From NCBI GenBank assembly GCA_947453205.1, contig CANGFT010000035.1:1-45366 (forward strand): a DNA stretch of 45,366 nt, given 5' to 3'. Of the stretch, positions 1 through 45,366 are shown piece by piece. Within the stretch, counting starts at the first letter, position 1, and every line of letters starts with the position of its first letter. This DNA is from Beijerinckiaceae bacterium. GTDB lineage: Bacteria > Pseudomonadota > Alphaproteobacteria > Rhizobiales > Beijerinckiaceae. The notes beneath the pieces were generated by a model, which was not told the DNA's origin, did no database searches, and worked only from the letters and a program-made list of their open reading frames with translations. A program made the position numbers and the translations under genes.

Positions 1-2
1 GC

Positions 3-974
3 CGCCGCGAAATCGGCCATGGCAAGCTCGCCTGGCGCGCCGTGCGCCCGATGCTGCCGACCCAGGCCGAGTTCCCCTACACGATCCGCGTCGTGTCGGA
101 GATCACGGAATCCAACGGCTCCTCCTCCATGGCCACGGTCTGCGGCTCCTCGCTCGCCCTCATGGACGCCGGCGTTCCCCTGAAGCGTCCCACGGCGGGC
201 ATCGCCATGGGCCTCATCCTCGAGGGTGAGCGCTTTGCGGTGCTCTCCGACATTCTCGGCGACGAGGATCACCTCGGCGACATGGACTTCAAGGTGGCTG
301 GCACCGATCACGGCGTCACCTCGCTGCAGATGGACATCAAGATCGCCGGCATCACCGAAGAGATCATGCGCGTCGCCCTCGCCCAGGCGAAGGACGGCCG
401 TCTGCATATCCTCGGCGAGATGAGCAAGGCCCTGACCGGCGCCCGCGCCGAGCTGGGCGAATTCGCCCCGCGCATCGAGACCCTGAAGATCCCCACGGAC
501 AAGATCCGCGAAGTGATCGGCACCGGCGGCAAGGTGATCCGCGAGATCGTCGAGAAGACCGGCGCCAAGATCAACATCGAGGACGACGGCACCGTGAAGA
601 TCGCCTCTTCGGATGGCAACTCCATCAAGGCGGCGATCAACTGGATCAAGTCCATCGCATCCGACCCCGAAGTCGGCATGGTCTATGAGGGCACGGTGGT
701 GAAGACCACGGACTTCGGCGCCTTCGTGAACTTCTTCGGCGCCCGCGACGGCCTCGTGCATATCTCGCAGCTCGCCACCCAGCGCGTCGCCAAGACCACC
801 GATGTCGTCAAGGAAGGCGACAAGGTGAAGGTGAAGCTGATGGGCTTTGACGATCGCGGCAAGGTGCGCCTGTCCATGCGCGTCGTCGACCAGGCGACCG
901 GCGAAGACCTCGAAGCCAAGCAGAAGGCCGAGGCCGAAAAGGCCCGGGCCGAAGGCGAGCAGCCCGCCGAATAA
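3..974 (+). CDS. pnp: Polyribonucleotide nucleotidyltransferase, C-terminal part (5' end outside window)
   Basis: PNPase degrades RNA from the 3' end using phosphate and is a core part of the RNA degradosome. The open frame runs in from the window edge (first full codon at 3), so the true start lies upstream. What is visible is the end of the second RNase PH domain ([22 protein letters not shown], roughly 100-170, and the [19 protein letters not shown] stretch near 245-305), followed by a KH domain ([15 protein letters not shown] with the GxxG loop, about 505-555) and an S1 domain ([17 protein letters not shown], about 685-735). The end is rich in Glu, Lys and Ala. In many proteobacteria pnp follows rpsO; that part is not in the window. 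A terminator follows 22 bases after the stop. Identification is certain; only the 5' part is missing. Confidence 0.98.
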
Positions 975-996
975 GGCGCGCCGCACAGATCAAATG

Positions 997-1025
997 AAAA
1001 GCGCTCTCTCGGGGGCGCTTTTTTT
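997..1025 (+). terminator. Rho-independent terminator of pnp
   Basis: AAAAGCGC and GCGCTTTT flank a C/T- and G-rich centre that can add G-C and G-T pairs, and the right arm runs straight into seven T residues. It sits 22 bases after the pnp stop, so it ends the pnp transcript and isolates it from the ABC transporter genes. Confidence 0.85.
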
Positions 1026-1143
1026 GTGGCCGGACGGTTCGCTCCGGCGGCCGCGGGAGCCTTGACCGAAATGCCCCCGCGTGATCGAGTCTATCCGGTT
1101 CACCCTCCTGAGCGACGGGAGCGTGGGAGGGAGCGTTTTTCGC

Positions 1144-1929
1144 ATGAGCGGAATTGTCGTCGAGGGGCTGCGGCATCTCTACAGGCCGAAGCGCGGCGCG
1201 CCGGTTCTGGCGCTGGAGGATGTGAACCTCAGCGTCGGGGATCAGGAATTCATCGCCCTGCTCGGCCCCTCCGGCTGCGGAAAATCCACGCTTCTCTATC
1301 TCATGGGCGGCTTCCTACCCGTTGAAAGCGGGCGCATCACCGTCGATGGCGCGCCTGTGTCCGGACCCGGCCCGGATCGGGGGATCGTCTTCCAGCATTT
1401 CGCGCTCTTTCCCTGGAAGACCGTCTTGCAGAACGTGCTCTACGGCCTTGAGCGCCAGCCAATGGCGCAGGGCGAGCGCGAGGCGCGGGCGCGGGCCTTC
1501 ATCAAGATGGTGGGCCTGTCGGGCTTCGAGAATAATTATCCCTCCCAGCTCTCGGGCGGCATGAAGCAGCGCGCCGCCATCGCCCGCACCCTCGCCATCG
1601 ACCCCAAGGTTCTGCTGATGGACGAGCCCTTCGGCGCCCTCGACGCCCAGACGCGCCACCTCATGCAGACAGAGTTGCTGGCCATCTGGCGGCGCACGCC
1701 CAAGACCGTGATCTTCGTCACCCATGACGTGCAGGAGGCGGTCTATCTGGCCGAGCGCATTGTGGTCATGTCGGCGCGGCCGGGGCGGATCAAGGAGATC
1801 GTCACGGTCGGCCTCGACAAGGCGGACCCGGAGCTGACGCGCAGCCGCGCCTTCGCCGACATGAGCGACCATGTCTGGTCGCTGGTGCGCGACGAGGCCA
1901 TCAAGGCGCAGGCGGGCGTGGGGCCATGA
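1144..1929 (+). CDS. NitT/TauT-family ABC transporter ATP-binding protein
   Basis: ATPase subunit of an importer of the nitrate/sulfonate/taurine class, acting on the cytoplasmic face of the inner membrane with the two permeases that follow. A 261-residue protein with Walker A GPSGCGKST at residues 41-49, ABC signature LSGGMKQR at 136, and Walker B LLMDEPFGALD followed by the TVIFVTHD switch histidine, all in the SsuB/TauB arrangement. I chose ATG 1144 because GGGAGGGAG lies just upstream and the family normally starts shortly before the first strand; an in-frame GTG at 1081 would add 21 unlikely residues. It overlaps the next permease by four bases (ATGA), so the genes are translationally coupled. 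Substrate cannot be told from sequence; no binding-protein gene is adjacent. Confidence 0.93.
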   Translation: MSGIVVEGLRHLYRPKRGAPVLALEDVNLSVGDQEFIALLGPSGCGKSTLLYLMGGFLPVESGRITVDGAPVSGPGPDRGIVFQHFALFPWKTVLQNVLYGLERQPMAQGEREARARAFIKMVGLSGFENNYPSQLSGGMKQRAAIARTLAIDPKVLLMDEPFGALDAQTRHLMQTELLAIWRRTPKTVIFVTHDVQEAVYLAERIVVMSARPGRIKEIVTVGLDKADPELTRSRAFADMSDHVWSLVRDEAIKAQAGVGP

Positions 1930-2678
1930 ACGCCGTTTCGAGCGCCGTCCTGCGCTATTCGCCCCTGCTGATCCTGGCCTTGGCCTGGGAGGCCGCGGCC
2001 CGCAGCGGGCTCATCTCCTCCTCGGCCCTGCCTGCGATCAGCAAGATCGCGGTGGCCTGGCTGGATCTGGCGCGCAGCGGCGACCTCACGGGCAATACGC
2101 TGGCCTCTTTGTGGCGCACCGGCGCAGGGCTGGGGCTGGCGATCCTCATCGGCGGCCTGCTGGGCTTCGCAATGGCCTTCTGGCGCGGCGCCGAGACGGC
2201 CCTGAGCCCGGTGGTGGAGCTGTTCTACCCCCTGCCGAAATCCGCCCTGATCCCCATCACCGCCCTGTGGCTCGGCTTTGGCGACGGGTCGAAGATACTG
2301 CTGATCTGCATGGGCTGCATGCTGCCGGTGACGCTCGGCGCCTTCAATGGCGCGCTCTCGGCCGATCGCACCCTGCTCTGGTCCGCCCGCAGCCTTGGCG
2401 CGAGCCGCCTGCGCAGCATGTGGGATGTGGTGCTGCCGAGCGCCGTGCCCGAACTGCTGAACGGAATCCGCACCGCCCTCGCCCTGTCCTTCGTGCTGCT
2501 GGTGAGCTCCGAGCTCATCGTCTCGCGGGAGGGGCTTGGCTATCTCATCGGCTTTCTGGGCTCCAATGGAACCTATGAGGGCATGTTCGCGGTGGTCCTG
2601 ACCGTGGCCTTCATCGGCTTTCTGGCGGACCGGCTTTACGAGGCCTTTGTGCGCAGGACGCTCGCATGGCGGGAATGA
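1926..2678 (+). CDS. NitT/TauT-family ABC transporter permease (first)
   Basis: Inner-membrane channel subunit of the importer, 250 residues with about six hydrophobic segments in the binding-protein-dependent permease fold (BPD_transp_1). The cytoplasmic EAA-like coupling loop is visible as WSARSLGASRLRSMWDVVLP followed by LNGIRTAL, where the ATPase docks. The PLPKSALIPITALWLGFGDG segment is typical of SsuC/TauC-type subunits. It starts inside the stop of the ATPase gene and its end overlaps the second permease, so the three form one operon. Two distinct permeases here imply a heterodimeric membrane domain, whereas many NitT/TauT importers use a homodimer. Confidence 0.9.
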   Translation: MNAVSSAVLRYSPLLILALAWEAAARSGLISSSALPAISKIAVAWLDLARSGDLTGNTLASLWRTGAGLGLAILIGGLLGFAMAFWRGAETALSPVVELFYPLPKSALIPITALWLGFGDGSKILLICMGCMLPVTLGAFNGALSADRTLLWSARSLGASRLRSMWDVVLPSAVPELLNGIRTALALSFVLLVSSELIVSREGLGYLIGFLGSNGTYEGMFAVVLTVAFIGFLADRLYEAFVRRTLAWRE

Positions 2679-3457
2679 ACGCGCCCTCCCCCTCTTTCGC
2701 CGCCCGCGTCGGCCAGTTCGCCCTGCGCTGGTCGCTCATCATCGCGCTCTTCGTGGCCTGGGAGCTGCTGACGCGCACCCGCACCTTCACGCCCTTCATG
2801 CTGCCCTCGCCCCAAAGCGTCTTCGAGCGCATCCTGCGCGACGCCAGTTCCGGCGACCTCTTCATCAACATGGCCCTGACGATCTACCGGGCGCTGGCGG
2901 GCTTCCTCATCGCCGCCATGGTCGGGATCAGCCTTGGCCTCGTGATGACCCGCAACGCGGGGCTGCGCTGGTTCTTCGATCCCCTGATCTCCGTGGGCTT
3001 TCCCATGCCCAAGATCACCTTCCTGCCGGTGATCGTGCTGTGGCTGGGTTTCTACGACACGGCCAAGATCAGCATGGTGGTGCTCGACGCCATCTTCCCG
3101 ATCCTCACCGCGACCATTGCAGGCGTGCGCAGCGTCGAGAAGGAGCTGATCTGGTCGGCCCGCAACCTCGGCGCACGCGAGCGCGACCTCCTGTGGCAGA
3201 TCCTGCTGCCCGCCGCCTCGCCGCAGATCCTCACGGGCCTGCAGGTCGCGCTGCCCATCGCCCTGATCGTCGCCGTCGTCGCGGAGATGATGATGGGCGG
3301 CTACGGCATGGGCGGCGCCATGATCGAGGCCTCGCGCAAGGCTGATTCACGCGGCGTCTTCGCAGGGATCATCGAGATCTCCATCGTCGGCTGGATCTTC
3401 GTGAAGGCCATGGCCATGACGCGCGCACGCTTGCTGTTCTGGCATGCCGAGCGGTAG
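2666..3457 (+). CDS. NitT/TauT-family ABC transporter permease (second)
   Basis: Second channel subunit, 263 residues, with the same fold as the preceding gene but clearly diverged. The matching signatures are the GFPMPKITFLPVIVLWLGF segment and the EAA loop WSARNLGARERDLLWQILLP. ATG 2666 has AGGA seven bases upstream; ATG 2675 would give a four-base ATGA overlap with the previous stop and is a fair alternative. This is the last gene of the transporter operon. The transporter reads as complete for energy and channel parts but lacks a periplasmic binding protein here; it may use one encoded elsewhere. No clear terminator follows before the brn locus. Confidence 0.9.
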   Translation: MAGMNAPSPSFAARVGQFALRWSLIIALFVAWELLTRTRTFTPFMLPSPQSVFERILRDASSGDLFINMALTIYRALAGFLIAAMVGISLGLVMTRNAGLRWFFDPLISVGFPMPKITFLPVIVLWLGFYDTAKISMVVLDAIFPILTATIAGVRSVEKELIWSARNLGARERDLLWQILLPAASPQILTGLQVALPIALIVAVVAEMMMGGYGMGGAMIEASRKADSRGVFAGIIEISIVGWIFVKAMAMTRARLLFWHAER

Positions 3458-3489
3458 GATTATTTTTGTAGTAACGAAAATCTTGCGAT

Positions 3490-3602
3490 GAGCTATTTGT
3501 GGTCGTGCTGGTCTGGACGCCGCGGGCGCGCGGCGTCGCATCATCAGCCTGAGGAAAGCCAATGACCGGGAACAAGCCCTCTGCCGGCCACGACTGGATT
3601 GA
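3490..3602 (+). pseudogene. Remnant of a BrnT (DUF497) toxin gene, C-terminal end only
   Basis: Two frames together spell the end of a BrnT ribonuclease toxin. From 3490 one frame reads ELFVVVLVWTPRARG, like the penultimate BrnT strand. From about 3534 a second frame reads RRIISLRKANDREQAL and stops at 3600-3602; RIIS-x-RKAN-x-RE is the conserved BrnT C-terminus. A frameshift near 3525-3533 separates them, and stops at 3472 and 3489 close the frames upstream. The rest of the toxin (some 60 residues) is absent: the ABC permease ends at 3457. The fragment lies exactly where brnT should be, overlapping the start of brnA. The family match is from memory of DUF497 sequences, so it is inference until aligned. 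Confidence 0.6.
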
Positions 3603-3819
3603 CGAAGACGACTCCCCCGACCTGTCGACGCCGGACTATCAGGCGAAATTGGCGGCCGCGACGCCGCGGCGCGGCCGCCCCAAAGCTGAATCGCCCAAGA
3701 TTTCAACGACGATCCGACTGGATGCTGATGTGCTTGAAGCGTTCCGCGCCACCGGCCCGGGCTGGCAGTCGCGGATCAACGAAGCGCTGCGGCAGGCGGT
3801 GAAAACAGGCGCTGCTTGA
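3562..3819 (+). CDS. brnA: BrnA-type antitoxin (orphan)
   Basis: 85-residue antitoxin of the BrnTA family (BrnA_antitoxin domain): an acidic N-terminus (DWIDEDDSPDLS), a basic linker GRPK, then a ribbon-helix-helix DNA-binding region STTIRLDADVLEAFRATGPGWQSRINEALRQAV. In intact pairs BrnA binds BrnT with its N-terminus and represses the operon with its C-terminal fold. GAGGAAAG lies just before the ATG. The toxin normally encoded immediately upstream survives only as a frameshifted tail (see 3490-3602). The antitoxin itself looks complete and uninterrupted, so it may persist as a DNA-binding regulator or as protection against related toxins. Family assignment is good; present role unknown. 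Confidence 0.8.
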   Translation: MTGNKPSAGHDWIDEDDSPDLSTPDYQAKLAAATPRRGRPKAESPKISTTIRLDADVLEAFRATGPGWQSRINEALRQAVKTGAA

Positions 3820-3909
3820 AACGGGGGAGCACCGTCGCCCTTTCTCGCAGACGCAACATGGCGTAAGGGAGCCGTGCAACGCCTCCCTTGCCCAAGGCTT
3901 TTCCCCGCC

Positions 3910-5532
3910 ATGATCCGCCTCGACAGCATTTCGAAACAGAACGGCTCGCAGCTTCTCTATATCGAGGCCTCCGCCGCCCTCAATCGGGGCGAGAAGATCG
4001 GCCTCGTCGGCCCCAACGGCTCGGGCAAGACCACGCTGTTTCGCATGATCACCGGCGAGGAGCTGCCGGACGAGGGGCAGGTGAGCGTCGATCGGGGCGT
4101 CACCATCGGCTATTTCAGCCAGGATGTGGGCGAAATGTCCGGCCGCAGCGCCGCCGCGGAAGTCATGGATGGCGCAGGCCCGGTGAGCGAGGTCGCCGAA
4201 CGCCTGCGGGAGCTCGAAGCCGCCATGGCCGACCCCGACCAGGCCGACAAGATGGACGAGATCATCGAGCAATATGGCGAGGCGCAGGGGCGTTTCGAGG
4301 AGCTCGGCGGCTATGCGCTCGAGGGGCGCGCGCGCGAGGTTCTGGCGGGGCTGAACTTCACCGAGGAGATGATGGACGGCGATGTGGGCGCGCTGTCGGG
4401 CGGCTGGAAGATGCGCGTGGCCCTCGCCCGCATCCTCTTGATGCGCCCCGACTGCATGTTGCTCGACGAGCCCAGCAACCATCTCGACCTCGAAAGCCTC
4501 ATCTGGCTGGAGGATTTCCTGCGGGGCTACGAGGGCGCCCTGCTCATGACCTCCCATGACCGCGCCTTCATGAACCGCATCGTCACCAAGGTGATCGAGA
4601 TCGACGGCGGCTCGCTCAATTCCTACGCGGGCGATTATGAATTCTACGAGGGCCAGCGCGCCCAGAATGAAAAGCAGCAGCAGGCCCAGTTCGAGCGCCA
4701 GCAGGCCATGCTCGCCAAGGAGATCAAGTTCATCGAACGCTTCAAGGCGCGCGCCTCCCATGCGGCGCAGGTGCAGAGCCGCGTGAAGAAGCTCGACAAG
4801 ATCGAGCGCGTGGAGCCGCCCAAACGCCGCCAGACCGTGGTCTTCGAATTTCCCCCCGCCCCGCGCTCGGGCGATGACGTCGTCACCCTGAAAGGCGTGC
4901 AGAAAAGCTATGGCGCCCGCACCATCTATGACGGGCTCGACTTCGCCATTCGCCGCAAGGAGCGCTGGTGCGTGATGGGCGTCAATGGCGCGGGCAAGTC
5001 GACGCTTTTGAAGCTGGTGGTCGGCGCCACCGAGCCGGATGCAGGCGCGGTGACCCTCGGAGGCAGCGTGAAGATGGGCTATTTCGCCCAGCACGCCATG
5101 GAGTTGCTTGGCGGCGACCTCACGGTGTTCGAGCAGCTCGAGGCGACCTTTCCGCAGGCGGGACAGGGCTCGCTGCGCGCGCTCGCGGGTTGCTTCGGTT
5201 TTTCAGGCGACGACATCGAAAAGAAATGCCGGGTGCTCTCGGGCGGCGAGAAGGCGCGGCTCGTCATGGCGCAGCTGCTCTATGATCCCCCGAATTTCCT
5301 CGTGCTGGACGAGCCGACCAACCATCTTGACCTCGCCACCAAGGAAATGCTGGTCGAGGCGCTGGCCCAATATGAAGGGGCCATGCTCTTCGTCTCCCAT
5401 GACCGGCATTTTCTGGCGAAGCTCTCCAACCGCGTGCTCGAACTGACCCCCGAGGGAGTCCATAACTATGGCGGCGGTTATGTTGAATATGTCGCGCGCA
5501 CCGGCCAGGAGGCGCCGGGCCTGCGCCGATGA
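3910..5532 (+). CDS. ABC-F family ATP-binding protein (EttA/Uup/YbiT type)
   Basis: Cytoplasmic ABC-F ATPase with two nucleotide-binding domains and no membrane part; members act on ribosomes to relieve stalled translation. 540 residues. First Walker A GPNGSGKTT near residues 34-42 and signature LSGGWKMR at 162; second Walker A GVNGAGKST at 357-365 and signature LSGGEKAR at 443. Both Walker B regions are followed by NHLDL (DEPSNHLDL, DEPTNHLDL), the ABC-F hallmark. Between them is a charged helical linker (EKQQQAQFERQQAMLAKE...), the P-site interaction motif region. ATG 3910 gives the normal MIRLDSISK start; the upstream in-frame ATG at 3874 adds 12 residues without similarity. Which ABC-F subgroup it belongs to needs a tree; YbiT-like is my best guess by length. 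Confidence 0.92.
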   Translation: MIRLDSISKQNGSQLLYIEASAALNRGEKIGLVGPNGSGKTTLFRMITGEELPDEGQVSVDRGVTIGYFSQDVGEMSGRSAAAEVMDGAGPVSEVAERLRELEAAMADPDQADKMDEIIEQYGEAQGRFEELGGYALEGRAREVLAGLNFTEEMMDGDVGALSGGWKMRVALARILLMRPDCMLLDEPSNHLDLESLIWLEDFLRGYEGALLMTSHDRAFMNRIVTKVIEIDGGSLNSYAGDYEFYEGQRAQNEKQQQAQFERQQAMLAKEIKFIERFKARASHAAQVQSRVKKLDKIERVEPPKRRQTVVFEFPPAPRSGDDVVTLKGVQKSYGARTIYDGLDFAIRRKERWCVMGVNGAGKSTLLKLVVGATEPDAGAVTLGGSVKMGYFAQHAMELLGGDLTVFEQLEATFPQAGQGSLRALAGCFGFSGDDIEKKCRVLSGGEKARLVMAQLLYDPPNFLVLDEPTNHLDLATKEMLVEALAQYEGAMLFVSHDRHFLAKLSNRVLELTPEGVHNYGGGYVEYVARTGQEAPGLRR

Positions 5533-5749
5533 AAACGGGGTGTATTACTTTATGTTAATGACATATTGAAAAAATTGTACATGTAATGAGGCAGATAAGA
5601 CAAACAGCAATATAGATGCATGACATTCGTAGGGTCACAAAAGTCCTGCCGTTCATGACATTTGCAGGAGGTCCGGGCCTTGAGATCAGGCGTCCGGGTT
5701 CAGCTTGCAATCCGTCAGAAGACCGCAGTCCGCATCCCCCCGGTCGGTC
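5533..5749 (+). promoter_or_regulatory. AT-rich leader of the RTX protease gene
   Basis: 217 bases without a supported gene. The first 100 are markedly AT-rich, unlike the surroundings, and hold several TATAAT/TTGACA-like strings without one clear pair. A strong AGGAGGT occurs at 5666-5672, but the TTG that follows it is out of frame with the protease and opens only a short frame, so its purpose is unclear. I see no hairpin terminator for the ABC-F gene. The segment most likely carries the protease promoter. Confidence 0.4.
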
Positions 5750-8700
5750 ATGCATCAGAGTTCAAAACGCTCCCAACGCTTTCTGGATGGGCTTCCGGAT
5801 TCCTTTCTGGTGCAGCTTGAAAGCGGCGTGGATGTCGCCACGCTCGATGCGAGCTTCGAGGAGCTCGGCGCGCAGAAGATTCAGGTCATCGAGCCGCCCA
5901 ATCCCGAAGAGGGCAGAGGCCCGCTTCTTCTCGTCGATTTCAACCCCGGCGAGACGGCTCAAAAAGCGCTCGGCGCCCTCGCCGATCTGCCCGGCGTCCT
6001 GTTCGCCGAGCCTGACGCGAAGCTGACGATCTTCGATCAGGGGCGGCCCGTCCACGCGAGCGCGCTGGCCGTTCAAGGCATGGATCTGGACGGCGGGGCG
6101 AGGGAGACGACGGAGGCCAGCCCCGCGCTCAACCTCATCAATGCGCCAGACGCCGCCGCCGCCACGCCGCCCGGGATCGTCGCGCCTGGCGAAGAAGCGG
6201 CTGTTCAAACCGCCATGGCGTCTGACGCCGATGGGGTCATGACGATCGACGCCGTCAGCAATGACACGAGCTATGTCAACGGCAGTCTGTGGAACATGTA
6301 TGGCGACAAGACCGCCATTGTGAACGCCTATGGCGGTCAGGCGGGCGAGGCCTGGGCGACAGGCTTCATCGGCTCCATGAAGACCGTGGTCGGCGTGGTC
6401 GACACCGGCATCGATTACACCCATCCTGACCTTTATCTGAATGTCTGGCTCAATCAGGGCGAGATCCCCACGACGCTGCGCGCTGCGCTGAAAGACGTCG
6501 ACGGCGATGGCCTCATCACCTTCCGCGACCTCAACGCCGCCGCAAATGCGGCCTATGTCTCAGACATCAACAAGAACGGCTATATCGACGCGGGCGACCT
6601 TCTGAAGGATGCGCGCTGGGCCGATGGCGTTGATGGGGACCGCAACGGTTATAAAGACGACCTGATCGGCTGGGATTTCGCCAACAACGATAACGACCCG
6701 TTTGACGACAACGGCCATGGCACCCATGTGTCCGGCACCATCGGCGCCATGGGCGGCAATGGGACAGGCGTCGTCGGCGTGAACTGGAACGTGCAGATCG
6801 TCGCGATGAAGTTCCTGGCGGCCAACGGATCGGGGGCAACCTCCGGCGCCGTTCAGGCGATCAATTACTTCACCGCCGAAGCGAAGCTTGCGCCTGTCGG
6901 TGAAAACTTCGTCGCGACCAACAATTCATGGGGCGGCGGCGGCTATTCGCAGGCGCTCGCCGACGCCGTGACCACGGCGGCCAAAAGCGACATTCTCTTC
7001 ATCGCGGCCGCCGGCAACAACGCCAGCAACAACGACACGACCGCAAACTATCCGTCCAACCTCTCGACGCTTTCCACCGCAGGCTATGAAGCCGTCGTCT
7101 CCGTCGCGTCGCTGACAAGCACGGGCGGCTTGTCTTCCTTCTCGAACTACGGCTCTTCAACCGTCGATCTCGCGGCTCCCGGCTCCTCCATCTATTCCAC
7201 GCTGCCCGGCGGCTATGGAACCTATAGCGGCACCTCCATGGCGACGCCGCTCGTCACCGGAGCCGTCGCGCTCTACGCCGCCGCCCATCCCGACGCAACG
7301 GCCGCGGAAATCAGGTCCGCGCTGCTGGCGAGCGTCGACGCCACATCTTCACTGGCGGGCTACACCGTCACCGGCGGTCGTCTCGACATCGGCAACATGC
7401 TCAACGGGGTTCCCGCGTCCAATGACATCGCCGGAAGCCTGAGCACCTCGGCCGTCCTGACGCTTGACGCTCCCTGCCTGTCGGCCATCGAAACCGCAGG
7501 CGATCAGGACTGGTTCAAGGTCACGCTGGCCAAGGGCTACATTTATACATTCGCCATGGACGCTGCGGCGGGTTCGGCCATAGATCCCTATCTGCGCTTG
7601 CTGGACTCCACGGGCAAGGAACTCGCCGCCAACGACGACGCCGATGGGAACAACGCGCGCATTTCCGTCATCGCCAATGTCGATGTGACCTGTTTCGTCA
7701 GCGCGCAGGCCTATCAGACGACCGTGGGCGCCTATGCGCTTTCCATGACGGTCTCTCTTGGATCGCTTGTTCTCTCGGGAACCTCGGCAAGCGACAATCT
7801 CGTCGGCGCCGCCGGAAATGACTCGCTGACCGGCCTTGGCGGCAATGACACGCTCGACGGCGGCCTTGGCGCGGACACGATGACCGGCGGCTCGGGGAAC
7901 GATGTCTATTATGTCGATAATGCTGGCGACGTCGTCGTCGAGCAGGCCTCCGAAGGAACGGACACGGTCAATGCGGCCATCAGCTATGCGCTGACCGCCA
8001 ATGTGGAGAACCTGACCCTGACGGGCACGGCCGCCATCAACGCGACCGGCAACACGCTCAACAATGTCCTCAACGGCAACGCCGGCGCCAATGTCCTTGA
8101 TGGCGGCATGGGCGCGGACACCATGACCGGGGGCGCAGGCGATGATGTCTATATCGTCGATAACGGCAGCGACCTCGTCGTGGAGGCGGCCGCTGGAGGC
8201 GTGGACACGGTCAACGCCTCGATCACCTATGCGCTGACCGCCAATGTGGAGAACCTGACCCTGACCGGCACGGCCGTCATCAACGCGACCGGCAATGCCC
8301 TGGGCAATGTCATCAATGGCAATGTCGCCAACAACATCATCGACGGCGGCGCGGGCGCCGACACGATGGCGGGCGGCGCCGGAGATGACGCCTATATCGT
8401 GGATAATGCGGGCGATGTCGTCATAGAAGCCGCTTCCGAGGGAACCGACAGCGTCAACGCCTCCGTCAGCTATGCCCTGACGGCCAATGTCGAGAAGCTC
8501 ACGCTGACCGGCTCCGCCGCGATCAACGCCACAGGCAATGCGCTGGGCAACGTCATCAATGGGAACGCCGGCGCCAACATCATCGACGGCGGCGCAGGCG
8601 CTGACACGATGGCGGGCGGCGCTGGCGATGACACCTATTTTGTCGACAATGTCGGCGATGTCGTCACCGAGACCAGTTCAGGCGGCGCGGATGTGGTCAA

Positions 8701-9235
8701 CGCCTCCATCAGCTACACGCTGGCCGCCTATGTCGAAAACCTCAACCTGATCGGCTCCGGCGCGATCAATGGCGCCGGCAACGACCTCAACAACATCATC
8801 AACGGCAACGCCGCGAACAATGCGCTCGACGGCGGCGCAGGGCTCGACGTCATCTTCGGCGGCGCTGGCGATGACAGGATCAACGGCGGCCTCGGCGCCG
8901 ACACGCTCGACGGCGGCGCGGGCGCGGACATCTTCGTGTTCAGCACGGCGCTTGGTTCGAGCAACGTGGACCGGATCAACAATTTCTCCGCAGTGGACGA
9001 TACGATCGCGCTGGATCATACGATCTTCGCGGCCCTGCCCATCGGCGCCTTGACGGTCGGCGCCTTCAACACGGGCGCTTCGGCGACGCAGGCCGATGAC
9101 CGCGTCATCTACAATATGTCCACAGGCGCCTTGCTTTACGACGCCGATGGCAGCGGCAAGGGCGCGGCGATTCAATTCGCGACCCTCTCGGGCGTCACGG
9201 GAACGCTCAGCGCCGCTGATTTCGTGATCTTCTGA
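5750..9235 (+). CDS. Secreted RTX-type subtilisin-like serine protease (S8 family)
   Basis: Large calcium-dependent extracellular protease, 1161 residues from ATG 5750 (TTG 5705 is an in-frame alternative; neither has a good ribosome site). There is no N-terminal signal peptide. Order: a propeptide-like region (about 15-100); an S8 catalytic domain with Asp218 (VVDTGID), His323 (HGTH), oxyanion Asn423 (AAAGNN) and Ser496 (GTSMATP); acidic EF-hand/dockerin-like loops between Asp and His ([26 protein letters not shown]); a pre-peptidase C-terminal domain (about 560-680, DQDWFKVTL); glycine-rich RTX nonapeptides and four 81-residue units; and a C-terminal RTX block ending in ...SAADFVIF, a typical type I secretion signal. 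The catalytic set is complete, so the enzyme should be active. No HlyB/HlyD/TolC-type exporter is encoded in this window. Confidence 0.93.
7859..8830 (+). repeat. Four tandem 243-bp units encoding RTX-type 81-residue repeats
   Basis: Units run 7859-8101, 8102-8344, 8345-8587 and 8588-8830, with the start of a fifth at 8831. Each begins with GG.GADTM.GG.GDD.Y.VDN (the RTX turn), passes through a strand containing [11 protein letters not shown], and ends with NATGN.L.NV.NGN. The spacing is exactly 243 bases each time, with no indels. Long stretches are identical at the DNA level between units, which points to recent duplication or gene conversion inside the protease gene. Confidence 0.9.
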
Positions 9236-9248
9236 AAGCGCGGCGCCG

Positions 9249-9965
9249 TCAGCCTTCGCCGCGTCCCTGGACGGCGGGATGGATCTGCAGCGAGGCCCCC
9301 GCGACGCCGCCTGCATCATAAGCGGTCGGCGAGACCATGCGGTTGGGGCGGCGCACCTGACGCAGTTCGAGGCCCAGCTTCGCCATCTCGGTCTCCACGA
9401 CCGAGCTCTTGAGCACCACGAGATCACGGCGCCCCAGATTGCGCGCTGCGTCCCGCTCGGCCTTCATGTCCGTGAGCTTGCGCGCGATGGACATGGCCAT
9501 GCCCAGGGTGAAGGAGCTGTTGGCCACATGCCGGTCCTGATGGCGGAACCGCTGGTAGGCATAGGTCTGTTTGTAGCGCCCGAGCTCCGAACGGATGGAA
9601 TTGTCGATGAGCTCGGCGAGATAAAGCGCGACCTCCGTGTCTGATGGCAGGCCGAAGAACGCGTAAAGCGTCTCGCCATCCCTGTTCTTCTCGCGCCACA
9701 CGCGGCAATCGCAGAAGCGGCCGATGGCGCCGACGCAATAATCGAGGGGGATGCGGTTCTTGCGGCGCGTTTCATAGGCGCGGCGCTCGCAGGCGGATTC
9801 GCGCAGCTCCACATCGCTGAGCGAGAGATCGTGCCGGTCCAGCAATTCCGCGACCTTGGCCGCCGCCGCCAGCGCCTCAGCCTCGGTGCAGCCATTGTCC
9901 ATGGTCATGGCGCGCAGCGCCTGAATGCGGGCTTTCAGCTTTTCGAGTGCGGCCGGATCGGTCAC
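9249..9965 (-). CDS. DUF2786 domain protein, function unknown
   Basis: 238-residue soluble protein. The N-terminal 60 residues match the DUF2786 pattern: a helix (LEKLKARIQALRAMT), then a G-C-TEAEALAAAAKVAELLDRHDLSLSDVELR segment. The rest is a mixed alpha/beta region with many Arg residues and a KQTYAYQRFRHQDRHVANSSF stretch. I take GTG 9965 as the start because AGAAGGA lies six bases upstream; the frame continues upstream to 10184 but that part runs over the promoter zone and the higB remnant on the other strand. Proteins of this kind occur in phages and bacteria; no activity is established that I can name. It converges with the RTX protease (13 bases apart) and is divergent from higA. Confidence 0.7.
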   Translation of the reverse strand: MTDPAALEKLKARIQALRAMTMDNGCTEAEALAAAAKVAELLDRHDLSLSDVELRESACERRAYETRRKNRIPLDYCVGAIGRFCDCRVWREKNRDGETLYAFFGLPSDTEVALYLAELIDNSIRSELGRYKQTYAYQRFRHQDRHVANSSFTLGMAMSIARKLTDMKAERDAARNLGRRDLVVLKSSVVETEMAKLGLELRQVRRPNRMVSPTAYDAGGVAGASLQIHPAVQGRGEG

Positions 9966-10061
9966 GACGAATCCTTCTGTGATGGCCGCAAGGTAGAATG
10001 GGCGGGGGCGAGAGGGCAAGGCGGGGCCTGACCGTACCGCTTGACAGGATGTAACGCTTAA

Positions 10062-10118
10062 GTAGCGAATTGGCTTGAAGACGGCGTCTTTGATGTCGAA
10101 ATAGTGGATTATCATTGA
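10062..10118 (+). pseudogene. Remnant of a HigB toxin gene, last 18 codons
   Basis: In frame and directly before higA the sequence reads VANWLEDGVFDVEIVDYH and stops at 10116-10118. DVEIVDYH-stop is the near-invariant end of HigB/RelE-type toxins of alphaproteobacteria, normally after a WRICF-W-DG strand; here the equivalent DNA (GCGAATTGGCTT) looks like that strand with a deletion. A stop at 10059-10061 closes the frame and no toxin body is present upstream, where the divergent DUF2786 gene begins. The eight-base distance to the higA ATG is the usual higBA spacing. This is a truncated toxin, not a gene. Confidence 0.75.
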
Positions 10119-10126
10119 GGGCGACC

Positions 10127-10480
10127 ATGACCATCCGGCGCAGTGAACTTGACGCGGGGCGCATCGATCTTTCTGAGGTCGCAACAGGGCGCAGATTGGC
10201 GCCTGTTCACCCCGGCGCGATCCTTCGCGATGAATTTCTGGGGCCTCTTGAACTCAGCGTTTATGCACTGGCCGGCGCCATCAAGACCTCGCGTTCACGG
10301 CTTAACGACATCGTGCTCGGGCGGCGCGCCATCACCACCGACACGGCCCTGCGCCTCGCCCGTTATTTCGGCACGTCGCCCGAGTTCTGGATCACCCTTC
10401 AGACCCGGCATGACCTGGAGGTCGCCAACCGCACGCTTCGCAAGCAGATCGAGCGGGAGGTTTCGCCCCGCGCAGCATGA
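10127..10480 (+). CDS. higA: HigA-type antitoxin / XRE-family regulator (orphan)
   Basis: 117-residue antitoxin with a helix-turn-helix of the HigA family: PVHPGAILRDEFLGPLELSVYALAGAIKTSRSRLNDIVLGRRAITTDTALRLARYFGTSPEFWITLQTRHDL is the full HigA signature, including the HPG start and the final WL/WI-x-LQ motif. HigA binds its own promoter and neutralises HigB. ATG 10127 is preceded by GAGGG; a TTG at 10115 overlaps the end of the toxin remnant and is less likely. The partner toxin survives only as its last codons (10062-10118), so this is an antitoxin without a toxin. It ends one base before the amidohydrolase gene, which comes in from the other side. Confidence 0.88.
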   Translation: MTIRRSELDAGRIDLSEVATGRRLAPVHPGAILRDEFLGPLELSVYALAGAIKTSRSRLNDIVLGRRAITTDTALRLARYFGTSPEFWITLQTRHDLEVANRTLRKQIEREVSPRAA

Positions 10481-12130
10481 CTACTCCTCCATCCCCTCGA
10501 ACGGCGCAGCCGCATAGACCACCCTGCCGTCCACGACCGTCATGAGCGCGCGCAGGGCGCCGATGCGCTCAACGGGAATGGTCATGTAATCCTCGCTCAG
10601 CACCGCGAAGTCCGCGAGCCTGCCGATGGCGAGCGAACCACGCTGCGTCTCTTCCTGCGAGAACCAGGCGCCGCCTTTCGCATAGGCCTCCAAAGCCTGC
10701 AGGCGCGTGGGGATTTCGCGGGCGTCGCGGGTGCGCTGGCCATCCACCGTCCTTCCGTCGAGCATCCATTGCAGGGCGACGAAGGGGTGGAAGGACATGA
10801 CGCGGTGCGCATCGGTGCCCGCCGCGACCTTCAACCCCATCGTAAGCGCGCTGACGATGGGGGGCGACAGGCGCGCGGCCTCTTCGCCACGCTGGCGCGC
10901 GAAGGCGCCGCCGCGAAAGTAAAACGCGTTCTGCACGAGCCAGCCGACGCCGAGCTTCTTCATGCGCGCCAGAGTGGGCGCCGTCGCGTCATGCAGATGC
11001 GCGATGGACCAGCGCAGATCGGCGATGGGGACCGCCGCATCGACGCGCTCCAGCACATCGAGAAGCGCGCCGACGGAGCGGTCGTTCATCCAGTGAAAGG
11101 TGACGCCAAGGCGCCTCTGCACCGCAAGACCAAGCACGCGCGCCAGCGCCGCCTTGTCATCAGCCGAGGGCCTCTCGTTGTTATACATGCCCCAGGTGAC
11201 GTTCTCGCCGATCCCGTTGAACCGCAGGAAGCCATCGCCCGCGCCCATGGGCAGGTCTTTCGTCAGGTGATCGAAGTCTTCGTATTCCCTGCCGGGCTCC
11301 GGCGCGCTCAAATTATAGACGACGCGCAAGGTCAGTTGCTTCCGGCGGGCGAGCTCGCGCACGGCGCCATAGGCCTCAAGCGGCAGATTATAGCCGCCGG
11401 GATCCATGACGCCGGTCATGCCGAGGCTGTTGAGGGTTCGGAAGAAGGCTTTCGTGCCCTCGATCTGCTGCGCCAGAGATGGGCGCGGCAGGAGATCGAA
11501 GAGGGCGGTGATGGCCTCGGCCTCGCCGCTCAGCCATCCCCTGAGCTCGCCGTCCTCGCCTTGCGTCTTCAGTTGCGCGAGCAGCGGGCCATTGTTGGCG
11601 AGATCAAGGGCGAGGACCGCGCTCTTCGACAGCAGGGCGCTGCTGTAGAGATGCTGGACATAGATGCGATGGTCGGGCGCCGCCGCCTCGACCTCCTCCT
11701 GCGTCGGGCGGCGACGCTCGGCGAACTGCAGCTCGGTCCAGCCGCCCGCGACGATCAGCCAGCCGCCGGGCGGCAGGGCCTGCGCGGCGCTGCGCAGGCC
11801 CTGCAGGGCCTCGGGGATCGTCGCGGCGCCCGTCCAGTGCACCTCGGTGGCATAGGAAAGGCCCGCGCGGATCGCGTGGATATGGGAATCGATGAGGCCG
11901 GGGATGACGGTGCGGCCCCCAAGGTCGATCCTCTGCGTCGTTGCGGGGGCGCTGGTGAGGAGGGCGGCGCTCTCTCCCATCGCCGCGATGCGCCCCTCGC
12001 GCACCAGCATGGCGCTGGCCATGGGCTGGCGCTCGTCCAGCGTGATGATGGCGCCGTTGTGATACAGCCGATCCCGAGCGCAGGCGGGCGCGGCGATCAG
12101 CAGCGCCAGCGCGAGGGCGCGCAGCCTCAT
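10481..12130 (-). CDS. Exported amidohydrolase-family metal-dependent hydrolase
   Basis: 549-residue amidohydrolase (Amidohydro_3 type, related to proteins acting on N-substituted formamides and similar amides; substrate unknown). A signal peptide is evident (RALALALLIAAPACA), so it acts in the periplasm. The N-terminal beta-sandwich begins YHNGAIITLDE, the first metal motif is GLIDSHIHA (His83 and His85), later metal ligands sit in IAHLHDA and VAAGTDAHRVM, and the C-terminal sandwich strand ends with VVDGRVVYAA. Length is normal for the group. Its ATG overlaps the stop of the upstream transthyretin-like gene by four bases, so it is the last gene of a four-gene minus-strand cluster. Confidence 0.85.
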   Translation of the reverse strand: MRLRALALALLIAAPACARDRLYHNGAIITLDERQPMASAMLVREGRIAAMGESAALLTSAPATTQRIDLGGRTVIPGLIDSHIHAIRAGLSYATEVHWTGAATIPEALQGLRSAAQALPPGGWLIVAGGWTELQFAERRRPTQEEVEAAAPDHRIYVQHLYSSALLSKSAVLALDLANNGPLLAQLKTQGEDGELRGWLSGEAEAITALFDLLPRPSLAQQIEGTKAFFRTLNSLGMTGVMDPGGYNLPLEAYGAVRELARRKQLTLRVVYNLSAPEPGREYEDFDHLTKDLPMGAGDGFLRFNGIGENVTWGMYNNERPSADDKAALARVLGLAVQRRLGVTFHWMNDRSVGALLDVLERVDAAVPIADLRWSIAHLHDATAPTLARMKKLGVGWLVQNAFYFRGGAFARQRGEEAARLSPPIVSALTMGLKVAAGTDAHRVMSFHPFVALQWMLDGRTVDGQRTRDAREIPTRLQALEAYAKGGAWFSQEETQRGSLAIGRLADFAVLSEDYMTIPVERIGALRALMTVVDGRVVYAAAPFEGMEE

Positions 12131-12504
12131 GAACGCTGCAGGAAGCAGTTGGTCTCGACCATGGCGGCCACCGCCACGGAGGGACGCCGCTGCACGCGGG
12201 TCTGCTTGTAGCCATCCTTGGCGCAGCTGACCGTCACCGTATCGGCCCTGGTGTCGGCGTTGATATGGGTGCGATAGAGGCCGACCGCATTGGAGTTGAG
12301 GGTCGCCGTCTGGCCATTGGTGGAGGTGAGCGTCACCGTCGCGCCCGGCACCGCCGCGCCATTGGCGTCGCGCACGAAGCCGAAATAGACCGGCCCTTCG
12401 CGGTCCTTGTCATTGGCGGGATCGTAATCGTCGCCGCCCGCCAAAACGGCGGTTGAGAGGGCGCCGATGGCGAGGGCGAGCATCCAGCGGGTCTTGTGAA
12501 ACAT
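12127..12504 (-). CDS. Exported protein with carboxypeptidase-regulatory/transthyretin-like domain
   Basis: 125 residues: a signal peptide (WMLALAIGALSTAVLAGG), a short acidic linker (DDYDPANDKDREG), then one beta-sandwich domain of the CarboxypepD_reg type, seen as VYFGFVRDANGAAVPGATVTLTST and a later strand pair GLYRTHI and VTVSCAKDGYKQT. Such domains bind or present ligands and are not enzymes themselves. ATG 12504 has GGAG eight bases upstream; the frame extends to 12537 but that overlaps the preceding gene. The gene is coupled (ATGA) to the amidohydrolase and lies 20 bases after the small membrane protein gene, so it probably works with the exported hydrolase. Two Cys (SCAKDG and NCFL) could form a disulfide. 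Confidence 0.7.
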   Translation of the reverse strand: MFHKTRWMLALAIGALSTAVLAGGDDYDPANDKDREGPVYFGFVRDANGAAVPGATVTLTSTNGQTATLNSNAVGLYRTHINADTRADTVTVSCAKDGYKQTRVQRRPSVAVAAMVETNCFLQRS

Positions 12505-12524
12505 GGGCGAAGCTCCGCGCTGCG

Positions 12525-12860
12525 TCAGTGAGACCAATAGAACCTGAGCGCATAGAGATAGAGCGGAATGCAGGCGAGCGCAAAGACCCAGCTCGCCGCA
12601 AGCGGCACGCGCCGCGCGAGGTTCGGCGCAAAGGTCGCGAGCCCCGCGACGACGCAGCCGCCGATGAGCATGGAGAGGTTCCAGCCGAACCAGTACATGG
12701 CGGGGCCCTCGTCGCGCACGGGCGGGGCAAAGCCCCAGTCGAGCCGTCCGGTTCCCGGATGATAGGTGAAGACGGGCCAGTTCATGAGCTCGCAGGTCAC
12801 ATAGATCATGGGCGCGGCGATCGCGAAGACGCGGGCGAAGGCGAGGGCGCGATCATTCAT
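12525..12860 (-). CDS. Small membrane protein, function unknown
   Basis: 111 residues with about three hydrophobic segments (roughly 8-28, 44-65 and 76-100). I do not recognise the family. A short exposed loop after the first segment holds CELMNWPVFTYHPGTGRLDWGF and probably faces the periplasm. ATG 12860 overlaps the stop of the upstream gene as ATGA, which favours it over the earlier in-frame start at 12944. Its position between another membrane protein and two exported proteins suggests one envelope-located unit. There is nothing catalytic that I can point to. Confidence 0.65.
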   Translation of the reverse strand: MNDRALAFARVFAIAAPMIYVTCELMNWPVFTYHPGTGRLDWGFAPPVRDEGPAMYWFGWNLSMLIGGCVVAGLATFAPNLARRVPLAASWVFALACIPLYLYALRFYWSH

Positions 12861-13357
12861 GAGCCGAACCCCCGGACATTGTTGACGATGTGGCCGACAA
12901 GCAAGGCGATCCAGCCGAAAAGGGCGAGCGTGAGGGTCAGCCATTTGCGCGCCCCCTGCAGCGCCTTGTCGGCGGACCTGCGCCAGGCGAGCCAGTAGAG
13001 CGGCAAGAGGCCAAGGCCGATGCTGGCGAGCTGCTCCTTGAGCTCAAAGGCGCCCAGCGTCTTCCAGAACTCCTCCTGTTCGATGGGGATGCGGATATAG
13101 GTGCGGTATTTCACATAGATCCAGGCGCCGAACAGGAAGCAGACGATCCAGAGCCCCGTCACCGCGCTGGCGTAGACGCTGCCCTTCACCGCCGCAAAGC
13201 GCGCCACAAGCCCGTCGCTGGCGGGCGCAGGCGCGCGCAGGACCGACGCCGCCTGATGGGTGAGCGCCCCGATCAGGGCCATGGACAGGAGCCCATGGAC
13301 CATCAAAAGCACGGTCCAGAATGTCGTCTCCGACATGACCGCATGCACCAGCTCCAT
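12857..13357 (-). CDS. Four-helix membrane protein, function unknown
   Basis: 166 residues from ATG 13357, with four predicted membrane segments (about 10-32, 55-78, 102-120 and 133-155). Histidines fall in or near the membrane segments (MVHGLLSMALIGALTHQ, LVGHIVNNVRG), an arrangement seen in haem- or metal-binding membrane proteins, but this is only suggestive. ATG 13357 follows a G-rich stretch (GGGGGCG); an in-frame ATG at 13453 would put the first residues in the AT-rich border of the neighbouring insertion, so I consider the later start more likely. It is the first gene of the 13357-10481 cluster, transcribed away from the sce7725-like gene. Confidence 0.6.
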   Translation of the reverse strand: MELVHAVMSETTFWTVLLMVHGLLSMALIGALTHQAASVLRAPAPASDGLVARFAAVKGSVYASAVTGLWIVCFLFGAWIYVKYRTYIRIPIEQEEFWKTLGAFELKEQLASIGLGLLPLYWLAWRRSADKALQGARKWLTLTLALFGWIALLVGHIVNNVRGFGS

Positions 13358-13437
13358 CGCCCCCTGCCCCTGCTTGTCCGCGCCGGCATTTTGCGAGGGG
13401 GCGGCGGGCATGGCAAGGGGGAGCAGGCATTGAACGC

Positions 13438-13465
13438 TTGACATTATTTTCATAAAAGTTACATT
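13438..13465 (+). promoter_or_regulatory. Sigma-70-type promoter for the beta/sce7725 gene
   Basis: A perfect TTGACA (13438-13443), a 16-base spacer and TACATT (13460-13465), followed by AAAGGA at 13480-13485 and the ATG at 13493. It lies exactly where base composition changes from GC-rich to AT-rich, so the insertion carries its own promoter. Confidence 0.6.
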
Positions 13466-13492
13466 TATTTTAAATTTAGAAAGGATATAGAT

Positions 13493-14509
13493 ATGGCGAC
13501 CCGATATGTTCCGATAATGCGTTGGAAACGCGGAGAAAAGATAGGATTGAAGAATGTCCTAGCATCATCAAAAGCTAGAGTGTTTCCAATCTTTGAATTG
13601 GAGTCGGATCAATTTAAACTGAAGGCTGCGACAAGCAGGCAATCCGCCTTATCGGCAGCCGAAGTGGTCGTTAAAGATGTCATTGAATGTTGGGGTACCT
13701 CTGCCCCATTTGGATTATTTTTCAAATCTGCACATTCATTAACTGAAATCGCAACAGTTGCACGATCCAATAATTTAAAAATGATACCCGTGACCACGTT
13801 GCATGCTCCACCAAGTTACCAATCTGCAATTATAGCGATTCAAAACATCGACCGCCGGGGAATCGTACTTCGAATCAGTCTTAATGATGCAGCTACCGTC
13901 TCGACTTGGATGCCAAGCTGGCCCCTACATCCTTCAAAAATAGATCTGATTATAGACATCGCCGACCAAGTCAGCGTGGTCAATGGACTTGGGGTCATTG
14001 TGGATAATTTGTTCAAAGGGCTTCATAAAAATTACCAATGGCGTTCAGTTACCCTCTCAGGCACGTCAATGCCACAAAACTTTACTGGCTACGTGTCAGG
14101 GGTTCATGTCATTGAACGCTTAGAGTTTGATTTATGGCAGAGGCTCTGCGCAGTCGGATTGGCCTCACAACTCGATTATGGCGATTATACATCGACAAGC
14201 ATTGCACCAGCGCCATCTAGCATTGCTTGGGGTTATCCCATAAACGTCAGATACACAATTGGCAGGACCTTTTTGATTTGCCGAGGAGTTAGAACCGTAG
14301 GAAGTACAGGTATCCCTGCTAATGTCCAACTACGGGGGCATGCTAATACTATATTAAATACCTCGGGCAGAGGCCCAATCACTCATTGCTGGGCTGACCA
14401 ACGAATCGATGCCATAGCCCTCGGTACAGAGGGCCCGCAAACTTTGGAACATTGGGTTAGAATTGGTGTCAATCGCCACATTGAAGAAATTATAAGAATT
14501 CTACCGTAA
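13493..14509 (+). CDS. Beta-family / sce7725-family protein
   Basis: 338-residue soluble protein beginning RYVPIMRWKRGEKIGLKNVL, the start typical of the Beta_protein family (named after a phage protein); the members found beside sce7726 genes are called sce7725. Further family-like parts are VFPIFELES, then alternating strands and helices consistent with a TIM-barrel-like body (RGIVLRISL, KIDLIIDIADQ), and a C-terminal region with RGPITHCWADQRIDAIA. No catalytic residues are known to me. It has its own promoter and ribosome site (AAAGGA, seven bases). Codon use is strongly AT-biased compared with the chromosome. Its last nine bases overlap the end of the convergent sce7726-like gene, so the two are a fixed pair. 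Family call good; function unknown. Confidence 0.75.
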   Translation: MATRYVPIMRWKRGEKIGLKNVLASSKARVFPIFELESDQFKLKAATSRQSALSAAEVVVKDVIECWGTSAPFGLFFKSAHSLTEIATVARSNNLKMIPVTTLHAPPSYQSAIIAIQNIDRRGIVLRISLNDAATVSTWMPSWPLHPSKIDLIIDIADQVSVVNGLGVIVDNLFKGLHKNYQWRSVTLSGTSMPQNFTGYVSGVHVIERLEFDLWQRLCAVGLASQLDYGDYTSTSIAPAPSSIAWGYPINVRYTIGRTFLICRGVRTVGSTGIPANVQLRGHANTILNTSGRGPITHCWADQRIDAIALGTEGPQTLEHWVRIGVNRHIEEIIRILP

Positions 14510-15064
14510 CCAATTGGTTCTACTCTTGAGAATACACCTTACTTCGGCGGCCAAAATTCTGAAAGGAAGCTCATCTGCCAGCTTCTGATGCACTTCTTTT
14601 GCTGTTTTCCCACAGTAACTTTTGGCGAAGCCATAACGTCTCAGAAGTTCTAGGGCCTCGGTTTTTCGAAGCAACTCTGCGACCAGATAAGGCTCAGGCG
14701 TTAAATTACATGATCCAAGTCTAACATTTGAAAGCTCAACCTCTCCGCCATGATCTGTAGCTTGCATGATGCCCCACCAGTCGGGAATCAAATCGATTGC
14801 TTTATCTAGATGTCTAGAACCAACAACCAACGTGACTCGATCAAAAACACGGCTATAGAGTTCAACCTGATTAGGCAACCTGCTTAAATTATCGCGGTCG
14901 CTTTTTAATTCGTAGCCGCTAAGCTCGCCGTTAATTACAGCTATATCGATCCGGGCAGATTCGGCCCACACGCCCATTTCCTGAACGATGCGGGTTGAAG
15001 GATCATAAGAATAAACTTCAGCAAGGTGCCTAAGAACAGTCACTCTGACATCTCTATCACGCAT
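14501..15064 (-). CDS. sce7726-family protein, PD-(D/E)XK nuclease-like
   Basis: 187 residues. It starts MRDRDVRVTVLRHL and contains ARIDIAVINGELSGYELKSDRDNLSRLPNQ, VFDRVTLVVGSRHL and PDWWGI, the sce7726 pattern. Asp40, then Glu52-Leu-Lys54, fit the D...ExK core of PD-(D/E)XK nucleases on sequential beta strands, and the DxAV..G...YE.KSD spacing resembles Holliday-junction and restriction-type endonuclease folds; nuclease activity is inference. ATG 15064 is chosen because GGAGG lies five bases upstream; ATG 15076 is possible. It lies 47 bases after the binding-protein gene on the same strand with no terminator between them, so it may be read from that transcript. The 3' end overlaps the sce7725-like gene by nine bases. 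Confidence 0.78.
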   Translation of the reverse strand: MRDRDVRVTVLRHLAEVYSYDPSTRIVQEMGVWAESARIDIAVINGELSGYELKSDRDNLSRLPNQVELYSRVFDRVTLVVGSRHLDKAIDLIPDWWGIMQATDHGGEVELSNVRLGSCNLTPEPYLVAELLRKTEALELLRRYGFAKSYCGKTAKEVHQKLADELPFRILAAEVRCILKSRTNWLR

Positions 15065-15111
15065 TTCGGCCTCCATAGCCGCGTCATAATCACTTTCACA
15101 AACAATTCCCC

Positions 15112-16152
15112 TCACCGCTTCTTGAAGATCTCGTCGAACAGCTTCTGCGACGCCTTCACCTGATCGCCCGAGAGGGCGTAGGGGAGCACCTTGGCCTTCT
15201 CCAGCCGGGCCACCACATCGGGCGGATTCGGCGTGACGTCCGGACGGGTGGGGATGCGGCCGGTCTTGGCGGCGAAGGTCTGGGCCTCCTTGCTCAGCAT
15301 GAAATTGGCGGCGAGCTGGGCGGCCTTGGGATGGGGCGCCTTGGCGTTGATCGCCACCTGGCCGAAGAACAGGGCCACCGGATCCATGGCCCAGAAGGCG
15401 GTGGGGGCGCCGGACAGGGTCATATTGTTGGTGAGCATGGTGTAGTTGTTGAGGGCCACCGCATATTCGCCCGCCGCCACCGCGCGCGCCGCCGCCAGAT
15501 GGCCGTCGAGCACGGTGATCTTGAGGGTCGAGACGAGGTCTTCGAGCAGCTTGCGGCCCTTGGCCTCGCCGTAATGGGCGAACATGGCGTTCATCCATTC
15601 ATTGTCCGTGCCCTCGATGGCGACGCGGCCGACCCATTCCTTCTTCGTCAGGAACTCCTCGTAAGTCTTGGGCAGATCCTCCGCCTTGACGAGATTGGTG
15701 TTGTAGGCGGGCGAATTGTAATTGGCGTAGACGCCGTACCACAGCTTCCTGGGATCGCGCGCCGAGGGCATGACGTTCCTGGCCTCCGGCGGATCGAAGG
15801 GCAGCATCACGCTGTCCGGCAGCTGGTTCGCCGTGGGCGTGTTGATCATGTCCCAGGATTGCTGGCCGGTGCGGGCCTCGATGGCGATGCGGCCCATGAG
15901 CTGGGCGTCCGCCGCGCGCACATAATTGACCTTGATCCCCGTGGCCTCCTCGAAAATCTTCCACAGCGGCAGGGCTTCCTGCTCATTGGTGGAGGAATAG
16001 ATCGTCACCTGCCCCTCCGCTTTGGCGGCGGCGAGGAGCGCGGGATCCATCCAGGGCCGCTCGGCGGGCGCGCTCTGAGCCAGCGCTGCGGCGGCATTCA
16101 GCGCCAGCGCGCCAGCGATCAGCAAGTGCTTGAAGGAAAGGCCCTTGGCCAT
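15112..16152 (-). CDS. Iron-type ABC transporter substrate-binding protein (solute-binding family 1)
   Basis: 346-residue periplasmic binding protein with a clear signal peptide (LLIAGALALNAAAALA). The mature part starts with AAAKAEGQVTIYSSTNEQEALPLWKIFEEATGIKVNYVRA, the fold and wording of Fe(III)/thiamine/spermidine-like binding proteins (FbpA/AfuA relatives), and ends with a region typical of the group (AAQLAANFMLSKEAQTF..TGRIPTRPDV). GGGGAG lies six bases before ATG 16152. No permease or ATPase gene adjoins it, so it is an orphan component. It is not the obvious partner for the NitT/TauT importer at 1.1-3.5 kb, which uses a different binding-protein family. Ligand unknown; iron is only the family's commonest one. 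Confidence 0.85.
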   Translation of the reverse strand: MAKGLSFKHLLIAGALALNAAAALAQSAPAERPWMDPALLAAAKAEGQVTIYSSTNEQEALPLWKIFEEATGIKVNYVRAADAQLMGRIAIEARTGQQSWDMINTPTANQLPDSVMLPFDPPEARNVMPSARDPRKLWYGVYANYNSPAYNTNLVKAEDLPKTYEEFLTKKEWVGRVAIEGTDNEWMNAMFAHYGEAKGRKLLEDLVSTLKITVLDGHLAAARAVAAGEYAVALNNYTMLTNNMTLSGAPTAFWAMDPVALFFGQVAINAKAPHPKAAQLAANFMLSKEAQTFAAKTGRIPTRPDVTPNPPDVVARLEKAKVLPYALSGDQVKASQKLFDEIFKKR

Positions 16153-16219
16153 GGTCTGCTCCCCGAATGTTCGTTCGGCGGGGAAGGTGGCCTGTGCGGG
16201 CGCGGGTGTCAACGCGCGC

Positions 16220-16252
16220 AAAAAAGGCCGCACGGGATCGTGCGGCCCCTTT
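16220..16252 (-). terminator. Rho-independent terminator of asd
   Basis: Perfect 8-bp stem GGCCGCAC / GTGCGGCC (16226-16233 with 16240-16247) and a six-base loop. On the minus strand the stem is followed by a run of T residues (the A run at 16220-16225 on the plus strand). It lies about 25 bases after the asd stop and upstream of the binding-protein gene. Confidence 0.85.
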
Positions 16253-16274
16253 CGACGTCAAATGAGAGAGACGC

Positions 16275-17306
16275 TCAGCCCTGCGCCTTCGGCTTGATGA
16301 GCTTCTGGTTCAGCATGCTCTCGGCGATCTGGATCGCATTCAGGGCCGCGCCCTTGCGCAGATTGTCCGACACGCACCAGAAGGTCAGGCCGTTCTCGAC
16401 GGTCGCGTCCTCGCGGATGCGCGAAATATAGGTCGCGTCCTCGCCCGCCGCCTCGTGGGGGGTGATGTAGCCGCCGTTCTCGCGCTTGTCGACGACGAGC
16501 ACGCCGGGCGCCGCGCGCAGGATCTCGCGCGCCTCATCGGCCGTGATGGGCTTCTCGAATTCGAGATTGACCGCTTCCGAATGGCTGATGAAGACGGGCA
16601 CGCGCACGCAGGTCGCGGTGAGCTTGATCTTGGGGTCGAGGATCTTCTTCGTCTCGACCATCATCTTCCACTCTTCCTTCGTATAGCCGTCCTCCATGAA
16701 GACGTCGATGTGAGGGATGAGGTTGAAGGCGATGCGCTTGGTGAACTTCTTCACCTGGACGTCGCCGAGCGAATAGAGCGCCTTGGTCTGGCGGTCGAGC
16801 TCGTCCATGCCTTCCTTGCCCGCGCCCGACACCGACTGATAGGTCGAGACGACGACGCGGGTGATGGTCGCGTGGTCATGCAGGGGCTTGAGGGCCACCA
16901 CGAGCTGCGCGGTCGAGCAGTTGGGATTGGCGATGATGTATTTCTTCGTGAAGCCCTTGATCGCGGCCGCGTTCACTTCGGGCACGATGAGCGGCACGTC
17001 CTGATCGTAGCGCCAGGCGGAGGAATTATCGATCACGACGCATTTCTGCGCGCCGATGCGGGGCGACCACTCCTTGGAGATGTCGCCGCCCGCCGACATC
17101 AGGCAGATGTCGGTGTCGCTGAAGTCGTGATGCTCGAGCTGCTTGCACTTCAAGACCTTGTCGCCATAGGACACTTCCGTGCCGATCGAGCGGCTTGAGG
17201 CGAGCGCGACGACCTGATCGGCGGGAAACTGACGCTCCGCCAGGATATTCAACATTTCGCGGCCCACATTGCCCGTGGCGCCGACGACTGCGACCTTGTA
17301 GCCCAT
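16275..17306 (-). CDS. asd: Aspartate-semialdehyde dehydrogenase
   Basis: Reduces aspartyl phosphate to aspartate semialdehyde with NADPH, the branch point to lysine/diaminopimelate, threonine, methionine and isoleucine. 343 residues, full length. The N-terminal Rossmann motif is VAVVGATGNVGREML, the catalytic Cys130 sits in NPNCSTAQ, and the substrate region includes QSVSGAGKEGMDEL and the motif RVPVFISHSEAVNLEF. ATG 17306 has AGAAGGG upstream. A terminator follows the gene, so it is a single-gene unit. dapF, which uses the diaminopimelate made from its product, lies at 30.4 kb in the same window. Confidence 0.97.
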   Translation of the reverse strand: MGYKVAVVGATGNVGREMLNILAERQFPADQVVALASSRSIGTEVSYGDKVLKCKQLEHHDFSDTDICLMSAGGDISKEWSPRIGAQKCVVIDNSSAWRYDQDVPLIVPEVNAAAIKGFTKKYIIANPNCSTAQLVVALKPLHDHATITRVVVSTYQSVSGAGKEGMDELDRQTKALYSLGDVQVKKFTKRIAFNLIPHIDVFMEDGYTKEEWKMMVETKKILDPKIKLTATCVRVPVFISHSEAVNLEFEKPITADEAREILRAAPGVLVVDKRENGGYITPHEAAGEDATYISRIREDATVENGLTFWCVSDNLRKGAALNAIQIAESMLNQKLIKPKAQG

Positions 17307-17514
17307 AGTCTTGACCCTTCTGAAATCTGGGTGGGTTGGAACACCGCTGCGGCCCGTCTGTCAACGCCTGCGGCCCAAACCTTTGTCTGAGCCGGGGCGA
17401 TTCACCCTTCGTTAAGGTGAAGATCAGCGTCCGCCGTCGTTAACCAGTCCTGCTAACGAACAGGCAGGAAGCGTGAGGCCATCGTCGGGCGATCATAGGC
17501 CCGAGGCTGACCTC
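17307..17514. promoter_or_regulatory. Divergent promoter region asd / membrane protein
   Basis: 208 bases between two divergent genes. A perfect 6-bp inverted repeat TTCACC...GGTGAA (17401-17406 with 17416-17421) could be a regulator site. The motif GTTAA/TTAAC recurs at 17411, 17439 and, as CTAACG, near 17453. No clear promoter hexamer pair or riboswitch is evident. Confidence 0.35.
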
Positions 17515-18273
17515 ATGAGCGATCAACTGACCGAGCTTGGCCTGTCATGGCGCCCCCACAAGCCGCAGGCCCCCGCTGCTGCGGGCAGGCGGCGCGCGCC
17601 CTGGCTGCTGCGCCTGCTGCCGGGGCTTGGCGCCTGCGGACTCGCAGGCCTTCTGGTGGCGGGCCTGATGGACCAGCGCGCGGCGCCGCCCCCGGCGCCG
17701 CCATCCGCAGATCCCGTCTGGGTCGATGCGGGCGCGCCCCTCTTCGGGCTCGCGGGCGCAGGCCGGGCCCTGCGCAGCGAGGCCCTGCGGCGCAGCGCAG
17801 GCTTCGGCCGCATCGACACGCTCACCCTCGGCGAGGGCCCCGGCGGGGACTGGCTGCGGCTGGCGCTGCAACAGGCGGGACCGCAGGATCCCGCGCCCGG
17901 CAGCCTCTTCCTCGATCTCAGCCGCGCTGCGGCGCGAGCGGGCGTCGCGGTGACGCGGTCCGCCTTGCCCGGCCTGCTCGCCACCCGTTTCGGGGACTTT
18001 GAGGCCGCGGAGGTTGAGCTGGCCCAGGGCGATGGCGCGCGCGCCTGTCTCGGCCTGCGGCTTCTTGCGGGCGAGCCGGACCTTCGAATCACCGGCTTTT
18101 CCTGCGCCCGCGAGGGCAGACCGGCTCCGGCGGCGCTGGCTTGCCAGCTCGACGGCTTGCAACTGGCGGCCCCGGAGGCGGACGCCGGCCTCGCCCGGTT
18201 CTTCGCCGCGGCGGAGCTCGCCTCGGGTTCGGCCTGCATCGCCCGTCAGGCGGAGGCCCGCCCGCGCCGATGA
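17515..18273 (+). CDS. Single-pass membrane protein, function unknown
   Basis: 252 residues and very rich in Ala, Arg, Leu and Pro. A basic cytoplasmic start (WRPHKPQ...GRRRAPWLLRLLP) precedes one membrane segment (about residues 44-64, GLGACGLAGLLVAGLM), then a Pro/Ala linker and a periplasmic domain with three Cys (ACLGL, FSCAREG and CQLDG) plus a fourth near the end (CIARQ). I do not recognise the family. ATG 17515 has a GAGG just upstream; GTG 17473 is in frame but has no such site. It may be read together with the small exported protein gene that follows at 18361, 87 bases on. Confidence 0.6.
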   Translation: MSDQLTELGLSWRPHKPQAPAAAGRRRAPWLLRLLPGLGACGLAGLLVAGLMDQRAAPPPAPPSADPVWVDAGAPLFGLAGAGRALRSEALRRSAGFGRIDTLTLGEGPGGDWLRLALQQAGPQDPAPGSLFLDLSRAAARAGVAVTRSALPGLLATRFGDFEAAEVELAQGDGARACLGLRLLAGEPDLRITGFSCAREGRPAPAALACQLDGLQLAAPEADAGLARFFAAAELASGSACIARQAEARPRR

Positions 18274-18360
18274 CCGCAAGGGAGGGGGCGCGCCGCCGAA
18301 AGATCGGTTGATCCACGCTCCCGTCCACCCTAGATTTGCTTGAGCCGCAAGGGAGATAGC

Positions 18361-18648
18361 ATGAGCCAGATCGCACGCAGGATGACCATCGCCATGGCGG
18401 CTTCGTTGGCCGCCGTCTTCTTGACCGCCACGCTCGCCGAGGCGCAGACCCGCCGCACGGCGCCGCGCACCCTCACCGTCAAGAAGCGCCCCTTCACCGA
18501 CATGGGCACAGTGGTCCCGGTCGGCAGCCAGAACCATTACGCGACCGACGGCGTCCAGCTGCGCCGGATCTCGCCGACCTATTACAGCAACCGCGGCCTC
18601 TACGGGAACGAGACGCTCCCCGGCCCGTTCGGCGTCTACGGGAATTGA
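18361..18648 (+). CDS. Small exported protein, function unknown
   Basis: 95 residues: signal peptide (MTIAMAASLAAVFLTATLAEAQ), then a basic, Tyr-rich mature part of about 65 residues (TRRTAPRTLTVKKRPFTDMG, PTYYSNRGLYGNETLPGPFGVYGN). No enzyme motif and no known domain that I can name. AAGGGAG lies seven bases before ATG 18361; the in-frame start at 18340 is upstream of that site. The palindrome after the stop has a poly-T tail only on the other strand but may also slow this transcript. Confidence 0.65.
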   Translation: MSQIARRMTIAMAASLAAVFLTATLAEAQTRRTAPRTLTVKKRPFTDMGTVVPVGSQNHYATDGVQLRRISPTYYSNRGLYGNETLPGPFGVYGN

Positions 18649-18654
18649 ACCCGC

Positions 18655-18690
18655 CTTAAATAAAAACCCCCGGCCAAAAGACCGGGGGCC
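18655..18690 (-). terminator. Terminator of leuB (possibly bidirectional)
   Basis: Stem CCCCCGG / CCGGGGG (18667-18673 with 18682-18688), loop CCAAAAGA. On the minus strand it is followed by TTTTTATTTA, giving a normal rho-independent terminator 25 bases after the leuB stop. On the plus strand the hairpin lacks a T run. Confidence 0.8.
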
Positions 18691-18713
18691 AACAAGTCAA
18701 ACCGCAGGCGGCC

Positions 18714-19826
18714 TCAGCCGACCAACGCCTTGAGCTCCGCCACGATGGCCTCGCCCATCACGGTCGTCGAGACGTAAGAAGCCGCGTCGCCCTTGATGTC
18801 GGCGGTGCGCAGGCCGCTGGCCAGCACGTTGGAGATCGCCTTCTCGATCATGTCGGCGGCCTCGCCGAGGCCGAAGGAATAGCGCAGCGCCATGCCGAAG
18901 GAGCCGATCATGGCGATGGGATTGGCGAGGCCCTTGCCCGCGATGTCCGGCGCCGAGCCGTGGACGGGCTCATAGAGAGCCTTGCGCTTGCCGGTCTTGG
19001 GGTTGGTCTCGCCCAGCGAAGCCGAGGGCAGCATGCCCAGCGATCCCGTGAGCATGGCCGCGACGTCGGAGAGCATGTCGCCGAAGAGGTTGTCGGTCAC
19101 GATCACGTCGAACTGCTTGGGCCAGCGCACGAGCTGCATGCCCAGCGAATCCGCGAGCTGATGCTCGAGCTGCACATCGGGGAATTCGCGCTTGTGCAAG
19201 GCGGTGATGACCTCGTTCCAGAGCACGCCGGACTTCATGACGTTGCGCTTCTCGGACGAGGTGACCTTGTTCTTGCGCTTGCGGGCGAGTTCGAAGGCGA
19301 CGCGGCCGATGCGCTCGATCTCGTAGGTGTCGTAGACCTGCGTGTCGATGCCGCGCTTCTGGCCGTTGCCCAGATCGATGATCTGCTTGGGCTCGCCGAA
19401 ATAGACGCCGCCGGTGAGCTCGCGCACGATCATGATGTCGAGGTCTTCGACGATCTCGCGCTTGAGGGAGGAGGCGTCGGCGAGGGCGGGATAGCAAATG
19501 GCCGGACGCAGATTGGCGAAGAGGGCGAGATCCTTGCGCAGGCGCAGCAGGCCGGCCTCGGGGCGCACGTCATAGGGAACCGCGTCCCACTTGGGGCCGC
19601 CCACCGCGCCGAACAGAACGGCGTCCGCGGCCTGGGCGAGGGCCATGTGGTCTTCGCTGATAGAGGCGCCATGGGCGTCATAGGCGGCGCCGCCCACAAG
19701 GCCACGCTCGAAATTGAAGCTGGCGAGGCCAGCCTGCCCCATGAAGGCGGCGACCTTCTCCACTTCGGTCATCACTTCGGGGCCGATGCCATCGCCGGGC
19801 AGCAGGAAGATATTATAGGTCGCCAT
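18714..19826 (-). CDS. leuB: 3-isopropylmalate dehydrogenase
   Basis: Third step of leucine synthesis: NAD-dependent oxidative decarboxylation of 3-isopropylmalate in the cytoplasm. 370 residues, normal length. Visible signatures are the N-terminal [12 protein letters not shown], the substrate Arg region ([17 protein letters not shown]), [12 protein letters not shown], and the cofactor/metal motif [33 protein letters not shown], with [15 protein letters not shown] following. I use ATG 19826 ([11 protein letters not shown]); the frame extends to 19889 without similarity, and no strong ribosome site decides between them. It lies close to usg on the same strand. Confidence 0.97.
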
Positions 19827-19932
19827 CAGGGTCATCCGCGTGAAAGGGTTTCGCGCGGACTTGCTAGCGGGGCCCAAAGGGATTGGCAAGACGAATGGAG
19901 AGGCGAATGGCGAGGCGCCGGAGCGCCCCCGC

Positions 19933-20202
19933 CTAGTTCAGCAGGAACTCGTCATTCACATTGCGCCATTCGGCGGGCTTGATGAGCCGGGCGTGGGCAA
20001 CGCGCACCGAATGCAGCGGGCCATCGAGGCTGCGTCGCCAGAAGTCCAGAAAGCGCCGGAGCTCGGGATAATGGGGGTGCAGATCGTAGCGCTGCCAGAC
20101 GAAGCGCTGGAGCAGGCCGGGATGGTCGGGCATGTGGTAGAGAATGTCTGCGGTCGTCAGACCATAGCCCTGCAACTGACGGCGGAAGTCGGCGGACGCC
20201 AT
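19933..20202 (-). CDS. usg: Usg family protein
   Basis: 89-residue protein of the Usg family, which is conserved in alphaproteobacteria; the name comes from its place upstream of other genes and the function is unknown. The whole sequence fits: [28 protein letters not shown], the aromatic-rich [22 protein letters not shown] and [25 protein letters not shown] stands eight bases before ATG 20202. Next on this strand comes leuB; usg is often found beside trpF in relatives, which is not the case here. Confidence 0.88.
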
Positions 20203-20330
20203 GGAATCGCCTCCCTGTGCAAATCATCACCAGGGGATGATGCCGCAAGGGACCGGAGCCCGCAATGCTCAAGATTGAATAAGATTCCATAAATTCAGCT
20301 ACTTAGCAGCCACTTCACGGGAGTGCTGCC

Positions 20331-20368
20331 AAAATTGGAAAGCCGCCGGGAATCGCTCCCCGGCGGCT
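20331..20368 (-). terminator. Probable terminator of acnA
   Basis: Perfect 10-bp stem AGCCGCCGGG / CCCGGCGGCT (20341-20350 with 20359-20368). On the minus strand it is followed by TTCCAATTTT, a weak T-rich tail. It lies about 25 bases beyond the acnA stop. Confidence 0.7.
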
Positions 20369-20392
20369 TCGATTTCAACGCCCTGCGTCCGC

Positions 20393-23119
<2,727 letters not shown>

Positions 23120-23226
23120 GTGCAGGCCCCGGTTCGTTTGCAGTGGTGGAGAATGGATCGGGCGCGTTATAGATAATTTTCTTCGGCGGGGCTACACGGA
23201 CAAAAGCCCAACAGGCGAGGATTTCG

Positions 23227-23850
23227 TTGGTTTTTCCTCAGGACATCACACTACGCGCCATCGACCTTGCGCTTGCGCGGGGCGGAAGGCGGCTGGCGCA
23301 GGGCCTGTCCTTCACGCTGCAAGGCGGCGAGGCGCTGGTGGTCACAGGCCCGAACGGCGCCGGAAAATCAACGTTTTTGCGGGTTCTGGCGGGTTTGCTG
23401 GCCCCTGCCGCCGGAGAGGTCGCGCTCGATGGAGCGGGGGTCGAGGCGCCCGGTCTGGCGGCGCACTACCTCGGTCATGCCGAGGCCCTGAAGGGCGCGC
23501 TCACGGCGCGGGAAAACCTCGAATTCTGGTCCGCCATGCTGGAGGCGGGCCATGGCGGGCTTGATCCCGACGCGGCGCTGGGGCGAGTCGCCCTGAGCCA
23601 TGCGCCTGATCTGCCAGTCTCCTTTCTCTCCGCAGGCCAGCGCCGACGGGTCGCCATCTGCCGTTTGCTGGTGGCGCCGCGCCCCCTCTGGCTGCTCGAC
23701 GAACCCACCACCGCGCTGGACGCCGCCTCCCAGGCGCGGCTTGCGGCGCTGATGAAGGAGCACCTCGCGGCGGGTGGCCTCATCGTCGCCGCCACCCACG
23801 GGGATCTCGGCCTGACCGCGCGTGAATTGCGGCTGGGGGGCGAATCATGA
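23227..23850 (+). CDS. ccmA: Haem exporter ATP-binding protein CcmA
   Basis: ATPase of the CcmABCD complex, which releases haem-loaded CcmE for cytochrome c maturation. 207 residues, normal for CcmA. Walker A is VTGPNGAGKSTF, the signature is LSAGQRRRVAICRLL (LSAGQ is characteristic of CcmA), and Walker B is WLLDEPTTALD. The start is TTG 23227, five bases after GAGGA; no ATG lies at a suitable place. The rare TTG start may lower its synthesis relative to the coupled ccmB. First gene of the ccmABCDG operon, overlapping ccmB by four bases. Confidence 0.95.
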   Translation: MVFPQDITLRAIDLALARGGRRLAQGLSFTLQGGEALVVTGPNGAGKSTFLRVLAGLLAPAAGEVALDGAGVEAPGLAAHYLGHAEALKGALTARENLEFWSAMLEAGHGGLDPDAALGRVALSHAPDLPVSFLSAGQRRRVAICRLLVAPRPLWLLDEPTTALDAASQARLAALMKEHLAAGGLIVAATHGDLGLTARELRLGGES

Positions 23851-24512
23851 GGGCGCTCGCAGCCCTGTTCCGCCGCGAATTGCGGCTGTCGAACCGCGCG
23901 GGCGGCGGCGGCGCCATGGGCGTCGTGTTCTTCCTGATCCTCGTGACCATCACGCCCTTCGCCATCGGGCCGGACCTCAATCTGCTCGCGCGCATCGGCC
24001 CCGCGATTCTCTGGATCGCGGCCTTGCTCTCGACCCTGCTCGGCCTTGATCGGCTCTTCATGTCCGACCATGAGGACGGCTCCCTTGATCTGCTGGAGAT
24101 GAGCGACGCGCCGATGGAGCTCGTCGTGCTCGTCAAATGCCTCGCCCACTGGGCGGTCACAGGCCTGCCTCTGGTTGTGGCGACGCCGCTGTTCGGCCTC
24201 ATGCTGGCGCTGGAAGGCGATGCGCTCTGGGGCGTCGCGGCCTCGCTGGCGGCGGGAACGCCAGCCCTCACCTTCATCGGCGCCATCGGCGCGGCGCTGA
24301 CGGTCAGCCTGCGCCGGGGCGGGCTCCTGATGGCGATTCTGGTCCTGCCCTTCACCGTGCCCGTGCTGATCTTCGGCGTCTCGGCGGCCTCGGCCGCCAG
24401 CGGGGGAACCGTGCCCTTCCTGACGCCTTTCCTGATCCTGTGCGCGCTGAGCCTCGGCTCCATGGCGCTGGCGCCCTTCGCGGCGGCGGCGGCCTTGCGC
24501 AGCGGCGACTGA
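23847..24512 (+). CDS. ccmB: Haem exporter permease CcmB
   Basis: Membrane subunit of CcmABCD. 221 residues with six hydrophobic segments. Family signatures are the start FRRELRLSNRAGGG, then FLILVTITPFAIGPD, LDRLFMSDHEDGSLDLL and VLPFTVPVLIFG. It begins inside the stop of ccmA (ATGA) and is followed after 43 bases by ccmC. Works with CcmA on the periplasmic haem-chaperone cycle, not as a proven haem pump. Confidence 0.95.
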   Translation: MRALAALFRRELRLSNRAGGGGAMGVVFFLILVTITPFAIGPDLNLLARIGPAILWIAALLSTLLGLDRLFMSDHEDGSLDLLEMSDAPMELVVLVKCLAHWAVTGLPLVVATPLFGLMLALEGDALWGVAASLAAGTPALTFIGAIGAALTVSLRRGGLLMAILVLPFTVPVLIFGVSAASAASGGTVPFLTPFLILCALSLGSMALAPFAAAAALRSGD

Positions 24513-24555
24513 TCGGGTTCATTGCCTCAGCGCCCGGCGGGCGATAGGACAAAGC

Positions 24556-25314
24556 ATGCTCAAGTACGCCAATCCCACCTATTTCCTGCGCCTCACGGCG
24601 GCCGTGCTGCCATGGCTCTGGGGTGCGGCCGGGCTGACGCTTGGCCTTGGCCTCTACATGACCTTCGCCGTCGCCCCCGCCGACTATCAGCAGGGCGAGA
24701 CCGTGCGGATCATGTATATCCATGTGCCCGCCGCCTGGCTCTCCATGTTCGCCTACACCGTGATGACGCTTTCGGCCCTGGGCACGCTCGTCTGGCGCCA
24801 TCCTCTGGCGGACGCCTCCCAGCAGGCGGCGGCGCCGCTCGGGGCGGGCTTCACCTTCATCTGCCTCGTCACCGGCTCGCTCTGGGGCAAGCCCATGTGG
24901 GGGACATGGTGGGTCTGGGACGCGCGGCTGACCTCGGTGCTCGTGCTGTTCCTGATCTATCTTGGCCTCATCGCCCTCTGGAACACGATCGAGGAGCCCT
25001 TGAAGGCCGCGCGCGCCGCCGCGATCCTGACCCTCGTGGGCGTCGTCAACATCCCCATCATCAAATTCTCGGTCGACTGGTGGAACACGCTGCACCAGCC
25101 CGCCTCCGTGCTGCGCATGGGCGGGCCTGCGATCCACCCCACCATGCTCTGGCCGCTGCTCGTCATGGCCCTTGGCGCGAGCCTGCTGTTTGTGTGCCTG
25201 CACCTCATGGCCATCCGTAACGAGATCCTGCGTCGGCGGCTGCGGCGCCTGTCCTATCTCGCTGCGGAGGCAGCCGATCATGGTCTCGAACCCCCGGTGG
25301 AGGCAGGCGCATGA
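24556..25314 (+). CDS. ccmC: Haem handling protein CcmC
   Basis: Membrane protein that loads haem onto the chaperone CcmE. 252 residues, about six membrane segments. The tryptophan-rich WWD domain is visible at residues 115-122 (WGTWWVWD), with the flanking His residues in YIHVPAAW and the later SVDWWNTLHQPAS. This motif binds haem on the periplasmic face. The stop overlaps the start of ccmD (ATGA). Confidence 0.96.
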   Translation: MLKYANPTYFLRLTAAVLPWLWGAAGLTLGLGLYMTFAVAPADYQQGETVRIMYIHVPAAWLSMFAYTVMTLSALGTLVWRHPLADASQQAAAPLGAGFTFICLVTGSLWGKPMWGTWWVWDARLTSVLVLFLIYLGLIALWNTIEEPLKAARAAAILTLVGVVNIPIIKFSVDWWNTLHQPASVLRMGGPAIHPTMLWPLLVMALGASLLFVCLHLMAIRNEILRRRLRRLSYLAAEAADHGLEPPVEAGA

Positions 25315-25460
25315 GCGATCACGCCGGATATATCTTCGCCGCCTTCGCCGTGACGGCGGTCGTGGTGGCGGTCATGCTGGGACGGATCCTTCTCGACCAT
25401 CGCAGCCTGACCCGCGCGCTGGCCAAACTGCCGCCGCGCGGCGAGGGGGATGGCGCATGA
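25311..25460 (+). CDS. ccmD: Haem exporter protein CcmD (49 residues)
   Basis: A very short gene in its standard place. 49 residues: MSDHAGYIFAAFAVTAVVVAV is one membrane segment, followed by a basic tail (RILLDHRSLTRALAKLPPRG). CcmD helps release holo-CcmE from CcmABC. Its ATG overlaps the ccmC stop and its stop (TGA 25458-25460) overlaps the ccmG ATG at 25457, so all three are translationally coupled. Identified mainly by position and by the HxxYI start and single helix. Confidence 0.9.
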   Translation: MSDHAGYIFAAFAVTAVVVAVMLGRILLDHRSLTRALAKLPPRGEGDGA

Positions 25461-26035
25461 GCGAGACCTCCGAGGCGCCGCCGCGCCGCTGGCTGGCCTA
25501 TCTGCCCCTCATCGCCTTCCTGGCGCTGGCGGGCCTGTTCCTGATCCGCCTTTACTCCGGCGATCCCCAGCGCCTGCCCTCCCCGCTCATCGGCAAGCCA
25601 GCGCCCGCCTTCACGCTTCCCGCGCTGGAGGGCTCGGGGCTGCCGGGCTTCGCCGACGCGGACCTGCGGCAGGGCAAGGTCACGCTGGTCAATGTCTTCG
25701 CCTCGTGGTGCGGACCATGCCGGGATGAGCATCCCGTGCTGGTGGACCTGGCGAAGCGTCCGGAGTTCGTCCGCGCGGGAGTGCGGCTCGTCGGCCTCGC
25801 CTATAAGGACGAGCCCGCCAATTCCCTGAAATTCCTGAAGGAGATGGGCAATCCTTACGCGCTCGTCGGCGTCGACCTCTCGGGCCGCGTGGGCATCGAC
25901 TGGGGCGTCTATGGCGTGCCCGAGACCTTCGTGGTCAGGGGCGACGGGACCATCGCCTATAAATTCATCGGCCCGCTCTCGCCCGACGCCCTGCGCGACA
26001 CGCTCGCGCCGCAGATCGAGAAAGCCCTGCGCTAG
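25457..26035 (+). CDS. ccmG: Thiol:disulfide interchange protein CcmG/DsbE
   Basis: Periplasmic, membrane-anchored thioredoxin that reduces apocytochrome c thiols before haem attachment. 192 residues: one N-terminal membrane anchor (LPLIAFLALAGLFLIRLY), then a thioredoxin fold with Cys85-Gly-Pro-Cys88 in FASWCGPCRDEHP, a cis-Pro region (YGVPETFVV) and the DsbE-type insert (ALVGVDLSGRVGIDWGVYG). The start overlaps the ccmD stop. Its stop codon overlaps by CTAG with the stop of the convergent small gene. The ccmE, F and H genes are not in this window. Confidence 0.95.
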   Translation: MSETSEAPPRRWLAYLPLIAFLALAGLFLIRLYSGDPQRLPSPLIGKPAPAFTLPALEGSGLPGFADADLRQGKVTLVNVFASWCGPCRDEHPVLVDLAKRPEFVRAGVRLVGLAYKDEPANSLKFLKEMGNPYALVGVDLSGRVGIDWGVYGVPETFVVRGDGTIAYKFIGPLSPDALRDTLAPQIEKALR

Positions 26036-26328
26036 GGCCTGTTGCGGGAATATTCGAAGCAGTAGTAGCCGACGAAACAGGCGCCGTTGTCGCGGGTCGG
26101 CGCGAAGAGGGGCTTGGTGTCCTCGCCCCGGTTGCAGAAGCCCTGCCCCGTCACCACCCGCTCATAGGTGTCGCCGCCCGTGCCGATCACGACCGCGCCC
26201 TGGGCGTTCACGAAGCTCCGCGCCGCCGCGCAGCTCATATCGGTTGTGGATACGCGCTTCTGGGCGAAGGCGCCGCCCGCGCTGGCGATGAGGGCGACGA
26301 CCGCAAGGGTGATGGCGCGTATGCTCAT
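26032..26328 (-). CDS. Small exported cysteine-containing protein, function unknown
   Basis: 98 residues with a signal peptide (LAVVALIASAGGAFA) and about 76 mature residues containing four Cys (MSCAAA, FCNRGED, ACFVGYYC), which could form two disulfides. The aromatic end is GYYCFEYSR. I do not recognise a named family. It sits between the cytochrome c maturation operon and yciB, convergent with ccmG, sharing a CTAG stop overlap with it. Confidence 0.65.
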   Translation of the reverse strand: MSIRAITLAVVALIASAGGAFAQKRVSTTDMSCAAARSFVNAQGAVVIGTGGDTYERVVTGQGFCNRGEDTKPLFAPTRDNGACFVGYYCFEYSRNRP

Positions 26329-26340
26329 GGCTCGGCCTTC

Positions 26341-26955
26341 CTACCAGTGTTCGGTCTGATCCTCGTCCTTGATCTCATATTTCATGAGCAAGGGGATCTG
26401 CGCGAGAGCAAAGACGATGGTGATGGGCATGGTTCCAAAAACCTTGAAGCTCACCCAGAAATCCGTGGTCTGGGTGCGCCAGACCAGTTCGTTGAGCCCT
26501 GCCAGCAGGAAGAAGAACAGGCCCCAGCGCAGGGTCAGGATGCGCCAGCCAAGCTCGGTCAGCCGCATCATGCTGTCGAGCACGATGGGCAGGAGCGGCT
26601 TGCCCATGGCGAGGCCGATGAGCAGCGCCGCGCCGAAGATGGAATTGACGATGGTCGGCTTCATCTTGATGAAGAGCTCATCCTGAAAGATGAAGGTCAG
26701 CGCGCCGAAAAACAAAACCGCGACGGCGGTGACGAGCGGCATGATCGGCACATGGCGCGTCATCAGCCACGAGGCCCCCAGCGCCGCCACCACGCCGACC
26801 ATCAGCACGCCTGTGGCGATGAAGATGCCGAACTTGGCGTTGGCGAGGAAGAACAGGACCAGCGGGCCCATCTCCAGCGCGAGCTTGAGGGCGGGGTTCT
26901 GCCTGGGGCGCGCGGGCCTGGCTGAAGTGGTCTCGGCGGGCGTCGGTTCGGTCAT
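26341..26955 (-). CDS. yciB: Inner-membrane protein YciB (intracellular septation protein A)
   Basis: 204 residues with five to six membrane segments. Family hallmarks: [23 protein letters not shown] near the start, then [26 protein letters not shown], and the [33 protein letters not shown] stretch. YciB links elongation and division machinery and affects envelope integrity. ATG 26955 lies two bases beyond the ftsY stop, so the two are probably co-transcribed with ftsY first. An N-terminal tail of about 22 residues is rich in Thr, Pro and Ala. Confidence 0.92.
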
Positions 26956-26956
26956 G

Positions 26957-28039
26957 TCAGGCGCTCCCGGTGTCGGCTGAATCTCTGTCTATGCCGGCGA
27001 TGGCATGGGCGAAGTCGCGGGCCTCGAAGGGTTCAAGGTCATCGCGCCCCTCGCCGACGCCAATATAGTGCACGGGCAAGGCGAATTTCTCCGCGATGGC
27101 CACAAGAATGCCGCCGCGCGCGGTGCCGTCGAGCTTGGTCATGACCAGGCCGGTCACGCCCGCCACCTTGCCGAAAATCTCGACCTGGCTCATGGCGTTC
27201 TGGCCGACCGTGGCGTCGAGCACCAGCAGCACCGCGTGAGGCGCGGCGGCGTCGACCTTCTTCATGACGCGCACGACCTTCTCAAGCTCGGCCATCAGCT
27301 CCTTGCGGTTCTGCAGGCGGCCCGCCGTGTCCATCATCAGGACATCCACGCCCTCGGCCTGCGCCTGCGTGATCGCGTCGAAGGCGAGGCCCGCGGCGTC
27401 GGCGCCCTGGGGACGCGAGACGACCGTGGCGCCGATGCGCTCGCCCCAGATCTCCAGCTGCTGGATGGCGGCGGCGCGGAAGGTGTCGCCCGCCGCCAGC
27501 ATCACCGATTTGCCCTCCGCCACGAATTGCGAGGCGAGCTTGCCGATGGTGGTGGTCTTGCCCGAACCGTTCACGCCCACAACGAGAATGACATAGGGCT
27601 TGATGGCGGGGTCGAGCGCCAGCGGGCGCGCCACCGGCAGCAGAACCTTCTCGACCTCGCTGGCGAGGATGGCCTTCACCTCGTCGGGCTCGATCTGCTT
27701 GTCATAGCGGCCCTTGCCCACGGCCTCGCGGATGCGCAAAGCCGTCGCGACGCCCAGATCGGCCTGGATGAGGATGTCCTCGAGCTCGTCGAGCATGGCG
27801 CCGTCGAGCTTGCGCTTGGTGAAGACGCTGACGATGCCCTGCGAAATCGTCGAGGAGGAGCGCGCCAGCCCCTCCTTCAGCCGCCGCCACCAGCTTCGGG
27901 GCTCGGCGGGGGCTTCCGGCGCGGCGGGTTCGGCAGGCGCCGGCGCGGGTGCGGGTTCTTGCGCGGCGTCGCGCCCGCCGAACAGGCGGCCGAAGAGGCC
28001 CCGCTTTTTGGCGCCCGTCTGATTGTCCTCTTCGCTCAT
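26957..28039 (-). CDS. ftsY: Signal recognition particle receptor FtsY
   Basis: GTPase that docks the SRP at the inner membrane for co-translational insertion. 360 residues: an acidic, Pro/Ala-rich A domain (1-50), the N helical bundle, then the G domain with G1 [10 protein letters not shown] at 155-164, the DTFRAAA motif, G3 DTAGR (Asp237) and [10 protein letters not shown] near the end. I use ATG 28039 (MSEEDNQ); an upstream GTG at 28054 is possible. Upstream on the plus strand is the pseudouridine synthase, divergent with 89 bases between. Confidence 0.97.
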
Positions 28040-28128
28040 GTCGTCTGCCCGCACGCTGTGCTAGGGACTGTCGTCGCCCCGATGGTCGGAGCGTCCTTGC
28101 CCTGCCCCCTCTCGATAGCCTGTCCCGC

Positions 28129-28881
28129 ATGACGCCGGAAGACCTCCAAGCCCGCCTTCTTCATAGGGACGCCCTGATACTCGTGCTGAACAAGCCCGCA
28201 GGCATTCCCGTGCATCGCGGCCCCAAGGGGGGCGATTTCCTCGAGGGCCATTTCGAGGCGCTGCGCTTCGGCCTGCCCCGCTCCCCCTCCCTCGCCCACC
28301 GGCTGGACCGGGACACATCGGGCTGCCTGGTCCTGGGCAGACACCGCAAGGCTCTGGAAAAGCTTGGGAAACTCTTCAAGCGCGGCGAAATTTCCAAGAC
28401 CTACTGGGCCGTGGTCGAAGGCGAGCCCGAAGGGGATGAGGGCCTCATCGACCTGCCGCTCGGCAAGCTCGACCCCACGCGCGGCTGGTGGATGAAGGTC
28501 GACCCGGCGGGCCTGCCATCCCAGAGCCTTTGGCGGGTTCTGGGACGCGGACGCAGCCCGCAGGGCCGGCCGCTGGCCTGGGTCGCGCTTGAGCCCCAGA
28601 CCGGCCGCACCCATCAATTACGCGTGCACAGCGCCGCCATGGGCTGGCCGATTCTGGGCGACGCCGTCTATGGGACAGGCGTCGAGGCGCCCCTGCACTT
28701 GCCCATACCCCTGCACCTGCACGCCCGCGCCATCGCGATCCCCCTCTACAAGAACAAGGAGCCCGTGCGCTGCCAGGCGCCGCCGCCAGACCACATGCGC
28801 GAGGCCCTGACCCTTTGCGGCTGGGTGGAGGAGCCCGAGCCCGTCTTCGTCATGGAGACGGCGGGTCCGAAAGAGGATTAA
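28129..28881 (+). CDS. RluA-family RNA pseudouridine synthase
   Basis: Converts uridine to pseudouridine in rRNA or tRNA. 250 residues, no S4 domain visible, so a short RluA-type member. The catalytic motif is HRLDRDTSGCLVLGR (catalytic Asp is the second D of the LDRDTSG), with VLNKPAGIPVHRG before it and the C-terminal QTGRTHQLRVH and LGDAVYG typical of the fold. Which position it modifies cannot be told. ATG 28129 begins the alignment-worthy part. Its stop overlaps by four bases with that of the convergent PsiF-like gene. Confidence 0.9.
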   Translation: MTPEDLQARLLHRDALILVLNKPAGIPVHRGPKGGDFLEGHFEALRFGLPRSPSLAHRLDRDTSGCLVLGRHRKALEKLGKLFKRGEISKTYWAVVEGEPEGDEGLIDLPLGKLDPTRGWWMKVDPAGLPSQSLWRVLGRGRSPQGRPLAWVALEPQTGRTHQLRVHSAAMGWPILGDAVYGTGVEAPLHLPIPLHLHARAIAIPLYKNKEPVRCQAPPPDHMREALTLCGWVEEPEPVFVMETAGPKED

Positions 28882-29117
28882 CTCCCCACGGCGTCCCTGA
28901 CGCATTTCTTCGTGAAGCTGGTTTTCGCCGCACCGGACAGTTTCTTGTCCATGGCCTGCGAATCGCATTTCGCCGCCGCGTCCTTCTCGCATTTCTTCAT
29001 GAAGCTCAATTGCGCGGCGCCTGCGAGATGTTTGGCGCCAGCCTCGATCTTGCAGCTCTGGGCCATGGCGGCGCCGGAGATGAGGACGAAGGCGGCGGCG
29101 AGGGTGATGGTCTTCAT
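28878..29117 (-). CDS. PsiF-repeat-like small exported protein
   Basis: 79 residues: signal peptide (ITLAAAFVLISGAAMAQ), then two similar Cys-containing units: CKIEAGAKHLAGAAQLSFMKKCEK and CDSQAMDKKLSGAAKTSFTKKCVR. The repeated pattern C...A..K.L.GAA..SF.KKC is that of PsiF repeats, a family known in E. coli as phosphate-starvation inducible with no known activity. The four Cys probably pair within each unit. GGAG stands upstream of ATG 29117. Confidence 0.8.
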   Translation of the reverse strand: MKTITLAAAFVLISGAAMAQSCKIEAGAKHLAGAAQLSFMKKCEKDAAAKCDSQAMDKKLSGAAKTSFTKKCVRDAVGS

Positions 29118-29156
29118 GGGGCGATCTCCTGAATGGCGCAGCCTTGCTGACGCGCT

Positions 29157-30431
29157 TCAGGAGATAGGGGCCGACGCCGTTTCGCAAAGCAGAGCCGTTC
29201 CGTCATGACCGCTGACGGTCATGTCGACGATCACGCCCGCCGCAAGGGCGCCCGTGCGCACCAGCGTGAAATCCTCCGCCCGGCCCGTCCCGCCGCGCTC
29301 GGTGAGGACGCGCAGGGTCTTGCCCGTCTGCGCGCCAAGATGCGCCTTGAGCCGCGCCGCGCCCGCCGCGCGCAAAAGCTCGGCCCGGCGCTTCACCACC
29401 TCGCGCGGAAGTTGCGGCATGCGCGCGGCGGGCGTGCCCGGACGGGGCGAGAAAGGGAAGACATGGAGATGCGTCAGCCCGCAGGCCTCCACGAGGTCAA
29501 GGCTCATGGCGAACATGTCCTCGGTCTCCGTCGGGAAACCCGCGATGATGTCGGCGCCGAAGACCATGTCGGGGCGCAGGCGCCGCACATCCCTGCAAAA
29601 GCCGATCGCCTCGTTGCGGGAGTGGCGGCGCTTCATGCGCTTCAAGATCATGTCGTCGCCCGCCTGCAAGGACAGATGCAGATGCGGCATGAGGCGCGGC
29701 TCCGTCGCGATGGCGTCGAAAAGCTCCGCATCCGCCTCGATGCAGTCGATGGAGGAAAGGCGCAGCCGTTCGAGCTGCGGAACATGTTTCAGGATCTGCT
29801 TCACGAGCCGCCCGAGTTTCGGCGTCCCCGGCAGATCCTGCCCCCATGAAGTCAGGTCCACACCCGTCAGCACCGCCTCGCGATAGCCGTTGGCGTTGAG
29901 GCGCGCGATCTGGTCGACGATCTCCCCCGCAGGGGCCGAACGCGAGGGGCCGCGTCCATAGGGAATGATGCAGAAGGTGCAGCGATGGTCGCAGCCGTTC
30001 TGGATCTCGACGAAAGCCCGCGTCTGGCCCTCGATGGCGTCAACCGCGCCCGCCACGAAATGATGGGCGGTTTCGGGCAGGGCCATGATGTCGTTGACGC
30101 GCGTCATGGGCGTCACCGCAAGGGCGCTCCAGATGTCCGGCTTCGCCTTGTCGGCGTTGCCGATGACGGCGTCGGCGATCTCCGCGAAGATCTGCGGGTC
30201 GATCTGGGCCGCGCAGCCCGTGACGACGATGCGCGCGTCGGGCCGCTCGCGCCTGGTGCGGCGGATGGCCTGGCGCGCCTGACGCACCGCCTCCTGCGTG
30301 ACGGCGCAGGTGTTGAAGACCACGAGATCCTCATGGCCTGCGGCCCTTGCGGCGCGGCGGATGGCCTGGGACTCCACCGCATTGAGGCGGCAGCCGAAGG
30401 TCACCACATCCACATCCGCTTTCTGGCTCAC
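29157..30431 (-). CDS. mtaB: tRNA t6A37 methylthiotransferase MtaB
   Basis: Radical-SAM enzyme that adds a methylthio group to t6A at tRNA position 37. 424 residues. The N-terminal cluster-binding Cys are Cys14 (FGCRLN), Cys42 (NTCAVT) and Cys73 (TGCAAQ); the radical-SAM CxxxCxxC is Cys147/Cys151/Cys154 ([10 protein letters not shown]), followed by [15 protein letters not shown]-like C-terminal domain follows. The start is GTG, overlapping the dapF stop as GTGA, so mtaB is coupled to dapF and read after it. Confidence 0.96.
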
Positions 30432-31288
30432 GCGAAAATGGCCTCGTCGAACACGCCTTCGAATTCGAGCTCCACCGGCCCGGTCATCATCACGTGACCA
30501 TCGCTTTCGCGCCAGTCGATGAAGAGATCGCCGCCGGGGAGCGTGATGCGCGCCCTGCGCTGGCTGAGCCCGCGCCTGACCGCCGCGACCAGCGTGGCGC
30601 AGGCGGCCGAGCCGCAGGCCTGCGTGAGGCCGACGCCGCGCTCCCAGACCTTCAGGCGGATATGGTCGGGCGCCAGAACCTGCGCCAGAGAAATATTCGC
30701 CTTCTGGGGAAAGACGGGATCGGTTTCGAGGCCGGGGCCGAGCGCGCCAAGATTATAGGCCTCAATGTCCGCCACGAAGAAGACCGCATGGGGATTGCCC
30801 ATATTGACGACGGCGGGGCCTTCAAGCGCGGGCGCTGCGCCAGCCTCGCGCCGCAGATGGATGGCGGTCGTGTCGGCCTCCTCGCGCGACAGCGGAATGT
30901 CACGCCAGCCGAGCCGCGGCGCGCCCATGTCCACCGTGAAGGTCCAGTCGCCCTCGCGCGCGCATTCGAGCACGCCCGCCTTCGTCTCCACGAGAAAGCG
31001 GTCCGGCGCCCCGCCGCGCGTCATGATCCATGCGACGCAGCGCGTGCCATTGCCGCAGGCGCCCGATTCCGTTCCGTCATTGTTGAAGATGCGCACAAAG
31101 GCCAGCGTGCCCGCCGTGACGGGATCATGGATCACCATGAGCTGGTCATAGGCGAGCCGGTCGGCGGCATGGATGGCGCGCGCCTGCTGCGGCGTGACGA
31201 CGATGTCGGTTCCGCGCAAGTCGAGCGTCACGATCTCGTTGCCAAGGCCGTTCATCCTGGCGAAAGGCCGGCCCGCGAGCGGGTCCAT
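30428..31288 (-). CDS. dapF: Diaminopimelate epimerase
   Basis: Interconverts LL- and meso-diaminopimelate for lysine and peptidoglycan. 286 residues. The two catalytic cysteines are Cys78 ([11 protein letters not shown]) and Cys225 (TQACGSAAC). The N-terminal [12 protein letters not shown] motif is present, and [11 protein letters not shown] is also typical. GGAGAG lies six bases before ATG 31288; the frame continues upstream to 31378 without similarity. First gene of dapF-mtaB. The pathway link to asd (16.3 kb) is biochemical, not operonic. Confidence 0.97.
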
Positions 31289-31400
31289 GGGTCTCTCCTG
31301 ACTAAATTTGCGGCAAATGCCTTGCTGCGCTTGATTTGGCCTGTGGACGGCCGGTTGGCAAGTTGAACCTTGCCGCACCCGCGACTGTTGTCGACCGAAG

Positions 31401-31472
31401 CGGCTCTTGTCTCGGCGGCTGTCCTGGCGTCTCTCTTGGCGCCTGTCTCGGCGCCTGTCTTGGCATCGCCGC
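31401..31472. repeat. Degenerate 12-bp tandem repeat (six units)
   Basis: Six consecutive 12-base units follow the pattern YGGCGCCTGTCY, starting at 31401, 31413, 31425, 31437, 31449 and 31461. The fourth and fifth differ in one position; others have two to four changes. It lies in the 261-base gap between dapF and the GyrI-like gene (31289-31549), which otherwise shows no gene. Confidence 0.75.
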
Positions 31473-31549
31473 CCAACTGGTCTCTATATGGCGGTCAAGC
31501 GACTCAGTTTCGCCGTCTGCGCCATCCGCCCGCCCGCCGGAGCCTCATC

Positions 31550-32146
31550 ATGTCTCGTTCCATCGCCGCTGTCAGCTCGCTTGCACATGCAGCCATGGCC
31601 TTCGCCGTCGCCTTTTTCGTGACGGTTTGCCTCTCGCTCTCCCCCGTGGCCGCGCAGAGCTCCGATGCGCCCAGCGACGGCTACACGCCCGCCATGGTCG
31701 AGCTGAAGGCGCGGCCAACCGTCGCGCTTGGAGGCACGGCGGACTGGGACGAGGGCATGAAGGCCATCGTCGAGGCCATCGACAAGCTGCGCAGACAGAT
31801 GAATGACGCAGGGCTTGAAGCCGCAGGCGCTCCGCTCGCGGTCTTCGTCGAAACCGATGACAAGGGCTTCCGCTACGAGGCCATGATCCCGCTCGCAGCC
31901 CGGCCCGAGACGACGCCGAACCTGCCCAATGGAACACGCATCGCCGCCTCCCCCACAGGCCGGACGATGAAGTTCGAGCATCGCGGCTCCTATGACGAGA
32001 TCGACACGACCTATGAGGCGATCACCGCCTATCTCGATGAAAAGGGCCTTGAGGCGCAGAACCTCTTTGTCGAGGAATATCTGAACCTGCCCAGGACACC
32101 CGAAGAAGACGGCGCGCAGGTCGATATCTACGTCTTCCTGAAATAG
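31550..32146 (+). CDS. Exported GyrI-like / effector-binding-domain protein
   Basis: 198 residues. A signal peptide or anchor (HAAMAFAVAFFVTVCLSLSPVAAQ) is followed by a domain resembling GyrI-like small-molecule-binding folds: VELKARPTVALGG, FVETDDKGFRYEAMIPLA, MKFEHRGSYDEIDTTYEAITAYL and FVEEYLNLPRTPEEDGAQVDIYVFLK. The glutamate in FVEEYLN matches the conserved acidic ligand-pocket residue of the family. Being exported, it may bind a ligand in the periplasm instead of acting in transcription. ATG 31550 has GGAG eight bases upstream; the frame extends back through the 12-bp repeats to 31370. Confidence 0.75.
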   Translation: MSRSIAAVSSLAHAAMAFAVAFFVTVCLSLSPVAAQSSDAPSDGYTPAMVELKARPTVALGGTADWDEGMKAIVEAIDKLRRQMNDAGLEAAGAPLAVFVETDDKGFRYEAMIPLAARPETTPNLPNGTRIAASPTGRTMKFEHRGSYDEIDTTYEAITAYLDEKGLEAQNLFVEEYLNLPRTPEEDGAQVDIYVFLK

Positions 32147-32149
32147 CCG

Positions 32150-33139
32150 TCAGGCCGACAGATCCATCGTTTCGCCCGGCCGCATGGCGTGGAAGATCGC
32201 GCGGTCGATCCCGGCTTCGTCGAGCGCGGCGTGCAGACGCTGCTCGGGCTCGAAGATCGGCTCGTCCGTGAGCTGGAACGTGCCCCAGTGATGGCCGATG
32301 GCCCGCCGCGCGCCGCAGAGCTGAAACACCCGCACCGCCTCTTCCGGGTCGATATGCTGCTCGCCCATGAACCAGCGCGGCTCATAGGCGCCGATGGGGA
32401 TCATGGCGAGGCGCGGCGGTCCATATTTCTCGCGCACCGCTGAAAAGATCGCGCCCGTGCCCCAGGCGGTGTCGGCGATGTGATAGATGGCGCCCGCCGG
32501 GGTCTCGATGACGAAAGAGCACCAGAGCGCCATGCGCCGATCGCCAAGGCCGCGCGCGGACCAGTGATAGGTCGGCTCGAGATGCACCACGACCCGCCCG
32601 TTGAGCGGCGCGCGCGCGCCCCAGTCATGGGCCTGCGCATCGATGCTGCGGTCATGGCGCCACATGATGACGTCATTGCCCAGCGGCGTGATGACACGCG
32701 GCGCGTCGCGGCGCGACAAGGCCGAGAGGGTCGCCATGTCCATGTGGTCATAATGGTTGTGGCTGACGAGGACCGCGTCGAGCCGCGGCAGTTTCTCGAA
32801 GGCGACGCCCGGCGGGTTCACGCGCTTGGGCCCCACCCATCGCAAGGGGCTCGCGCGCTCCGACCAGACGGGATCGATGAGGATGTTGAGGCCTTCGGTC
32901 TGGATCAGAAAGGTGGCGTGGCCGACCAGCGTGACCCGCAGGTCCGAGCCCTCCACGCGCGCGGGCGGATGGTCGTGAAAGGGGCTTGGCGCATGTTTGG
33001 GCCAGGGCGCGCGCTTGCGGCCCGTCATCCAGCGCAGCATCTCGCCGCGCGTCTTGTCGCGGGTCACGCCGCGAATGAAGAAACGCGTTCCGTCGAAATG
33101 GTCCGAAGGGGGACCGCTGTAATAGGTGTTGCGCGCCAT
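32150..33139 (-). CDS. Metallo-beta-lactamase-fold hydrolase (UlaG/NAPE-PLD-like)
   Basis: 329-residue metal-dependent hydrolase. The binuclear metal site HxHxDH is complete: His127, His129, Asp131 and His132 in VSHNHYDHMD; further ligands are in YHIADTAWG and AIGHHWGTF. The N-terminal strand VTLVGHATFLIQTEGLNILIDPVWSERASPL and the later MIPIGAYEPRWFM place it near N-acyl-phosphatidylethanolamine phospholipase D-like enzymes, but the substrate is unknown. No signal peptide. Divergent from the methyltransferase gene with 94 bases between them. Confidence 0.85.
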   Translation of the reverse strand: MARNTYYSGPPSDHFDGTRFFIRGVTRDKTRGEMLRWMTGRKRAPWPKHAPSPFHDHPPARVEGSDLRVTLVGHATFLIQTEGLNILIDPVWSERASPLRWVGPKRVNPPGVAFEKLPRLDAVLVSHNHYDHMDMATLSALSRRDAPRVITPLGNDVIMWRHDRSIDAQAHDWGARAPLNGRVVVHLEPTYHWSARGLGDRRMALWCSFVIETPAGAIYHIADTAWGTGAIFSAVREKYGPPRLAMIPIGAYEPRWFMGEQHIDPEEAVRVFQLCGARRAIGHHWGTFQLTDEPIFEPEQRLHAALDEAGIDRAIFHAMRPGETMDLSA

Positions 33140-33233
33140 GGCCCAGAGGTAGCCTGAGCATGGCCGCCTGTCCACGTCGGCCGTGGCCGCAGCGCCCTTT
33201 GACCCTGAGCCCCGCAAGGGCCATAAGGCTGCC

Positions 33234-34127
33234 ATGGCGCAAGCGACCCCACCACAGATTTTCGACCGCCGCCTTTTGCGCAGCCGCCTGTTGCGCGCGC
33301 TGCGCTTTGGTCCCGCCACCTTTCTGCTGGAGCAGGTCGCGCTCGACATGGGGGAGCGCCTTGGCGTCATCCAGCGCCCCTTCGAGCGGGCGCTCGACCT
33401 TGGCTCGCCGACGCCCGAGGTGGCGGCCATGCTCGCCGCCCGCAAGCCGCAGATCCTGGTGCGCGCCGCCCCCCTGGCGCAGGCTCTGGGACAGGGCGGC
33501 TGGCTGGGCCTTGTCGCCGACGAGGAGGCCCTGCCCTTCGCGCCCGAGAGCTTCGACCTCATCGTCTCCGGCCTTGCGCTTCAGCATGTGAATGATCTTC
33601 CGGGCGCGCTGGCGCAGATCCGCAGGGCGCTGCGTCCCGACGGGCTCTTCATGGCCTGCATCGTGGGCGGCCAGAGCCTGACGGAATTGCGCGCGGCGCT
33701 CGCGGCCGCCGAAGAAGAGATCCTCGAAGGCGTGAGCCCGCGCGTCGCGCCCTTCGTCGATCTGCGCGATCTCGGCGGCCTGTTGCAGCGCGCAGGCTTC
33801 GCCCTGCCGGTGACCGATGTGGATACGGTGACGGTGCGCTACGACCACCTCTTCGCCCTCGCCCATGACCTGCGCGCCATGGGCGCCACCAACGCCCTGA
33901 CGCTGCGCGATCCGCGCGGCCTCTCGCGCACGGTGCTGCTGCGCGCCGCCGAAATCTACGCCGAGCGCTTCAGCGACGCCGATGGACGGGTGCGCGCGAC
34001 CTTCGATCTCGTGTGGATGTCGGGCTGGGCGCCCCATGAGAGCCAGCAGAAGCCCCTGGCGCCGGGCTCGGCCCAGGTCCGGCTCGCCGATGCGCTGCGG
34101 GCTGACGAACAAAAGTTCGATGACTGA
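33234..34127 (+). CDS. SAM-dependent methyltransferase-like protein (NDUFAF5/BioC type)
   Basis: 297 residues resembling the alphaproteobacterial relatives of mitochondrial complex I assembly factor NDUFAF5. The start PPQIFDRRLLRSRLLRALR and the segment FLLEQVALDMGERLGVIQRPFERALDLGSP are characteristic; further on come LPFAPESFDLIVSGLALQHVNDLPGALAQIRRALRPDGLF and FVDLRDLGGLLQRAGF. Motif I reads LDLGSPTPEV instead of the usual glycine-rich LDLGCGTG, so SAM binding may be altered. ATG 33234 is supported by AAGG upstream. The human protein hydroxylates an arginine in NDUFS7; the bacterial role is inference. Confidence 0.8.
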   Translation: MAQATPPQIFDRRLLRSRLLRALRFGPATFLLEQVALDMGERLGVIQRPFERALDLGSPTPEVAAMLAARKPQILVRAAPLAQALGQGGWLGLVADEEALPFAPESFDLIVSGLALQHVNDLPGALAQIRRALRPDGLFMACIVGGQSLTELRAALAAAEEEILEGVSPRVAPFVDLRDLGGLLQRAGFALPVTDVDTVTVRYDHLFALAHDLRAMGATNALTLRDPRGLSRTVLLRAAEIYAERFSDADGRVRATFDLVWMSGWAPHESQQKPLAPGSAQVRLADALRADEQKFDD

Positions 34128-34204
34128 AGGGATAAGCGGACGCAGCGTAACCAATCGCCCTTTGGCGGGTTGAGCCTTCCGGTGGAACAACCGGAGTGCT
34201 TCTC

Positions 34205-34777
34205 ATGACATGCAAGCTCACCTCTTTCGCAGCAGCGGGCGCCCTTCTGATGGCGGGCGCGGGTTTCAGCGGCGCGCAGGCCCAGGGCTCCTACACGGGC
34301 GGCGGGGCTTTTGCGCCCGGCGTCAATTATGAGGCGACCTATGGCGATTATGACTATGGCTGGGGCCCGGGGCCTCTTGGCGTCGTCATCGCCGCGCCCT
34401 TCGTCGCCGCAGCCGCGCTGGTCGCTGCCCCCTTCGCCGCCGCCGCAAGCATCGGCGCAGCGCCTCTTGCGGCCGGATACTACGCCGATCCCTATTATGA
34501 CGTCGGCTATTACGGCGCCGGTTATTATGGCCCGGCCTACAGGCGGGTCGGCTGGGGCTATAACTATGGGCCGACCTATGTGGCCTATCGCAACGGCCCC
34601 TATGTCCGGCGCGCGGCCATCGTGACGCGTGGGCCCCATCGGGCGGCGCGGGTCGTGACGCCCGTGCGAGGCGTCCATGCGCGGCCCGCCCATATGCGGC
34701 AGATCCATCAAAAGCCCGGCCATATGCAGCGCGTTCAGGCGCAGCCCGCCAGGGTCGCGCTCGCCCGCGCGAACTGA
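34205..34777 (+). CDS. Exported Tyr/Gly/Ala-rich protein, function unknown
   Basis: 190 residues: signal peptide (LTSFAAAGALLMAGAGFSGAQAQ), a Gly/Tyr-rich part (YEATYGDYDYGWGPGP), an Ala/Val/Pro hydrophobic middle (about 60-90) that could cross or touch a membrane, a second Tyr-rich part (YYADPYYDVGYYGAGYYGPAYRR) and a basic tail with ARPAHM and KPGHM repeats. Low complexity; no enzymatic motif. Similar proteins are common, unnamed envelope components of Hyphomicrobiales. ATG 34205 has GGAG upstream; the frame begins at GTG 34196. Confidence 0.6.
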   Translation: MTCKLTSFAAAGALLMAGAGFSGAQAQGSYTGGGAFAPGVNYEATYGDYDYGWGPGPLGVVIAAPFVAAAALVAAPFAAAASIGAAPLAAGYYADPYYDVGYYGAGYYGPAYRRVGWGYNYGPTYVAYRNGPYVRRAAIVTRGPHRAARVVTPVRGVHARPAHMRQIHQKPGHMQRVQAQPARVALARAN

Positions 34778-34790
34778 CCTTTCGGACCTG

Positions 34791-34821
34791 CGGAGCGGCT
34801 CTGGCCCTCGGCGCCGCTCCG
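34791..34821 (+). terminator. Inverted repeat after the Tyr/Gly-rich gene, possible terminator
   Basis: Nine-base arms CGGAGCGGC / GCCGCTCCG (34791-34799 with 34813-34821), 13 bases after the stop. No T run follows (GCTAATATGG), so it is either a weak terminator or a stability hairpin. Confidence 0.35.
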
Positions 34822-34854
34822 GCTAATATGGCGGCTCCACCACAGGAGCGCGTC

Positions 34855-36009
34855 ATGGGCTTCACCTTCAACACGGTTCCATCGATCATCTCGGCGCGGG
34901 GCGCCATAGGGCGGCTGGGGGAGATCGCCACAGCCCGGCTCGGCCCGCGCGTCCTTGTCGTGACCGACCCCGGCCTCGTGAGGCTCGGGGTCATCGCGCC
35001 GGGCCTTGTTGCCCTCGACAAGGCTGGCGTCGCCTATGCCCTATTCGATCAGGTGGAGGCTGATCCGCCCGATCATTGTGTGCTCGCGGCGGCGCGGGCG
35101 GCCACAGATTTCGGCGCGACCGGCGTCATCGGCTTTGGCGGCGGCTCCTCGCTCGATGTGGCGAAGCTCGCCGCGCTGCTGGCGCGCAGCCCGCAGGCCC
35201 TGAGCGAGGCCTATGGGGTCGGCCGCGCGCGCGGACCGCGCCTGCCCCTCGCGCTCGTCCCCACCACCGCCGGCACAGGCTCGGAGGCGACGGCGGTGGC
35301 GGTGGTGACGACGGGCGCGGCGGAGAAGATGGGCGTCGTCTCGCCCACCATCCTGCCGGATGTGGCGCTGCTTGATCCCGAACTCACCCTTGGCCTGCCT
35401 GCGCAGGCGACCGCCGTCACCGGCATAGACGCCATGGTCCACGCCATCGAGGCCTTCACCTCGATCAACCCCAACAACAGCCCGGTTTCCCGGGCGCTGG
35501 CGAAAGAGGCGCTGGCCCTGCTGGGCGCCAATATCCGCGCCGCCGTGACCCGAGGCGAGGATCTGGCGGCCCGGGAGGCCATGCTGAACGGGTCGCTTCT
35601 GGCGGGCATGGCCTTCGCCAACGCCTCGGTGGGCGCGGTCCATGCGCTGGCCTATCCGCTGGGCGGCCATCATCACCTCTCCCACGGCCTCACCAACGCC
35701 CTCGTGCTGAGCGAGGTGATGCGCTTCAACGCGCCCGCCTGCGCGCACGCCTATGCGCAGCTGGCCCCCATCGTCTTCCCCGACGCGCCCGGGGGAAGCA
35801 TGGCGGCGCAGTGCGATTTCTTCGTTACGGCCATGGGCGATCTATGCGCGGAGCTCGGCGTCCCCCTGCGCCTGCGCGACGTCGGCGTGCCGCAGGAGGC
35901 GCTGCCCATGCTGGCGCGCGACGCCATGAACCAGACGCGCCTGCTCGTGAACAATCCGCGCGCGGTCAGCGAGGCCGATGCGCTGGCGATCTATGAGGCG
36001 GCCTACTGA
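34855..36009 (+). CDS. Iron-containing alcohol dehydrogenase
   Basis: 384-residue group III (iron-type) alcohol dehydrogenase. The NAD site is GFGGGSSLDVAKLAALLA, with the motif PTTAGTGSEATAVAVV after it. Metal ligands lie in TGIDAMVHAIEAF (Asp and His), VGAVHALAYPLGGHHHLSHGLTNAL (His residues). It starts at ATG 34855 with AGGAG six bases upstream; ATG 34828 is in frame but without that site. The stop overlaps the thioesterase start by one base (TGATG), so they form a two-gene operon. The substrate is not evident; maleylacetate reductase is less likely because its motifs differ. Confidence 0.9.
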   Translation: MGFTFNTVPSIISARGAIGRLGEIATARLGPRVLVVTDPGLVRLGVIAPGLVALDKAGVAYALFDQVEADPPDHCVLAAARAATDFGATGVIGFGGGSSLDVAKLAALLARSPQALSEAYGVGRARGPRLPLALVPTTAGTGSEATAVAVVTTGAAEKMGVVSPTILPDVALLDPELTLGLPAQATAVTGIDAMVHAIEAFTSINPNNSPVSRALAKEALALLGANIRAAVTRGEDLAAREAMLNGSLLAGMAFANASVGAVHALAYPLGGHHHLSHGLTNALVLSEVMRFNAPACAHAYAQLAPIVFPDAPGGSMAAQCDFFVTAMGDLCAELGVPLRLRDVGVPQEALPMLARDAMNQTRLLVNNPRAVSEADALAIYEAAY

Positions 36010-36452
36010 TGAGCGAGGCCCGCGAGGCGCGGCTGACCCGCGCCGATTTCCATCACTTCGAACCCATCGCCACGCGCTGGGCCGACAACGACGTCTATGG
36101 CCATGTGAACAATGTAGTCTACTACAGTTTCTTCGACACGGCGGTGAACCGCATGCTGATCGAGGGCGGCGCGCTCGACACCGCCGCCAGCCAGACGGTG
36201 GGCCTCGTCGTGTCGAATTCCTGCACCTTCTTCGAAAGCGTGGCCTTTCCCGACGCCATCGAGGTTGGGATCCGGGTCGAGCGCCTCGGGCGCACATCCC
36301 TGACCTACCAGCTCGGCGTCTTCCGCAGGGGCGCAGACGCGGCGTCAGCGCAGGGCCGCTTCACCCATGTCTATGTGACGCGGGCGGATCAGCGGCCGAC
36401 GCCGATCCCGCAGGCGGTGCTGAGGGTGCTGGAAGGGCTGCGCCGCCCTTGA
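36009..36452 (+). CDS. Acyl-CoA thioesterase, hotdog fold (4HBT family)
   Basis: 147 residues. The hotdog signature is TRWADNDVYGHVNNVVYYSFFDTAVNRMLIE, in which the Asp of DVYGHVNN corresponds to the catalytic acid of 4-hydroxybenzoyl-CoA thioesterase-like enzymes. Later strands are FFESVAFPDAIEVGIRVERLGRTSLTYQLGVFR and GRFTHVYVTRADQRPTPIP. Acts on acyl-CoA in the cytoplasm; chain length unknown. Translationally coupled to the alcohol dehydrogenase; rlmN follows after 54 bases. Confidence 0.9.
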   Translation: MSEAREARLTRADFHHFEPIATRWADNDVYGHVNNVVYYSFFDTAVNRMLIEGGALDTAASQTVGLVVSNSCTFFESVAFPDAIEVGIRVERLGRTSLTYQLGVFRRGADAASAQGRFTHVYVTRADQRPTPIPQAVLRVLEGLRRP

Positions 36453-36506
36453 GGCTGGCGATTTCCGCCCCATCCGTGGTATGGGAGCGCCCGAAGGAAC
36501 CCTCTC

Positions 36507-37739
36507 ATGTCCAGCATCGCGCTTGATCCGGCCGCGCATCCCGTCGCCGCCTCCCCTGATTCCCGCCCCTCCTTGCTGGGCCTGACCCGTGCGGGGCTGG
36601 CGCAGGCGCTCGCCTCCATCGATGTGCCCGAGCGCGAGATCCGCATGCGCGTGACCCAGCTCTGGCATTGGATCTACTTTCAGGGCGTGACCGACTTCGG
36701 CCTCATGACCAATGTGGCCAAGGCGCTTCGGGCGAGGCTCGCCGAGCATTTCACCCTCGCCCGCCCCGAGGTGATCGCCGAGCAAGTGTCGAAAGACGGC
36801 ACGCGCAAATGGCTGATCCGCATGCCGCCCGTGGATGCGCGGGATCGCGGAGCGGAGATCGAATGCGTCTATATTCCCGAGCGCGACCGGGGCACGCTCT
36901 GCGTCTCGAGCCAGGTCGGCTGCACCCTCACCTGCACCTTCTGCCACACGGGCACGCAGAAGCTCGTGCGCAACCTCACCGCGCAGGAGATCGTCCAGCA
37001 GCTTGTCGTCGCCCGCGACCGGATCGGCGACTTTCCGGGCATGACGCCCCCGACCGACGGACTGCTGCCCTCGGGCGAGGGCGTGCGCGCCGTGTCGAAC
37101 ATCGTCTTCATGGGCATGGGCGAGCCGCTCTACAATTTCGACCAAGTGCGCGACGCCATCGCCGTCCTCTCCGATGGCGACGGCCTCTCCCTGTCCAAGC
37201 GCCGCATCACCGTCTCGACCTCCGGCGTCGTGCCGGAGATCCCAAGCCTTGGCGCGGAGATGGGGACCATGCTCGCCATCTCCCTCCATGCGGTGCGCGA
37301 CGAGCTGCGCGACAAACTGGTGCCGCTGAACAAGAAATATCCCATCAAGGACTTGCTCGACGCCTGCCGCAATTATCCCGGCCTCTCCAACGCCCGGCGC
37401 ATCACCTTCGAATATGTGATGCTGAAGGGCGTGAACGACAGCCCCGCCGACGCGCGCGAACTGGTGCGCCTGCTCAAGGGCATTCCCGCCAAGATCAACC
37501 TCATCCCCTTCAACCCCTGGCCCGGCACGCAATATGAATGCTCGGACTGGGGCGTGATCGAGCGTTTCTCGGAAATCGTCTTCAATGCGGGCTACGCCAG
37601 CCCCGTGCGCACCCCGCGCGGCCGCGACATTCTCGCCGCCTGCGGCCAGCTCAAGAGCGAGACGGAGAAGATCCGCGCCCGCGCGCGGCTGATGTTGGAG
37701 GAGGCCGAGGCGGCGGAGGGCGAATCCGCCCCGCAATGA
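36507..37739 (+). CDS. rlmN: Dual-specificity rRNA/tRNA methyltransferase RlmN
   Basis: Radical-SAM enzyme methylating C2 of A2503 in 23S rRNA and A37 of some tRNAs. 410 residues. Radical-SAM Cys139/Cys143/Cys146 (GCTLTCTFC), [14 protein letters not shown], the methyl-carrying Cys379 near the end (LAACGQL), and a second catalytic Cys expected in the C118/C355 pair arrangement of E. coli Rlm[18 protein letters not shown] and [14 protein letters not shown] are typical. AAGGAA precedes ATG 36507. Confidence 0.97.
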
Positions 37740-37811
37740 CCCTCTTCAACTCCCGTTAACCCCTGCGCTTTAAGCTCACCTCGACGCTTTGTGTCTGCGT
37801 GGGTGCGTGTC

Positions 37812-38153
37812 ATGCGTGAACAGTTTCTGGAAGAGCGCCTCGTGCGCATCGAGGCCGAGATCGCGGGTCTGAGCGAGATCGCCCATGCCCGCACCATAGC
37901 CTCCGTCGACATGCGCCCGCGCATCGACCGGCTCGAAGACCAGATGCTCGATGTCGTGAAGATGGTGCATCATCTCGCGGAGATGGTGAGCGAGACCGCA
38001 GCCCGCACGCCCGCCCTCGCATCCGCCCCCGCTCCGGCCGCCGCCGAACCTTCCCTCGAAGACCTGAACGCGCAGATCGGGGATCTCAGGGATTGCATGG
38101 GCACGCTGGTGCAGCTCGTCACCCGCATCGCCGCCTCGCGCGCCGCCGCCTAG
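37812..38153 (+). CDS. Small coiled-coil protein, function unknown
   Basis: 113 residues without signal peptide. Two helical coiled-coil segments: REQFLEERLVRIEAEIAGLSEIAHARTI and RPRIDRLEDQMLDVVKMVHHLAEMVSE, joined by a Pro/Ala linker (APAPAAAEPS) to a third helix (LEDLNAQIGDLRDCMGTLVQLVTRIAAS). No known family that I can name. ATG 37812 lacks a good ribosome site; GTG 37791 in frame is an alternative. Its stop overlaps that of the convergent dsbB gene in CTAG. Confidence 0.55.
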   Translation: MREQFLEERLVRIEAEIAGLSEIAHARTIASVDMRPRIDRLEDQMLDVVKMVHHLAEMVSETAARTPALASAPAPAAAEPSLEDLNAQIGDLRDCMGTLVQLVTRIAASRAAA

Positions 38154-38674
38154 GCTCTGCGCGCGCCGACGAGCGCGAGGGCCGCCATGACGGCCGACAG
38201 AACCGCGTTCCAGCCAGCGAGCGAAAGGCCGAGGATGCGGATCGCCACGGCGTCGCAGCGCACCACCTTCGTGGTCTCAAGCTGCTTCAGAAAGTCCTGC
38301 ATGGAGTCAGCGCGCGTCAGGGCGCCGGTGCAGCCTGCGGGGCCCGGCCAGAAGCCCCATTCGACCCCGGCGTGATAGAGGCCGAAGACCATGCTGGCGG
38401 CGAAGACGAGGGCCAGGAGCCAAAGCAGGGCGCCCGCGAGACGCTGCGGCCCGCGCGCCGCGAAGATGGCGGTGAGCGCGGCCAGCGGCGCGCCCGCATA
38501 ATAGGCCCAGCGCTGCATGAGGCAGAGCTCGCAAGGCGCATAGCCCACCCATTCAAACACCCATGCGCCCGCGATGGTCGCGAAGGCCATGACGAACACG
38601 CCCAGCGCCGCCTGCAGCGGGGTGATGTCCTGGGGTGAGCGGGGGAAGATGACTTGCATAGCCAGTCCATTCAT
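38150..38674 (-). CDS. dsbB: Disulfide bond formation protein DsbB
   Basis: Inner-membrane quinone-linked oxidase that re-oxidises DsbA. 174 residues, four membrane segments. First redox pair Cys48-x-x-Cys51 (APCELCLMQRWAYY), second pair Cys115 and Cys140 (GPAGCTGAL and VVRCDA), both periplasmic as in E. coli DsbB. The WFW/QRW quinone-side motif is present as LMQRWAYY. ATG 38674 or 38659 could be the start; neither has a strong ribosome site. Confidence 0.92.
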   Translation of the reverse strand: MNGLAMQVIFPRSPQDITPLQAALGVFVMAFATIAGAWVFEWVGYAPCELCLMQRWAYYAGAPLAALTAIFAARGPQRLAGALLWLLALVFAASMVFGLYHAGVEWGFWPGPAGCTGALTRADSMQDFLKQLETTKVVRCDAVAIRILGLSLAGWNAVLSAVMAALALVGARRA

Positions 38675-38700
38675 TCAGGCGCTCACGATCAGCACGCGCA

Positions 38701-38814
38701 GACCCCCACCCCGTCTGCTGACGCAGCCGACCCTCCCCACAGGGGGGAGGGTTAGCGGGACGCTACGTCTGCAGCTCCCCTCCCCCTTGTGGGGAGGGGT
38801 GAGGGATGGGGGTC
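38701..38814. repeat. T-shaped palindromic intergenic repeat (REP-like)
   Basis: The 178-base gap between dsbB and the DedA-like gene is filled by a compound palindrome. Two inner hairpins, ACCCTCCCC/GGGGAGGGT (38730-38738 with 38744-38752) and CCCCTCCCC/GGGGAGGGG (38777-38785 with 38791-38799), are enclosed by outer arms 38701-38711 and 38804-38814 that pair at ten of eleven positions. C-rich palindromes of this wording recur in intergenic regions of Hyphomicrobiales genomes. Confidence 0.75.
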
Positions 38815-38852
38815 GCGAGGCGCTGATCGCGGGCGGCCACAACAAAGACGCC

Positions 38853-39434
38853 TCAAAACATATGAAACGCCAGCCAGAAGCCGACGACGACCGAGACGAG
38901 GATGATCGCCAGGAAAGCGGCGAAATAGCGTTCGAGGAGACCGCGCAGGCGGTCGCCCCACAGGTTCATCGCCCCCGCCACCAGAAAGAACCGTGCGCCC
39001 CGCGTGATCGTGCAGAGCAGCACGAAGAGCAGGAAATCATAATGCATCAGGCCGCTGACGATGGTGATGAGCTTGAAGGGAATGGGCGAGACGCCCTTCA
39101 CCAGAATGAAGGCCCAGCCCCATTCGGCGTAGAAGGCCTGCATGGCCTCGACCTTCTGGCCATAGCGATAAAGCTCGATCAGCCACAGGCCGACCGTGTC
39201 ATAGAGCAGATGGCCGATGGCGTAGCCCAGCACGCCGCCGAGCACCGAAGCCGCCGTGCAGACGCCCGCGTAGAAGAACGCGCGCTTGGGCCGGGCGAGC
39301 GCCATCGGGGCCAGCAGCGCATCCGGCGGGATCGGGAAGAAGGAGCTTTCCGCAAAGGCCACCAGCGCCAGCGCCCAGGTGGCGCGGGGGCTCCGGGCGA
39401 GCGCGATGGTCCAGTCGTAGAGGCGCTTGAACAT
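38853..39434 (-). CDS. DedA/YqaA-like SNARE-associated membrane protein
   Basis: 193 residues, four to five membrane segments. Motifs of the DedA/SNARE-assoc/YqaA group: FAESSFFPIPPDALLAPMALA (the E...F.P.P...L entry motif), then VLGGVLGYAIGHLLYD, WGWAFILVKGVSPIPFKLITIVSGLMHYDF and ARFFLVAGAMNLWG. These membrane proteins are thought to transport or flip lipids. ATG 39434 begins the conserved part. Separated by four bases from the carbonic anhydrase gene on the same strand. Confidence 0.85.
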   Translation of the reverse strand: MFKRLYDWTIALARSPRATWALALVAFAESSFFPIPPDALLAPMALARPKRAFFYAGVCTAASVLGGVLGYAIGHLLYDTVGLWLIELYRYGQKVEAMQAFYAEWGWAFILVKGVSPIPFKLITIVSGLMHYDFLLFVLLCTITRGARFFLVAGAMNLWGDRLRGLLERYFAAFLAIILVSVVVGFWLAFHMF

Positions 39435-39438
39435 GGCC

Positions 39439-40155
39439 CTAGAACCTTGGTCCGCTGAAGGCGGCGGCGCGCTCCTCGCCGGCCACTTCGTGGAACTGGC
39501 CGGAGGCTTCGTCCAGCGCCAGCAGGCGGCCGTCGGCCACGCCGAAGAAAGCGCCATGCAGCTTCAGCCGACCCTTTTGTTCGAGGATGCGCACGCAGGG
39601 GAAAGTGCGCAGATTGGCCAGCGACTGGACCACGGCCTCGCGCGCCAGCCGCTCCACATAATCGCCGAAAGGCTCGGTCATGGCGCCGAGGCGCCTGGCG
39701 GCGGGTTCGATCAGCGACATCCACTTGCCGATGAAATCGCCGGGGGACAGCGGCCGCGCATAGGGGTCCGCATCGTTTTCCGCATAGGCGCGGATGCCCC
39801 CGCACTGGGCGTGGCCCATGACCACGATATGCTCCACCCGCAGGCCCATGACGCCGAACTCCAGCGCCGCAGAGGTTCCATGCAGATCGTCGTTGGGCGC
39901 ATAGGGCGGCATGAGGTTGGCGACGTTGCGGACCACGAAGATCTCGCCCGGCCGCGCATCGAAGATCACCTCGGGAGAGACGCGGGAGTCACAGCAGCCG
40001 ATCAACATGACCGAGGGCTTCTGCCCGGCCTCGGCCAGTTCGCGGAAGCGCTGCTGCTCGTTGATGAAGCGCCCGGCAAGGAATGAGCGGTAGCCGTCCA
40101 GCAATTTCTGCGGGAAAAGCTCGCTGTCAGGGGTCTGCGCGTCCAGGTTCGCCAT
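39439..40155 (-). CDS. Beta-class carbonic anhydrase
   Basis: Hydrates CO2 to bicarbonate in the cytoplasm. 238 residues. Zinc ligands Cys54 (GCCDSRVSP), His115 and Cys118 (GHAQCGG), with the Asp56-Arg58 dyad of the catalytic DSR. The start FLAGRFINEQQRFRELAEAGQKP is typical of proteobacterial beta-CAs. AAGGA lies seven bases before ATG 40155. It precedes the DedA-like gene and is probably co-transcribed with it. Confidence 0.95.
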   Translation of the reverse strand: MANLDAQTPDSELFPQKLLDGYRSFLAGRFINEQQRFRELAEAGQKPSVMLIGCCDSRVSPEVIFDARPGEIFVVRNVANLMPPYAPNDDLHGTSAALEFGVMGLRVEHIVVMGHAQCGGIRAYAENDADPYARPLSPGDFIGKWMSLIEPAARRLGAMTEPFGDYVERLAREAVVQSLANLRTFPCVRILEQKGRLKLHGAFFGVADGRLLALDEASGQFHEVAGEERAAAFSGPRF

Positions 40156-40316
40156 GGGATGTCCTTTGATGAGGGGACTCATAGCGTCCGGGGCGGCGCT
40201 TGCAACCTGAAGCTTCGCGCGGGCGTTGAAAATACCATCATAAGGCTCAGATGACAGGGGCGCGCCGCGCCGGTACTGTGGCGAACCGCACAGGCATGAG
40301 TCTTCAGGTGCCCGAA

Positions 40317-41198
40317 ATGACGATCCGCCCCCGCCGCAGCGCGCTCTACATGCCCGGCTCCAACGCCAGAGCGCTTGAAAAGGCCCGCAGCCTCCCCGCC
40401 GATGTGCTGATCTTCGACCTTGAGGACGCCGTCGCTCCCGCCCTGAAGGAGACCGCCCGCGCCCAGGTGGCCGCGGCCCTGCGCGAGGGCGGCTACGGGC
40501 CGCGCGAAATCGTGGTGCGGGTGAACGCCGCCAACACGCCCTGGGGCCACGACGATCTTGTGGCCCTCGCCGCCGCGCAGCCCCATGCGGTGCTGCTGCC
40601 CAAGATCGGCGCGCCCGGCGAGATCATGCGCGCGGCGCAGGAGCTGCGCGACGCGGGGGCCCCCGAGAGCCTGCGGATCTGGGCCATGATGGAGACGCCC
40701 CGCGCCATTCTCAACGCCGACTCCATCGTGCGCACGGCGGCTGACCCGTCCTCCCGCCTGACCGCGCTGGTCATGGGCACGAATGACCTCGCCAAGGACA
40801 CGCGGGGACGCCTGACCCGTGGACGGGCGACCATGCTTCCCTATCTCGCCATCTGCGTGGCCGCCGCGCGGTCCTATGGGGTCGACATTCTCGACGGCGT
40901 CTATGGCGACCTGCATGACGAGCAGGGCCTTCGGGCGGAATGCGAGCAGGGACGGGATCTTGGCATGGACGGCAAAACCCTCATCCATCCCGGCCAGATC
41001 GCCGCCGCCAATGAGGCCTTCGCCCCCAGCGGCGAGGAAATCGCATGGTCGCGCAAGATCGTCGCGGCCTTCGCCGAGCCGGAGGCGCGCGATGCGGGCG
41101 TGATCGCGCTGGACGGGCGCATGATCGAGCGTCTGCATGAAGAGATCGCACGGCGGACCATCGCCATCGCCGACGCGCTGGGGCATAAGGACGCCTGA
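40317..41198 (+). CDS. CitE/HpcH-type CoA ester lyase
   Basis: 293-residue TIM-barrel enzyme of the HpcH/HpaI aldolase and citrate-lyase-beta family. Landmarks: RRSALYMPGSNARALEKA at the start (nucleotide-ester binding), IFDLEDAVAP (first metal acid), VRVNAANTPWGHDDL, PKIGAPGEI (strand with the catalytic Lys), MMETPRAILNADSIV (Glu ligand) and the later GMDGKTLIHPGQIAAANEAF. It may cleave or thio-hydrolyse malyl- or citramalyl-CoA-like esters; substrate undetermined. I chose ATG 40317; an ATG at 40296 is also plausible. The Mic60-like gene begins 43 bases downstream. Confidence 0.88.
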   Translation: MTIRPRRSALYMPGSNARALEKARSLPADVLIFDLEDAVAPALKETARAQVAAALREGGYGPREIVVRVNAANTPWGHDDLVALAAAQPHAVLLPKIGAPGEIMRAAQELRDAGAPESLRIWAMMETPRAILNADSIVRTAADPSSRLTALVMGTNDLAKDTRGRLTRGRATMLPYLAICVAAARSYGVDILDGVYGDLHDEQGLRAECEQGRDLGMDGKTLIHPGQIAAANEAFAPSGEEIAWSRKIVAAFAEPEARDAGVIALDGRMIERLHEEIARRTIAIADALGHKDA

Positions 41199-41240
41199 GT
41201 GCGTCAAAGCGCCCCCGTGCGGGGTCAGGAGGCTTCATCC

Positions 41241-42539
41241 ATGGCGGCTGACGAGACCAATCCGCTTTACCAGCCGACGCCGCGCAAGCGCGGGCGGGCA
41301 GGCCGCGCGCCGCCGGTCATCGAAGGCGAGGCCGTGGAGGCCGCGGAGGCCGCGCCCCCCGCCCAGCCCGAGGCGGGACCGGAGCCGGAGCAGGCCCGCG
41401 AAACTGCCTCCGAAGCTGCCCCCGAAGCTGCCCCGGAGCATGCGCCCGAGCCTGCGGCGGAGCGGACCCCGGAGCCTGCGGCGGAGCCGCCCGCGCCCGC
41501 CCCTGCGGCCCCGGAGCCCGCCGCCGATCCGCGCCTGCCCCTGATCGGCGCTGTCCTGATCGGCGCGCTGGGCCTTGGCTCCGGCCTCTTCGGCGCCTGG
41601 CAGGCCCAGAATGGCGCTAGTGAAATCAATGAATTGCGGGCGGAGGTCGTGAGCCTTCGCGCACGCGGCGCCCCTGCGGCGGCAGCCAGCGACCAGCTCG
41701 CCGCCATGGAGAGGCGCATCGCCGCGCTGGAGCAGCGCCCGGTCCCCGCGCCTGCCGCGCCCTCCGCCGTCCCGCCCGCAACCCCTGCGGTCAACCCGGC
41801 TGAACTGCGCGCGCTCGCCGACCGCGTCTCGGCCCTCGACGGCTCCCTCAAAACCGTCGGGGAGTCCGCCGCCAACGCCCTGCAGACCGCCCGCCGCGCC
41901 GCCGAGGCGAGCGCCAAACCGCCCCCGCCGCCCGTCGACCTGCAGCCCCTCGACAAACGCCTCGCCGCCCTTGAGGCGCGTGAAGCCCCCATGGCCGCCA
42001 TGGCCCGGCGCACGGAGGCCGCAGGCCTTGCGGTCGTCGCGGCCTCCTTGGCCAGGGCGCTGGAGCAGGGCGCGCCGTTCGAGCCCGCCCTCGCCGCCGC
42101 CGCCTCGCTCGGCGTGGAGGCGGGCAGGCTCGCCCCACTCCAGTCCCTCGCGAGAACCGGCGCCCCGACCGCGCGCAGCCTGTCGCGCCTCTGGGCTGAG
42201 GACAGCCGCGCCGCCCTCGACGCCGTCCGCCCCGCCGAGGCGGGCGAAGGCTGGCTCGACCGGCTCAAGGCGAGCGCCGCGCGCCTGGTGCAGGTGCGCC
42301 CTGTGGGCGAGGCCGCAGGCGAAGACCCGGCCGCCCTCGGCGCCAACATCGAGGCGGCGCTGACGCGCGGCGCGGTGGCGCAGGCGCTCGCCGCCTGGAC
42401 CAGATTGCCCGAGCCTGCCCGGGCCGCCTCCCGCCGGTTCGGCGACGCCGCCCGCCAGCTTGTCGCCGCGCAGGAGGCTGTGGAGGCCATGACCGCCGGC
42501 GCCGTCGCCGACCTCGCCCGATCGAAAGGCGCCCCATGA
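41241..42539 (+). CDS. Mitofilin/Mic60-like membrane protein (COG4223)
   Basis: 432 residues. A Pro/Glu/Ala-rich cytoplasmic tail (1-95), one membrane segment at about 99-118 (LPLIGAVLIGALGLGSGLFGAW), a periplasmic coiled coil (EINELRAEVVSLRARG, QLAAMERRIAALEQR, LRALADRVSALDGSLKTV) and a C-terminal domain with LARALEQGAPFEPALAAAASLG and a mitofilin-like ending. Alphaproteobacterial Mic60 relatives bend the inner membrane and contact outer-membrane proteins, and the gene typically lies directly before hemY, as here. AGGAGG stands eight bases before ATG 41241. The stop overlaps the hemY start. In many relatives hemC and hemD come first; here a CoA ester lyase does. Confidence 0.82.
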   Translation: MAADETNPLYQPTPRKRGRAGRAPPVIEGEAVEAAEAAPPAQPEAGPEPEQARETASEAAPEAAPEHAPEPAAERTPEPAAEPPAPAPAAPEPAADPRLPLIGAVLIGALGLGSGLFGAWQAQNGASEINELRAEVVSLRARGAPAAAASDQLAAMERRIAALEQRPVPAPAAPSAVPPATPAVNPAELRALADRVSALDGSLKTVGESAANALQTARRAAEASAKPPPPPVDLQPLDKRLAALEAREAPMAAMARRTEAAGLAVVAASLARALEQGAPFEPALAAAASLGVEAGRLAPLQSLARTGAPTARSLSRLWAEDSRAALDAVRPAEAGEGWLDRLKASAARLVQVRPVGEAAGEDPAALGANIEAALTRGAVAQALAAWTRLPEPARAASRRFGDAARQLVAAQEAVEAMTAGAVADLARSKGAP

Positions 42540-44188
42540 TCCGGCTTCTCACCTTCCTGATCCTTCTGGCGGCGGCCGCCGCAGGCGTCGCCTGGGTCGC
42601 CGACCGGCCGGGGGCGGTCACGGTGGTCTGGCTCGGCCAGCAATATGAAACCTCCGTGGCGGTGGCGCTGCTGGGCGTGCTGCTGGCGGCCATCGCCTTC
42701 ACGATCCTCTGGGGCCTGCTGCGCTTCGTGCTGCGCATTCCCTCGCTGATGTCGATCGCGGCGCGGGCGCGGCGGCGCAACAAGGGCTACGAGGCCCTCA
42801 GCCGGGGCATGGTGGCGGCGGGCGCGGGGGATGTGGCCCTCGCCCAGCGCGCCGCCCGCAAGGCCCGCAAATATCTCGGTGAAGACGGCCTGACCCTTTT
42901 GCTGCGGGCGCAGGCGGCGCAGCTCGCGGGAGACCGGGCCGAGACCGAACGCGCCTTCGCCCGCATGGTCGACAGGCCGGACACGCGGGTGCTGGGCCTG
43001 CGGGGCCTGCATGTGGAGGCGCGCCGACGCGGCGACGCCGCCAGCGCCCACCATTATGCTGAACAGGCCCACCGGATCGCCCCCGTGTCCTGGGCGGGGC
43101 AGGCCTTGCTCGACCATCATTCGGCGGCGCAGGACTGGCCGCGCGCCCTCGCCATGCTGGACTCGAACCTCGCCCAGCGCAGCATCGACAAGCCGACCGC
43201 CCGGCGCCAGCGCGCCGTGCTGCAGACCGCCATAGCCCTCGACCTGCCCGCGCAGGACGCGGCGGAGGCCCTGCGCCTGTCGCGGGAGGCGGCGGACCTT
43301 GCGCCCGATCTCGCCCCCGCCGCCGTTCTGGCGGCGCAGTTGCTGGGCAAACGCGGGGATCTTCGCAAGGCCTCGCGGCTGATCGAGGCCTGCTGGAAGG
43401 CGCAGCCCCATCCCGACCTCGCCCGCGCCTATCTCGACCTGCGGCCGGGCGATTCGACCCATGATCGGCTCGCCCGCGCGAAAACCCTGGAGCGGCTCGC
43501 CCCGCAGGATCCCGAATCCGCCCTCTGCCTGGCGCAAGCGGCCATGGAGGCCCACGAATTCGCCCTCGCCCGCGCGACCATGGCCGAGCTGATCGAGGGC
43601 GGCGCAAGGCCGACCGTGCGCATGTGCCTGCTGATGGCCGACCTCGAAGAGATGGATGGGGGCGTCGAGGGCAAGGTGCGCGAATGGCTCGCCCGCGCCA
43701 CCCGCGCCCCGCGCGACAAGACCTGGGTGGCCGATGGCGTCGCCTGCGACGTCTGGTCCCCGGTCTCGCCCGTGACCGGCAAGCTCGACGCCCTGCGCTG
43801 GCAGGCCCCGGCCGAGCGGCTGAGCGCCCCATTGGATACGCCGCCCGAAGACCCCGTGATGGACGACCCGGCGCCGCCGCCCGCGCCCGAACCGCCGCCG
43901 GCGCCCGCGCTGCCCCCCGCCGCGCCGCTCGAGGCCTTCACGCCCCCGCCTGCGCCAGAGCCCGAGCCTGCTGCGCCAACTCAGGAAGCGAAGACGGAGC
44001 AGGCTTCGCCCGAAGCTGGCGCCGCCGTTCCCGCCCCCGCGCAGGCAGCGCCCGACACGTCGGACGATGCGCTGACGCGGCTCGCCGCCATCCGCCGCGC
44101 CGCCAAGGCCGACCCGCCGCGCCGCGCCGACGCCCGCCCCCCCATCGTCGCCCCCGACGACCCCGGCCCCGACGCGCCGCGGGTCTGA
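42536..44188 (+). CDS. hemY: HemY-family membrane protein
   Basis: 550 residues. Two membrane helices (about 1-22 and 40-64) form the HemY N-terminal domain: TFLILLAAAAAGVAWVADRPGAVTVVWLGQ, followed by FVLRIPSLMSIAARARRRNKGYEALSRGMVAAGAGD. A row of TPR-like helical repeats follows (to about 400), then a Pro-rich, low-complexity tail of 130 residues. Associated with haem biosynthesis genes, role not settled (not the coproporphyrinogen oxidase that has the same symbol in Bacillus). Coupled by ATGA to the Mic60-like gene. Confidence 0.88.
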   Translation: MIRLLTFLILLAAAAAGVAWVADRPGAVTVVWLGQQYETSVAVALLGVLLAAIAFTILWGLLRFVLRIPSLMSIAARARRRNKGYEALSRGMVAAGAGDVALAQRAARKARKYLGEDGLTLLLRAQAAQLAGDRAETERAFARMVDRPDTRVLGLRGLHVEARRRGDAASAHHYAEQAHRIAPVSWAGQALLDHHSAAQDWPRALAMLDSNLAQRSIDKPTARRQRAVLQTAIALDLPAQDAAEALRLSREAADLAPDLAPAAVLAAQLLGKRGDLRKASRLIEACWKAQPHPDLARAYLDLRPGDSTHDRLARAKTLERLAPQDPESALCLAQAAMEAHEFALARATMAELIEGGARPTVRMCLLMADLEEMDGGVEGKVREWLARATRAPRDKTWVADGVACDVWSPVSPVTGKLDALRWQAPAERLSAPLDTPPEDPVMDDPAPPPAPEPPPAPALPPAAPLEAFTPPPAPEPEPAAPTQEAKTEQASPEAGAAVPAPAQAAPDTSDDALTRLAAIRRAAKADPPRRADARPPIVAPDDPGPDAPRV

Positions 44189-44268
44189 GGGCACGACGGG
44201 CGCCTGCGCTGCGGCATGGAACGACGAGTGATCGGCTGCGGACCATCACGCCCACTGAAGAGCTTCAT

Positions 44269-44306
44269 GGCCTCATCCCGTTCATGACGAACCCCGCCAT
44301 GAGGCC
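44269..44306 (+). other. Nested inverted repeat after hemY
   Basis: Eight-base arms GGCCTCAT / ATGAGGCC (44269-44276 with 44299-44306), with a smaller GTTC/GAAC pair inside (44280-44283 with 44289-44292). It is about 80 bases after the hemY stop. No T run follows, so it is not a standard terminator; it may be a processing or attenuation structure. Confidence 0.35.
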
Positions 44307-44384
44307 GAGAGACCTGAAAATGCTCCAAAAGGCGAAAAAAGGGGTAGGAAATCCGTTTAGGCTGCTGTAAACAGCGCCCGTGTC

Positions 44385-44460
44385 GCCGCAGTGGCACAGC
44401 TGGTAGCGCACCTCATTCGTAATGAGGGGGTCGGGGGTTCGAGTCCCTCCTGCGGCACCA
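44385..44460 (+). tRNA. tRNA-Thr (anticodon CGT), CCA encoded
   Basis: Full cloverleaf: acceptor GCCGCAG (44385-44391) pairs with CTGCGGC (44450-44456), anticodon stem CCTCA/TGAGG (44411-44415 with 44423-44427) around TTCGTAA with anticodon CGT at 44418-44420, and T-arm GGGGG-TTCGAGT-CCCTC (44433-44449). Discriminator A at 44457 and CCA at 44458-44460 are present in the DNA. It reads ACG threonine codons. An accessory-looking segment follows directly, and tRNA 3' ends are common integration sites. Confidence 0.96.
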
Positions 44461-44785
44461 TCAAATATCTGAAAATATTAGACTTTTTAGACCCGCTTGA
44501 GCTAAAGCACGGCCTTATAAAAAACTATAAAAAAATCTGCAGGACTTTTCGACAAATCACCCCGCGCACCGGTAGAAATCTTGCCGCTTGACCGCTGCGA
44601 TAAAGTTCCAATTGGAACCGCGTGAGTAACTGCACGGGAATGGTGAAGCAGCTGCAATTCATCACACGCAACTGGACCGCCGACGGAAAAAAGTCGTCAC
44701 AAGCTTCAACTGCGCCAGGTATTTTCATTTACAGATTCGAAGAAGCCGCTTAGCTGGTTTTGCTGTGCTCAAACAGGAGGCAGCA
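44461..44785. other. AT-rich non-coding stretch after tRNA-Thr
   Basis: 325 bases without a supported gene. The first 100 are strongly AT-rich (TAAAAAACTATAAAAAAATC), unlike the chromosome. A perfect 14-base palindrome GTTCCAATTGGAAC lies at 44605-44618 and could be an operator. The last bases contain the AGGAGG ribosome site of the next gene (44776-44781). No terminator with a clear stem is visible after the tRNA. No copy of the tRNA 3' end is found again inside the window. Confidence 0.5.
44605..44618. promoter_or_regulatory. Perfect palindrome, candidate operator
   Basis: GTTCCAATTGGAAC reads identically on both strands, about 170 bases upstream of the DUF6641-like gene. It is the size of a homodimeric repressor site, as in phage or mobile-element control regions. 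No regulator gene is present in the window to match. Confidence 0.35.
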
Positions 44786-45217
44786 ATGAACCACCTCAAG
44801 TCCCTCAACTTCACTACCCTTCCCACCAGAAATCACGACCCAAAGCTGATGCGCCGCGTTCGGCTTATCGAGCGTCTGGAAGAACAGCGTCGAATTGCGC
44901 AGGACCCGACACTTGCTCCCATCGTCAAGCGTTGGAAGAAAACCGCAGACGGCAGCAAAGCACTCGTAGACCACTATCGGCGACTGACCCCTTGGTGGCG
45001 TACTGACGCTGCTGGAAACGTCGTCTTGACAGTCCGCAGCGGCTTGAAGGCGATTGAGTTCGAAAAGGGAAAAGCTGGCATTTCGGTCGGCAAAATGGAA
45101 CGATTGGATGGCGTCATTGTCACACTGATTGAGGCAACGCGGAACGGCGAGCTTGATACGCTGCTAGCGACCGGTGAAGATTCTGCGCGGGGAATACCGA
45201 AATTGAGGCGGGTGTGA
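44786..45217 (+). CDS. DUF6641-like protein, function unknown
   Basis: 143-residue basic protein. The start MNHLKSLNFTTLPTRNHDPKLMRRVRLIERLEEQRRIAQDP, then VKRWKKTADGSKALVDHYRRLTPWWRTDAAGNVVLTVRSG and IEFEKGKAGISVGKMERLDGVIVTLIEATRNGELDTLL, fits what I remember of the DUF6641 family, small proteins found on accessory elements of proteobacteria. No catalytic motif. AGGAGG lies four bases before ATG 44786; the frame begins with GTG 44765. Its composition is lower in G+C than the core genes. It sits right after tRNA-Thr and before a large inverted repeat, in keeping with mobile origin. Confidence 0.6.
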   Translation: MNHLKSLNFTTLPTRNHDPKLMRRVRLIERLEEQRRIAQDPTLAPIVKRWKKTADGSKALVDHYRRLTPWWRTDAAGNVVLTVRSGLKAIEFEKGKAGISVGKMERLDGVIVTLIEATRNGELDTLLATGEDSARGIPKLRRV

Positions 45218-45252
45218 GGTCGCGTCCCCCCACGTGGTGTAGCAGGACGGTA

Positions 45253-45306
45253 GCCAGTCGCCCGCGAAGCGCGCTCCCATAGCGCCGTAGCGAGCGGGCG
45301 GCTGGC
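45253..45306. repeat. Large inverted repeat at window edge
   Basis: Arms GCCAGTCGCCCGC (45253-45265) and GCGGGCGGCTGGC (45294-45306) pair over 13 bases with one G-T. The 28-base loop contains a further GCGC/GCGC pair. It lies 36 bases after the DUF6641-like gene. Purpose unknown: terminator without T run, RNA element or replication/transfer site are all possible. Beyond it, a GTG at 45343 opens a frame (NTNTTKE) to the window end, too short to call. Confidence 0.55.
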
Positions 45307-45366
45307 GGTGGTCATCGGCGGTTCGCCCGGTCAAGCTGGGTTGTGAACACAAACACAACCAAGGAA

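Follow-up and report, generated by a model that had tools for sequence, protein, structure and literature searches.

A convergent β–sce7726 gene pair with overlapping coding ends as a candidate phage-defence unit in a Beijerinckiaceae bacterium

The closest described system to the locus reported here is gop-β-cII of satellite phage P4, a published anti-phage system which, in the available portions of the paper, protects against λ and P1 and in which gop is toxic without β (Rousset et al. 2022, PMC9122126). P4 β is termed an antitoxin in the available portions of PMC9122126 and PMC9519451, and gop-β-cII is viewed in this literature, as far as those portions go, as a satellite system with gop as its likely toxin. 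A second system, PD-λ-2, has a HigB-like A, an Xre-peptidase B and a β-like C in an operon; in the available text this third component is β-related, required for defence and dispensable for toxin neutralisation (Vassallo et al. 2022, PMC9519451). A third arrangement joins the sce7726 and sce7725 families (NF033832 and NF033831, respectively). In addition, the available part of a 2026 survey of strain-specific loci counts one sce7726 and one beta family protein among its unknowns (PMC13414232), which fits accessory genes. The word 'convergent' does not occur in PMC9122126, and neither 'convergent' nor 'antisense' occurs in PMC9519451. An initial sequence-only reading of the present DNA had known of no settled function for the two families; it missed these systems, to which the families belong, the cII protein of P4 scoring as an sce7726 member (151 bits) and PD-λ-2 having a β-related third component. 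The individual parts, like the P4 system, are already known; no description of the two-gene unit, its fixed convergence or the dual coding at its junction was found in the openly accessible literature, and literature searches found neither a mechanism paper for β–sce7726 nor a published assay of its two-gene form, the known activity being that of gop-β-cII with gop.

The window (the whole stretch of 45,366 nucleotides analysed from a Beijerinckiaceae bacterium) harbours β (Beta_protein, PF14350; 338 aa) at 13493..14509 on the forward strand and, facing it, an sce7726-family gene homologous to P4 cII (187 aa) at 14501..15064 on the reverse strand. The β protein belongs to PF14350, at 160 bits (gathering cut-off 27) over positions 1-341 of 342, and its ORF is preceded by a likely ribosome site, AAAGGA, at 13480-13485. 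Its convergent partner belongs to NF033832, at 156 bits (curated cut-off 70) over 183 of 184 positions; the best start is the ATG at 15064, with GGAGG at 15070-15074, and agrees with the family start MRDxDVR. In PADLOC, β matched PD-Lambda-2_C (3e-23) and 'beta' (5e-5), and the sce7726 protein matched 'cll' (E 5e-30). The sce7726 identity given by the sequence-only reading was borne out, while its beta/sce7725 label for the partner held for beta but not for sce7725: β matched 0 NCBIfam families at E≤1, NF033831 (curated cut-off 60) included, and a genuine sce7725 protein from another locus scores 339 bits.

Structure prediction yielded a nuclease core and a helical C-terminal part for the sce7726 protein, with a restriction-endonuclease-like fold, as the sequence-only reading had expected. 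Its motif residues (E29, D40, E52-x-K54, Q66 and Y70) lie on predicted strands 25-33, 37-44 and 48-54 and helix 63-70, the arrangement of the PD-(D/E)XK motif. All of them are invariant in a 32-row alignment, and D40, E52 and K54, the core already picked out from the letters, are invariant in a 106-row alignment as well. The protein is therefore predicted to be a PD-(D/E)XK nuclease, although it could instead be inactive or a repair enzyme: the best fold match of its model, 3dnx, is a protein of unknown function that we take to be MmcB-like. For β, the predicted structure is a TIM barrel. PDB searches by sequence found no credible relative of either protein (best E 0.038, to prolactin, for sce7726 and 0.91 for β), and Foldseek alone returned no match to either model at E≤0.001. 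The window β deviates at three near-invariant residues (D76F, Y225S and L256I), that is, at three columns conserved to at least 95%, whereas 59 relatives average 0.73 such deviations, with at most 4; lacking these residues, this copy may be weakened.

Because P4 cII is an sce7726 protein, the window pair corresponds to the β-cII part of gop-β-cII, without gop. The two loci share β and cII homologues that converge in the order β then cII. However, the P4 order is gop, β and then cII on the opposite strand, whereas a phmmer search with P4 gop against ORFs of at least 60 aa in window 8001-20000 gave no hit at E≤1e-3; moreover, β and cII of P4 are separated by 27 bases and an annotated putative terminator, whereas the window genes overlap. 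The link to PD-λ-2 lies in the PD-Lambda-2_C match of β, but among the three components of that operon it is this C-like β that was found at the window: two B proteins (from L051 and L059) gave no hit in window 8001-20000, and the gene upstream of the window β is read from the opposite strand and matches no Pfam family, so that the locus does not qualify as PD-λ-2. With sce7726-sce7725 it shares the sce7726 family, and sce7725 is similar in length to β; yet sce7725 is a separate family, and its genes were co-directional with sce7726 in all four loci found (G157, G461, G803 and G683). A weak C-terminal resemblance between sce7725 and β (hhalign probability 12%, E 0.0025; L078, L191, L193 and L194), with GDF/GDY and HHIE/RHIE as resembling stretches, is suggestive only, and the two may be distantly related families that follow opposite rules of orientation.

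The pair sits in a compositionally distinct insert. G+C falls from 0.60-0.70 to 0.44-0.49 across about 13.3-15.1 kb of the window, with G+C and GC3 of 0.453 and 0.404 in β and 0.457 and 0.415 in sce7726, against 0.62-0.65 and 0.86-0.90 in three flanking genes. Immediately beside the insert lie, on the left, a gene that matches no Pfam family and, on the right, a solute-binding-protein gene. The right border (15108..15114) falls at the end of this latter gene, on its stop codon, and four same-genus genomes lose homology at 15108-15111; past it, three of the four carry different sequence and the contig of the fourth (G017) ends 20 bases on. In the closest relative (G005), the right flank (15108-19871) is present at 82.7% identity and the insert is absent, a gene reading like an MFS transporter (by ORF reading) adjoining the right-flank homology. 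The left border zone spans 13357..13453, with homology to G016 ending at 13357 and low G+C starting by about 13440. Homologues of the left gene were found in 16 of 20 relatives, and three of those loci were inspected. No joined empty site was seen: the flanks were never adjacent in seven inspected loci (L047-L050 and L074-L076), so insertion and replacement are indistinguishable. At the insert only short, chance-like border repeats were found, and the sole tRNA of the window, tRNA-Thr at 44385-44460, is far from the pair. Among ten Pfam-scanned proteins of window 5.7-19.9 kb there was no integrase, as the sequence-only reading had stated, and no phage gene, the neighbours being host-type; a plasmid scan with the flanking gene as query gave no match. 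Of 51 same-genus genomes, among them that of the window, 2 carried PF14350, and the β copy of the other carrier (G022) belongs to a diverged pair. The unit is accessory and not ameliorated, and its sharp G+C drop and altered codon use stand as first described. The promoter claimed at its left border is plausible as a candidate: a possible sigma-70-like promoter of β lies at 13438..13465 on the forward strand with a 10/12 match, but a scan of the region found 2 sites against a shuffle expectation of 2.1 (sd 1.8). Elsewhere in the window, 5705-9235 encodes a subtilase (Peptidase_S8) with RTX-type calcium-binding repeats, and 10115-10480 is an HTH_3 gene that reads like a HigA-type antitoxin, with no obvious HigB partner among the ORFs beside it.

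Association of β with sce7726 was strong wherever it was sampled. In an even class sample of 385 genomes (own included), β occurred in 12, sce7726 in 10 (9 over the cut-off) and both in 7, with 0.3 expected by chance; in a phylum sample of 398 genomes (own included), β occurred in 13, sce7726 in 14 over the cut-off (19 when counted at E≤1e-3) and both in 11, with 0.5 expected. The two genes were adjacent and tail to tail in 17 of 17 distinct sampled genomes with both, and seven loci from named bacterial genomes were all convergent. A viral-contig scan with the window proteins as queries found one locus for β and none for sce7726, and an IMG/VR search with the sce7726 alignment confirmed 154 relatives, of which 80 were kept. 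A convergent β lay beside sce7726 in 76 of these 80 loci, the other four being three at a contig edge and L151. In plasmids, β was found in 15 records, 14 of which also had sce7726, convergent in 14 of 14, their aligned ends lying 0 to 13 bases apart. No β–sce7726 pair in the genome, virus or plasmid samples was co-directional or divergent. Thus convergence, which the sequence-only reading had taken for unusual in a nuclease and its partner, is the rule for this pair, and the co-directional form belongs to sce7726-sce7725.

Each gene also occurs without the other. In G270, a locus of 2.2 kb only, sce7726 was seen with neither partner, and in phage Mx4 it has no annotated convergent gene beside it (by annotation only). 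β lacked sce7726 in 5 of 12 class genomes and 2 of 13 phylum genomes, G066 being in both samples. Among the five in the class sample, one lone β (G340) stands beside a PD-λ-2_B protein and three (G066, G312 and G367) beside ORFs that read by eye like ImmA/IrrE peptidases. The β of G340 (C1, 4042700-4046489; L062) is split into three pieces spread across 3.8 kb and may have been broken up by an insertion. On virus contig L151 (6001-7810), sce7726 without β is followed by co-directional genes for a protein-kinase domain and a PP2C-like phosphatase, possibly a further partner set.

The coding overlap in the window is exactly the nine bases first described, 14501..14509, and lies in codon register: the sce7726 L186 codon is the reverse complement of the β stop codon, the junction reading ...CTA CCG TAA on the β strand and ending W-L-R on the other. 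Clustering of β at 90% identity reduced 90 pairs to 58, to which 13 were added (ten from the phylum sample, G141, P4 and Rac-SA53), giving 71 pairs for comparison. Their 3′ coding ends overlapped by at least 1 base in 67, at least 9 bases in 61 and at least 20 bases in 55, with a median of 45. In 49 kb of E. coli K-12, 3 of 8 convergent neighbour pairs overlapped, one of them by at least 9 bases; overlap as such is thus not rare, and what is striking is its persistence in β–sce7726 pairs. The frame relation tracks the tree, with 48 pairs in one register, 18 in the codon register and 5 in a third, and the window's clade of 16 pairs is in codon register with one exception (L090). Furthermore, the protein distance matrices of β and sce7726 agree (r 0.73; best of 1000 permutations 0.24).

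Dual coding was assessed by shuffling β codons synonymously and rescoring the overlapping sce7726 residues against profiles of relatives below 60% identity, pairs whose overlap was shorter than 9 bases or held under 2 core residues being excluded. On the sce7726 side, the real sequence beat the shuffles (p<0.05) in 41 of 59 pairs, among which L110, with a frame-shifted β and a row out of frame, is invalid and counts as non-significant. With open-frame shuffles the figure was 40 of 53 (register 2, 36 of 40; codon register, 4 of 13), and a control with shuffled profile columns gave 5 and 7 of 53, somewhat above the nominal 5%. The reverse test, in which sce7726 codons were shuffled and β scored, left out the split β genes L110 and L091 and was significant in 47 of 57 pairs, the shuffled-profile control covering the sce7726 side only. 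Both sides were significant in 35 of 55 pairs tested both ways (register 2, 31 of 40; codon register, 4 of 15). The window overlap alone, with 2 core residues on each side, was not significant (p 0.35 and 0.27), and in its clade most of the sce7726 tail past L186 is not conserved.

Stop-codon usage offers a separate view of the codon register, where the leucine codon (TTA/CTA) of a conserved sce7726 W-L is the reverse complement of the β stop (TAA/TAG) and a TGA stop would turn that leucine into serine. Leucine occupies this position in 100 of 106 aligned rows, the window included. In the window's clade the β stops are TAG in 10, TAA in 5 and TGA in 0 of 15, whereas TGA ends 51 of the 90 further long ORFs called mechanically, at 200 aa or more, in these loci (binomial p 4e-6); the stop-codon count omits L174, L181 and L186 (TAA, TAG and TAA, respectively), which are in codon register by arithmetic and outside this clade. 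At the family level, these comparisons support the view that the shared 3′ bases are under selection for both proteins; any indel or exchange there should accordingly harm both genes.

The upstream side of β varies. When up to nine ORFs flanking every one of the 58 pairs were clustered by BLAST, no family reached more than four loci, so that no conserved third gene emerged. A more sensitive search, with known partners as queries, placed an ImmA/IrrE-type or PD-λ-2_B-like protein no more than 60 bases upstream of β in 11 of 71 pairs, and at 180 and 591 bases in two further ones; gop preceded β in one of 71 (P4). In 59 of 71 pairs, some with loci that are short upstream, no gop, PD-λ-2_B-like or ImmA/IrrE-type gene was found within 60 bases. 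A co-directional ORF of at least 60 aa, real or not, ends within 60 bases upstream of β in 31 of 71, so that some of the pairs may not consist of two genes alone; in the window this ORF is mechanical and antisense to the left host gene. Among 126 mechanically called neighbour ORFs from 12 genome loci (those <100 aa or >2,400 bases excluded), a raw tally gave 30 PADLOC families, one member each, at E≤1e-10, with type II restriction, MADS, SIR2, capP and PD-λ-2_B among the matches listed. Three loci (L058, L180 and L181) share a layout of four genes, namely a small membrane-like protein (by reading), an ImmA/IrrE peptidase (capP-like in PADLOC for L058), β and a convergent sce7726, which may be a distinct system. 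In Shinella (L089, 5911-6678), a DUF3800 gene lies upstream of β and divergent from it.

On balance, the insert is slightly better than evenly likely to be a two-gene β–sce7726 (β-cII) core that forms a phage-defence unit, with a nuclease effector restrained by β. For the window copy itself, defence is inferred. In such a unit, sce7726 would be the PD-(D/E)XK effector, its output being attack on the nucleic acid of the phage or of the infected cell, and the TIM barrel of β would act as sensor and restraint, keeping sce7726 inactive until infection. A restraining β is suggested because gop is toxic without β in P4 and a β relative is needed for PD-λ-2 defence; that the nuclease-motif protein is the likely effector follows from the 59 pairs without gop, PD-λ-2_B-like or ImmA/IrrE-type gene. 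Since β occurs with varying upstream partners and sce7726 recurs as its convergent partner, the simplest reading would have β sensing and restraining, sce7726 as nuclease output and other toxins as add-ons, though the role of each protein without gop is a guess. When the unit moves, the tail-to-tail arrangement would hold the dangerous nuclease and its controller together, and regulation through the complementary mRNA ends is conceivable. Of the interpretation first drawn from the letters, the compact foreign unit, the nuclease core, the accessory status and defence as best guess stand; its views of known function, sce7725 and orientation were incomplete or not borne out. None of the three outcomes that it had named as refuting came about: a nuclease core is predicted, the two families are strongly associated, and few members of the genus carry β.

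The same facts might describe a selfish addiction pair, in which sce7726 is the toxin and β the antidote, defence is incidental and the lock prevents loss of the antidote alone. We consider this unlikely. Both genes do travel together in virus contigs, plasmids and chromosomes, but known toxin–antitoxin operons are co-directional and this pair is convergent. Moreover, sce7726 occurs without β beside sce7725 and, by annotation only, without a convergent gene in Mx4. The toxicity of gop without β and the term antitoxin for P4 β (PMC9122126, PMC9519451) speak for addiction, whereas the available text on PD-λ-2 finds its C protein dispensable for neutralisation (PMC9519451).

A prophage-borne pair for DNA processing, or for competition with rival phages and plasmids rather than general host defence, would account for the 154 relatives confirmed in IMG/VR (80 kept), for neighbours that include terminase-like and other phage genes (by ORF reading) and for the plasmid copies. 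Yet the window copy is flanked by genes of host type, the ten scanned proteins include no phage product, and P4 relatives act against λ and P1 in the available text of PMC9122126, which leaves this account rather improbable. That the overlap is mere compaction, two ORFs running into each other without functional consequence, is the least credible of these alternatives and very improbable: the E. coli pairs, the unconserved sce7726 tail of the window's clade (4 of 13 codon-register pairs significant) and the window's own non-significant overlap would suit it, but not the overlaps of at least 9 bases in 61 of 71 pairs, selection on sce7726 in 41 of 59 (shuffled-profile control, 5 and 7 of 53) and on β in 47 of 57, or the avoidance of TGA (0 of 15 versus 51 of 90).

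An extension of the favoured reading, in which β–sce7726 is the hidden common core of several defence systems (gop-β-cII, PD-λ-2 and ImmA/IrrE-linked forms) and a genetically locked immune unit with coupled expression, is speculative and rather doubtful as a whole. Here effector nuclease and controller would be written on two strands of the same 3′ bases, with a register that large clades hold fixed; this lock would force co-inheritance, mRNA-end complementarity would couple both genes, and a phage disturbing host transcription would release the nuclease. Quite apart from this extension, and as far as the available text of PMC9927249 goes, few cases of prokaryotic dual coding are fully established for long overlapping genes. 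The two-sided selection on antisense-overlapping ends in 35 of 55 pairs is a clear prokaryotic case, and it gives a tangible explanation of how a gene pair can remain united as it passes from one genome to another.
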